In this document: positions 1 to 44,975 of the stretch, in pieces
How positions within the stretch are numbered: the stretch's first letter is position 1
Layout of the letters: each line of letters starts with the position of its first letter
Source of the DNA: Ignavibacteria bacterium
Lineage (GTDB): Bacteria; Bacteroidota; Ignavibacteria; Tepidaquicellales; OLB5
Length of the DNA stretch: 44,975 nucleotides
Assembly: GCA_030835085.1 (NCBI GenBank)
Contig: JAUQWQ010000171.1
Span: 1 to 44,975, forward strand
Direction: 5' to 3'
Translations under genes and position numbers: made by a program
The notes under the pieces: model-generated
Seen by the model: the letters and a program-made list of their open reading frames with translations, nothing else
Database searches by the model: none
What the model was told of the DNA's origin: nothing

Positions 1-679
1 TAAAATCATTTATTACCTGCATACTTTCCTTCGGATTTTCACCAAACAACTCATGCCCGCAATTACGTATCATTTTCAACTCACCATCGGGAATTGCCGC
101 CAATATTTTACCTGTCATTTTTTCACTTAAGAGAGAATCTTCTTTTGTACCCTTCAGGATCAGAAGTTTTATATTAAGTTCTGAAAGCTGTTCCAAGAAC
201 ATTTCATGTTTGCTTTCCTTTTGGAGTCCCTGAACAAGGGTTTTGTTTGCTTCAGGTCGATCGTTAAATATTCTTTCCGCCCACTCCGGCGGATAGGCGG
301 GATAGCCCGGCGGATAATCACCAAGAATCAATCCTTTCACCTCACCCGGATATTTTACTGCATATGCCGAGGCAATTGATGAACCAAAAGAGTGTCCGGC
401 AATGAAGAATTTATCAAGCTTTTCTTCAAGTACTACTGCTCTTACATCAGAAACCAAATGTTCTTTGGAATATCCGTGTAACGGTGTGCTGCTTTTTCCA
501 AGACCGCGGTGGCTTATAATGATAACCGAAAAATCCAGGTAATCTTTAATATCATTATAAAATTCCTCAGCGTTCACCAATGCGCCCGGTATAAATACAA
601 CGGGAATACTCGTCAGTTCATTATAGCTAATGAGATACTGAACAATATTCCCGTTATTGTCTGCAAATTTTTCTTTCAA
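1..679 (-). CDS. alpha/beta hydrolase, partial (3' end outside window)
   Basis: This frame stays open from a TTG at 679 to the window edge, giving 226 residues. A purine-rich GGAAAAG sits just upstream of the TTG, and an in-frame TGA lies further upstream with no ATG in between, so TTG is the best start. Alpha/beta hydrolase landmarks are visible: a strand and oxyanion-type loop (VVFIPGALVNAEEF, about residues 27-40), the HRGLGKS segment (57-63), the nucleophile elbow GHSFG with Ser97, and CGHELFGEN near the visible C-terminus, which supplies the likely catalytic His. The substrate cannot be told. It starts 17 bases after the OsmC gene stop and is probably co-transcribed with it, which suggests a joint role in detoxification or ester turnover (inference). 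Confidence 0.85.
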   Translation of the reverse strand, partial: MKEKFADNNGNIVQYLISYNELTSIPVVFIPGALVNAEEFYNDIKDYLDFSVIIISHRGLGKSSTPLHGYSKEHLVSDVRAVVLEEKLDKFFIAGHSFGSSIASAYAVKYPGEVKGLILGDYPPGYPAYPPEWAERIFNDRPEANKTLVQGLQKESKHEMFLEQLSELNIKLLILKGTKEDSLLSEKMTGKILAAIPDGELKMIRNCGHELFGENPKESMQVINDF

Positions 680-696
680 TATATCTTTTCCGGATA

Positions 697-1137
697 TTAA
701 TGATGCGTATGCTCTTCCATATCCTGGCCGTCAGGGAAATGGAGTTTGAGGTCCACATCAATATCAGCGCTCAGGCTTTTGGATACCGGGCAATGAAGTG
801 CAACTGCTTCAAGAATGCCGCGTTTATCAAACGGTATTCCGAGAGGAAAAATAATTTCGGCTACAAGTTTAACAACTCTGCGAGGTGAATCTGTGCTCAT
901 GTGTTTTTCGATCCTGCAGGTGGCGCTCTTCATATCTATTCCCCTGTCTTCAGCGGCAATACCCATTGTTGTTAAATAACATACAGCAAGTGATGTTGCC
1001 AACAGATCTGTTGGTGAAAAACTTTCGCCTTTGCCGCGGTTATCAACCGGCGCGTCAGTTTCTATAGTTACTCCGCTTGGTTTGTGAACGGCTTTGCAAT
1101 GAAGGCCGCCTTCGTATACTGTGTTAATTTCAACCAT
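697..1137 (-). CDS. OsmC/Ohr family thiol peroxidase-like protein
   Basis: This 146-residue protein has the OsmC family layout. An N-terminal beta section is followed by SFSPTDLLATSLAVCYLTTMG, carrying the first redox cysteine (Cys53). The second cysteine, Cys116, lies in the ALHCPVSKSL helix. OsmC/Ohr enzymes use such a pair to reduce organic or fatty-acid hydroperoxides in the cytoplasm. A strong Shine-Dalgarno (GGAGG) lies about 8 bases before the ATG. The C-terminus ends in a His-rich EEHTHH tail. The alpha/beta hydrolase follows 17 bases downstream. The sequence alone does not separate OsmC from YhfA-like subfamilies. Confidence 0.9.
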   Translation of the reverse strand: MVEINTVYEGGLHCKAVHKPSGVTIETDAPVDNRGKGESFSPTDLLATSLAVCYLTTMGIAAEDRGIDMKSATCRIEKHMSTDSPRRVVKLVAEIIFPLGIPFDKRGILEAVALHCPVSKSLSADIDVDLKLHFPDGQDMEEHTHH

Positions 1138-1222
1138 GGTTCTTCCTCCGTTAATTAGAGTTCTTCTACAAAATTAACCAAATATTTGTCATAAAGTTAT
1201 CGCAAAAATGGGCTATTTATCA

Positions 1223-1246
1223 AAAAGGGAGCATCTGCTCCCTTTT
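1223..1246 (-). terminator. Rho-independent terminator of nrfHA
   Basis: A perfect 11-bp stem (AAAAGGGAGCA / TGCTCCCTTTT) with a 2-base spacer lies 28 bases beyond the nrfA stop codon. On the minus strand the stem runs into a T tract. Its near symmetry could also let it act in the other direction. Confidence 0.8.
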
Positions 1247-1274
1247 GATTTCAATCTACTTATATCAGCTTACT

Positions 1275-2570
1275 TTACTTTGCTGCAACGTTTTTCATCA
1301 GCTTTTCCGCGGCTAGCTGAGACTGCCTTGCATAATCTATAGCATTACCGAGAGTCTTAAGTGTTTCCTGGGGTGAATGGAAACCCATGGAGTTTTCAGC
1401 GGCTACAAAATCCCACCTTAACTGCGCGCGTCTGTGTAATTTTCTCGCTTCCTTAAGCTGCTCATCAGTAGCGCCGGCATCTTTTGCCGCCTTGATGGCA
1501 TTGATAGCATCAACAATAGCTGTTTCTGATCTCATCATTTGTTCATAAACTCTATCCTGAATAGTTTTTACCCTGTTTGAGAGTTCCTGTTCACTCCACT
1601 TATGGCAGGTCTGGCAAGCATTGTTAATATTGCGCAATGGACTCTTAATCCAGTGATTGGTAACCTTAACCGAACCCTGTCTTTCATACGGCATATGGCA
1701 ATCAACACATGTAACGCCGCTTTTTGCGTGAATACCGGTTGACCATGTTTCAAACTCGGGGTGCTGCATTTTTATCATCGGGGCACCGGACGTTTCGTGA
1801 TCCCAGTCTTTAAAATCATACTCGTCATAATACGCTTCAATGCTGTCTACACTTAAGCCTTTATCCCAGGGGAAAGTCAGATACTTGCCTTCACCTTTAA
1901 AATAATATTCTACGTGACACTGTCCGCATACATAACTTCTCATTTGCTCGCGCGTAGCTTTTGTAACATCTATACCCCTGCGCTGCATAGCTTCAATGAA
2001 TCCCGGGCGGCTTACGCGAAGCTCCATTGTTTTGGGATTATGGCAGTCAAGGCATCCTATCCCTTTATCATAATGCGCCCCAACATCTTTGAACATTGCC
2101 TTGTAAAATGCTTCGGTTCCCATTTTCTCCACATCAATCAGAACCTGCGAGCTTTTACAGCTTATACATGTATTCGGGGTTTTATCATTCACTCTTTTTG
2201 TTTCCTTAACATCCGTAATAGCCCAGTAATGACCGCGTTCTTCACGGTAATCTTTGCTGAAGGGGTATCCCGCAAAAAGTGTTTTCAGTACAGGATATTT
2301 ATCAAGCTTCTGGTAATTATCGCTGCCGCCGTAGTAAGTTGGACCCTCATTTGTCTGCGTCATTAAATATGTATCGTATTCATAGGGAAAATTTTCTCCC
2401 CATATTTTAGGATCCGTTTCATGATCACCAACCGGTTTGAATACCGAAGGATACAGGTTTGCTTCCTGTTTCTTTTCAAATACATTGATCAGTAAAAGCG
2501 TAATACCAACTGTTACTAATGCTGTAATGAAAAAGATGAGGAAATATTTTTTATTTATCGGGTTCGCCAT
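1275..2570 (-). CDS. nrfA: cytochrome c nitrite reductase, catalytic subunit NrfA
   Basis: NrfA reduces nitrite to ammonium with six electrons in the periplasm. The 431-residue protein has an N-terminal membrane segment (about residues 9-30) as signal/anchor. Five heme-binding motifs are visible: the diagnostic CISCK at 135-139, whose lysine ligates the catalytic heme, then CLDCH (173-177), CGQCH (215-219), CVDCH (288-292) and CQTCH (319-323). The family active-site neighbourhoods CGQCHVEYYF (Tyr) and GIHAKSGVTC (His) are present. It follows nrfH by 70 bases in the usual nrfH-nrfA order. Length and motif count fit a pentaheme NrfA. No cytochrome-assembly genes are seen nearby, although the CXXCK site needs a dedicated lyase in many bacteria. 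Confidence 0.97.
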   Translation of the reverse strand: MANPINKKYFLIFFITALVTVGITLLLINVFEKKQEANLYPSVFKPVGDHETDPKIWGENFPYEYDTYLMTQTNEGPTYYGGSDNYQKLDKYPVLKTLFAGYPFSKDYREERGHYWAITDVKETKRVNDKTPNTCISCKSSQVLIDVEKMGTEAFYKAMFKDVGAHYDKGIGCLDCHNPKTMELRVSRPGFIEAMQRRGIDVTKATREQMRSYVCGQCHVEYYFKGEGKYLTFPWDKGLSVDSIEAYYDEYDFKDWDHETSGAPMIKMQHPEFETWSTGIHAKSGVTCVDCHMPYERQGSVKVTNHWIKSPLRNINNACQTCHKWSEQELSNRVKTIQDRVYEQMMRSETAIVDAINAIKAAKDAGATDEQLKEARKLHRRAQLRWDFVAAENSMGFHSPQETLKTLGNAIDYARQSQLAAEKLMKNVAAK

Positions 2571-2640
2571 TATACAATAGTATATTTAATTGTTTGATAT
2601 TTTATTTGTCTTTTGGATTTTGACATTTGATATTTTGATT

Positions 2641-3084
2641 CTATTTCATGTGTCCAACGCTTCTGTGGCACGAAGTGCACTGAATTTTAGTATTTTCAGT
2701 TTCATGGAATGTAATGCCTGATACCATAGTGTTGTGACAGTACCGGCAATTTGCTTCGAGTATATCCCTGTTCCGTTGATTCACCTGTATGGGCTCATGA
2801 AAATCACCTGATGTAAATGCATAACTGTGGTTCCAGCCGTTTAATGCCTTGGTAAACCACTTGCCTGTAAAATCTTTGGGAGTATGGCAGTCATTACAAG
2901 TGGCAACAGAGCGATGCGAAGCGCGCTGCCAGCCATTGTACTGGTCATCCATTATGTGACAATTATCACAGGCCGCAGGGTCATCCTGCATGTATGAATA
3001 CCCCTTTGCGTAATAAAATGTTGCTGATCCTATCCCTGCCGCAATACCAATAAGAATAGATAAGAAAAGGTATATCTTTACCAT
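2641..3084 (-). CDS. nrfH: cytochrome c nitrite reductase membrane subunit NrfH
   Basis: This is a 147-residue NapC/NirT-type tetraheme quinol dehydrogenase. One N-terminal transmembrane helix (about residues 4-25) anchors it to the inner membrane. The four heme motifs are CDNCH (39-43), CNDCH (63-67), CRYCH (113-117) and CTSCH (136-140). The segment after heme 1, HIMDDQYNGWQRASH, is typical of NrfH. It takes electrons from menaquinol and passes them to NrfA, encoded directly downstream. Two dyad symmetries lie upstream of the start and are listed separately. Confidence 0.96.
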   Translation of the reverse strand: MVKIYLFLSILIGIAAGIGSATFYYAKGYSYMQDDPAACDNCHIMDDQYNGWQRASHRSVATCNDCHTPKDFTGKWFTKALNGWNHSYAFTSGDFHEPIQVNQRNRDILEANCRYCHNTMVSGITFHETENTKIQCTSCHRSVGHMK

Positions 3085-3146
3085 TTAGATAGTAATAGTT
3101 TGCCTAAATTTCTGATTTTTTTTTGGAAATATCAAGTGAATTATGC

Positions 3147-3164
3147 TTTAGTATGTATACTAAA
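3147..3164. promoter_or_regulatory. inverted repeat near the presumed nrfH transcription start
   Basis: TTTAGTAT-GT-ATACTAAA is a perfect 8-bp inverted repeat with a 2-base centre. Its centre is 41 bases closer to nrfH than the centre of the FNR-like dyad at 3190-3203. If that dyad acts at position -41.5, this repeat would straddle the transcription start and could be a repressor operator (inference). Confidence 0.45.
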
Positions 3165-3189
3165 ATAGTAATTTAAGAGGCTTTTGTAA

Positions 3190-3203
3190 TTGACTTAAGT
3201 CAA
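3190..3203. promoter_or_regulatory. CRP/FNR-type binding site upstream of nrfHA
   Basis: TTGACTTAAGTCAA is a perfect 14-bp palindrome with the TTGAN-N4-NTCAA layout of CRP/FNR-superfamily operators. It lies about 106 bases upstream of the nrfH ATG. Members of this superfamily sense oxygen, NO or nitrite, which fits control of nitrite ammonification. The regulator gene is not in the window. Confidence 0.6.
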
Positions 3204-3204
3204 T

Positions 3205-3235
3205 GAAAAATAAAAAAGGAGCCAAATGGCTCCTT
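3205..3235 (-). terminator. terminator after the porin gene
   Basis: An 8-bp stem (AAGGAGCC / GGCTCCTT, loop AAAT, 3216-3235) is followed on the minus strand by a T-rich tract. It separates the upstream porin gene from the nrf promoter, so nrfHA is probably transcribed on its own. Confidence 0.8.
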
Positions 3236-3262
3236 AAAATATAAATCAATTTGAATGTATAG

Positions 3263-4327
3263 TTATTTAAATACAAAAAAGAAAGACATTCTTACAACAA
3301 CATCAGCTTTGCGTTCACTTGCTGATGAATTTTTGGCTGAATATGTATTCACCCATACATTCGGCATGAAGTGAACATTATCAATAGGCATGTAATCAAG
3401 ACCTACAGTGATGAAGTTCTCTTTGTAGCCTGTTGAATCATTTTTTGTATCAGGGTTATACATATCATATCTTGCAAACACATTCAAAATTGGAATATTT
3501 TCCCTTCCCAAAAGATTACCCCAAACAAAACCGCTTACCCCGAACGGAACAGCATCAATATCTTTTCCGCCTGCGTTTTTCTGTGTTTGCTGAAATACTT
3601 CTACCCCGAAATTGAATTTTTCGTATGTATATCCGGCAAATCCTCTTAAAGTGGTTTTATTTTTATCATCTGCGGCGGGTTCATAGTCTCCGTATACTTC
3701 CATCTGAAGTCCCTTAACAGGTTTTGCGAATAATGTACCGTAATATTTTTTGAATTTATTTATCTCAGGTTTTTGCCCGTTGCCGTTACCAATCATTAAA
3801 CCAAATCCGTAATTGCCAGCCTTATCAAACTTACCCCTGGCAGATACGCCAAGATCGCTTGCATTTCCAAAACCGCGCATATCAACAATTGTTTTTTCAA
3901 CCTGTCTGTAATTCCATGCTTTTTCATTTAATGCCCAGCTCCATGTAGGTGTTGGCACAAGTCCAATAGCAAAACTGACTTTCTCAAAGGCTTTCCATTC
4001 TACAAACGCAGTTTTTATGAATAATCCCAGCCGCGTACTTGTAAGTATCTTATCATTTCCCTCGAGTAATATTTGCGAAGAAAATTTATCGTTGAATGTA
4101 TAATCATAGCCAAGGTAAGCGCGCCTTATTTCAAATCCCTGGTATGAATTACCGTATGATGAATATTGCGTCCCGCTGCCGGTGGAGTCACCGGAAGCTT
4201 TAAAGAAATAATCACCGAACACATAACCCCAGACCTTTCCGCCTTTTTCAACCGGTTTCTTATCCTGTGAATATATTGCTGGGCCTGCAATCATTAAAAC
4301 TAAAATAAGTACAAGTATTTTTTTCAT
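3263..4327 (-). CDS. outer-membrane porin-like beta-barrel protein
   Basis: This 354-residue exported protein has a clear signal peptide (MKKILVLILVLMIAGPAIYSQ). The rest is dominated by alternating aromatic/polar strands typical of outer-membrane barrels, ending in the strand VVVRMSFFFVFK. The segment EIRRAYLGYDYTFNDKFSSQ and the central WSWALNEKAWNYRQVEKTIVDMRGFGNASDLG region resemble OprO/OprP-type porins, which suggests passage of anions. It has its own terminator before nrfHA, so a link to nitrite uptake is only positional. The subfamily is uncertain, but the outer-membrane porin call is fairly firm. Confidence 0.75.
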   Translation of the reverse strand: MKKILVLILVLMIAGPAIYSQDKKPVEKGGKVWGYVFGDYFFKASGDSTGSGTQYSSYGNSYQGFEIRRAYLGYDYTFNDKFSSQILLEGNDKILTSTRLGLFIKTAFVEWKAFEKVSFAIGLVPTPTWSWALNEKAWNYRQVEKTIVDMRGFGNASDLGVSARGKFDKAGNYGFGLMIGNGNGQKPEINKFKKYYGTLFAKPVKGLQMEVYGDYEPAADDKNKTTLRGFAGYTYEKFNFGVEVFQQTQKNAGGKDIDAVPFGVSGFVWGNLLGRENIPILNVFARYDMYNPDTKNDSTGYKENFITVGLDYMPIDNVHFMPNVWVNTYSAKNSSASERKADVVVRMSFFFVFK

Positions 4328-4428
4328 ATGCCGTTAAATTGTTTGTTTTATGTTAATATCTTAATAATTAATGTAAAATTATGGTTAAGCCGTTAGAGTA
4401 TTGTAAGGTTTATATTAAGTTTTCGTTA

Positions 4429-4474
4429 AGAAAAAACCCCCGATACATCCAATATTCAGGATATTACGGGGGTT
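4429..4474 (-). terminator. terminator after the second OsmC gene
   Basis: An 8-bp G/C-rich stem (AACCCCCG at 4435-4442 with CGGGGGTT at 4467-4474) encloses a smaller ATCC/GGAT stem. On the minus strand it runs into TTTTTT. A second small hairpin (ATTACC-TTTC-GGTAAT, 4482-4497) lies between it and the OsmC stop codon. Confidence 0.75.
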
Positions 4475-4540
4475 GGCTGTGATTACCTTTCGGTAATTGT
4501 ATACTTCTTATTTCTCTTCACTAAACCTTAACCTTATTAA

Positions 4541-4960
4541 TTAATTTACTGTTCGTTTATTCAGATTATATGAAGATGAAATTTCAGATGATTTACTCAG
4601 CATTGCATGCACTCTGCAGTATTTTTCTTCTGAGAGGCTGATAGCTCTTTTGATAGTATCATCATCAAGCTCGCTGCCAATAAAGTTATAAGTAACGTGT
4701 ATCTTGTTATATATTTTAGGATGTCCTTCTGTCTCTTCAGCTGTTACATCAACCCAGAATTTATCTATCTTCTTTCTTGCTTTACCGATTATCAGTACAC
4801 AGTCCATCATTGTGCAGCCGGCAAGTGCCTGCAGCAAAAGCTGCGCAGGCGAAGCCGCAGATGCATTTTCACCGGTATCCATCATTACTGTTTTTCCGTT
4901 GTCTGTCGTTCCTTTTAATTTAAATCCTTCAATCCAGTCAATTCTTGCTGTTTTTGTCAT
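4541..4960 (-). CDS. OsmC family protein (second copy)
   Basis: This 139-residue OsmC-fold protein diverges from the copy at 697-1137. The core motif is ASPAQLLLQALAGCTMMDCVLI, with Cys49 and Cys54. The second conserved cysteine is Cys115 in EEKYCRVHAML. Its length and its MTKTARIDWIEGFKLKG start fit the small YhfA-like OsmC branch rather than Ohr. It follows the acetyl-CoA hydrolase gene by 51 bases on the same strand and is closed by the terminator at 4429-4474, so the two are probably an operon. The substrate is unknown. A role in peroxide or reactive-sulfur defence is inferred from the family. Confidence 0.88.
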   Translation of the reverse strand: MTKTARIDWIEGFKLKGTTDNGKTVMMDTGENASAASPAQLLLQALAGCTMMDCVLIIGKARKKIDKFWVDVTAEETEGHPKIYNKIHVTYNFIGSELDDDTIKRAISLSEEKYCRVHAMLSKSSEISSSYNLNKRTVN

Positions 4961-5011
4961 TAATAAACTTCCCGAATATTTTATAATTTGCGAACAAAAT
5001 CAAATCTTAGC

Positions 5012-6361
5012 TTAAATAAAATTTCTTAACTTAGCAGCTTTTTCTATTTCTTCACGGAATTTTGGATGAGCAATACTTATCAGTGCGTTCACTCTCTCTC
5101 TTACATTCATTCCATGCAGATCAACTGCTCCGTATTCTGTCACAACCCAATGCACGTCACCGCGTGAGGTTGTAACTCCTGCACCTTCATCAAGATGAGG
5201 TACAATACGCGATATTGAGCCTTTTTTTGCGGTTGATTGCAAAGCGATAATAGGTTTGCCGCCTTTAGAGCGCGCTGCTCCGCGGATAAAATCAACCTGA
5301 CCGCCAAAACCACTGTAAAAATTGTAGCCTATTGAATCAGAGCATACCTGCCCGGTCATATCAACCTGTAAACAGGAATTTATCGCTATCATTTTGTCAT
5401 TTCTTGCAATAGTGAACGGGTCATTTACAAACTCTGTAGTTCTCATTTCAACAAAAGGGTTTTCATGGATATATTCAAACAGCCTGTGAGAGCCAAGTAC
5501 AAATGATGTGACTATTTTTCCGCGAAGCAGTGTTTTTTTATCACAATTGATCACTCCGCTTTCAATTAACGGGATAGCGCCGTCACTGAACATTTCTGTA
5601 TGAATACCCAGGTCCTTCCTGTCTGTAAGTCTTGCCAGCACTGCATCAGGTATTGCGCCAATACCCATCTGAAGTGTTGAACCATCTTCGATAAGATCTG
5701 CTATGTTCTGCCCGATCTTCTCGAAAATCTTTATTTCTTCCGGGTCTTTCTCGGCATGCATACCGGGCAATTCCTGCAGCGGCTGCTCGAATTCAAATGC
5801 GAAATCAATATCATTAATATGAATAAAACTATCACCGTGAACTCTCGGCATCATTGGGTTTATCTGTGCAATAACATATTTTGCAACGTGTACGGCAGCC
5901 TTGGTGCAATCAACTGCCACACCCATACTGCAGAACCCGTGCATATCAGGCGGTGAAACCTGTATGAACACCACATCTACTTTATGTTTTGTATCATGCT
6001 GGATAAGTTTTGGTATTTCACTTAAAAATATCGGCATAAAATCAGCTTTACCGGCATTAACATGCTTTCTTGTATTTCCTCCCAGAAAAAATCCGTTATG
6101 CCTGAAATGACCTTCCATTTCGGGTTTCATATACGGAGCTTCTCCAAACACCATTAAATGGCAGATTTCAACATTGTTCAGCTCCGTTGCGCGAGCAGTC
6201 ATTGCTTCTACAAGTCTTTGCGGGTAAGCGCACCCTGACTGAATATATATCCTGTCATTTGATTTTATAACTCTTACTGCTTCTTCAGGGGTAACATACT
6301 TTTGTGAGTATTTTTCCTTTGTTTTGTTTGATTGTTCTTTAATTTTGTTTAACACAGCCAT
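5012..6361 (-). CDS. acetyl-CoA hydrolase / 4-hydroxybutyrate-type CoA-transferase
   Basis: This 449-residue cytoplasmic enzyme belongs to the acetyl-CoA hydrolase/transferase family (family I CoA-transferases). The expected landmarks are present: DPEEIKIFEKIGQNIADLIEDGSTLQ with QMGIGAIPDAVL before the active site, HTEMFSDGAIPL carrying the predicted catalytic Glu256, and the C-terminal GFGGQVDFIRGA and HWVVTEYGAVDLHG motifs. It would move CoA between short-chain acyl groups and acetate or succinate, linking fermentation products to central carbon. A Shine-Dalgarno AGGAG lies directly before the ATG. It probably shares a transcript with the downstream OsmC gene. Substrate preference cannot be read from the sequence. 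Confidence 0.9.
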   Translation of the reverse strand: MAVLNKIKEQSNKTKEKYSQKYVTPEEAVRVIKSNDRIYIQSGCAYPQRLVEAMTARATELNNVEICHLMVFGEAPYMKPEMEGHFRHNGFFLGGNTRKHVNAGKADFMPIFLSEIPKLIQHDTKHKVDVVFIQVSPPDMHGFCSMGVAVDCTKAAVHVAKYVIAQINPMMPRVHGDSFIHINDIDFAFEFEQPLQELPGMHAEKDPEEIKIFEKIGQNIADLIEDGSTLQMGIGAIPDAVLARLTDRKDLGIHTEMFSDGAIPLIESGVINCDKKTLLRGKIVTSFVLGSHRLFEYIHENPFVEMRTTEFVNDPFTIARNDKMIAINSCLQVDMTGQVCSDSIGYNFYSGFGGQVDFIRGAARSKGGKPIIALQSTAKKGSISRIVPHLDEGAGVTTSRGDVHWVVTEYGAVDLHGMNVRERVNALISIAHPKFREEIEKAAKLRNFI

Positions 6362-6430
6362 TTTCTCCTGTAACTATATAATATAATAAATTGGATAATA
6401 TGTTTTATTGAATCTTAATATTCACTTTTT

Positions 6431-7690
6431 TTACTTCTTTTCACGTTCATCAAAAAAATCACCAAGTTTAAACCTGGCATTTATAAATGCGGTAATAACC
6501 CCGAACCTGCCGCTTTCAGTTTTTGATAGTCTCACTGATGGTCCGAATGCAAAAGAATTGAGCGCAAATCCTTCACCAATATTTGATACCATTACTTCAA
6601 GCAATATCTGGAAGTTTCTTATCTTTTGCAGTGTAATATTCGTTCTGAAATCGAACACTGCCCCTGCCAGTCTGCTCTCGCGGGTTATAAGCCCTATGTT
6701 TGTTTCGTTGGCATAGTAAGCAACATATACCTGCGAGCGGGTTGAGCCGAACATCCTGAACGGGTAACGGAACTCCACATTCAGATATGTACCTTTCAGT
6801 ACATTATTGGGAAGCTGTTTAGTTGTATCTCCGTTTTCATAAAACTTGTACTGGGGACCCAAAGCTGATGTAGAATACCCGCCGTACTTTATATCGCTTA
6901 AAACACCAACTTCCAGGAAATTTCCGAGCGGAATAACATAACTTAGCTCAATTGCCCTGAGCGGTGAAAAAATATTGTTGTACTGCTTCCATGGGTAATT
7001 ATCGCCGCTTGATTTATCAATTGTGTGCGTATTAAGATTATCAATAGTAGTATTATAACTTATGTTCACACCAATTATATTCATACCTATACTGATCAAA
7101 TCACTTTCAAACGGAGCACTGTATTTATTTCCAATTCCAAAAGTAAAACCTATTGATCTCTTAAGGGGAATACCAAGCTTCTCGCCTCCAAACAGCTGGA
7201 AATACGGATTAATATAAGCTGTTGTGCTTCTGATGACTCTTTCTTTTTTAGGCGGAGCCACAAATTCTTTTATCTTTATTTGTCTTATCACATCTAAAAA
7301 TACGCTTGCGTAATCAAGCCGCTTCGCGTTCATGTTCTCTTTATTAGTACCTGTCCAGTTAATAAGCCCCTCCTGCACTTTTTTTGAGAGCTGACTCCAT
7401 GCGTATCTTTGTGCCGAAGGGTCCGCTTCATCACCTAGTACAACAAACTGGTTCTGAGGATTACCGTCCATCAGGTTAACCACAATTGTATAGCTCTCAA
7501 GTTTTGGGTCAATTCCCATATCATCCTGCCCTGTAATGAAAATACTGTCATCTTCAGCTCTCGCAAAGATCTTAAAATATTTCCAGGTTCTCGGGTTATT
7601 AGGATCATCTTCCTGTTGAGCAAATGCCGCCCCGGTATACAGTGAAAATGTAAAGATCAAAAGGGCTGTTATTCTAAATAAGGAGTTCAT
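6431..7690 (-). CDS. exported protein, predicted outer-membrane beta-barrel, function unknown
   Basis: I do not recognise a named family. The 419-residue protein has a good signal peptide (cleavage near AAFAQQ, residues 22-26). An N-terminal globular part of about 150 residues follows (YFKIFARAEDDSIFITGQDD). From about residue 160 it changes to alternating, aromatic-rich strands such as RSIGFTFGIGNKYSAPFESD, FLEVGVLSDIKYGGYST and FGVITAFINARFKLGDFF, which suggests a C-terminal barrel. It is 69 bases upstream of the CoA-transferase gene on the same strand and may be co-transcribed. No terminator is visible between them. Confidence 0.7.
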   Translation of the reverse strand: MNSLFRITALLIFTFSLYTGAAFAQQEDDPNNPRTWKYFKIFARAEDDSIFITGQDDMGIDPKLESYTIVVNLMDGNPQNQFVVLGDEADPSAQRYAWSQLSKKVQEGLINWTGTNKENMNAKRLDYASVFLDVIRQIKIKEFVAPPKKERVIRSTTAYINPYFQLFGGEKLGIPLKRSIGFTFGIGNKYSAPFESDLISIGMNIIGVNISYNTTIDNLNTHTIDKSSGDNYPWKQYNNIFSPLRAIELSYVIPLGNFLEVGVLSDIKYGGYSTSALGPQYKFYENGDTTKQLPNNVLKGTYLNVEFRYPFRMFGSTRSQVYVAYYANETNIGLITRESRLAGAVFDFRTNITLQKIRNFQILLEVMVSNIGEGFALNSFAFGPSVRLSKTESGRFGVITAFINARFKLGDFFDEREKK

Positions 7691-7905
7691 AATAATGTTA
7701 TAGTTAGTTAGGTAAAAGTTTTAAAATTTTTATAATGCAAACCTGCGGCCTGAAAAACGATTTCATCTGTTATTTAAAGAGCGCTATAAAGGCAGGAATG
7801 CAATTTATTTTCATATACAAAAATACACCGTATTTACGTTACCTGTCAGTGCATTTTGTACTATATTTCTGTAATTAATTGAACTACAAAAAGTACACTA
7901 TAAAC

Positions 7906-8385
7906 TTATGTAAATATAATACTTGCGCCTGCTGATTTTTCATAAAACTCTCCTACTGTAATTACATCATCAACCTGTGCGCAAAAATCATCTTTCTTCA
8001 AATGGAACATATCGACTGAGGCCTTGCAGGCAAAAATATTGCATCCCGCATCGTGTATCATCTCAAGGAACTCTCTTACAGGCGGAATATCAATTTTTTC
8101 CATTTCTTTTTCCATCATATGCGTAGCAAGTGCACTCATACCCGGCAAAGAACCAATAAGTGTCGGCATATGCATTGCGGGATTCCCTACCGTAGCAACT
8201 TTAATATGATCCATCTTTTTATCTATGATAGCTTCCATCCCGAAGAAGGTAAAGAACAAATTCGCTTCAATGCCTTCCATCCTTGCGCCGTTTGCCATTA
8301 TCAAACCCGGGTAAACCCCCTCAAGCGAACCTTTTGAAACAATAATTGATACTTTCTTTATTGGCTCGTAATTTTCTTCTGTCAT
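7906..8385 (-). CDS. DsrE2-like sulfur-transfer family protein
   Basis: This 159-residue protein is of the DsrE/DsrF-like superfamily, DsrE2 type. Landmarks are the N-terminal KVSIIVSKGSLEGVYPGLIMANGA strand-turn-helix, the FFTFFGMEAI segment, and DAGCNIFACKASVDMF with Cys115 and Cys120. A further cysteine is Cys135. DsrE2 proteins carry persulfide sulfur and are usually encoded beside TusA, rhodanese or SQR-like genes. Here it follows the DsrC-like and SQR-like genes by 96 bases. Those 96 bases contain a heptamer repeat array. No TusA or rhodanese gene is in the window. Confidence 0.85.
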   Translation of the reverse strand: MTEENYEPIKKVSIIVSKGSLEGVYPGLIMANGARMEGIEANLFFTFFGMEAIIDKKMDHIKVATVGNPAMHMPTLIGSLPGMSALATHMMEKEMEKIDIPPVREFLEMIHDAGCNIFACKASVDMFHLKKDDFCAQVDDVITVGEFYEKSAGASIIFT

Positions 8386-8430
8386 TTCGACACCTTTTTA
8401 TTGCTTTTTGTTTGAGATTTCATTTTTCAC

Positions 8431-8479
8431 GTTTGACGTTTGACGTTTGACGTTTGACGTTTCTCGTTTGACGTTTCAT
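8431..8479. repeat. heptamer tandem repeat, GTTTGAC type
   Basis: Seven consecutive 7-base units start at 8431, 8438, 8445, 8452, 8459, 8466 and 8473. Five are GTTTGAC, and the fifth and seventh are the variants GTTTCTC and GTTTCAT. The array fills most of the gap between the DsrC-like and DsrE2-like genes and is non-coding. The heptamer period and absence of spacers exclude CRISPR. Confidence 0.9.
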
Positions 8480-8481
8480 GT

Positions 8482-8811
8482 CTAAATACATCCTTTTGGT
8501 TTAGGCAATCCGGCAATGCGCGCTGCCTTTTTTGCAGGTCCTTTAGGAAACAGAGCATATAATTCTTTTGTATCTACACCGCTTTCTTTAGTAAGCTTGC
8601 GGATTGAAGGTGCATCACCGGTATCCGTATAGACTTTACGCATATAATTGATCACCTGCCAGTGTTTTTCATTCAATACTTCAATGCCTTCTTCTTTGGC
8701 AAGTTCTGCTGCAATTTCTTCATTCCAGTCAGATAAATTTGCAAGATTACCATCTGCATCTATAGATAGTGTTTTACCGAGTATCACTTTTTCTGCAACT
8801 GCTGCTGACAT
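8482..8811 (-). CDS. DsrC/TusE-like sulfur carrier with a single C-terminal cysteine
   Basis: This 109-residue protein has the DsrC/TusE/gamma-subunit fold pattern, including DADGNLANLSDWNEEIA, NEKHWQVINYMRKVY and the C-terminal arm IAGLPKPKGCI. The penultimate cysteine (Cys108) is the sulfur-carrying residue of the family. The second cysteine of true DsrC, eleven residues earlier, is replaced by Ala97. That places it with TusE/RspA-like carriers rather than DsrC of dissimilatory sulfite reductase. It starts only 2 bases after the SQR-like gene stop, so it is translationally linked to it and probably accepts or delivers sulfane sulfur there (inference). Confidence 0.9.
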   Translation of the reverse strand: MSAAVAEKVILGKTLSIDADGNLANLSDWNEEIAAELAKEEGIEVLNEKHWQVINYMRKVYTDTGDAPSIRKLTKESGVDTKELYALFPKGPAKKAARIAGLPKPKGCI

Positions 8812-8813
8812 TT

Positions 8814-10124
8814 TTATATTCCTCCTGAGAGCTTTGTAATTTGCTGCTCATCTGTAATAAAACCATCTGATTTGTAAATATCATCAAGGATCTTTCCCTT
8901 TAGTGACATCTGGGGACCAATTGGAAGCTCTTTTCCTTTGAGCAAAATATTCCAGTAAGCCCACCTGAACATCAGTTTTCCCAGGTGATTCATTCTTGTT
9001 TCCTTAAGAAGCGAGAACGGTCCTATATGTGCCATCGGGAAATTCCCGGGCATGGGTTCAACATCATAATTAAAATCAATCAAAAACGCCTTGCCGCGGC
9101 CTGATTCAATAAAGCAGTTTGCATGGCCATCAAACCTTGCAGCAAGCGGCTCGGCGTGTATAAAATGTAAAATGTTTTCAGTAAGTATTTCTGATTCAAA
9201 ATGTGCAACAGAACCGGCTTTACTTGCAGGAATGTTAGTTGCATCACCGATAACAAATATGTTTTTGTGAGCAATTGACTGCAGTGTATGTTTATCAGTC
9301 GGCACAAAATTCAGCTCATCCCCCAGTCCGGAGGTTTCTATGTAATCAGCTCCTTTGTTGGTAGGTACAGTTACTAAAAGATCGAAGTCAACCTCGCGCT
9401 CATCCCATGAAATCAGTTTCTTCTCATCATTATCAATTCTGCCTGTGTTAAATTCCGCAACAAGTTCAATGCCCTTATCTTCAAGAAAGTGACCGAGGAC
9501 TTCGGCGCATTTATGTTTGGTGAATGCTTCGGCCAGTGGTGTAACATATTGGATGTGTACTTTTTCGCGTATACCCCTCTCTTCAAAAAATGCATCTGCA
9601 AGGAAAGCGAACTCCAGTGGTGCAACGGGACACTTAATTGGCATCTCTGTAATATTAATTACAAGTTTGCCGCCATCCCATGTTTTGAATTTTTCGGCAA
9701 GTGCTTTAGCGCCATCAAGAGTGTAGAAGTCAAAAATATCTTTTTTCCATAATTTACCGGTCAGACCCTCGGTTTCTTCCGGGGCAAGTTTTGAACCGGT
9801 AGCAATTATGAGAACATCGTAGTCAAGTGTAATGCCGTTATCAAGATGAACCATATTGTATTCCGGAATAACTTTCCATATTTCGGAATTTATCATGTTC
9901 ATCCCCTCGGGAAAGAACTTTACTTTCTGCTTTACAACATCAGATTCATTGTAAACCCCGAACGGAATAAATAAAAATCCGGGCTGGTAGTAATGAGTTT
10001 TTTCATTATCTACAATTATCAGTCTCCACCGGCTCAGGTCAAGAGCTTTGTGCAGTTTATTCAGCATCATTGTACCTGCTGTACCCGCGCCAAGTATTAC
10101 CAGATTTTTCATTTGAGTTTCCAT
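8814..10124 (-). CDS. SQR/FCSD-like sulfide:quinone oxidoreductase family flavoprotein
   Basis: This 436-residue FAD/NAD(P)-type oxidoreductase has the N-terminal dinucleotide motif LVILGAGTAGTMM (8-20), the IIATGSKLAPEE segment (106-116) and the C-terminal FAD-binding VIGDATNIPASKAG (291-304). Two cysteines lie where SQR and flavocytochrome c sulfide dehydrogenase carry their redox pair: Cys165 in MPIKCPVAPLE and Cys337 in GHANCFIESG. I see no counterpart of the third SQR cysteine near residue 125. It probably oxidises sulfide or a persulfide at the membrane surface. A start at the second Met (10112) is possible because GGAAA precedes it at normal spacing. It leads the DsrC-like/DsrE2-like operon. 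Confidence 0.87.
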   Translation of the reverse strand: METQMKNLVILGAGTAGTMMLNKLHKALDLSRWRLIIVDNEKTHYYQPGFLFIPFGVYNESDVVKQKVKFFPEGMNMINSEIWKVIPEYNMVHLDNGITLDYDVLIIATGSKLAPEETEGLTGKLWKKDIFDFYTLDGAKALAEKFKTWDGGKLVINITEMPIKCPVAPLEFAFLADAFFEERGIREKVHIQYVTPLAEAFTKHKCAEVLGHFLEDKGIELVAEFNTGRIDNDEKKLISWDEREVDFDLLVTVPTNKGADYIETSGLGDELNFVPTDKHTLQSIAHKNIFVIGDATNIPASKAGSVAHFESEILTENILHFIHAEPLAARFDGHANCFIESGRGKAFLIDFNYDVEPMPGNFPMAHIGPFSLLKETRMNHLGKLMFRWAYWNILLKGKELPIGPQMSLKGKILDDIYKSDGFITDEQQITKLSGGI

Positions 10125-10173
10125 CTTTACTTAACTTACTATACAAAATTAAGCCTAAGTATGATTGTACCAA

Positions 10174-10187
10174 ATGATATATATCAA
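10174..10187. promoter_or_regulatory. CRP/FNR-like dyad upstream of the sulfur operon
   Basis: ATGATATATATCAA contains the perfect palindrome TGAT-ATAT-ATCA, which fits the FNR consensus TTGAT-N4-ATCAA except for the first base. It lies 50 bases upstream of the SQR-like start codon. An overlapping ATCAA-TGG-TTGAT follows at 10183-10195. The match is to a short AT-rich motif, so chance is not excluded. Confidence 0.4.
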
Positions 10188-10290
10188 TGGTTGATATGAT
10201 TGTAGTCATAAACTAAAATTCTGATATTGCTCTATTTAACTAAATAGCAGGGAGAAAAAGCATAAAAAAAACTGTATCGAATCAGTTAAT

Positions 10291-11010
10291 TTATTTGCCT
10301 ACTAAAATGCGCTGTGCCAGAAAAACCGGGAGCCCTTCTTTGTAGATCTTAATACTTGCGGATACTCTGTCATAATCAATCCTTGTATTATAGTATGCGA
10401 ATTCTTCGGAATCAAAAAATCCAAATGATAATTTATTATTGTTATCGCGGGGCTGTCCAACGCTGCCAACATTTATGATATAACGGTTGTTAATGTTCAG
10501 CCTTCCTTCAGTAATAGTGTTAATACCCGTGTCAGAACTTTCAAAAATCAGGGGTCTGTGGGAGTGACCTATAAAAGAGATCTTTTCAGTAAAAGCATTA
10601 TAATTCTCCATAGCTGCTTCATCAGTCAGTACATACTTATACGTCTGAGGTTCAAGAGGTGATGCATGCACAAAGTGAAGTTCGTTTTCTGAATGAGTTA
10701 ATTTAAGTTTTTTGATGTATTCCAGATTTTCCGGTTCTAAAACCGTGCGTGTATGAACTGAAGATACCCTTGCCCTTTCATTAAACCTTTCCGAGAGCAG
10801 ATGGTTGTACTGCGCTTCATCGTGATTACCGAGCAATACAACATCACAATTATTTTTAATTATTGATATAACCTCATTGGGCTGGGCACAGTAATCAACC
10901 AAATCGCCCAGGCAAATAACGCGGTCAACTCTTAACCTTTCAATTTCCCTGAAGCAGGCTTCTACTGCTTCAAGATTTGCATGAACATCGGATATAATGG
11001 CGTATTTCAA
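10291..11010 (-). CDS. metallophosphoesterase (calcineurin-like)
   Basis: This 239-residue phosphoesterase carries the full metal-site series: SDVHANLEA (7-15), GDLVDYC, GNHDEAQ, FVHASPLEP and GHSHRP, followed by the conserved NVGSVGQPRD near the C-terminus. That order is typical of the YfcE/MJ0936 and bis(5'-nucleosyl)-tetraphosphatase-like group, which act as cytoplasmic phosphodiesterases or phosphatases. The natural substrate cannot be told. It is monocistronic and divergent from the nitrilase gene. Confidence 0.92.
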   Translation of the reverse strand: MKYAIISDVHANLEAVEACFREIERLRVDRVICLGDLVDYCAQPNEVISIIKNNCDVVLLGNHDEAQYNHLLSERFNERARVSSVHTRTVLEPENLEYIKKLKLTHSENELHFVHASPLEPQTYKYVLTDEAAMENYNAFTEKISFIGHSHRPLIFESSDTGINTITEGRLNINNRYIINVGSVGQPRDNNNKLSFGFFDSEEFAYYNTRIDYDRVSASIKIYKEGLPVFLAQRILVGK

Positions 11011-11064
11011 GATATTTTCATTCTGAATTTACAATATCAAACACTCAAAATTAACAGAATTTAC

Positions 11065-11103
11065 GAATAGTTCATAGTAATAAATAGCTGCAATTAGTAT
11101 ATT
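11065..11103 (+). promoter_or_regulatory. conserved 39-bp upstream element, copy 1 (nitrilase)
   Basis: This copy matches the segment at 12238-12276 at 36 of 39 positions with no gap. It contains ATAGTAAT (11074-11081) and ATTAGTAT (11093-11100), an 8-bp inverted repeat with one mismatch and an 11-base spacer. It ends 85 bases before the nitrilase ATG. It is probably an operator or promoter shared by both genes (inference). Confidence 0.65.
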
Positions 11104-11188
11104 GGAATTATTTTCCAAATACTGTTAAGTTCAAGGTCCGTAAAATAATTTTGTAAAAAAATAATCGGGTATAGGAGTTTAATAAAAG

Positions 11189-12100
11189 ATGACAAAACAA
11201 GTAAAAATAGCAGCTGCTCAGCTTACACCTGTTTTTCTTAACAAAGAAAAAACGATAGAAAAAGCCTGCGAAGCTATTTCCGAGGCCGGGAGGAACGGAG
11301 CAGAATTAATTGTATTCCCTGAGGCATTTATTTCCGGTTACCCGGATTGGGTATGGCTTATTCCAAACAGCAAAGCGGCGATCTTAAATGATCTATACCG
11401 CAGACTGGTAGAAAATGCAGTTTCTGTTCCGGATGATAGTACCCACAAATTATGTAAGTCTGCAAAAGAGGCAGGAATTAATGTGGTAATGGGAATAAAT
11501 GAAAGGAATGCCGGTAAAAGCAGCGCAAGCCTTTATAACAGCATTTTGTTTATAAACGATGAAGGAAATATAGAGGGAATTCACCGTAAACTTATGCCCA
11601 CCGGCGGAGAAAGATTGATCTGGGCTCAGGGTAACGGTACATCCCTTAGATCATATGATACATCTGCAGGCAGAATTGCAGGACTTATCTGCTGGGAGAA
11701 CTTTATGCCATTAGCCAGAACAGCTATATATGAAACCGGGGCGCAGATATTGGCCGCGCCTACATGGGATAAAAGCCCGAATTGGCTGCAGAGCATGCAG
11801 CATATATCCAGGGAAGGCGGACTATTTGTAGTAAGTACTTGCATGTCAATCAAAATTGATGATATTCCGGATGAATTTGAATTTAAAAAATTATACCCGG
11901 AAGGAATAAAATGGATAAACACAGGCAATAGCTGTATCATCAATCCAAAAGGACAAATTCTGGCCGGGCCATTGAATGAAAAAGAGGATATTTTGTATGC
12001 AGAACTGAATATGAATGAAATTTTAGAAGCAAAGCGTATGTTTGATGCTGCCGGACATTATTCAAGACCTGATGTTTTCAATTTTAGTATCAACAAATAG
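11189..12100 (+). CDS. nitrilase (carbon-nitrogen hydrolase superfamily)
   Basis: This 303-residue enzyme has the complete Glu-Lys-Cys triad of the superfamily: Glu45 in FPEAFISGYPDW, Lys134 in HRKLMPT and Cys168 in GLICWENFMPL, with GGER (139-142) as the second conserved glutamate region. The PEAF-GYP and CWEN sequences match branch 1, the true nitrilases (nitrile to carboxylic acid and ammonia), rather than amidases. A GGAGT Shine-Dalgarno lies about 12 bases upstream. It is preceded by the 39-bp element that also precedes the following hydrolase, so the two may be co-regulated. The substrate is unknown; plant or microbial aromatic or aliphatic nitriles are usual for the family. Confidence 0.93.
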   Translation: MTKQVKIAAAQLTPVFLNKEKTIEKACEAISEAGRNGAELIVFPEAFISGYPDWVWLIPNSKAAILNDLYRRLVENAVSVPDDSTHKLCKSAKEAGINVVMGINERNAGKSSASLYNSILFINDEGNIEGIHRKLMPTGGERLIWAQGNGTSLRSYDTSAGRIAGLICWENFMPLARTAIYETGAQILAAPTWDKSPNWLQSMQHISREGGLFVVSTCMSIKIDDIPDEFEFKKLYPEGIKWINTGNSCIINPKGQILAGPLNEKEDILYAELNMNEILEAKRMFDAAGHYSRPDVFNFSINK

Positions 12101-12237
12101 AATCCAAATACCATATAGGTAATTAAACATGATTAACTACAAAACCTCTAAATCGAAAGAGTAGGAAACAACCGGTAAGGCTTTTTGGGCCTCTATTTGC
12201 AATTAAAAATAATCTTTACAAATTTAATCGTAATTGT

Positions 12238-12276
12238 GAATAGTTCATACTAATAATTTGCTGCAATTAGTATATT
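12238..12276 (+). promoter_or_regulatory. conserved 39-bp upstream element, copy 2 (S33-like hydrolase)
   Basis: This is the second copy of the element at 11065-11103. Here the inverted repeat is perfect: ATACTAAT (12247-12254) and ATTAGTAT (12266-12273) with an 11-base spacer. It ends 98 bases before the hydrolase ATG. The rest of the 274-base gap 12101-12374 shows no gene and no convincing terminator. Confidence 0.65.
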
Positions 12277-12374
12277 TCGTTGTTATATTACGCTAACACG
12301 AAAATTATAGAAATACAATAAGTGACCAATCATGTTTAAATAACCGAAATTTCAGACAATTTAGAAAAAGCCAG

Positions 12375-13880
12375 ATGAAATTATTCTTAATTACATTTTT
12401 ACTATTGATCACTTATTCAGAAAGTTTATTTCAGCAAAATTTGCCGGATTATAATTGTGACTGCAATAAAATTGGTCTCGATTCTCTTTGGGTTGATACA
12501 AACAAAGTTTCCTGTTACCTGATACCTGTTGAAAGAAACTATACAGCACCAAGGGGAAACAATTACTTTTTAGCGGTTGCCATAGCCCCGGCATTATCTT
12601 TAGAGCCAAAAGAACCCCTCCTATATCTGCATGGCGGACCCGGTATTGCAACACTTAGTAATTTAACGTACTATTTAAAAACAAAGACATTTTCACTTTT
12701 AAGACAGAACCATGCTTTGATCTTTTTTGATTACAGGGGAACCGGTTTTTCAGAACCGAATATGTGTAAAACATTAAGTGATTCGCTGAATGCAATTTCA
12801 GATACCCTTTCCACTGAAGAACTGATCACGAAACAGGCACTTCTTTATTCAAACTGTAAATCTGATCTTCTTAAGCAGGATATATTGCCTTCAGATTTTT
12901 CGTCATTGCAATCCGCAGCCGATGCAGAATCTATCAGAAAGGAATTAGGAATAAAAAAGTGGAATATTTACTCGGTATCCCACGGTACAACTGTTGCGCT
13001 AAATTTGATTCGGACTTTTCCTGAAAATATACACAGTGTTATTCTTGATTCGCCGTTTCCACCTAATGCACCATGGATAGATTTTGTCCATCCATTCGAT
13101 ACTTGCTTTAAGGTATTGGAAAAAAAGTTATCTGAGGATTCATTTTATGCTGAACAATTCCCTTCAATTCGGAATGATTTTGTAAAAATTACCAATCATC
13201 TGCAAATAGCTCCATTGGTAATTCCAGCCTCAATTGATAACTATGAATTGATACATTCCAGCTTGTTTGATGATAGAGATTTTGCTTGGTCCGTTTGGAA
13301 AGCAATGTTGGACCCCAAAACAATTCGTTTAGTGCCTCTAGCACTTAAGGAAATAGCATCTGGTAACAATACCGTACTTCTGAAGTGGGCATTGTTTTTT
13401 AATGACCCTAATTCATTTGGTGAATTTTCCGCAGCACAAAGCCGGGCAATACTCGGGTATGAAACTAAACCGCAATTTGGAGAACAAACAGAAAATTACA
13501 TAATAAAGAAATTTCCTGAGTTTGCTTCACTTATTTCTATCGGTTTAGATGATGAACTAAATAAAGTTTTTCGTCCCGAGATTCCTCCAAAAGAATATTT
13601 TGATGCGATAAAAAGCAATATTCCAACACTTATTTTTTCTGGAGAGTATGATCCTGTTTGTCCACCAATATTTGCCGATATTACTTCAAATACACTTGAC
13701 AACTCAACTGTTATTGTTGTACCATCAGCTTCTCATGCAGCAATGTATGCTGATGAATGCACAAGAGAGATCGGTGCAAAATTTTATCTTGATCCGGGAA
13801 TGAAACCAAGTTTTGAATGTTTATTGAAAAGGAAACAAATTGAGTTTATTACATCAGATATTATTAAATTCTTAAAATAG
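12375..13880 (+). CDS. exported alpha/beta hydrolase, S33 peptidase-like (TAP/proline iminopeptidase type)
   Basis: The 501-residue protein begins with a hydrophobic signal peptide (MKLFLITFLLLITYSES). It carries the S33-family oxyanion motif LYLHGGPG (84-90), FFDYRGTGFSEP (117-128) and a nucleophile elbow YSVSHGTTVALN with Ser202. The elbow is S-x-S-x-G rather than the common G-x-S-x-G. A TAP-like C-terminal segment follows: IPTLIFSGEYDPVCPP with a catalytic Asp, then PSASHAAMYADEC with a catalytic His. Such enzymes cleave N-terminal or C-terminal residues from short peptides or hydrolyse amides. A periplasmic or lipid-linked location is likely. The shared upstream element ties it to the nitrilase. 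Confidence 0.85.
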   Translation: MKLFLITFLLLITYSESLFQQNLPDYNCDCNKIGLDSLWVDTNKVSCYLIPVERNYTAPRGNNYFLAVAIAPALSLEPKEPLLYLHGGPGIATLSNLTYYLKTKTFSLLRQNHALIFFDYRGTGFSEPNMCKTLSDSLNAISDTLSTEELITKQALLYSNCKSDLLKQDILPSDFSSLQSAADAESIRKELGIKKWNIYSVSHGTTVALNLIRTFPENIHSVILDSPFPPNAPWIDFVHPFDTCFKVLEKKLSEDSFYAEQFPSIRNDFVKITNHLQIAPLVIPASIDNYELIHSSLFDDRDFAWSVWKAMLDPKTIRLVPLALKEIASGNNTVLLKWALFFNDPNSFGEFSAAQSRAILGYETKPQFGEQTENYIIKKFPEFASLISIGLDDELNKVFRPEIPPKEYFDAIKSNIPTLIFSGEYDPVCPPIFADITSNTLDNSTVIVVPSASHAAMYADECTREIGAKFYLDPGMKPSFECLLKRKQIEFITSDIIKFLK

Positions 13881-13940
13881 CATCTTATAAACTGTTACAT
13901 ATTTTTTAAGCATAATTTGAAAGCAACCGTTATCTGAAAT

Positions 13941-14777
13941 TTACCTAAGACTCTCTTCAAGCGCTGTTCCCGCATCGGTTTTTTCATCACGGTATTTAAT
14001 TATTACGGGCGTGTAAACCGAAAGATGATTTTCGATTCCGTACTGATTAACAAGCGGCCTTGAGCCTGCAACAACAACTGCTCCCTCAGGAATAACCAGA
14101 GGTTCGTCTTTTGTTTTGCGGTAAATTTTTCCTTTGATAGTATCGTAAACCGGTGTTGAGCCTGTTATAATACAGCCCGCACCTATCACAGCCCTGCGCT
14201 GAACAATTGTGCCCTCATATATTCCGCTGTTGCCGCCTATCATTACTTCATCTTCAATAATAACAGGTACTGAGTTAATCGGCTCAAGCACTCCCCCTAT
14301 CTGCGCTGCCGCTGAAAGATGAATTTTCTTCCCAAGCTGCGCACAGGAACCTACTAATGCATGTGAGTCAATTAATGAGTTATCATCAACATACGCGCCT
14401 ATATTAACGTACATGGGCGGCATACAAATAACACCTTTGCCTATATATGCGCCTGTGCGTATGGTCGAGCCTCCCGGTACAATTCTAACCCCGTCACTTA
14501 ACTTCATAGGTTTAATTGGCAGGGTATCCTTATCAAAAAATAACATCTGTTTAAAAATTGACATATCTTTATTCTTGCCAAGCCTGAAACCAAGCAGTAT
14601 ACCTTTTTTAACCCATGTATTGGCCTTCCACGAGCCGTCGGTTTTTTCAGCACTGCGCACTGTGCCTGCATTAAGAAGCTTAACCATTTCTTTGAATGCA
14701 GCCAGGGCTTTTTTCTTATCTGATGTGTTAAGTTCACCCGCTGAAAAATATTTTTCGATATCCTGCTCTAAACTCAT
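13941..14777 (-). CDS. dapD: 2,3,4,5-tetrahydropyridine-2,6-dicarboxylate N-succinyltransferase
   Basis: DapD transfers succinyl from succinyl-CoA to tetrahydrodipicolinate in lysine and diaminopimelate synthesis. The 278-residue length fits the family. A helical N-terminal part is followed by a left-handed beta-helix of hexapeptide repeats (from [20 protein letters not shown] through [29 protein letters not shown]). The conserved C-terminal [30 protein letters not shown] closes it. It is a single gene, convergent with the S33 hydrolase and divergent from the Rieske gene. No other dap gene is in the window. Confidence 0.95.
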
Positions 14778-14996
14778 TATTTTGATTTAATTTTATATTC
14801 TTTATTACTAATCCTGCAAATTACCTGTAAAATTGAAGTATTTCAATTGAAACAATGATGCATAAGAGCATAATGATCAGGTATAAATTGTGAATAATTG
14901 TAACTTTAACGCAATTATATTGATTGTTTAATAATGAAACAGTAATTTTATGCAGTAAACTTAAAAAAAGAAGAACAATTTAAGGAGCTTATTCAA

Positions 14997-15461
14997 ATGG
15001 CAGGCAAATTATCAAGAAGAGATTTTATAAAACGCTCAGCTGTAGGTGTAATAGCCTCGGGAGCAATGCTTTCAACTATAAATATCGAAGCATTAACCAG
15101 ATCAGCGGTGGCAGCAAAAGCTGTGTTTCGCAGGACCGGAGATGATGTTGTAGTAAAGCTTTCTGAAAACGCTGCACTTACAAAAACAGGCGGAAGCGTT
15201 AAGATAAGTGATGAATTGATGCTTATCAGGAGTTCGGAAACAAGCTTCCTTGCAGTGAGGACTATTTGCACCCATAAGGGTTGCGATGTAGAGCTTGAAG
15301 GCGATAAATTCGTATGCCCGTGCCACGGTTCTGAATTCACAATGGACGGCAAAGTTACGCAGGGTCCCGCAAAGGATAACCTAAAAACTTTTGAGACAAT
15401 ATTTGATTCTGATAAAGGCACTGTGACAATTAAGTCCGGAGAGAATGCCAAAGAGCAGTAA
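14997..15461 (+). CDS. Tat-exported Rieske [2Fe-2S] protein
   Basis: The 154-residue protein has a twin-arginine signal (SRRDFIKRSAVG, residues 6-17) followed by a hydrophobic stretch. A single Rieske domain follows: CTHKGC at 91-96 and CPCHGS at 107-112. The predicted ligands are Cys91, His93, Cys107 and His110, with Cys96 and Cys109 able to form the disulfide of high-potential bc-type Rieske proteins. AAGGAG lies 9 bases before the ATG. No cytochrome b or other bc-complex gene is adjacent, so it may be a stand-alone periplasmic electron carrier or serve a complex encoded elsewhere. Confidence 0.92.
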   Translation: MAGKLSRRDFIKRSAVGVIASGAMLSTINIEALTRSAVAAKAVFRRTGDDVVVKLSENAALTKTGGSVKISDELMLIRSSETSFLAVRTICTHKGCDVELEGDKFVCPCHGSEFTMDGKVTQGPAKDNLKTFETIFDSDKGTVTIKSGENAKEQ

Positions 15462-15482
15462 AATCATTATGAATAATAAATC

Positions 15483-15522
15483 AAAAGGCTGTATCTGAAA
15501 AGTTACAGCCTTTTTTGTTTTT
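15483..15522 (+). terminator. terminator after the Rieske gene
   Basis: AAAAGGCTGTA (15483-15493) pairs with TACAGCCTTTT (15504-15514) over 11 bp with a 10-base loop. A T-rich run follows immediately. It lies between two convergent genes. Confidence 0.85.
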
Positions 15523-15537
15523 ATATAAGTTTTGTTT

Positions 15538-16440
15538 TTACTTTCCGCCTGTCAGAATACTTTTTACAACATATCCTGCCATCTTCGGATTTTCCTTAAA
15601 ACGCCTGATGGAATACTGGTACCAATGCGTACCAAATGGTATATAAATTCTCATACGATGTCCATCCTTGACAATCTTATCCCGCATACCTTCTCTTACT
15701 CCAAGCAGCATCTGGAATTCATAGCGGTCATTGGGTTTATTAAGCTCTTTAATTAATTTATATGCGCCATCTATCAGGAACTCATCATGGGTGGCAATAC
15801 CAACGTAAGAATCTTTTTCAAGCATAAGTTTTAATACCTTCAGATAATTATCGCGGACTTCCTGTCTTTCTTTGTATGCTATCTCAGCAGGCTCAACATA
15901 AATTCCTTTGCAAAGCCTGAAGTTAGTTCCCGTTTCTATCAATTTAGCGGCATCATCATAAGTCCTGCGCATATATGACTGCAGTACAATTCCGCATTTG
16001 CTGTAATCCTTCCTGGCTTCATTGAAAATATGAATTGTATCAGAAGTAACGCTTGAATCTTCCATATCAATCCGCACAAAAATATTATAACTCTTTGCTT
16101 TCGCGAATATTTCTTTCACGTTGCCTAAACAGAAATCAAGATCTATTTTTAGTCCAAGCGAGGTGAGTTTAATTGACTGATTGGAATTAAGTTTATGTTT
16201 ATTTATTGCATCAAGCACCAAAAGACATTCATCTTTCGAACGTGTCGCATCATCTTTGCTGAAAACGTCCTCACCCAGAACATCTATTGTACCCATTATG
16301 CCTTTGGCATTCAGTTTTTTTGATGTTGCAACGGCATGTTCAAGTGTTTCGCCGGCTATGTAACGGTTCGCAAATCTTCTTACGATACCTTTGGGAACGA
16401 GCGGCAGGGTTCCTACAACTACTTTATTTATTATACCCAT
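15538..16440 (-). CDS. proline dehydrogenase (monofunctional)
   Basis: This 300-residue FAD-dependent enzyme has a (beta-alpha)8-barrel. It oxidises proline to pyrroline-5-carboxylate at the membrane. The diagnostic C-terminal motifs are present: YEFQMLLGV, RMRIYIPFGTHWYQYSIRRFKENP (the double arginine binds proline) and VGIATHDEFLI. Also present are FVRIDMEDSS and FRLCKGIYVEPAE. The size fits monofunctional ProDH (PutB type), not the long PutA fusion. No P5C dehydrogenase is adjacent. A terminator follows DUF2203 just upstream, so it has its own promoter in the short gap. Confidence 0.92.
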   Translation of the reverse strand: MGIINKVVVGTLPLVPKGIVRRFANRYIAGETLEHAVATSKKLNAKGIMGTIDVLGEDVFSKDDATRSKDECLLVLDAINKHKLNSNQSIKLTSLGLKIDLDFCLGNVKEIFAKAKSYNIFVRIDMEDSSVTSDTIHIFNEARKDYSKCGIVLQSYMRRTYDDAAKLIETGTNFRLCKGIYVEPAEIAYKERQEVRDNYLKVLKLMLEKDSYVGIATHDEFLIDGAYKLIKELNKPNDRYEFQMLLGVREGMRDKIVKDGHRMRIYIPFGTHWYQYSIRRFKENPKMAGYVVKSILTGGK

Positions 16441-16460
16441 ATATTTATTATTGTCTCTGT

Positions 16461-16495
16461 ATTAATATAAAAAGGGAACAGCAAACTGTTCCCTT
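16461..16495 (-). terminator. terminator after leuS-DUF2203
   Basis: A perfect 10-bp stem (AAGGGAACAG 16472-16481 / CTGTTCCCTT 16486-16495) with loop CAAA ends the minus-strand unit. On the minus strand it runs into TTTATATTAAT. Confidence 0.85.
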
Positions 16496-16502
16496 GAAAA
16501 AT

Positions 16503-16895
16503 TTATAACTCACTGATATTTCTTCTGCCTGAAAACCCATCGGGGATTGTATGCCACCAGTTAATATCACCTTCACCGAATTTCCAGCAAAGATAAACCT
16601 CTTCACCGTTATTGCGCAGGTGCGGAAAATCAACAAGTCCTCTGTCAATTCCTTTTATCATCACTCCGTCATCGGTTAATTCCCTGAGAATATCAATAAG
16701 CCTCTCCATTTCTTCGGGGAATGCACCCTTGCCGTTCGGACCTGAACCTCCAAGATAGCGGTGAGAGTATACATCATATCCCTTCTGATCAAGCTTGCGC
16801 TTCAGGTTTATCATTTCTTCAATATCACCCTTAATGATATCAAGCTTATCGTTTGCTTCTTCCAGGGTAAAATGTATGCTGTGTTGGTAACTCAT
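16503..16895 (-). CDS. DUF2203 family protein
   Basis: This 130-residue soluble protein is recognisable as DUF2203: FTLEEANDKLDIIKGDIEEM at the start, then a coiled region, then GVMIKGIDRGLVDFPHLRNN, EVYLCWKFGEGDINWWHTI and PDGFSGRRNI at the end. The family has no established function. It begins 7 bases after the leuS stop and is clearly in the leuS operon, so it may be expressed with translation genes (inference). Confidence 0.85.
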   Translation of the reverse strand: MSYQHSIHFTLEEANDKLDIIKGDIEEMINLKRKLDQKGYDVYSHRYLGGSGPNGKGAFPEEMERLIDILRELTDDGVMIKGIDRGLVDFPHLRNNGEEVYLCWKFGEGDINWWHTIPDGFSGRRNISEL

Positions 16896-16902
16896 TAATT
16901 GT

Positions 16903-19338
16903 TTATTTTACAACTATATTTACAAGCTTATTCTTTACAACAATTTCCTTTACTATCTGTTTGCCTTCAATATATGTCTTTATCTTCTCATCCTGTTTCA
17001 TGAGCTCAATTAACTTCTCATCGGGTGAATCTGTTTCCGCTTCTATCTTTGATCTTACTTTTCCGTTTATCTGCCCGATAATTGTTACCACATTTTTCTG
17101 CACTTTTGCAGGATCGAACTCCGGCCACTTTTCAAATGTGATAGTACTTTCATTTCCAAGCCTGCTCCAGAGCTCTTCTGCTAAATGCGGCGCAAACGGA
17201 GAGAGCAGCTTAATCAATGTAACAATAAGCTGCATAGGAATTGTTTCATACCTGGAAATTTCATTCACATATATCATAAGCTCGCTTACACAGGTATTGA
17301 ACCTCATATCCATATCTTCAATATCTTCAGTAACTTTCATGATTGTCTTGTGCATAATCCGCTCGGCATCGCCTTCGGGTTTTACATCTGTGATCCTGGG
17401 ATTAATCCCTCCATCTTCAGTAACAATCAGCCGCCATATTTTATTCAGGAAACGGTACACACCCTCAATGCCGTTGGTTGACCACGGCTTTGTCGCTGAT
17501 AGCGGACCGAGGAACATTTCAAACAGTCTTAATGAATCAGCGCCGTAGCCTGAAATTACATCATCCGGATTAATAACATTGCCGCGGCTTTTTGACATTT
17601 TATTGGAATCTTCGCCCAGTATCATACCCTGGTGATACAGTCTTACAAAAGGCTCCCTGGTTGAAACATATCCGAGATCAAACAATACCTTATGCCAGAA
17701 CCTTGCGTAAAGCAAATGCAGTACCGCATGTTCAGCTCCGCCAAGATACAGATTAACTGGCATCCAGTATTTTTCAGCTTCTTTGTTTACAAATTCTTTA
17801 TCGTTATTGGGGTCAAGGAACCTTAAGTAATACCAGCATGAACCTGCCCACTGCGGCATAGTATTGGTTTCGCGCTTAGCGGATTTACCTGTTTCGGGGT
17901 CGGTGGTATTTACCCATTCACTAATGCCTGCCAAAGGACTCTCACCAGTACCGATAGTTTTATAATTATCAACTTCGGGCAGCATCACCGGCAATTCATC
18001 TTCAGGCAGCAACTTTACTGTACCATCTTCCAAATGTATAACCGGGAACGGCTCACCCCAGAATCTTTGGCGTGAAAATAGCCAGTCGCGAAGCTTGTAC
18101 TGAACTGTACCCTTGCCAAATCCTTTGGCTTCCAGCCATTCGATTACTTTTTTCTTAGCTTTTTCAGTTTTAAGTCCAGTGATAAAACCTGAATTTACCG
18201 AAATACCTTCGGAAGCAAATGCTTCTTTTGTAACATCAACTTCCTCACCATCAGCAGGTTTAACAACTTCAAGTATCGGGATATGGAATTTCGTTGCAAA
18301 CTCCCAGTCACGTTCATCGTGCCCCGGAACAGCCATAATTGCGCCTGTGCCATAACCCATAAGCACATAATCGCTTATCCATATTGGTATTTGTTCATCA
18401 TTCACAGGATTCACAGCATACGCGCCGGTAAACACTCCTGATTTATCTTTTTCAAGCGCCTGTCTTTCAAGGTCGCTTTTATGTTTTGCGTTTTCTTTAT
18501 ATATATCAACAGCAGTTTTGCACTCAGCGGTAGTAATTTTATCTACCAATGGATGCTCAGGCGCAAGCACCATATATGTAGCACCCCAAAGTGTATCGGG
18601 GCGCGTAGTGAAAACTTCAACACTGCCTGTTTCCGCACCAGCGATCTTAAAAATTACCCTCGCACCTTCTGATTTTCCTATCCAGTTGCGCTGCATTTCT
18701 TTTGTGCTCTCGGGCCAGTCAAGCATATCCAAATCAATAAGTAATCTTTCGGCATATTCAGTGATCTTCAGCATCCATTGTTTCATGGGTCTGCGCACAA
18801 CTGTGTAGCCCTTTTCTAACTGTTCGGGTACTTCTTCGTTTGCAAGTACTGTTCCAAGCTCAGGACACCAGTTCACTGCAATTTCTGCCTGGTATGCAAG
18901 ACCTTTTTTATAAAGCTGCATAAAGATCCATTGCGTCCACTTGTAATACTTCGGGTCAATGGTTGCAATTTCTCTTGACCAGTCAATTGAAAGTCCGATT
19001 GATTTAAGCTGACGCTTAAAATTATCTATGCTCTTCTGAGTGGTGATGCGCGGGTGAATGCCGGTTTTAATTGCGAATTGTTCTGCAGGCAGTCCGAATG
19101 CATCCCATCCCATCGGGTGAAGAACGTTAAAGCCCTTCATCCTTTTATACCGCGCAATTATATCTGTTGCGGTGTAACCCTCAGGGTGACCTACATGCAA
19201 TCCATCACTGGATGGATACGGAAAGAAATCCAGTACGTAATACTTTGGTTTGGTGTGATCAATACTTGCGGCAAAGGTTTTATTAGTTTCCCAAAAATCC
19301 TGCCATTTTTTCTCAATTTCATTAAAATTATACTTCAT
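16903..19338 (-). CDS. leuS: leucyl-tRNA synthetase
   Basis: The 811-residue class I synthetase charges tRNA-Leu. The HIGH motif is HVGH at 48-51 within [16 protein letters not shown], and KMSKS is at 580-584. The CP1 editing domain is present ([20 protein letters not shown] and the later [15 protein letters not shown]). The C-terminal end [20 protein letters not shown] is typical of bacterial LeuRS. The gene is divergent from the CPBP protease gene and followed directly by DUF2203. A tRNA-Leu gene lies 20 kb away in this window. Confidence 0.98.
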
Positions 19339-19487
19339 ATCTTACAAAATTACGAAATTGTAAGGTAATAATCAGTGGAAATATGATTGTATAAAATACT
19401 GTTTTGGTTCAGTTTTATTCATTAATTTCGGGGTTTACTGATATTTTTTTTGCTGATATTATTTTTAATCATAACTTCAGATAAATT

Positions 19488-20249
19488 ATGACAGAAAATA
19501 CTTCAACTGAAAATAAAAAAAAGAACAAAATAATCCTTATAGTAACCGGTTACCTTATATTATATGGAGTATTTGAGCTTATGGCAAAGCTTACCGGAGA
19601 TACAACACTACCCCGAAACGCCCTTCTGATTACTGTTTGCGTATTGGTTGCTGCTGTGGTTGCTGAACTTGTATTCTTTAAAAGTAAATTTTCTGAATTG
19701 GTAAAAGTTCTTGGTTTAGGTAAACCGGGTACTAAAGCAATAATCGCATCACTTGTGATTACCTTATCATTATTTTTATGCTACCCCTTAATTACTTTAA
19801 AAACCGGTTATAAGTTCATAATACCCGATAACTGGTTAATGCTCGCAATAGGTGTATTTGCATTACACGGTATAGCAGAAGAAGTGTTGTACCGGGGATT
19901 TTTATTCCGCCGCCTGCGTGAAGGCAGAAGCTTTTGGAATGCTGCTTGGATTGCAGTAATTCTCTTTTCAGCCGCTCACATTCCTATATTGATAAACCAG
20001 GGGCTTCTTGTCGGGGGAATGGCAGTACTGCTTGCCGTAGTTTCATCGATACCGTTTTCATATTTGTATGAAAAGGGGAATAATACTATCTGGGCTCCGG
20101 CAATTGTTCACGCTGCAATTGATACTGTAATACCAATCCTCGCAGCGGGACAAATGGATGAGAAAGCAACAATGGCTGTTACACTTTGGATGGCTGCAAG
20201 TATGGTAATTCCGTACATATCTTTCTTAATACTCAGAAAAAAAAGATAA
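19488..20249 (+). CDS. CPBP family intramembrane metalloprotease
   Basis: This 253-residue polytopic membrane protein has about seven or eight hydrophobic segments. The CPBP (Rce1/Abi) motifs are visible: EEVLYRGFLFRRL (motif 1, paired Glu and distal Arg), the histidine of FSAAHIPI (motif 2), and HAAIDT (motif 3). The family contains CAAX prenyl proteases and bacteriocin-processing or self-immunity proteases. In most bacteria the substrate is unknown, as here. It is monocistronic and ends at a terminator. Confidence 0.88.
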   Translation: MTENTSTENKKKNKIILIVTGYLILYGVFELMAKLTGDTTLPRNALLITVCVLVAAVVAELVFFKSKFSELVKVLGLGKPGTKAIIASLVITLSLFLCYPLITLKTGYKFIIPDNWLMLAIGVFALHGIAEEVLYRGFLFRRLREGRSFWNAAWIAVILFSAAHIPILINQGLLVGGMAVLLAVVSSIPFSYLYEKGNNTIWAPAIVHAAIDTVIPILAAGQMDEKATMAVTLWMAASMVIPYISFLILRKKR

Positions 20250-20283
20250 AACAGGAGAGCTAAAATACCCTCCCGTTTTTTTA
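20250..20283. terminator. bidirectional terminator between convergent genes
   Basis: AACAGGAG (20250-20257) pairs with CTCCCGTT (20270-20277) with one A-C mismatch, followed by a T tract. On the other strand the stem also runs into a long T tract, so it can serve both the CPBP gene and the exported-protein operon. Confidence 0.65.
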
Positions 20284-20294
20284 AATGTCAATAG

Positions 20295-21263
20295 TTACCT
20301 GAATGTAACCGGTATCTCTGATTCAACAACATTCACAAACAGCCATTTTTCAGTTTGATTGGAAACATTATTTTTTACCAGCTTTGGGTAGAATTTATAG
20401 CTTCTTACAAGCGCACAGCCTGTACCGGGCATTATCTTAGCGCCATCCATTACACTTTTGAAATATTGTGCCTGTATCTGGCCAATACATTTATCCTGTG
20501 TTACCGGACCAGTAAAGCGGCCACAGGGCTGCAGGTTTCTTAAATTCTGGAGTTCATCAGCAACCGGACCCAATAACCATACTGCTACATAATCCGGTGG
20601 TACCGTTACGCTATTACTGCCTGCAGAAACCTTTTCTGCAGTAATGGTGAAATCCATTTCAGTGCCAAGCACTGCCTCTCCTGTAATACTGCTGATGTAA
20701 AATTGATCCGGAAAGTATCTTATACTGTCAGTTGCATCACTGAAACCTGAAAAATCTGCAGAAGGATCAATGCTCCATACAATAGATGGACTTGTAACAT
20801 TCACGCAGCTCCTTAAATTAAGATATTCATTCATAGCATACACAATCCCTCCGTAAAGATTCGACTGAATGAGAGTATTCCCGGCTACTGTTACGTTAGA
20901 AAGCGGAACAGGTTTAAAATTCCCTTTATAATACCTCATTTCAGCGTAGCAGGTTGAAAGCATCATTTCGGGGCTTTCATTACTGTTAAGCTTCCTGTTT
21001 TCAATTCTCCTGACAAAGAATAAATATGCATTATATTCATATGATTCATTATCAGCGGTATTTTTTAATACTTCGGTTCCTATGCTTACTCTGTTCAACC
21101 TGTCAAGCCCGTCGAAGGATACTCCCGGCATATTTCCGATGTATTGGCTTTCCCAGGAGTTAACGGTAAAGTTATCGCTAAAAAGATGGTCTTGAGCTTG
21201 AGGTTTTACTGTTAAGAAGGTTATAGATAAAACGAAAAGCGCTTTCAACATTTTTGCATTCAT
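20295..21263 (-). CDS. exported protein of unknown function
   Basis: I do not recognise this 322-residue protein. It has an N-terminal hydrophobic signal (MLKALFVLSITFLTV, with Met5 as an alternative start) ending near KPQAQ. The rest is predicted mostly beta and soluble. Several cysteines are spread through it, as expected for a periplasmic or surface protein. It is the last gene of the four-gene unit led by the ribbon-helix-helix regulator and lies 41 bases after the preceding gene. Nothing suggests enzymatic motifs. Confidence 0.75.
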   Translation of the reverse strand: MNAKMLKALFVLSITFLTVKPQAQDHLFSDNFTVNSWESQYIGNMPGVSFDGLDRLNRVSIGTEVLKNTADNESYEYNAYLFFVRRIENRKLNSNESPEMMLSTCYAEMRYYKGNFKPVPLSNVTVAGNTLIQSNLYGGIVYAMNEYLNLRSCVNVTSPSIVWSIDPSADFSGFSDATDSIRYFPDQFYISSITGEAVLGTEMDFTITAEKVSAGSNSVTVPPDYVAVWLLGPVADELQNLRNLQPCGRFTGPVTQDKCIGQIQAQYFKSVMDGAKIMPGTGCALVRSYKFYPKLVKNNVSNQTEKWLFVNVVESEIPVTFR

Positions 21264-21304
21264 GATAAATAGATTAATTTTTAATTACTGATTTTTTATT
21301 TTGT

Positions 21305-21775
21305 TTAGTTCTGACCCAGACAGTAAGATATTATCATGGTTTCGCCAATTTTGTTTGTGCAGCACATACTTCCAAAATATATGCTGTCCATTTGTATTTC
21401 CCTTAGCCCTGTGGTTTTATTCAATATCAGTACTTTTCCCGAAGAAATTACAACACCTTTTACCATAGTCCATTTTTCATAAAGTCCTGGATCGTTTGCA
21501 ACACTGTCTGCAGTAATATTCCCCGTGCCTTTATAATTGAAAAAAACATCATATATTTTTTTTGCTGCCGGGCTGTTTGTGTGGCTTCTGACTGTCTCCA
21601 GAAATACATCATAATCAGTGAATACACATAGATCATTGTTGTCTATCAGGGTTATTATTCTGCCTTCGGCTTTCAGCAGAGTTGAATCTGCCAAATCCTT
21701 TATTTTTTGATTTTCCTGCTGACTAAAAAGAGGCATAACTGAAGTTACAAAGATTATGAAGAGAACTATTTTCAT
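21305..21775 (-). CDS. small exported protein of unknown function
   Basis: This 156-residue protein has a clear signal peptide (MKIVLFIIFVTSVMPLFSQQ) and no lipobox. The mature part has four cysteines, including an adjacent pair in YFGSMCCTNKIGE, and a lone YCLGQN at the C-terminus, which suggests disulfides outside the cytoplasm. No family is recognised. It begins 3 bases after the 970-residue protein stop and is certainly co-transcribed with it. Confidence 0.75.
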   Translation of the reverse strand: MKIVLFIIFVTSVMPLFSQQENQKIKDLADSTLLKAEGRIITLIDNNDLCVFTDYDVFLETVRSHTNSPAAKKIYDVFFNYKGTGNITADSVANDPGLYEKWTMVKGVVISSGKVLILNKTTGLREIQMDSIYFGSMCCTNKIGETMIISYCLGQN

Positions 21776-21778
21776 TTT

Positions 21779-24691
21779 CTACCTTTCTAATCTGTCGTTA
21801 ATATTTATTTGCCGGTAACAATCATCCGGGAAAGTACCCGTTAAACCGGGCATACCGCATAATTGAGAGATATTATTTACAACTATGGGAGTTGAATTTC
21901 TTTCTTCAAGCCATGAAGGCGGTATAAAAGAAAGCATAAATAAACCCATCGCCGCTTTAATAACCGGAGAATAGTAATACATTACACACAGCGGGTTACC
22001 GGTACTTTCATTTCCTCTTACCCCATTACTATGGTGAACTATATGACAGCCATGCATTACTTCATGTATCACGTTCTTGGAAATCAAAAAATCAACCAAA
22101 AGGTAGTTTCTTGCAGGGTCATTTATACAATCTAAAACTGTTTCAAGAAAATGTCTCGTATAAGTTTCTAATTCGCCATTGAAATTCCTGATATTTATAT
22201 TTTCGCCTGTAGTTGCCCCCAGTGCTGAATCAATTAAACGAGGCAAACTTTCAAGTATTTCTTTCCTCATTCTATCAGGAAATATTACACACCTTCTGAC
22301 ATATATGGGTGGACCCCAATCGCAATAACCTTTAACAACTTCAGGTTTATTCCTGTACGGATCAACTAAACCATCCTGTTTAATTATATGAATTGCATAT
22401 TTAACACCCATATCATGTGAACTTGAAAAATTAACCCACCTGTATCTAATTGTGTCATCACCGCCCGCAAGCGATCCATAAACAGTTCTTTCATCAAGCT
22501 TAACCAGATTAATACCGGTCAGGCGTTCAAAAATTGAAATAGAAAGAAGCTCATTATCATCTACTACACACAGCTCTTTTCTAACGGGATTAGTTCTTAA
22601 ATATTGCAGTTCACCTGATGGCAGTTTTTCAAACAAACCCCTGTACTCTTCAAACAGGGTTAATCCATCGCCTCTGTTATTCTGTAATGGTTCATCTTCA
22701 TCCCATGTTAGGGGTTTGCCTTCAACATTGTTTTGTGTTTCCCATGCATCAGCTATCGCGTCACCATCACGATCAACAGGTATCGATATCATTGAATTAC
22801 CTGTCTGTTCTTCACTTGCGTTGTACCAGGTTCCGTTGATCTTTACCTGTACCTCAAGCATACAATGTGCAGCATAGTCGTTAATTGTAACGGCAACCCT
22901 TCTGATATCTTCTCCTTCTGCCCTTAAAGAGTCAGGTGAAATGTTTAACCCGGGATTGTTAGACTGTTTAAAGAAAGCATCAAGGCTTGTGTTATAGCAT
23001 ACTCTTTTATCATTTATGCAGACACCCAAATTGCTTGATACATCTCTTAAAATATATTTAACTGACTCAACCCTGCAATCAGGACCAGCCTGTACATCAA
23101 GCTCTACAATAACTTCTGAGCCTGCAATGGGCAAATAGTTACTGCTGATTTGTTTTATTAACACAACCGGGCTGCATTCGCCGGTATCATTTTCATTACC
23201 TGTATTATTGCTGCCGTTATTTCCTTCTGTTCCTGTGGGATCACCTGTTGTTCTGGGTCTGCGTGGTCTTCCTCTCGGGTTACCTACGGAACCCGGATCA
23301 GGATCAGCTTCATAACCTCCTGTCCCAAGCCGCTGGTTTGTGGTATTTGCAGGCACCATTGTTAATCCTGAAAACAGGTCAAACAAACCCGGGTTCGACT
23401 GTCCGCTGATATTCCCGGTCTGATTGCAGAATTTAGAATTAGAATAATATTCAGCGTTATTGATCATATCATATGCATTATCATAACTATCAATATTTAA
23501 AGATCTATCATTATTCAGTAATACTCTTAAGGCTTCGGTTATTTCATAAATGCCAAGAATTTCCTGCTCTGTCAAGCCGGCTTTCTTTTTTGATTTCAGT
23601 TTTCCTGCATATTCTTTAAGACCATTTAACTTATTCATAGATAAGTTTGTTCTTCTGATAAATTCATCGGATGTAAGCTGGTTTGAATACTGAGTGTCTG
23701 ATATCCCGATACCGGAGTATTTAAAGTCCCGGGAAACTACCCATCCAGAGTTATTAATCACGAAAGTACTGCCATCTGATGCAGTTACCTTAACAACCGC
23801 AAATTTATCAGCGCGATATTTTCCCTCTATTAATTCCGGTGTTTCCGTGTAACTTATTTCCAAATAATAATTGCCTGACTTTAATCCGGTTATCCTGTTC
23901 TTTGCATCTCTTGTTATTACAACCTGCATTGGTTTATAAAATTCAAAAAATGACTTTGTGTAAAAACCTGAATAGCTTCTTGCATAATATCCTTTTCCAA
24001 TATAGTTCCAGGCACCATCGTATATGGAATCGATCGGCAAAAAGGCATTAATGTTAACAGGAACAGCAAATTGTTCAATTTCACTGAAAGATCTCCGGGG
24101 GTCGAGTATCATCTGCCTTAATCCCCGGTAGTAATTTGCCGCTTCTTTCAATTCATCAGGAAGCAGATCAAGTACATCATTTGTTTTAAAATTAAGTTTA
24201 AGGATTTCATCTGATGTTAACAAAGGTAAAACCCTGGCCTGTAAACCCGGATCAAGATCTCTGAAATTTGTACCTGATTCAATAGCCCAAAGCAGCAGTT
24301 GTACATCTTCACGAGATATCTCAGGGTGGTTATTTCTTCTACTCAGTATATTCTTAATAATTTCTTTCATATTGCCTTTTAACGGTGCAAGCAAATATCC
24401 GTTGCCGGAAACCGGTCCTCTTTTCCCGGCTTTAAGACAATATGATTCTAGCCAGGTATAGAAATATCCTTCATTATTATTTTCTTTCTTAAATTTTTCT
24501 GCGTTAAGTATATCAAAGTTATTAAGCCATGGCGTAACCTGATATGCATCATCAAATGATGTAGTAATTGCGCTGCCAGGCTGCCAAAGGTCCAACCCCG
24601 GAATCTCGGTTTTTAATATATCATCTATCTGGGAATATGTCATCTGTACCGCAATACAAAACAACATTGCCAACAGCATTTTCTGTTTCAT
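21779..24691 (-). CDS. large secreted protein with TSP3-like calcium repeat and metzincin-like zinc site
   Basis: The 970-residue protein starts with a signal peptide (MKQKMLLAMLFCIAVQMTYSQ). Residues up to about 450 form a soluble region without a family I know. Next comes a Gly/Pro/Asn/Thr-rich linker (about 450-510). A calcium-binding-type repeat follows: DRDGDAIADAWE at 640-651, then NNRGDGLTLFEEY. Near the C-terminus is HEVMHGCHIVHH starting at residue 876. This gives HExxH plus a third His at the metzincin spacing (HExxHxxHxxH, with His in place of the usual Gly). NPLCVMYYY follows with Met904 in a Met-turn-like context. This suggests a secreted zinc protease. The ATG overlaps the regulator stop (ATGA). 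Confidence 0.75.
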   Translation of the reverse strand: MKQKMLLAMLFCIAVQMTYSQIDDILKTEIPGLDLWQPGSAITTSFDDAYQVTPWLNNFDILNAEKFKKENNNEGYFYTWLESYCLKAGKRGPVSGNGYLLAPLKGNMKEIIKNILSRRNNHPEISREDVQLLLWAIESGTNFRDLDPGLQARVLPLLTSDEILKLNFKTNDVLDLLPDELKEAANYYRGLRQMILDPRRSFSEIEQFAVPVNINAFLPIDSIYDGAWNYIGKGYYARSYSGFYTKSFFEFYKPMQVVITRDAKNRITGLKSGNYYLEISYTETPELIEGKYRADKFAVVKVTASDGSTFVINNSGWVVSRDFKYSGIGISDTQYSNQLTSDEFIRRTNLSMNKLNGLKEYAGKLKSKKKAGLTEQEILGIYEITEALRVLLNNDRSLNIDSYDNAYDMINNAEYYSNSKFCNQTGNISGQSNPGLFDLFSGLTMVPANTTNQRLGTGGYEADPDPGSVGNPRGRPRRPRTTGDPTGTEGNNGSNNTGNENDTGECSPVVLIKQISSNYLPIAGSEVIVELDVQAGPDCRVESVKYILRDVSSNLGVCINDKRVCYNTSLDAFFKQSNNPGLNISPDSLRAEGEDIRRVAVTINDYAAHCMLEVQVKINGTWYNASEEQTGNSMISIPVDRDGDAIADAWETQNNVEGKPLTWDEDEPLQNNRGDGLTLFEEYRGLFEKLPSGELQYLRTNPVRKELCVVDDNELLSISIFERLTGINLVKLDERTVYGSLAGGDDTIRYRWVNFSSSHDMGVKYAIHIIKQDGLVDPYRNKPEVVKGYCDWGPPIYVRRCVIFPDRMRKEILESLPRLIDSALGATTGENINIRNFNGELETYTRHFLETVLDCINDPARNYLLVDFLISKNVIHEVMHGCHIVHHSNGVRGNESTGNPLCVMYYYSPVIKAAMGLFMLSFIPPSWLEERNSTPIVVNNISQLCGMPGLTGTFPDDCYRQININDRLER

Positions 24692-24855
24692 TTCTTGGTT
24701 CTTTCTGATTTGATTTTATTGTAATAATCTCTGCATGCAATATTAATTACAGAATCACTGCTGGTATCAAGTATTTTCTGTATCCTGTTTATCAATTCAT
24801 GTGTTTCAGGCCTTAACCTGTACCCTTTTGAAATTTTCACTGTCTTCTTTTTCAT
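24688..24855 (-). CDS. small ribbon-helix-helix (Arc/MetJ-type) regulator
   Basis: I place the start at the ATG at 24853-24855, giving 55 residues. A longer in-frame start at 24936 would add a hydrophobic 27-residue leader that does not fit the fold. The pattern is RHH: a short beta strand (KTVKISKGYRL), helix 1 (PETHELINRIQKIL), a DTSSDS turn and helix 2 (VINIACRDYYNKIK), with a basic tail. RHH proteins bind DNA as dimers. Its stop overlaps the next gene's start (ATGA), so it is translationally coupled to the secreted protein. Two direct repeats lie 11-39 bases upstream of its ATG. It is probably autoregulatory (inference). A DNA-bound antitoxin is a possible alternative, but the neighbour is not a known toxin. 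Confidence 0.7.
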   Translation of the reverse strand: MKKKTVKISKGYRLRPETHELINRIQKILDTSSDSVINIACRDYYNKIKSERTKK

Positions 24856-24865
24856 TTTTATCACC

Positions 24866-24894
24866 GTGCACAATTGAGCGCAACAGTGCACAAT
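24866..24894. promoter_or_regulatory. paired GTGCACAAT direct repeats, likely RHH operator
   Basis: GTGCACAAT occurs at 24866-24874 and again at 24886-24894, exactly 20 bp apart (two helical turns), just upstream of the RHH gene. Each contains the palindrome GTGCAC. Tandem short sites with fixed phasing are the usual operator form of ribbon-helix-helix repressors. The link is inferred from position. Confidence 0.6.
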
Positions 24895-25023
24895 AATAAT
24901 CCATGGTAATCTCAGGAACAAAGAAAATATATACAAAATATAACAACGAACAAATTTGTGCTTTCCGAATATTCTCGTTTTTTTACATATTTTTGCATAT
25001 TTTGAGGAATAAATATAATAACA

Positions 25024-26475
25024 ATGTTAAAGACCAAATCACTTAATATTCTTAAAACACTTACCAAAACCGAGTTTTCAACTTTTGCAGATTTTGTTTC
25101 ATCTCCCTACTTTAATAAAAATTCAAACCTTGTTAAACTCACGGCATTTTTAAAGAACCATCACCCTGAATTTAATTCTGATTCCTTAAATAACTTAAAT
25201 CTGTACAACACCATCTTTCACGGAAAAAAGTACAACGACAATATTCTTAAGAACCTGCTATCTGAATATTACCGGCTCTGCCTGAGCTTCCTTGAACATG
25301 AATCTTTTGGAAATGACAGCAGGCTCAAACTTAAGAAGCAGGTCTCTGAGCTGAACAAAAGAGGTCTGGATAAATTCTTTCAGAAATCAATTGAACAACT
25401 TAAGGGAGATGTATCAGAAAACAGCTTTGATTCGAACTATTTTAAGGATATTGTATTCATAAATAATGAAATGGCACATTATCTTTCCGTTCGCAGCCGC
25501 CAGCATGAAGCTTTTGGCTGCATTGAAGAAATTGCCTCCAGCCAGCTTTTTGATTTCCTGGTGGCACATTACAAAACAAGGTGTAATCTTGTTCTGATTG
25601 GAGATTATTATAAAAGGCAGGGCAAAGAAATAAAATTCCATAAACTGGCGGCATTATTCAATGATGAAAGTATAATAGAACACATAAAATACAACTACCC
25701 GGAAGATTTTATATTTATTGCGCCGTATTACTATGCTCTTAACGCTGTTTTGGATTCCGGGGATAACAGCCATTATTATAAGCTTAAAGAAATAGTGGCT
25801 AAACATCTTTCGGAATTCAGTTTCAAAGAAAAGTTTCTTCTCCTTTCAACTGCTGAAAATGTGTGCGCAATGAAAATAAATTCAGGTAACAACGCTTTTA
25901 CGAGAGAGCTTTTTGAGCTGAATATTATAAAGCTGGAAAATAATGTTTTTTCATATTCAGGTTCCGGTTCGTTTCACCCATCATTATTCAGAAACATCTG
26001 TAAAACCGCTGTTGATCTTGGAGAACTGAGCTGGGCGCAAAAATTCATAAATGATTACAAAGATTTTCTCCCCGGGGATGATAAAGATAACACAGTGAAC
26101 TACTGCGTGATTTTGGTAAGTATGAAAAGTAAAGATTATGACCTGGTTTTAAGAACAGCCCAGAAGATTGAACTGAATTCACCGTTTTACAAACTGGAGG
26201 TCAGAAGCATAATGATGATGGTGTTCTACGAAAACGGACATTATGAAGAAGCTTTGAATCTATGTGAAACTTTCAGAAAATTTCTGTTATATAACAGTGA
26301 ACTGTCGGAATTTCAAAAACAGATGTACATAAATTTTACTCTGATTTTTTCTGAACTGGTTCATTATAAATATTCAGGTGATTTGAAGTACCTGAAAAAT
26401 GCTGAAAAGATCTACCAAGAAAATAGTTCAATTGGATTAAAAGACTGGCTTTTCGAGAAAATTACACAAAAATAA
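25024..26475 (+). CDS. helical-repeat protein of unknown function (SPYFN type)
   Basis: This 483-residue protein is soluble and predicted almost entirely alpha-helical, probably a TPR-like superhelix. The N-terminal stretch has a TEFSTFADFVSSPYFNKNSN motif, then FLKNHHPEF, YNTIFHGKKYNDNILKNLL and LSEYYRLCLSFLEHE. I associate this pattern with uncharacterised, often multi-copy proteins of Ignavibacteria and related lineages, from memory and not from a search. There is no signal peptide. It is divergent from the RHH/protease operon with 168 bases between the two ATGs, so the two could share a control region. The function is unknown. Confidence 0.75.
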   Translation: MLKTKSLNILKTLTKTEFSTFADFVSSPYFNKNSNLVKLTAFLKNHHPEFNSDSLNNLNLYNTIFHGKKYNDNILKNLLSEYYRLCLSFLEHESFGNDSRLKLKKQVSELNKRGLDKFFQKSIEQLKGDVSENSFDSNYFKDIVFINNEMAHYLSVRSRQHEAFGCIEEIASSQLFDFLVAHYKTRCNLVLIGDYYKRQGKEIKFHKLAALFNDESIIEHIKYNYPEDFIFIAPYYYALNAVLDSGDNSHYYKLKEIVAKHLSEFSFKEKFLLLSTAENVCAMKINSGNNAFTRELFELNIIKLENNVFSYSGSGSFHPSLFRNICKTAVDLGELSWAQKFINDYKDFLPGDDKDNTVNYCVILVSMKSKDYDLVLRTAQKIELNSPFYKLEVRSIMMMVFYENGHYEEALNLCETFRKFLLYNSELSEFQKQMYINFTLIFSELVHYKYSGDLKYLKNAEKIYQENSSIGLKDWLFEKITQK

Positions 26476-26630
26476 TATCCGGGGGAAAATGAATTCGTAT
26501 CCTGTTAGTAATTGCGGACTACTACAAACCCTTAAAATTGAATTTTTTTTAAGCATTCATATAAGTAAATTTGCAGGCAGTTAAATAACCTGTTTACAGT
26601 AGATAACTATACGAAACTATACTTTAAAAT

Positions 26631-27461
26631 TTGACCCACAGGCTTAAGGACATAAAACTGATCGTCATTGATATTGACGGTACGCTGGTTGACCAGCATG
26701 GAAACGTTGGAGAAAAAACACTTCAACTGGCCAAAGAACTGAAAAAACAGAATATATTCTGTACACTGTCCTCGGCCCGGTCATTTCATTATTCCGCCCA
26801 TATCGCCGATGATCTGGAAATTGATATTCCTTTTGTTACACTTGACGGGGCACTTATCAAAGGGAGAAAAGGTGAAGCTGTTTACAGGGGAACACTGAAA
26901 GATTCATTTGTGCACAAAGCAATTTCCCTTGCAGAAGATAATTATGGAAAAATTACTATGTGCGATGAATTTAACCTGTATGTCACCCCTAACAATGCGG
27001 TTGTTAAAGAATACACAAAGCTCTCAGCTCCAATAAAAGAAATCCCTGATTTTACAGGGGTAAAGGATATTCTGGAAATACTAATATACTGTGAAGATAA
27101 AGCCAGTATGAAGCATATTAAGCATAGCTTCGGTTTTTTTGAAAAACTTGGAGTTAGTTTAAGCGTTACAAAATCACCCCGCAATGACTATTACCTGCTT
27201 ACGATAAAGAAAAAACAAAGCAATAAGCTTGAAAGCGTAAAACGTCTTGTAAAACATCTCGGGTTTGATAAAAGAAATGTTGCTGTTATTGGCGATTGGC
27301 ATAACGATATGCCGCTGTTTGATTTTGGAGCGTATAATATCGCCGTTCAGAATGCAATACCTGAATTGAAGCGCAAGGCTGATTATGTAACTAATTCAAC
27401 AAACAACGAAGATGCCGTAGGTGAAGTTCTGGAGCTCGTTAAGGCACATGCGGCAAACTGA
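26631..27461 (+). CDS. HAD-superfamily hydrolase, Cof/YidA type
   Basis: This 276-residue phosphatase starts at a TTG, because an in-frame TAA two codons upstream leaves no earlier start. HAD motifs are in order: motif I IVIDIDGTLV with Asp14 and Asp16, motif II TLSSARSF, the Lys of KKKQSNKLESVKRL, and motif IV VIGDWHNDMPLF. A C2B-type cap lies between motifs II and III, as in Cof-like sugar phosphatases and phosphomannomutases. The substrate is unknown. It precedes purK on the same strand, but 131 bases intervene and an operon is not certain. Confidence 0.9.
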   Translation: MTHRLKDIKLIVIDIDGTLVDQHGNVGEKTLQLAKELKKQNIFCTLSSARSFHYSAHIADDLEIDIPFVTLDGALIKGRKGEAVYRGTLKDSFVHKAISLAEDNYGKITMCDEFNLYVTPNNAVVKEYTKLSAPIKEIPDFTGVKDILEILIYCEDKASMKHIKHSFGFFEKLGVSLSVTKSPRNDYYLLTIKKKQSNKLESVKRLVKHLGFDKRNVAVIGDWHNDMPLFDFGAYNIAVQNAIPELKRKADYVTNSTNNEDAVGEVLELVKAHAAN

Positions 27462-27592
27462 TCCCGTTATAAATTCATTCTTACACTTACAATCCACTTC
27501 TGTTAATTAGATTTTATTTATGCAAAATTTTTTTGATATTTGTCTTTCGATGTTATCATCATTTCTAACTAATCAAAATCACTTCTTCAGGA

Positions 27593-28732
27593 TTGTTAAA
27601 TAAACCAAAATGTATAGGGATCTTAGGCGGCGGGCAATTAGCCCGTATGTCTGCAATGGCAGCTAAACGCATGGGATTTGATATCGCAATTCTTGAAAAA
27701 GAAGCTGGCTCTCCTGCGGGCCAGCTGACATCTATCGAAATTACAGGTTCCTCATCAGATAAAAAACTACTTAAGAAACTGGCATCATTATCGGATGTTA
27801 TCACGCTGGAAAATGAATTTATCGACTATCGTATTGTTGAGTACCTTGAATCACTCGGTAAAAAAGTGTTTCCATCATCGGTAACAATATCACTAATACA
27901 GGATAAACTGATACAGAAACAAACCCTGCGTAAATATAATATTCCCCTGCCTAAATTCATAGCTGCAGAACATAAAGCTGATTTTGATAAAATCGTAAAA
28001 TTTCTGGGCTTACCCTTTGTACTTAAATCCAGGAAGATGGGTTACGACGGCTACGGCAATGCGCTGGTTAAAGATAAAAACGGATACATCAAAGCATTCG
28101 ATAAGCTTACTCACAGGCATTCAAAACTTCTGGCAGAAGAATTTGTACATTTCACAAAAGAGCTTGCTGTAATGGCCGCCAGAACAAAAAAGGAAACCTG
28201 CGTTTATCCGGTGGTCGAAACAATTCAGAAAAATCATATCTGCCATACTGTAATTGCGCCTGCTGAATTAAATAAAAATATTTTAGCCAGGGCAAGAAAG
28301 ATCGCGCTGGATTGTGTAAAAGCGGTAAAGGGTTTTGGATTATATGGTGTTGAAATGTTCTATACCAAAGATGGAAGAATACTTGTAAACGAAATGGCAC
28401 CAAGACCGCATAATTCAGGACATTATACAATTGAAGGATGCGTGACCTCGCAGTTTGAAAATCATGTGAGGGCAGTTTTAGGATTACCGCTGGGCTCAAC
28501 TGAAATGGTTAATCCTGCCGCTGTAATGATAAACCTGCTCGGTAAAACGAACGGAACAGGCGAGGTTAAGAATTACAAAAAAGCCATAAGCGATAAGGAT
28601 ATTCACCTGCATGTTTACGGCAAGAAGTCTTCACGGATTGGCAGAAAAATGGGGCATATTACTGTTACCGGAAAAGAAACTAAGGTAATACTGAATAAGG
28701 CAATAGCAGCAGAGAAGAAAACTGTAATTTAA
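27593..28732 (+). CDS. purK: N5-carboxyaminoimidazole ribonucleotide synthase
   Basis: PurK converts AIR, bicarbonate and ATP to N5-CAIR in purine synthesis. The 379-residue ATP-grasp protein shows the N-terminal GILGGGQLARM, the ATP-binding segment PFVLKSRKMGYDGYGN and the metal-site LVNEMAPRPHNSGHYTIEG. The start is TTG, since an in-frame stop lies nine codons upstream and no ATG fits. AGGA precedes it. It is followed by purE after 51 bases, forming the usual two-gene unit, but in purK-purE order. Confidence 0.96.
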   Translation: MLNKPKCIGILGGGQLARMSAMAAKRMGFDIAILEKEAGSPAGQLTSIEITGSSSDKKLLKKLASLSDVITLENEFIDYRIVEYLESLGKKVFPSSVTISLIQDKLIQKQTLRKYNIPLPKFIAAEHKADFDKIVKFLGLPFVLKSRKMGYDGYGNALVKDKNGYIKAFDKLTHRHSKLLAEEFVHFTKELAVMAARTKKETCVYPVVETIQKNHICHTVIAPAELNKNILARARKIALDCVKAVKGFGLYGVEMFYTKDGRILVNEMAPRPHNSGHYTIEGCVTSQFENHVRAVLGLPLGSTEMVNPAAVMINLLGKTNGTGEVKNYKKAISDKDIHLHVYGKKSSRIGRKMGHITVTGKETKVILNKAIAAEKKTVI

Positions 28733-28783
28733 TTTTAAATTAAGTTTTGACTTAATCCCAAAATGCAGGAAAGAAAATAGCAC

Positions 28784-29278
28784 ATGAAAACAAAACCAAT
28801 CATCGGAATAATTATGGGAAGCGATTCTGATCTTCCCACAATGCAGGAAGCCGCTAATGTTTGCGAAGAATTCGGTGTAACATACGAAGTAAAAATTACC
28901 TCAGCTCACCGCACACCGCATTATATGGCGCAATATGCCGAAGCAGCTCATAAACGCGGAATAAAAATTATTATTGCTGGAGCCGGCGGCGCGGCACATT
29001 TACCAGGTATGGCAGCATCCCACTCTCCCCTGCCTGTTATTGGAGTACCTATAAGATCAAAAGCTCTTGAAGGAATTGATTCACTTCTTTCTATAGTGCA
29101 AATGCCGGCAGGTATTCCGGTTGCAACAGTAGCTATAGGCAATGCAAAGAACGCGGGTCTGCTTGCGATGGAAATACTTGCTGTAAGTAATAAGTCAATT
29201 CTAAAGAAGATTTTACTTTATAAGAAGAAGTTGGCATCAGAATCGATGGCGAAAAACAAAAAGCTCAAAAAACCTTAA
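28784..29278 (+). CDS. purE: N5-carboxyaminoimidazole ribonucleotide mutase
   Basis: PurE rearranges N5-CAIR to CAIR. The 164-residue class I protein has [16 protein letters not shown] (9-24), SAHRTPHYM and [25 protein letters not shown], which form the octameric active site. The nearby PurK explains why this is a mutase and not a direct carboxylase. The C-terminal tail is Lys-rich. Confidence 0.97.
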
Positions 29279-29318
29279 AAAATCGAACATTCAGAATTCT
29301 TCTACCGAATTTTAAATG

Positions 29319-29330
29319 CCGTATATACGG
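29319..29330. promoter_or_regulatory. perfect palindrome upstream of a TPR lipoprotein gene
   Basis: CCGTATATACGG is a perfect 12-bp palindrome. With flanks it reads ATGCCGTATATACGGTAT, one mismatch short of an 18-bp dyad. It lies about 107 bases before the lipoprotein start in an AT-rich gap (29279-29437) that holds no gene. It is a possible operator; no regulator is known. Confidence 0.35.
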
Positions 29331-29437
29331 TATTCATATATAACCTAAAATAGCTAATCTTTGCAATACTTAATTTTTGTTTAATAATAATATATCTAAT
29401 TCAATATATTTGAATTCTTTATAAAATATCAAAGTTT

Positions 29438-30232
29438 ATGAGTAAAATTACAATATATATTGTTGCGCTTTTTATTCTGGCTGTTTCAATTACTTTTAAC
29501 GGCTGCACAAAAAAAACTGAATCAGAACTTCGCAGAGAGAAGGATTCACTCGAACTGGTAAAGTATGACGAAATCATCCGTGAACTTATTGATTCGAATT
29601 TAATAAGGCAGCGTGATAGCACCGATATATACGGAACCGGAAATTTTGATTACAGGGATTCGCTGGAATCATATCACAGAGGTTACAGCATTCCAAGGGA
29701 TAGTATTTACAAAGTATGGAATACTAAAGCTTTCCAGGAGCTTAATGAACTGATCAAGAAAAAACCGGTAAACCCGGGTCCGTATCTTGATAGAGGGAAC
29801 CACTTCCAGAACATAAAATTCTATCGCGAAGCAATTTCTGATTATAACGAGTATATCAGACTTAACCAGTCAAATCACTCCGCTTATATGAACAGGGGTA
29901 ACGCTTATGAGAGATTTAAAATTTATGATTCAGCAATGGCTGATTACAATATGGTACTATACCTTAAACCTGATGATACTATAGCTAATTTTAATAAAGG
30001 GAACATATATGATATCCTCGGTAAACCTGATTCAGCGGTATACCAGTATGATACTGTTATTATCAAGGATCCCAGGCTTGCAAAGGGTTACTACAACAGG
30101 GGCACATCCTACCTTGCGCAGCGAAAGTTCAAAGAAGCAGCCCGTGACTGGGAACAGGCAATCATGCTTAACAGGACTTACGAAATGGAACTGAGGCCAA
30201 AAATAAATAAAATACGTCCGCTGATAAGATAG
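29438..30232 (+). CDS. TPR repeat lipoprotein
   Basis: The 264-residue protein has a lipoprotein signal with lipobox FNGC (Cys23 followed by TKKTES). After a charged linker it carries about four tetratricopeptide repeats from residue 110 onward, marked by the YxxRGN/YxNRG pattern (PYLDRGNHFQ, AYMNRGNAYE, NFNKGNIYD, GYYNRGTSYL). TPR lipoproteins are scaffolds on the inner leaflet of the outer membrane or in the periplasm. The partner is unknown. It converges on a small lipoprotein gene across a shared terminator. Confidence 0.9.
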   Translation: MSKITIYIVALFILAVSITFNGCTKKTESELRREKDSLELVKYDEIIRELIDSNLIRQRDSTDIYGTGNFDYRDSLESYHRGYSIPRDSIYKVWNTKAFQELNELIKKKPVNPGPYLDRGNHFQNIKFYREAISDYNEYIRLNQSNHSAYMNRGNAYERFKIYDSAMADYNMVLYLKPDDTIANFNKGNIYDILGKPDSAVYQYDTVIIKDPRLAKGYYNRGTSYLAQRKFKEAARDWEQAIMLNRTYEMELRPKINKIRPLIR

Positions 30233-30300
30233 TTTTATATGTAGTTATAAAAATTTTACGCTTAAAGACCTGTAAACGGATTTAAGTGGGGAAATAAAAA

Positions 30301-30330
30301 AAGGAATGGCTTAATTGTCATTCCTTTTTA
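30301..30330. terminator. bidirectional terminator
   Basis: AAGGAATG (30301-30308) pairs with CATTCCTT (30319-30326). T runs lie on both sides, between the converging TPR lipoprotein and the small lipoprotein gene. Confidence 0.8.
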
Positions 30331-30350
30331 TTTATACATTATTTAAGATC

Positions 30351-30749
30351 TTATTCCCTGTAAACAGACCACTTTCCAGTAGTTTTTACATCAAGAATAT
30401 ATGCAGTAGTTTCAGGGATTTCCAGTTGTTTCTTTCCTTTGAAATCACCGGTACCTTCAGCAAGTACTGCAAATAACGTTCCGTCATTTTTGAGAAGAAT
30501 GATCTTAAACGGACCTGTTCCCTCGTGCATTATATCAAATGTTGCCGGACCTTTGATAAGATCATGCATTTGATTTTTATCTCCTTCAAAAATTTCAGCT
30601 ATCCGGTACTGATCTTTATTAATGCCAGCTGTATCCTTCGGCTGCACTTTATAATTATCAACAAATTTTTTGTCTTTATCTTTACTGCAGCCAGTAAGTA
30701 AAATTGCAATAATAATTACTGAAAACGCTGTTTTTAGGTGATTTTTCAT
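30351..30749 (-). CDS. small lipoprotein of unknown function
   Basis: The 132-residue protein has a lipoprotein signal (IIIAILLTGCSKDK; the lipobox Cys is residue 21). The mature part is small and mostly beta, with GPFKIILLKNDGTLFAVLAEGTG and ILDVKTTGKWSVYRE at the end. It is a single-gene unit between the two TPR lipoproteins. No family is recognised. The charged KDKDKKFVDN after the Cys is a common tether for surface or periplasmic lipoproteins. Confidence 0.8.
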   Translation of the reverse strand: MKNHLKTAFSVIIIAILLTGCSKDKDKKFVDNYKVQPKDTAGINKDQYRIAEIFEGDKNQMHDLIKGPATFDIMHEGTGPFKIILLKNDGTLFAVLAEGTGDFKGKKQLEIPETTAYILDVKTTGKWSVYRE

Positions 30750-30834
30750 CTTATTTCTAACTTTTTTACGGTATTACAAATCATTTTTTAATTATCTAAA
30801 CTTACTATAATTATTACAAAAATTCAACTTAAAT

Positions 30835-31872
30835 ATGTTATATAAATACTTAATTATTGTTTTGATATTATCCGCTCTTATCCTTGGCTGCTCCTCAAGA
30901 AACCCTGATGAATCAGCTAAACACTTAAAAGCCGGTATTGAGCTGCAGAATAAAGGCAAACTGGATGACGCGATGAATGAATACAACAAGGCTATTGAGA
31001 TGGATAAGAAAAACCAAACAGCCTGGTATCACCGCGGAGTATTGAATGTTTCAAGAAATAACCTGCCAAATGGAATTGAGGACTTAACAGAAGCAATTGA
31101 TATTGCACCTGATTCAGCAAGATTTTACGACGCGCGGGGTTATATTTATATTACAATGAATGAATACGGCAAAGCGATGGAGGATTACGAAAAAGCTGTT
31201 GAAAAAGATCCCAAAAGCGCAATATATGTAAACAGGCGCGGTTATGTTTACGCACTGCTGAAAGATTACATTCAGGCTGTTAAAGATTATTCCCGGGCGC
31301 TTGAACTAAACCCAAAGTATGAAGATGCGTATTCTAACCGGGGATTCTCTTACTTAAGCCTGAACAAATTTGAAAATGTGGTAAGTGATTTTACCAAAGC
31401 TATTGAGCTTAACCCGAAACGCGCCGTGTATTATAATACACGCGGTTACGCATATGCAAACATGAAAAGACTGTTTGACGCTTTGCCTGATTACGATAAG
31501 GCAATTCAAACCGATTCTACTCTTGTAGATGCATACATTAACAGGGGTTATGTTTTTTTAAATACAGCCCAGTACCAGTTTGCGCTGGAAGATTTTGATA
31601 AAGCAATAAAGCTCGGTTCAACTGCTGCACTTAATTATAATGCGCGCGGATTCGCATTCTCTAACCTTAGGCAGTATCCGCAGGCAATAAATGATTACAC
31701 AAAGGCTATTGAGCTTGACCCCAATCTGACTGATGCATATGTAAATAGGGGATTTTCATTCTTCAATTCTATGGATAAAGCAGCCGCGCTAAAAGACTGG
31801 CAGACAGCTGTAAGCCAGAAACCTGCACTGGACAGCACACTGAAAAGCTACATGGATAAAGCTGCAAAGTAG
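30835..31872 (+). CDS. lipoprotein with nine TPR repeats
   Basis: The 345-residue protein starts with a lipoprotein signal (ILSALILGCSSRN). It then has nine consecutive 34-residue TPR units with the strongly conserved pattern AYxNRGxxYxxxxxYxxAxxDYxKAIELxP. The last repeat ends at AALKDWQTAVSQKP. Repeat number and quality make it a long superhelical protein-binding scaffold in the periplasm. It resembles the gene at 29438 and may be a diverged relative. It is closed by a terminator. Confidence 0.92.
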   Translation: MLYKYLIIVLILSALILGCSSRNPDESAKHLKAGIELQNKGKLDDAMNEYNKAIEMDKKNQTAWYHRGVLNVSRNNLPNGIEDLTEAIDIAPDSARFYDARGYIYITMNEYGKAMEDYEKAVEKDPKSAIYVNRRGYVYALLKDYIQAVKDYSRALELNPKYEDAYSNRGFSYLSLNKFENVVSDFTKAIELNPKRAVYYNTRGYAYANMKRLFDALPDYDKAIQTDSTLVDAYINRGYVFLNTAQYQFALEDFDKAIKLGSTAALNYNARGFAFSNLRQYPQAINDYTKAIELDPNLTDAYVNRGFSFFNSMDKAAALKDWQTAVSQKPALDSTLKSYMDKAAK

Positions 31873-31918
31873 TTACTAACAGAAATTGAGCTTCACAAAT
31901 ATATTTACCTCCATTTAA

Positions 31919-31948
31919 GGGCAGTTTACCGCTGCCCTGTTTTTTTAT
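31919..31948 (+). terminator. terminator after the nine-TPR lipoprotein
   Basis: GGGCAG (31919-31924) pairs with CTGCCC (31932-31937), followed by GTTTTTTT. Confidence 0.8.
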
Positions 31949-31969
31949 CTTTGCCAATTTACTTATCCC

Positions 31970-32008
31970 GAACATATAAAAAAGGACAGCCTGCGGGTGA
32001 CTGTCCTT
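31970..32008 (-). terminator. terminator after the 191-residue protein gene
   Basis: AAGGACAG (31982-31989) pairs with CTGTCCTT (32001-32008) on either side of an 11-base loop. On the minus strand the stem runs into TTTTTTATATG. Confidence 0.8.
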
Positions 32009-32061
32009 CCTGATTAATCTGTAAGGATGGTGTAACAAATCTTTTTAAATAACTTGTTGGA

Positions 32062-32637
32062 CTAAAACGGTACTTCTTCGTAATCAGCCCTGCCATACTT
32101 AGCATACTCAGGTGTAACAACAACGGGATCAGGTATTATTTCCGCGTGAACTGACTGGTCACCTTCAAGCTGTGAGCGGTCAATGATAAGCAGTGATCTT
32201 GCCGGGTTTTCATCAAGATGGAGCAGGAAGCTCTCTGCCCAGCACTCCATAGCCTTTACAAAACTTGCTCTGTGCGTTTCATCTTTGGATGAATAAATTT
32301 TTTCCCATGAACTGTCATCGCACTCGCCGCCTTCGTAGCTTACAAATCCGGTGTAAACCTCAAAATAATCCTCGCCAATTGTAAATGAGCTGTAATCAAG
32401 CGAGCCGCCCGGCAGATGAGTATTTGCCGATATATCAATATAACCTGTTATCTTTTTTACAGGAAAGCTTTCGAGTGTATAATACGCTTTCACAAGTGTA
32501 TTGAATTTAACGGGTGATACGTTGTATTTATCTGAGCGCAGTATGAGCTCCTTAATTACGTTTTTGCAGATATTAGCCGCAAGTACATCTGACTGGTTGA
32601 TCCTTATTACTTTATTTGAGTTTATTATATTATTCAT
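32062..32637 (-). CDS. conserved-looking cytoplasmic protein of unknown function
   Basis: I do not recognise this 191-residue protein. It is soluble, without signal or membrane segments. It contains DYSSFTIGEDYFEVYTGFVSYEGG followed by CDDSSWEKIYS in the middle and a helical ECWAESFLLHLDENPARSLL, and it ends in PEYAKYGRADYEEVPF. A strong Shine-Dalgarno (AGGAG, 8 bases before the ATG) makes expression likely. It lies 42 bases downstream of the 42-residue membrane protein and shares its strand, so they form a unit. Function is not inferred. Confidence 0.7.
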   Translation of the reverse strand: MNNIINSNKVIRINQSDVLAANICKNVIKELILRSDKYNVSPVKFNTLVKAYYTLESFPVKKITGYIDISANTHLPGGSLDYSSFTIGEDYFEVYTGFVSYEGGECDDSSWEKIYSSKDETHRASFVKAMECWAESFLLHLDENPARSLLIIDRSQLEGDQSVHAEIIPDPVVVTPEYAKYGRADYEEVPF

Positions 32638-32679
32638 TTTAGTTGCTCCTTATTTCTTTTTATTTAATTAAGATTCGTT

Positions 32680-32808
32680 TTACGCTGCCCATATGCTGAG
32701 CACCAGGAAAAATACCATGAGTCCCAGAGTTAACGCCATAAGTCCGCGGTCTTTTTGCTCGCGTCTTTCTTCCCTTAGATCCTCTACAAAATTCTTTAAT
32801 GATACCAT
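32680..32808 (-). CDS. 42-residue single-pass membrane protein
   Basis: A short open frame translates to MVSLKNFVEDLREERREQKD followed by RGLMALTLGLMVFFLVLSIWAA and a TAA stop. A charged N-terminal helix of about 20 residues precedes one transmembrane helix (about residues 23-41). The ATG has a good Shine-Dalgarno, AGGAG seven bases upstream. Both features argue for a real small protein. It leads a two-gene unit with the unknown 191-residue protein. The layout resembles small membrane regulators or subunits, but no homologue is recognised. Confidence 0.7.
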   Translation of the reverse strand: MVSLKNFVEDLREERREQKDRGLMALTLGLMVFFLVLSIWAA

Positions 32809-32953
32809 TTTATTTCTCCTTTCTTAATTACTCTACAAATATATTCCCCAAAAACCCTCTATGTGTATCATTGAATGATACTTTTTTGTAAATGTTAATG
32901 TTCCCCTTATTTATTGCGTTTTTGTGAGATTTTTAACAAAAAATAGGAATGGC

Positions 32954-33015
32954 TCCCCTCCTTAATTAAGGAGGGGAAGAAAACTATTTCCGTTAGGAAA
33001 TAGTTTGAGGGGTGG
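32954..33015. repeat. composite palindromic repeat element
   Basis: A perfect 24-base palindrome, TCCCCTCC-TTAATTAA-GGAGGGGA (32954-32977), is followed by a second hairpin, AAACTATTTCC / GGAAATAGTTT with loop GTTA (32981-33006), and then GAGGGGTGG. The last GAGGGG can compete for CCCCTC of the first stem. The element sits in the gene-free stretch 32809-33150. The rest of that stretch shows no gene and probably holds divergent promoters. It has the look of an interspersed repeat rather than a simple terminator. Confidence 0.8.
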
Positions 33016-33150
33016 TTTCATTACTTAAATGAGAAGTGAAATGTCTTACTAAAGGAATATTCCATTATTTGAAGCGTAATAATATTGAATTATTGTTATG
33101 TACAAAATTAACCCGTGAATTAGCATAAAATTGCTCCTATTTTACGGCTT

Positions 33151-34011
33151 ATGCTGGACTTTAAAATAAAATTCAAGCGCCAAATCGAAATTTTGGGGCT
33201 GTGCCTGGGCAAAAATTACGAGGGCATGTCACTAAGTGATTTTGCCCAACTGTTCGGAGTGGAAGAGCTTACAATCAAACGTGATCTGAATGATCTCCGT
33301 ACTTCCGGAATACTGATTCACTCAGCAAAGGGCAAAGGAGTAATAATTGATAAAAAGCCTTCTGCTGAAAAGGTACGTGAACTTATCAAACAATATTCCG
33401 CACTGATTTCCTCAGGGAGTTTTGTGGAAAAATCAACCGCGCTGCTTGTTACCCGCCTGAAGGAAGAAGCGCTTGCAAACATGGTAGTTTTGCAGATGTG
33501 TATTGATACAAACACTATGGCTGTAATTGATTATGAAAAGGACGCCGATGTATATGAGCGCTCACTGGAAATTTCACCGCTGCTTATTTTCCAGACTGAT
33601 AATTACTGGCGGCTCTTAACGCTGAATGAAGGAAGGATAAAACAATTCCTTATGAATAAGATAATGCATGCAAAAGCATCGCCAAGAACATTTAAGCCTG
33701 TATCAAAAGAAAAAATTGAAGATGTGTTTAAATATTCATTCCGCAGCTGGCTGGGTGAAGATACATTTAAGATCAAGCTCTCATTCTCATCCTACTGGGC
33801 AGATAGACTTAAACCCAAACAATTGCTCGATTCTGAAACATTTACAACAATGCCTGACGGCTCAATTGAATATACAGCAACGGTGAATTCACTTGATGAA
33901 ATTGCCGGGTGGATTGTCACCCGCGGCGAAGGCGTAAAGGTAATTGAGCCTCCAGAATTAAGGACACGTGTTATTGAACTTGCCGAAGGCGTATTGAAGA
34001 ATTATAAATAA
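33151..34011 (+). CDS. WYL-domain transcriptional regulator with DeoR-type HTH
   Basis: The 286-residue protein has an N-terminal helix-turn-helix (GMSLSDFAQLFGVEELTIKRDLNDLRTSGILI, about residues 26-57) of the DeoR/HTH_11 type. A WYL-like ligand-sensing domain follows, with IDYEKDADVYERSLEISPLLIFQTDNYWRLL (residue pattern NYWRLL for the WYL signature). The C-terminal WCX-like part ends in SLDEIAGWIVTRGEGVKVIEPPELR. WYL regulators sense nucleotides or single-stranded DNA in some systems. It starts the row of genes to 36835 and is 4 bases before the DoxX gene, so it probably controls that operon. Confidence 0.88.
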   Translation: MLDFKIKFKRQIEILGLCLGKNYEGMSLSDFAQLFGVEELTIKRDLNDLRTSGILIHSAKGKGVIIDKKPSAEKVRELIKQYSALISSGSFVEKSTALLVTRLKEEALANMVVLQMCIDTNTMAVIDYEKDADVYERSLEISPLLIFQTDNYWRLLTLNEGRIKQFLMNKIMHAKASPRTFKPVSKEKIEDVFKYSFRSWLGEDTFKIKLSFSSYWADRLKPKQLLDSETFTTMPDGSIEYTATVNSLDEIAGWIVTRGEGVKVIEPPELRTRVIELAEGVLKNYK

Positions 34012-34015
34012 CACA

Positions 34016-34396
34016 TTGCAAAGACCATCCATCCATAGAGTCCTCACTATCCTTATATCTCTTGTATGGCTGATAAACGGCTTGTACGCAAAGGTTCTGG
34101 GATTCGTTCCAAGACATCAGCAAATTGTAGCAAGGATACTGGGAAGTGAAATTTCTTTTATTGCCGTAAAGGTAATTGGTGTTCTGGAAATTTGTATGTT
34201 TATGTGGGTGATAAGCAAGAAATTCTCACGCCTTGCTGCCATTTTGCAAATTGTAATTGTTACAACAATGAATATTTTAGAATTTATTTTTGTCCCCGAT
34301 CTGCTGCTTTTTGGCAGAATGAACATAATAATTGCATTGGTGTTTGTAAGCGTTGTATATATAAATGAATTTATAATTAAGCCGAAGGCTGCCTGA
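34016..34396 (+). CDS. DoxX-like membrane protein
   Basis: This 126-residue protein has four transmembrane helices. The N-terminal motif VLTILISLVWLINGLYAKVLGFVPRHQQIVARILG is the DoxX_3-like pattern seen in small proteins that accompany DUF2071 genes. A TTG start at 34016 is used, since no ATG fits and the WYL stop is 4 bases upstream. Its last base is shared with the following ATG (TGATG), so translation is coupled. DoxX relatives are linked to quinone or thiol redox chemistry, but the role is unproven. Confidence 0.78.
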   Translation: MQRPSIHRVLTILISLVWLINGLYAKVLGFVPRHQQIVARILGSEISFIAVKVIGVLEICMFMWVISKKFSRLAAILQIVIVTTMNILEFIFVPDLLLFGRMNIIIALVFVSVVYINEFIIKPKAA

Positions 34397-35133
34397 TGTT
34401 CACATTAAAGGACCATCCATTTACCGTTGAAACATTTTTCGAGAACTCACTTGTTCTCACTTATGCTATGCCTAAAGCTGAGCTCGAAAAGTTGATTCCG
34501 GAATGCCTTGAGCTAGATACATTTAATGACAAATGGGCATTTTTAGCAGTTGCGCTGGTTAAGACGAAAAAACTCCGCCCGAAGGGCTTTCCAAAATTCA
34601 CCGGCAATGATTTTATACTTGTAGGCTACAGGGTATTTGTAACTTTTACGAACATCAAAGGTAAAAAAATGCGTGGCTTATACATCCTTAAATCACAAAC
34701 CAACAAAAAGAAAATGGAATTTTGGGGAAATATTTTCACTCACTACAATTACACTACCGCTGATATCAAATTCACCCGCGATCGTAACATTGTTTCTGTC
34801 TTTTCGGTAAGCTCAAAGCTGGATATATCGGTCAGAACGGCGGATGAAAATATCGATCTTCCCGAAAACACACCATTTAGCAACTGGGTTGAAGCAAGAA
34901 GGTATGCTGGTCCATTGCCGTTTACATTTACATATAACGATAAAACCAAAGAGGTTTTGATAATTGAAGGTGTAAGACAGAACTGGACTCCGAAACCAGT
35001 TGAGGTTTTAAAAGATAAAATTGGTTTTATTCAGGATAAGAAGCTAAAAGGTGTTGTGCTTGCCAATGCATTTATGGTTGAAAACGTACCCTACCACTGG
35101 AAAAAAGGGCGGAAAGAGTTGTGGAACGGATGA
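34396..35133 (+). CDS. DUF2071 family protein
   Basis: The 245-residue soluble protein matches DUF2071 (YqjF-like, acetoacetate-decarboxylase-fold relatives). It has the N-terminal SLVLTYAMPKAELEKLIPECLELDTFNDKWAFLAVALV and the central DFILVGYRVFVTF with RGLYILKSQTNKKKMEFWGNIFTHYNYTTADI. DUF2071 proteins often sit next to DoxX-like genes, as they do here, but their reaction is not known. It overlaps the upstream and downstream genes by a few bases. Confidence 0.78.
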   Translation: MFTLKDHPFTVETFFENSLVLTYAMPKAELEKLIPECLELDTFNDKWAFLAVALVKTKKLRPKGFPKFTGNDFILVGYRVFVTFTNIKGKKMRGLYILKSQTNKKKMEFWGNIFTHYNYTTADIKFTRDRNIVSVFSVSSKLDISVRTADENIDLPENTPFSNWVEARRYAGPLPFTFTYNDKTKEVLIIEGVRQNWTPKPVEVLKDKIGFIQDKKLKGVVLANAFMVENVPYHWKKGRKELWNG

Positions 35134-35870
35134 AGAGAAAACCATTTCAGGGCGTGCTGAACATAATCCGTTTCAACTGGCATTTTTACCTTATGGCAAT
35201 TCCGATCGTATTGTTTGTGGCGTATGCTGGCTGGTATTTTTCGGGTCCGGTATCGTGGCTGCATTTCGCAGCAGCAGCTTTAGCTGCTTTAAGTATAATG
35301 ATCTCCCTTGCAGCTTCCTGGTATATTTATGACAGATCGAACCTCTACACTCTGGATTGGATTGAGGGCTTTGATATCCCGGTACCAAAACACATAGCTA
35401 ACATCAACGCAGGATTTGATGAAACAAGCGCATTACTTCAGAAAAAGTTTCCTGATTCCGTGCTTAATGTGTTTGATTTTTACGATCCCAATAAGCACAC
35501 AGAAATTTCAATTGAGCGTGCCCGGAGCGCGTACCCCTCTTATCCGGGAACCCGGCTGCTGGATACAGGCAAAATTGAACTGGAACAGGGATATTATGAT
35601 ATAATTTTCCTCATTCTTGCCGTTCATGAAATAAGAAATAACCGTGAACGTACAGATTTTTTCAGGCTGTTGAAAGGATCACTCACGCCTAACGGCAGAA
35701 TAATTATTGTTGAACACCAAAGAGATATTGCTAATTTTGTGGCATTCAATATTGGGTTTATGCATTTTCACTCTCCAAAAACCTGGAATGAGAATTTTAG
35801 CTCCGCAGGTTTAAAGCTGCTTGATACAAAAAAGCTTACACCATTTCTGAATATTTATAACTTAGCTTAA
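35130..35870 (+). CDS. membrane-anchored methyltransferase-like protein
   Basis: I choose the ATG at 35130, which overlaps the DUF2071 stop as ATGA, rather than GTG at 35121. Two hydrophobic segments (about residues 17-60) precede a soluble domain with class I methyltransferase order. The DSVLNVFDFYDPNKHTEIS strand stands in place of the normal VLDIGCGxG motif, followed by YYDIIFLILAVHEIRN, LLKGSLTPNGRIIIVEHQRD and the late SAGLKLLDTKKLTPF. The SAM-loop glycines are missing, so activity is doubtful or atypical. Membrane anchoring plus coupling to DUF2071/DoxX suggests a membrane-bound small-molecule role. Confidence 0.7.
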   Translation: MKRKPFQGVLNIIRFNWHFYLMAIPIVLFVAYAGWYFSGPVSWLHFAAAALAALSIMISLAASWYIYDRSNLYTLDWIEGFDIPVPKHIANINAGFDETSALLQKKFPDSVLNVFDFYDPNKHTEISIERARSAYPSYPGTRLLDTGKIELEQGYYDIIFLILAVHEIRNNRERTDFFRLLKGSLTPNGRIIIVEHQRDIANFVAFNIGFMHFHSPKTWNENFSSAGLKLLDTKKLTPFLNIYNLA

Positions 35871-35882
35871 TAAGTTTACTGA

Positions 35883-36281
35883 ATGGAAATATATTTAAAA
35901 ATCGCGGGAATAATACTTATCATTCTGGGAATCGTACACATAGCGTTCCCAAGGCGATTCAGCTGGAAGAAAGAACTTGCCGGACTAAGCCTGATAAATA
36001 AGCAGATGATGGTAGTACATACTTTCTTTATCGCGCTCACCGTATTTATGATGGGAGTGCTGAGCCTGTTTTATTCCAATGAACTTATCACTACTCCATT
36101 TGGCAGGGTAATATCACTTGGTTTTGCCATATTCTGGTTCATAAGGCTGGTGTTTCAATTCTTTGTTTACTCAAAGGAGCTGTGGAAGGGCAAAACCTTT
36201 GAAACAGTTATGCATGTAGTTTTTGCTATAACGTGGATATATCTGACTTTGATATACTTTCTGGCTTACAGTTCATTTTAA
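35883..36281 (+). CDS. four-helix membrane protein of unknown function
   Basis: The 132-residue protein has four transmembrane helices (about residues 3-21, 40-62, 74-93 and 106-128). Conserved-looking residues are the PRRFSWKKELAGLSLINKQM loop after helix 1 and the RLVFQFFVYSKELWKGK loop. There is no signal peptide or lipobox. It follows the methyltransferase-like gene by 12 bases and appears to be part of the same operon. No family is named with confidence. Confidence 0.7.
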   Translation: MEIYLKIAGIILIILGIVHIAFPRRFSWKKELAGLSLINKQMMVVHTFFIALTVFMMGVLSLFYSNELITTPFGRVISLGFAIFWFIRLVFQFFVYSKELWKGKTFETVMHVVFAITWIYLTLIYFLAYSSF

Positions 36282-36301
36282 AAATATAATAAATCATTTT
36301 T

Positions 36302-36835
36302 ATGGCAATTGACCCCAAAGATCCGTTTGAAGATGACGATGAGGATGAAAACCCCGAAGAAGGATTTGATCCCGAAGAATATATTAATGAAATGGATGAT
36401 GAAGATTACAAAGAAGCAGAGGAAGAAATTAAAAATGAGCGCAAACGCCTGAAGGAAATGCCGCTTTACAAAAGCGCGGTTAATATAAGGAAACTGACAA
36501 CGTCTCTTGCGGAGACAATTAACGAGGAAGATGATACGCTGATGATGAAAGACCAGATGCTGTTGAATGCGTATATGTTAGGACCCAAAATTGCGGGTGC
36601 TGAAGCTGCTGACCTGTACACGCTCAGAATGGAAAATGCAGTCTTAATAAAGATACACGCCCGAGAACTGCTGACGCAAACATCCTTCTGCAAAGCAGAA
36701 AAGCTTTCAAAACCTGAGTATCTGAAATTATTGAGGGATGAAATAGAGAACTTCAGGATATTATTTGTTGAATGGGTTAAATCCTTTGATAAAGAGAACG
36801 ACATCAAAGATGACTGGGGTTTGTTTTATGATTAG
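36302..36835 (+). CDS. acidic soluble protein of unknown function
   Basis: This 177-residue protein has a highly acidic N-terminus (PFEDDDEDENPEEGFDPEEY) followed by a helical region (from about 50 to the end) without signal or membrane segment. It lies 20 bases after the four-helix protein. The helical part has the pattern of a small all-alpha protein (MMKDQMLLNAYMLGPKIAGAEAADLY). No family recognised. It ends close to the convergent methyltransferase gene. Confidence 0.7.
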   Translation: MAIDPKDPFEDDDEDENPEEGFDPEEYINEMDDEDYKEAEEEIKNERKRLKEMPLYKSAVNIRKLTTSLAETINEEDDTLMMKDQMLLNAYMLGPKIAGAEAADLYTLRMENAVLIKIHARELLTQTSFCKAEKLSKPEYLKLLRDEIENFRILFVEWVKSFDKENDIKDDWGLFYD

Positions 36836-36875
36836 AGCATCCAGGATACTCTTTGTACACTTATTGGTTAAATAA

Positions 36876-37457
36876 TCACTTCACCATATCAATAAATACT
36901 TCCCACCCTGCTCTTGGCTTAATGGAATTCTGCGCTATATCAAATTTCTGAATATTGAACACTCCTTCAAAATGCTTTAAGTATTCTTCCTTTGTATCAA
37001 CATAGGGCGGTCCGCCCGGTGAGGGTTCATTTTTAAATATCAATAAACCTGCTAAATGCCCGCCGGGCTTAAGCAGCTCACGCATTTTAAGTGCATACTT
37101 GCCCCGCAAAGCCGGGTTAATTGCAATAAAAAATGTCTGTTCAATTATCAGATCATATTGACCCGTATGCTCAAAGAAATCTTCATTCAGCAAATGCTCC
37201 ACGGGGAAATCCTTTACCCGCCCCTTAAAATTCTCAAGCGGTTTGAGGGCAATATCCATTACGTAAACATTCTTGAATCCGTTTTTGTGCAGGTATTCAG
37301 CTTCATAGGCATTACCTGCTCCCGGTATGAGTATTTTAACGATTTTATCCGTAAGTGTATCAATAAAATCAGTTATAGGCGGAGCCGCATAGCCGATATC
37401 CCACCCGGTTTTGCTTTCAAGCCAGCGTTTCTGCCAGAATTCCTGTGTATTATCCAT
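36876..37457 (-). CDS. class I SAM methyltransferase, thiopurine S-methyltransferase-like
   Basis: The 193-residue protein has a TPMT-family pattern: N-terminal FWQKRWLESKTGWDIG, SAM motif I KILIPGAGNAYEAEYL, VYVMDIALKPL, YDLIIEQTFFIAINPALRGKYALKM and PGGHLAGLLIFKNEPSPGGPPY. TPMT-like bacterial enzymes methylate thiols, selenium or tellurium species. The specific substrate cannot be read. It is a single gene, convergent with the WYL-led operon. Confidence 0.88.
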   Translation of the reverse strand: MDNTQEFWQKRWLESKTGWDIGYAAPPITDFIDTLTDKIVKILIPGAGNAYEAEYLHKNGFKNVYVMDIALKPLENFKGRVKDFPVEHLLNEDFFEHTGQYDLIIEQTFFIAINPALRGKYALKMRELLKPGGHLAGLLIFKNEPSPGGPPYVDTKEEYLKHFEGVFNIQKFDIAQNSIKPRAGWEVFIDMVK

Positions 37458-37635
37458 AGTTAATTAATCATCTTTCTGACTTCTGCAATCAAAGTACTAA
37501 ATAGATACTTGAAGTAAGCCCCATATAAATTCGTGTACATTCGTGAAATTAGTGGTTAAGCTTTTTTAAGTTGAATTGTCTCATTATTGGTTTACAAAGT
37601 TATGTTTAATTTAATTAATTTGCATCTGATTTAAT

Positions 37636-39402
37636 TTGAAGACGAAAATAAACATACCGCTTATCACCACGGATAACACCGTATCACTGCATGATACTGT
37701 TTTCACAGTGTTTGATGTTGAAACCACAGGTCTGAGTGCTGAGAGCAACCGCATGACTGAAATTGGAATAGTCAAAATGCGGGGCGGAGAAATAATTGAT
37801 GAGTACGAAACGCTTATGAATCCGGGTGAATTCGTTCCGCCATACATTACGCAACTTACAGGAATAACAAATGAAATGGTGCACAAAAAGCCGGCATTTG
37901 AAGAACTTGCGCAGAGTATACTTGATTTCATCAAAGGCGGTGATACAGTCTTCCCTGTGCTTGGCGGCCATAATGTAAGGTTTGATTACAGCTTTCTGAA
38001 TGCCTCGCTCCTTAGGGCGGGATATAACAAACTGGACTACCCCGCACTTTGCACCGCCAGGCTTGCGCGCAGGCTGAGCCGCGCACTGCCCTCAAAATCA
38101 CTGGACTCCCTTAAGCGCCACTTCGGCATTCACGCAAAACGTAAACACCGCGCTATTGATGATGCACGCGCAACTGCTCAGATACTCTCGATATTCATTG
38201 AGCAGCTTGTAAATGAATTTGAATTTGAAACCGTTGATGATGTGCTCGGATTCCAATACAGGAAGATATATGATGAGACAAAGACCACACCACGGTTCAG
38301 AAAAATAAAGGTTGATCTGAAAGAGGTACCTAAGCAGCCCGGCATTTATTTCATGCTGAATAAAAAAGATGAAATAATATACATTGGCAAAGCAAAGAAT
38401 TTAAAAGAGCGGCTAGGTTCGTACTTTTATCATAACGTATCTCACACAAGTAAAATAAAAAAACTTGTGCGGTATGTTCATAAGGTTGAATGGGAATGCA
38501 CAGGCTCAGAGCTTTCAGCTCTTTTGGCAGAAAGCCGAATGATAAAAACGCACAAGCCAAGGTTTAATTCAGCAATAAAATCATACCGCAAATTCCCTTT
38601 TATTAAAATAGATGTTCAACGGACTTTCCCAAAAATATACAAGGTGTATGAAATTCTGCCCGATGGCGCAAAGTATTATGGACCCTTCGCAAGCTCATTT
38701 ACAGTAAATAACCTGATTGAAAGAATTAACAAGCTTTATAAACTGCGCAAGTGTGATGATATAAATCTGAAACCTGCCAAATCTCACAGTACATGTCTCT
38801 ACCATGAAATCGGTCAGTGCGGCGCTCCGTGTAACTTTACATCTTCGGTACCTGAGTATCACCGGGAAGTTAAACGGGTTGATAAATTCCTGCTCTCGGA
38901 TTCCGAAGAAGGGGCAGTCAGATTCCTTGAGCGAGAAATGGAAATTGCCGCTGAAGAAATGAACTTTGAACACGCTTCGCACATAAGAGATAATATTAAC
39001 GACCTGAAGAAAGTGATGCTGAATATTGAGCTCACAAATTCAATTGTCGAACTGCAGAATTACATCATAAAGTGCAGAAATGATAATGATGAAAATGCGT
39101 ATGAAATATTTTTGATGGTAAACGGTAAGGCGGCAAAAACATTCACAATAAATGAAACTAACAAAGCCGATTTGGATTACATGGAAAATATCAAAGAGGA
39201 GATAAATTATTTGTATTTCCACGGTGCGCTCTTTAAGGATTTTGTTTTTTCGAAAGCGTATCATAAGTTCAAACTTGATGAAATTGACACCCTGAAAATA
39301 ATATCCAACTGGGTGTACCGCAACTACAAACCATCCAGAATACTCAAAATGACTGCCAAAACAAAGATAGAAGATGTAATGAAGTTCATCCGGAAAAAGT
39401 GA
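37636..39402 (+). CDS. DnaQ-like exonuclease fused to GIY-YIG (UvrC-like N-terminal half)
   Basis: The 588-residue protein starts at a TTG. Domain 1 (20-190) is a 3'-5' exonuclease of the DEDDh type: FDVETTGLS with Asp27 and Glu29, GHNVRFDYSF with Asp117, and HRAIDDARATA with His171 and Asp175/176. Domain 2 (about 234-315) is GIY-YIG: GIYFML (236-241), YIGKAKNLKERLGSYF with Arg259, and ESRMIKTHKPRFN with Glu299. A UVR-type helix hairpin (EMEIAAEEMNFEHASHIRDN) follows. The UvrC RNase H-like nuclease and HhH domains are missing. This is the DnaQ/Cho type of repair nuclease fusion found in many bacteria, acting in nucleotide excision repair. Confidence 0.9.
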   Translation: MKTKINIPLITTDNTVSLHDTVFTVFDVETTGLSAESNRMTEIGIVKMRGGEIIDEYETLMNPGEFVPPYITQLTGITNEMVHKKPAFEELAQSILDFIKGGDTVFPVLGGHNVRFDYSFLNASLLRAGYNKLDYPALCTARLARRLSRALPSKSLDSLKRHFGIHAKRKHRAIDDARATAQILSIFIEQLVNEFEFETVDDVLGFQYRKIYDETKTTPRFRKIKVDLKEVPKQPGIYFMLNKKDEIIYIGKAKNLKERLGSYFYHNVSHTSKIKKLVRYVHKVEWECTGSELSALLAESRMIKTHKPRFNSAIKSYRKFPFIKIDVQRTFPKIYKVYEILPDGAKYYGPFASSFTVNNLIERINKLYKLRKCDDINLKPAKSHSTCLYHEIGQCGAPCNFTSSVPEYHREVKRVDKFLLSDSEEGAVRFLEREMEIAAEEMNFEHASHIRDNINDLKKVMLNIELTNSIVELQNYIIKCRNDNDENAYEIFLMVNGKAAKTFTINETNKADLDYMENIKEEINYLYFHGALFKDFVFSKAYHKFKLDEIDTLKIISNWVYRNYKPSRILKMTAKTKIEDVMKFIRKK

Positions 39403-39527
39403 TATTTATCCCCAAAACTACCGAATTTTAGGTTAGATTTAATTGGAAAAAATTATTATTTATGTGTTCTATAACCGCAAAAATTCAGCTAAATAGCACT
39501 AAAACGGCTGAAATTCTTTGAAATATT

Positions 39528-39614
39528 GCCCGGATGGCGGAACTGGTAGACGCGCAGGACTTAAAATCCTGTTGGGATAATATCTCAGTGCCGGTTCGAT
39601 TCCGGCTCCGGGCA
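39528..39614 (+). tRNA. tRNA-Leu (anticodon UAA)
   Basis: The acceptor GCCCGGA (39528-39534) pairs with TCCGGGC (39607-39613). The anticodon arm CAGGA-CTTAAAA-TCCTG gives anticodon TAA. The long variable arm expected of tRNA-Leu follows. The T-arm CCGGTTCGATTCCGG is intact. CCA is not encoded. The gene ends 28 bases before the nuoJ ATG. Confidence 0.97.
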
Positions 39615-39642
39615 CTTGCTTCACATTTTTTTTACTACTACA

Positions 39643-40161
39643 ATGATCTGGAATGCTGAAAATATAATAACACTTTCATTTGCCATCCTGGCACTGGGTT
39701 CGGCAATCATGATGATAACCAGGCGCAGCCCCATAACCAGCGCTTTATATTTAATTGTTAATTTCTTTGCGATTTCAGGCGTGTACCTCATGCTGCGCTC
39801 ACAATTCGTGGCAATAATTCAGATCCTTGTATACGCAGGAGCTATTATGGTGCTCTTCCTTTTTGTAATTATGTTACTTAACCTAAGCGGCGAGAAAAAA
39901 CTTTTGGAGACCTTTTCATACAAAAAGATATCGGCAATAATTCTCGGATTAATGCTGTTTGCTTCTCTTGGTATTACAGCGTTTTTCGCATTCTTCGGGA
40001 AGTACAAAACAATGAATCCAAACGCCGAAATAATGGGTACAATTCAATCGGTAGGCAAAGAGCTTTACACCACATATTCATTCCCGTTTGAGCTTGTTTC
40101 ATTCGTACTGCTTGCAGCAATTGTCGGCGCCATAGTTCTCGCACAAAAGAAGTTTGAATAA
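39643..40161 (+). CDS. nuoJ: NADH-quinone oxidoreductase subunit J
   Basis: NuoJ is a proton-channel-side membrane subunit of complex I. I start at ATG 39643 (172 residues), which removes nine implausible residues encoded by a TTG start directly against the tRNA. Five transmembrane helices are seen. Hallmark features are LITRRSPITSALYLIV-type wording (here ITRRSPITSALYLIVNFFAISGVYLMLRSQF), QILVYAGAIMVLFLFVIMLLNL and the late FPFELVSFVLLAAIVGAIVLA. No other nuo gene is in the window. Its stop overlaps the trpS ATG (TAATG). Confidence 0.92.
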   Translation: MIWNAENIITLSFAILALGSAIMMITRRSPITSALYLIVNFFAISGVYLMLRSQFVAIIQILVYAGAIMVLFLFVIMLLNLSGEKKLLETFSYKKISAIILGLMLFASLGITAFFAFFGKYKTMNPNAEIMGTIQSVGKELYTTYSFPFELVSFVLLAAIVGAIVLAQKKFE

Positions 40162-41162
40162 TGGCTTCACCCTCACAATCTACATCACAGAAGAAAAGAA
40201 TACTCTCAGGCGTAAAGCCCACAGGTAAGGTGCATATTGGCAATTACCTCGGCGCAATGCAGGGGCATGTTAACATGCAGGATGACCGTGAGAATTATAT
40301 TTTTATTGCTGACCTGCACTCGTTAACCACAGTTAAAAACAAAGCAGAGCTTCAGGAACTGATACTTGATCTTGCAATGGATTACCTCGCTTTAGGGCTT
40401 GACCCCAACAAAGCGGTGTTCTTCAGACAAAGTGATGTGCCTGAACATGCCGAACTTACCTGGATACTCAGCTGTTTAACTCCTATGCCGATGCTTGAGC
40501 TGGCGCACGCATATAAAGATGCTGTTGCAAAAGGAATAAAAGAAATTAACGCAGGACTCTTTACATATCCGGTACTCATGGCTGTTGATATACTTATTTA
40601 TAAACCTGATATTGTTCCTGTTGGCAAAGACCAGAAGCAGCATGTTGAAATTGCCCGTGACTTGGCAGGAAAATTCAACCGTACTTATGGTGAAGTGTTC
40701 AAATTGCCCACAGCGTATATACCAGAAGAAGTCGCAGTTGTTATTGGTACCGACGGGCAGAAGATGAGCAAAAGTTACGGCAATACTATTGAGATCTTTG
40801 CATCAGATAAAGCTTTGAAGAAACAGATATTGGGTATTGTAACGGATTCAACACCTGTTGAAAGCCCAAAGGATCCTGATAATGATACCATTTTCAAGCT
40901 GTATTCATACTTCGCAAATGCTGAAGAAAAATCCACACTGGCAGAAAAATACCGCGCCGGGGGAATGGGCTATGGGGACGCAAAGAAAATGCTGCTTGAA
41001 AAGGTCATAGAAACATTCAAACCCTTCCGTGAAGAACGCGAACGTTTGAAAAACGATATTGCTTACGTTAAAGATATCCTGAAAAAAGGGGCTGAAAAAG
41101 CACGAATTGTGGCTTCCGAGACAAAAGCAGAAGTCTGGGATAAAACCGGCTTAAGCATTTAG
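40161..41162 (+). CDS. trpS: tryptophanyl-tRNA synthetase
   Basis: The 333-residue class Ic synthetase charges tRNA-Trp. The HIGH-type motif is HIGN at 25-28 in SGVKPTGKVHIGNYLGA, and KMSKS is at 201-205 within TDGQKMSKSYGNTI. The conserved DILIYKPDIVPVGKDQKQHVE lies between. It overlaps nuoJ by one base, so it probably depends on nuoJ translation or a nearby promoter. A P-loop protein gene follows after 37 bases. Confidence 0.97.
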   Translation: MASPSQSTSQKKRILSGVKPTGKVHIGNYLGAMQGHVNMQDDRENYIFIADLHSLTTVKNKAELQELILDLAMDYLALGLDPNKAVFFRQSDVPEHAELTWILSCLTPMPMLELAHAYKDAVAKGIKEINAGLFTYPVLMAVDILIYKPDIVPVGKDQKQHVEIARDLAGKFNRTYGEVFKLPTAYIPEEVAVVIGTDGQKMSKSYGNTIEIFASDKALKKQILGIVTDSTPVESPKDPDNDTIFKLYSYFANAEEKSTLAEKYRAGGMGYGDAKKMLLEKVIETFKPFREERERLKNDIAYVKDILKKGAEKARIVASETKAEVWDKTGLSI

Positions 41163-41199
41163 GATCAAGTAACACAACTATCCTCTCCGCAGATAAATA

Positions 41200-41706
41200 A
41201 TGATAATATTCCTATCCGGCTCAATTAATTCCGGTAAAACAACCATAGCGAATCTGCTTGTTAAAGCAATTCCCCGAACTTCTCACATTGAAGTTGACGA
41301 TTTACGGGCAATGGTAAGCTGGATGCCGCTTGAAGAATCAATTCCGTTGAACCTTAAGAACGCATTAAGTCTTACTCTGAATTTCATTAAGGAAGAAATG
41401 AATGTAATCATTACTTATCCTCTCAGCAGGGATGAATATGAATACTTCAATAAAAATCTGCCGCTTGATATACAAAGATTTTTCTTTACGCTGAATCCAA
41501 GATTAGACCATGCACTAACTAACCGCGGTGACCGTGAGCTCACAGAATGGGAAGTTGAAAGAATAAAATATCATTACAAAACAGGTGTAAACGATCCCGG
41601 ATTTGGAATTACAATAGATAACACAATGCAAACCCCCGAAGAAACCCTAAATGATATATTATATTACATAGAGCAGCGCGAAATAAGATACAAGATGGAA
41701 GATTAA
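41200..41706 (+). CDS. small P-loop NTPase (kinase-like)
   Basis: The 168-residue protein is a P-loop kinase-type NTPase with Walker A GSINSGKTT (7-15). The EVDDLRAM segment after the first helix is typical of shikimate- and nucleotide-kinase-like proteins. LNPRLDHALTNRGDRELTEWEVERIKYHY resembles a lid. Length and layout fit a small-molecule kinase such as chloramphenicol phosphotransferase-like or AAA_33 proteins. The substrate is unknown. It is downstream of trpS and could be co-transcribed. Confidence 0.8.
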   Translation: MIIFLSGSINSGKTTIANLLVKAIPRTSHIEVDDLRAMVSWMPLEESIPLNLKNALSLTLNFIKEEMNVIITYPLSRDEYEYFNKNLPLDIQRFFFTLNPRLDHALTNRGDRELTEWEVERIKYHYKTGVNDPGFGITIDNTMQTPEETLNDILYYIEQREIRYKMED

Positions 41707-41733
41707 GGTCAATTGATGTAGTTTCAGCCCTTG

Positions 41734-41759
41734 CTTTCCCAAACTGGAGTTTGGGAAAG
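41734..41759. repeat. palindrome, 12-bp stem
   Basis: CTTTCCCAAACT-GG-AGTTTGGGAAAG is a perfect inverted repeat. CTTG before it and CAAG later (41774) extend the symmetry loosely. It lies just downstream of the P-loop gene and could act as its terminator. Confidence 0.8.
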
Positions 41760-41818
41760 AGTGTTCAATAAGCAAGTTTATGCAACTTCATAATTAAAAA
41801 CTGCTTTTACAGCGGCCT

Positions 41819-41991
41819 TTTAAAAATTGGCGTAAAAAAATTACTCGAGCAAGCGTAAGCAAGAAAATCTGTTTGAGTTCCGTCGGTACGACGGAACGAG
41901 TTATTTTCTTGCAGCGAAGCGAGAGTAATTTTAGACAATTTTTAAACAGCCTTGACTTTTTTGGTTCTTTTTGTGTCAAGACAAAAAGAAC
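41819..41991. repeat. nested long palindrome with adjoining hairpin, probable interspersed repeat
   Basis: The outer arms TTTAAAAATTG (41819-41829) and CAATTTTTAAA (41936-41946), the next arms AAAATTACTC / GAGTAATTTT (41837-41846, 41923-41932), GCAAGAAAAT / ATTTTCTTGC (41859-41868, 41903-41912) and the centre GTTCCGTCG / CGACGGAAC (41877-41885, 41889-41897) all pair in one 128-base structure. A separate hairpin GTTCTTTTTGT / ACAAAAAGAAC (41964-41974, 41981-41991) adjoins it. With the palindrome at 41734 they fill most of the gene-free 41707-42100. I see no convincing open frame there. Confidence 0.8.
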
Positions 41992-42100
41992 ACAATAAAC
42001 ATTCAGTTCGGGAAAAGATCTATTTCAAATGTATCTTAACAATAGAAAATGAAATCTTTCTCATCAATGACATATCAAGAGATTATTTCTATCACACCGT

Positions 42101-43135
42101 TCAGGGTATTAAAACTATCTTCCCGATCACCTCACCCTTCGCCATCATCTCATGAGCCTTCGCGGCATCTTTCAATTCCAGAGTTGCTCCAATGTGCGGC
42201 TTGACCTTTCCATCACTTACCAGTTTTATCAATTTTTCAAGCTCATGCTTTTCGCCAAGGTATAGGCCCAGCAGACTGATATGCCTTAAATATGTTTGAT
42301 GCAGCGATACCATTGCTTCCCTGCCGGTTAATATGCCGCAGAACAATATCTTACCGCCTTTTTTAACCATTTTAAAATTTTTGGGGAAAGCCTCGGGTCC
42401 GACGTAATCCAGGATGACATCTATACCCAATCCATTAGTTAAAGCCATAACTTCATCATCAATTGCTGAACCATCCCTGTGATTGAAGATATGGTCAACC
42501 CCCAATTGTTTAAGGAATTCGATCTTATGCGGAAATCCGGCTGTTGCAAAGACTTCGGCTCCTAAAGCTTTTGCAAGCTGAATTGCAATTATACCAAGTC
42601 CGCTGGTGCCGCCCCAGATAAAGAACTTATCGCCTTTTTGTACATCACCAATTGTTTTAACTGCGTGATAAGCCGTCAGACCCGCAACAGGCAGGCATGC
42701 CGCATCTTCAAAGGAAACATTATCGGGCAGCTTTACAAGTGATGATGCCGGTACCGCGGAATACTCAGCATACGAACCGTTGCGGTGCATACCAAAATAC
42801 TGCCAGCTTATTGATTGCCCTGCTTTACCTTTTCTAGCCCAGTCATCATCCGCTTCGGATACAATTGACCATGCGGCGACCCTATCGCCTTCTTTAAAGC
42901 CTTTCACTTCACTGCCGGTTTTTGCAATTACTCCGGCAATATCGCCGCCTAAAATATGCGGAAAGTTCAGCGCAAGTCCCGGGTACCCGCCTCGAATGAC
43001 GAGATCAGCCCTGTTGACTGATGTAGCTTTGATGTTTACCAGTACTTCATTTGGCTTTATCTCCGGTGTTGGGTGTTCTTGAGTATAAATAAGTTTATCT
43101 GTTCCGCCGTTTTCGTTTAATATTACTGCCTTCAT
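42101..43135 (-). CDS. zinc-less MDR family oxidoreductase (quinone oxidoreductase-like)
   Basis: The 344-residue medium-chain dehydrogenase/reductase has the GroES-like N-terminal domain and a Rossmann domain with FIWGGTSGLGIIAIQLAKALGAEVFATAG. Catalytic zinc ligands are missing: ATSVNRADLVIRGG replaces the Cys of alcohol dehydrogenases, and GGDIAG replaces GHE. That puts it in the QOR/zeta-crystallin/enoyl reductase-like branch, which uses NADPH. The substrate is unknown. It is a single gene, divergent from the two-component pair. Confidence 0.9.
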   Translation of the reverse strand: MKAVILNENGGTDKLIYTQEHPTPEIKPNEVLVNIKATSVNRADLVIRGGYPGLALNFPHILGGDIAGVIAKTGSEVKGFKEGDRVAAWSIVSEADDDWARKGKAGQSISWQYFGMHRNGSYAEYSAVPASSLVKLPDNVSFEDAACLPVAGLTAYHAVKTIGDVQKGDKFFIWGGTSGLGIIAIQLAKALGAEVFATAGFPHKIEFLKQLGVDHIFNHRDGSAIDDEVMALTNGLGIDVILDYVGPEAFPKNFKMVKKGGKILFCGILTGREAMVSLHQTYLRHISLLGLYLGEKHELEKLIKLVSDGKVKPHIGATLELKDAAKAHEMMAKGEVIGKIVLIP

Positions 43136-43257
43136 AGTTTGACTTAAGTTTTATAATTCTGCAAAAATAATCATAGTATAATTACGTAACAATTCGAATA
43201 ATATTCTATTGAAAATTCTCCACTTAAATTAAACAATAAATCCCTTATTTTTGCTTA

Positions 43258-44088
43258 ATGGGTAAAAGATCGGGTTACGTATGGGTACTGTTCATGCTGC
43301 TTACCATTCTGGTGATTGATGGCTATTACCAGGTGCAAAGCTCACCGGTGCCAATTTGGCAGACCCAATGGTTCTTCTGGCGCATGTGCGCCGTGCTGCT
43401 TATTGTACTTGGAGCCTTATTTTACTACTACATAGAAGCCTCAAAGAAAAAGAAAAAAGAGCTAGAAGAATTTAAAGAGAAGATTATTGAACAGCAGGAA
43501 TCAGAGTGGAAAGTAATTGCGGGTGAACTTCATGACAGCATAGGGCAGAACCTGAGCGCGATAAATATCTTCCTTCAGCAGGAATTAAAGAATTCGCATG
43601 AGCCTTCAAAAAAAGTAATAGATGCTTCATCGCTGGTAATGGAAACCGTTGATGAAGTCCGCAGAATATCGCAAAGGCTCTACCCCAAGCAAATTGAAAG
43701 ACTCGGGCTAACCGTTTCAATTGAAGCAATGATAGAACGCCTATCTTCAGCTTCGGGAATTAGCTTCACATGCAAAATTGATAATATTGATAACTTGCTA
43801 TCCCGTGAAAATGAAGTGCAGTATTTCAGGGTAGTACAGGAGCTTGTTAATAATATTATGAAACATTCCGGGGCTAAAAAAGTTACATTTAATGTAAGGA
43901 AATCCGTAATGTTTATAGTAACTGAAATAATTGATGATGGTGTGGGATTTGAAAATACTGACCCTGCGAAGCTGGGCTTTGGGCTGATAAACATTGATGA
44001 ACGGTTACGGATGATAAAAGCTGTGTATGAGTTCAGCTCAGAAAAAGGAAAAGGAACTAATTTTAAGATAACCGTTCCCATAAAATGA
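43258..44088 (+). CDS. membrane sensor histidine kinase, NarL/DesK type
   Basis: The 276-residue kinase has two transmembrane helices (about 7-21 and 38-58) flanking a short periplasmic loop, so little room exists for an external sensor domain. A coiled segment follows. The HisKA_3 H-box is ELHDSIGQNLSAIN with His92. The ATPase domain has QELVNNIMKHSGAKKV (N-box), DDGVGF (G1) and the later GFGLINIDERL and GKGTNFKI. It is followed after 3 bases by its response regulator. The signal is unknown. Confidence 0.93.
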   Translation: MGKRSGYVWVLFMLLTILVIDGYYQVQSSPVPIWQTQWFFWRMCAVLLIVLGALFYYYIEASKKKKKELEEFKEKIIEQQESEWKVIAGELHDSIGQNLSAINIFLQQELKNSHEPSKKVIDASSLVMETVDEVRRISQRLYPKQIERLGLTVSIEAMIERLSSASGISFTCKIDNIDNLLSRENEVQYFRVVQELVNNIMKHSGAKKVTFNVRKSVMFIVTEIIDDGVGFENTDPAKLGFGLINIDERLRMIKAVYEFSSEKGKGTNFKITVPIK

Positions 44089-44091
44089 TTT

Positions 44092-44733
44092 ATGGCAGAT
44101 AAAATAAAACTAATTATAGCAGATGACCATCATATTTTCCGCAAGGGAATATTGAGCATTGTATCAGAAGATGACGGCATTGAAATAACCGGCGAAGCGG
44201 CAAACGGCGATGATGCATTAAAACTGATTGAAGAAATGAATCCTGATATTGCGATACTTGATATTGATATGCCGGGTTTAAGCGGACTTGATGTTGCGAG
44301 GAAAGTGAAATCAGAAAAACTGCCCGTAAAAATTGTGATACTTACCATTCATAAAGATAAAGAATATTTTGATGAAGCATTAGAGCTTGATATAAAAGCA
44401 TATGTACTAAAGGAAAGTATCGCAAATGATCTGATAGACTGCATAAAACGGGTTGCGGCGGGTGAATATTATATCAGCTCGGCAATATCAGGTTACCTTG
44501 TCGAAAAAAATAAAACGGCACCAAAACAAACTGAGCTTGGTAAATTAACAAATGCTGAAAAGGAGATTTTAAAACTCATAGCGCAGAATAAGACCAGCGC
44601 GCAGATTGCTGATGAACTTTTCCGCAGTATAAGGACAATTGAGAACCATAGAAATAATATCTGCAATAAATTGGGCCTGAAGGGTCCGCATGCACTGCTT
44701 TTATACGCAATTCAGCATAAATCAGTATTTTAG
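44092..44733 (+). CDS. NarL/FixJ-type response regulator
   Basis: The 213-residue regulator has a receiver domain (Asp11, Asp12, phosphoacceptor Asp57 in ILDIDMPG, Lys in AYVLKES) and a C-terminal LuxR-type HTH (LTNAEKEILKLIAQNKTSAQIADELFRSIRTIENHRNNICNKL). It is the partner of the kinase 3 bases upstream. The target genes are unknown. After its TAG stop a CTAAGTA-GTTC-TACTTAG hairpin (44736-44753) is followed by the terminator. Confidence 0.95.
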   Translation: MADKIKLIIADDHHIFRKGILSIVSEDDGIEITGEAANGDDALKLIEEMNPDIAILDIDMPGLSGLDVARKVKSEKLPVKIVILTIHKDKEYFDEALELDIKAYVLKESIANDLIDCIKRVAAGEYYISSAISGYLVEKNKTAPKQTELGKLTNAEKEILKLIAQNKTSAQIADELFRSIRTIENHRNNICNKLGLKGPHALLLYAIQHKSVF

Positions 44734-44778
44734 CACTAAGTAGTTCTACTTAGAAAAACAGGTATAGCCCTCTATTTG

Positions 44779-44808
44779 AATAGCCTTCTGTAAAGGCTAT
44801 TTTTGTTT
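44779..44808 (+). terminator. terminator of the two-component operon
   Basis: AATAGCCTT (44779-44787) pairs with AAGGCTATT (44793-44801) with a 5-base loop, followed by TTTTGTTT. A weaker hairpin with loop GTTC lies just after the stop codon. Confidence 0.8.
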
Positions 44809-44829
44809 AATAATTACTGCTAAAATACC

Positions 44830-44975
44830 ATGAGAAAACAGAAAGACGTAAAATTTATAATCTACCAGGCGTTATACATATTTGTAGTATGTGTAATTGC
44901 CATCAAGGGCGCGAACCTTGATCTTACACAGGTGGTAGAAGATGACGGAAAACCGAAGGTTTTCCTCTCGCCGGA
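44830..44975 (+). CDS. membrane-anchored protein, N-terminal part only
   Basis: An open frame from ATG at 44830 runs off the right edge after 48 codons. It reads MRKQKDVKFIIYQALYIFVV and then CVIAIKGANLDLTQVVEDDG. A charged N-terminus and one transmembrane segment (about residues 9-26) suggest a type II membrane or exported protein. The piece is too short to name. Gliding-motility-like N-termini in this lineage look similar, but I do not claim it. Confidence 0.55.
   Translation, partial: MRKQKDVKFIIYQALYIFVVCVIAIKGANLDLTQVVEDDGKPKVFLSP

Follow-up and report, generated by a model that had tools for sequence, protein, structure and literature searches.

A probable self-regulated ribbon-helix-helix operon carrying an exported metzincin-type protein with exchangeable neighbours in an Ignavibacteria genome

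Metzincins combine the zinc motif HExxHxxGxxH with a Met-turn. Archaemetzincins (M54, AmzA) are marked by HEXXHXXGXXHCX4CXMX17CXXC and a Cys4 zinc site (PMC3427221), while the pappalysins and cytophagalysin (M43) are bacterial metzincins that are exported and have Ig-like regions together with a Met-x-Tyr tyrosine switch, the switch residue of pappalysins being located two residues after the Met-turn Met (PMC11674741). The 970-aa protein described here shares these M43 features, and one of 45 members of its family was matched by the Pfam M43 model at an E-value of 0.029 only. Archaemetzincins were its best fold match and also have a Cys two residues before the Met-turn Met, but they carry a Cys after the third His where the window protein has a His and another Cys spacing, and the protein, which lacks the M54 signature, is unlike them exported and multidomain. 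Adamalysins, ADAMs and snake-venom metalloproteinases (M12B) were the next best fold (Z 6.4-7.4), share CxM at the Met-turn and, through the Reprolysin models, supplied most of the sub-threshold Pfam matches of the family; unlike them the window protein has no visible disintegrin-type domains and has calcium-type loops and an Ig-like region in front. On the regulatory side, the ribbon-helix-helix (RHH) repressors CopG, NikR and ParD have in common with the first protein of the locus a short strand-helix-helix pattern and tandem boxes at their own promoters. The window protein differs from these in its invariant GYRL...TH, its divergent TPR-type partner, its many copies per genome and in having no match to Pfam RHH_1, a model that found no match anywhere in the window genome.

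The window (the whole stretch of 44,975 nucleotides that was analysed, contig C80 of a 4.05 Mb source genome) includes four minus-strand genes in the ORF listing, coding for a 55-aa RHH-type protein and proteins of 970, 156 and 322 aa. The layout in the original prediction, with an ATGA overlap between the first two genes and gaps of 3 and 41 bases after them, was confirmed from the ORFs and the sequence (Table 1). The first gene codes for the RHH-type protein, and a pair of GTGCAC boxes is located at that gene's own promoter. We consider it probable that this row represents a cargo operon placed behind a self-regulating RHH switch and including an exported metzincin-type zinc protease with exchangeable neighbours. 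The RHH ORF spans 24688-24936 on the minus strand with ATG 24855 as the likely start, and its sole upstream extension reaches an alternative start, TTG 24936. The upper limit of 24894 given earlier for the operon falls inside the promoter/operator rather than at a start codon. The nearest named relatives sharing the 970-aa protease were Ignavibacteria MAGs.

Table 1. Positions of the genes, protein segments and regulatory elements considered (window coordinates unless a locus is named).
Feature	Position	Strand	Remarks
322-aa Sec-exported protein	20295..21263	-	sub-cut-off Sortase match; 85% relative in G008
156-aa Sec-exported protein	21305..21775	-	no known family; 63% relative in G009 beside different cargo
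970-aa Sec-exported protein	21779..24691	-	signal peptide, N-domain, linker, Ig-like region, calcium-type loops, metzincin-type domain
Metzincin-type catalytic domain (predicted)	21782..22597	-	residues 699-970
Met-turn C902-V-M904-Y-Y906	21974..21988	-	downstream of zinc-site motif
Zinc-site motif HEVMHGCHIVHH	22031..22066	-	residues 876-887; putative ligands H876, H880, H886; putative general base E877
TSP3/EF-hand-like loops DRDGDAIADAWE ... GDGLTLFEEYRG	22637..22774	-	residues 640-685; near-invariant in 45 homologues
N-terminal domain of 970-aa protein	23717..24691	-	residues 1-325
RHH-type protein, 55 aa	24691..24855 (stop included: 24688-24855)	-	'KGYRLRPETH' strand and two helices
Probable RHH operator	24866..24891	.	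GTGCAC at 24866-24871 and again at 24886-24891, the box starts 20 bp apart
Promoter candidate TTTG (24919-24922), 20 bases, TATTATTG (24891-24898)	24891..24922	-	Bacteroidota-type
TPR-type protein ('SPxFN' family), 483 aa	25024..26475	+	divergent to RHH gene
Small exported peptides	L121:6783-6989, L123:2473-2685, L124:5145-5330(-), L126:7358-7567, L147:5791-6063(-)		divergent to TPR genes

Full-length relatives of the 970-aa protein (890-975 aa, 30-34% identity) were found in five other genomes (G005, G007, G010, G011 and G013). The motif HE..H.....HH was invariant in all six full-length sequences, an alignment unselected for the motif, so that the loss of HExxH in close homologues, against which the protease reading had been staked, was not seen; invariance at this level of identity argues that the zinc motif is not a chance occurrence. 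The relatives in G007 (HEIGHGLGLDHH ... CPMRY) and G013 (HEVGHACGIPHH ... CPMSY) are both textbook metzincin forms with the canonical Gly. A genome-wide scan with the window protein alone as query found no relative, whereas an alignment of the catalytic region used against 84,980 species genomes identified 55 loci, spanning Ignavibacteria, Myxococcales, Mucilaginibacter, Acidobacteria, Verrucomicrobia, Planctomycetes, Armatimonadetes, Kapaibacterium, Aminicenantes and others. HE..H.....HH was present in 45 of the 55, with CxMRY following in most, and the ten loci without it included some truncated at contig ends and two with HEIGHxxGLxHP. Four more of the ten, L061, L069, L079 and L085, had lost the zinc motif and are probable pseudoenzymes.

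The 45-row alignment was picked for the motif and its invariance there is in part due to selection, from which the six full-length sequences are free. Outside the selected motif the conserved positions were the Gly of GDG and C902 (each 45/45), C945 and C958 (44/45), Y906 (43/45) and M904 (40/45). The Met-turn-like CVM proposed at 28 residues past the first motif His was upheld (residues 902-904, with Met904 at that distance), as was a TSP3-like calcium repeat earlier in the protein at about 640-685. Models from Pfam and NCBIfam gave no match to the window protein at E-values up to 1, and none of the metallopeptidase models (M10, M12A, M12B, M43, M54, M57, M66 and others) passed its curated cut-off with the family members tested; the best Pfam value among alignment members was Reprolysin_5 at 1.2e-4, and the best whole-protein values were below cut-off. 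Since no model reaches its cut-off the family is uncatalogued, and the membership of the metzincin-type protein in a widespread uncatalogued family is well supported.

After the N-terminal domain, which ends at about residue 325, the protein continues with a low-complexity linker and an Ig-like region at about 510-635, followed by the calcium-type loops. The zinc motif had been placed at the end of the protein; it is present, but begins 95 residues before the C-terminus. HExxH and the third His at metzincin spacing (H876-E877, H880 and H886) are present in the window protein, and Y906 occupies the position of the tyrosine-switch residue in other metzincins. The His replacing the usual Gly was also correctly read (His883), but this position varies in the family (G in 17, N in 16, S in 6 and others in 6 of 45), such that 33 of the 45 members have the Gly or Asn expected before the third ligand while the window copy is the only one with His. 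Because the window copy lacks the Gly/Asn although most of its family has it, the protein is called metzincin-type and is not placed in an existing family.

An AlphaFold model of the catalytic region (45 sequences) had a pLDDT of 84 and a pTM of 0.86. The best Foldseek match against the PDB was the archaemetzincin 2x7m (E 0.019); rabies phosphoprotein and actin, which also appeared in that list, were dismissed as noise at E-values of 0.15 and above. All 50 rows listed in the VIA structural comparison were metzincins (archaemetzincins, adamalysins, ADAMs, ADAMTS and MMPs; Z 6.2-7.7), headed by 2x7m at Z 7.7 and then adamalysins and ADAM10 at about 7.2, scores that are middling in that a Z below 8 could come from arrangement alone, and in a list from which the absence of a family does not exclude it. 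A sequence profile compared with PDB sequences matched astacin (0.023) and myroilysin (0.034), the latter aligned through the Met-turn, with snake-venom enzymes, serralysins and MMP-1 also in the list. As the uniform structure list agrees with this independent profile search, a metzincin-type fold is the best reading of the modelled domain, an assignment resting on consistency rather than on one strong score (VIA Z below 8, Foldseek E 0.019). The metzincin-type fold and motif of the original prediction are supported by conservation, profile matches and the AlphaFold model together.

As it alone has His at the consensus Gly/Asn position, the window copy is a putative enzyme. That His, unique among 45, would fit a protein that has the fold of a metzincin but binds without catalysing, this copy having drifted from activity, as would the four natural relatives without the motif and the archaemetzincins, the closest fold, for which no proteolysis was found in tests (PMC3427221). 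The window copy nevertheless retains its three His together with Glu, Met and Tyr, and the H, E, H and HH positions are invariant over 45 divergent sequences, though these were picked for the motif; we regard the loss of catalysis as unlikely.

In the preferred reading, an active zinc protease, H876, H880 and H886 would hold the zinc with E877 as general base, M904 in the Met-turn and Y906 as the transition-state tyrosine. The protein would be exported by Sec, in keeping with the signal peptide seen, with its C-terminal 270 residues forming the metzincin-type zinc domain next to the calcium-type loops, and it may cut proteins or peptides outside the cytoplasm. The earlier description as secreted holds as far as the Sec-type signal peptide; for export beyond that step, no T9SS-type C-terminal domain was seen. 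A stand-alone exported protein of 450-520 aa, which occurs once in most genomes of the order, including the window's own genome (contig C73, 40% identity), has residues 1-325 in common with the 970-aa protein, as does a protein ending in a C70 papain-like cysteine peptidase (L026:493-2454(-), Pfam E 2.7e-13, 31% identity). That two unrelated peptidases carry this front part suggests that the N-domain may serve targeting or stability rather than a zinc-specific latency. A cysteine switch through Cys85 of the N-domain was considered and rejected as the likely role, the Cys also being kept in the C70 fusion and the stand-alone copies.

For the RHH-type protein 56 distinct relatives were identified, the majority next to a copy of the TPR gene; GYRL and the Thr were invariant in the family. 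At least one GTGCAC box was present in 17 of the 17 RHH/TPR intergenic regions first read, usually two, and, in the 260 bases preceding the core, in 37 of 40 further RHH loci of other genomes, where 1.8% would be expected for each locus (binomial P about 2e-61). Within the window genome GTGCAC was found at 9/9 RHH copies compared with 1/46 non-RHH copies of the TPR neighbour family. The candidate promoter has one mismatch to TAnnTTTG, which we take to be the Bacteroidota-type consensus, the last base of its -7 element (24891) is common to the box at 24886-24891, and the same promoter pattern adjoins the boxes in many RHH loci. No paper on GTGCAC with ribbon-helix-helix proteins, on a TAnnTTTG promoter or on Ignavibacteria paralogous families was found in the literature searched. 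An RHH profile gave a weak in-register match to RHH_1 members (hhalign E 0.0019 in one comparison, with 1 of 150 column shuffles scoring as well), and a PDB profile search with the RHH alignment returned nothing useful. The strand-helix-helix pattern, this weak profile match and the linked boxes hint at an RHH protein. The repeated boxes at the gene's own promoter are as expected of an RHH repressor, and the local switch of the original prediction gains its support from the distribution of boxes at RHH promoters: the operator is well supported, the protein would act on this DNA, and self-repression is the simplest mechanism. An RHH dimer would bind the GTGCAC boxes and block the promoter, repressing the RHH gene itself and the coupled 970-aa gene.

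RHH paralogues share a near-identical strand, with GYRL invariant, and the same box, which makes cross-binding likely and would suit a regulator that works in trans on every GTGCAC promoter instead of only on its own, or a protein left over from a toxin-antitoxin pair. Against these ideas, no toxin-like partner is present, the partner gene is TPR-type and divergent, and the exact box pairs of the window genome number six, four of them at RHH genes; we give both ideas together a low probability. The two exact GTGCAC pairs away from known RHH/TPR loci are at G000:C99:5728-5750 and G000:C108:12685-12706.

The divergent TPR-type gene belongs to a family with 56 matches (about 55 copies) in the window genome and 15 to 53 in the nine other genus-mates searched, and with few outside the order. 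A divergent neighbour was present at 46 of the 55 copies examined, and about nine copies had an RHH gene and boxes. By a crude signal-peptide rule and simple gene calling, with background genes taken from the same neighbourhoods, the first divergent cargo was exported-looking in 72% of cases compared with 49% of all other genes there, and a T9SS-type C-terminus was present in 48% against a background of 18.5%. Five small exported peptides of 61-90 aa with a common C-terminal pattern, each divergent to a TPR-family gene (Table 1), are possible signal peptides. In L126 the TPR gene is preceded, at distances of about 470 and 750 bases, by a pair of almost identical short ORFs that are rich in Cys, have a GGG leader (MPKKLKLKLEDLKIQSFVTLLTEDEKK...KGGG) and resemble ribosomal peptide precursors. 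In L120, L122, L141, L142 and L022 the RHH position upstream of the TPR gene is occupied by a small FN3-like protein of about 102-111 aa.

A TPR superhelix was predicted for the TPR protein, as is found in the RRNPP receptors (Rap, NprR), in a model with a pLDDT of 75 that was built from 5 sequences only and is confident in the C-terminal half alone. RapI (Z 14.9), phi3T Rap (14.6) and NprR (14.1) were among its best rows, and together with the small exported peptides beside some TPR copies they would suit a sensing pair in which a Rap/NprR-like TPR receptor, on binding a secreted peptide, controls the RHH repressor. However, a Z of 14 is within reach of helical repeats through their arrangement alone, and LGN scores higher, so that the resemblance may be only that of helical repeats; about 46 of 55 TPR copies are without RHH, and unlike RRNPP receptors the TPR protein has no DNA-binding domain, about 55 copies and no peptide gene beside the window copy. 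Such a pair appears doubtful, a little more so than the preceding alternatives. Under the self-regulating switch a signal would lift the RHH repression, possibly through the divergent TPR-type protein.

The same four-gene order was sought in related genomes and was not found: among 44 genomes of the order the full-length protease was present in 6, a 322-aa relative in 7 and a clear 156-aa relative in 2, with all three exported genes in the window genome only. The same chromosomal place in G008 has a CAAX protease, the 322-aa gene (at 85% identity), a TPR gene that belongs to another subtype, a HAD hydrolase, purK and purE, and is without the RHH, protease and 156-aa genes. In G009 an orthologous RHH/TPR pair (TPR protein 70%) is accompanied by the 156-aa gene (63%), and a BNR/T9SS protein stands in for the protease, beside truA. 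An RHH gene heads a BNR protein and the metzincin in G010, while the metzincin is downstream of a TPR gene in G007 and G011, has a convergent TPR gene in G005 and none nearby in G013, such that only 2 of the 6 genomes having the metzincin have it headed by an RHH gene. A Sortase assignment for the 322-aa protein was rejected, as the match was below cut-off (19.5 bits, cut-off 26.6) and the Cys of 'STCYAE' is Ile in the relatives L113 and L114.

Based on this synteny we infer that RHH/TPR modules hold exchangeable cargo and that the four-gene row of the window is a recent assembly, in which the 156-aa and 322-aa genes would be exchangeable neighbours and not fixed subunits. The original prediction of a secreted protease with dedicated co-secreted partners under a local switch is thus retained for the metzincin fold and motif and for the switch, and finds no support as to dedicated partners or a four-gene row conserved across genomes. 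That the four genes form a dedicated system for a secreted protease and two matching partners is very improbable, for all the 3- and 41-base spacing, common strand and export of all three proteins, given that G008 and G009 have partner genes but no protease, that five genomes have the protease but not the partners, and that all of them are together in one genome only.

The RHH/box/TPR arrangement recurs many times beside exported proteins in these Ignavibacteria genomes, and the larger surprise lies outside the coordinates studied, in the roughly 55-copy divergent TPR-type family. It is conceivable, as a speculation that we hold to be improbable as a whole, that about 55 cassettes genome-wide have a TPR-type receptor facing an exported-protein operon, with an RHH repressor and a GTGCAC operator at about nine of them, that cells switch surface or secreted cargo cassette by cassette on small exported peptides or other signals, and that cargo such as the metzincin moves between cassettes. 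The metzincin-type family is spread over Ignavibacteria, Acidobacteria, Verrucomicrobia, Planctomycetes, Myxococcales, Armatimonadetes and others, where for want of a Pfam or NCBIfam model its genes are annotated as hypothetical, and the present alignment could serve as such a model. With the GTGCAC rule, a regulator that occurs in many copies acquires an operator open to direct testing, in a group whose regulation is little known. The TPR family, lying next to genes for exported cargo, offers a lead on how these bacteria choose what goes outside the cell.
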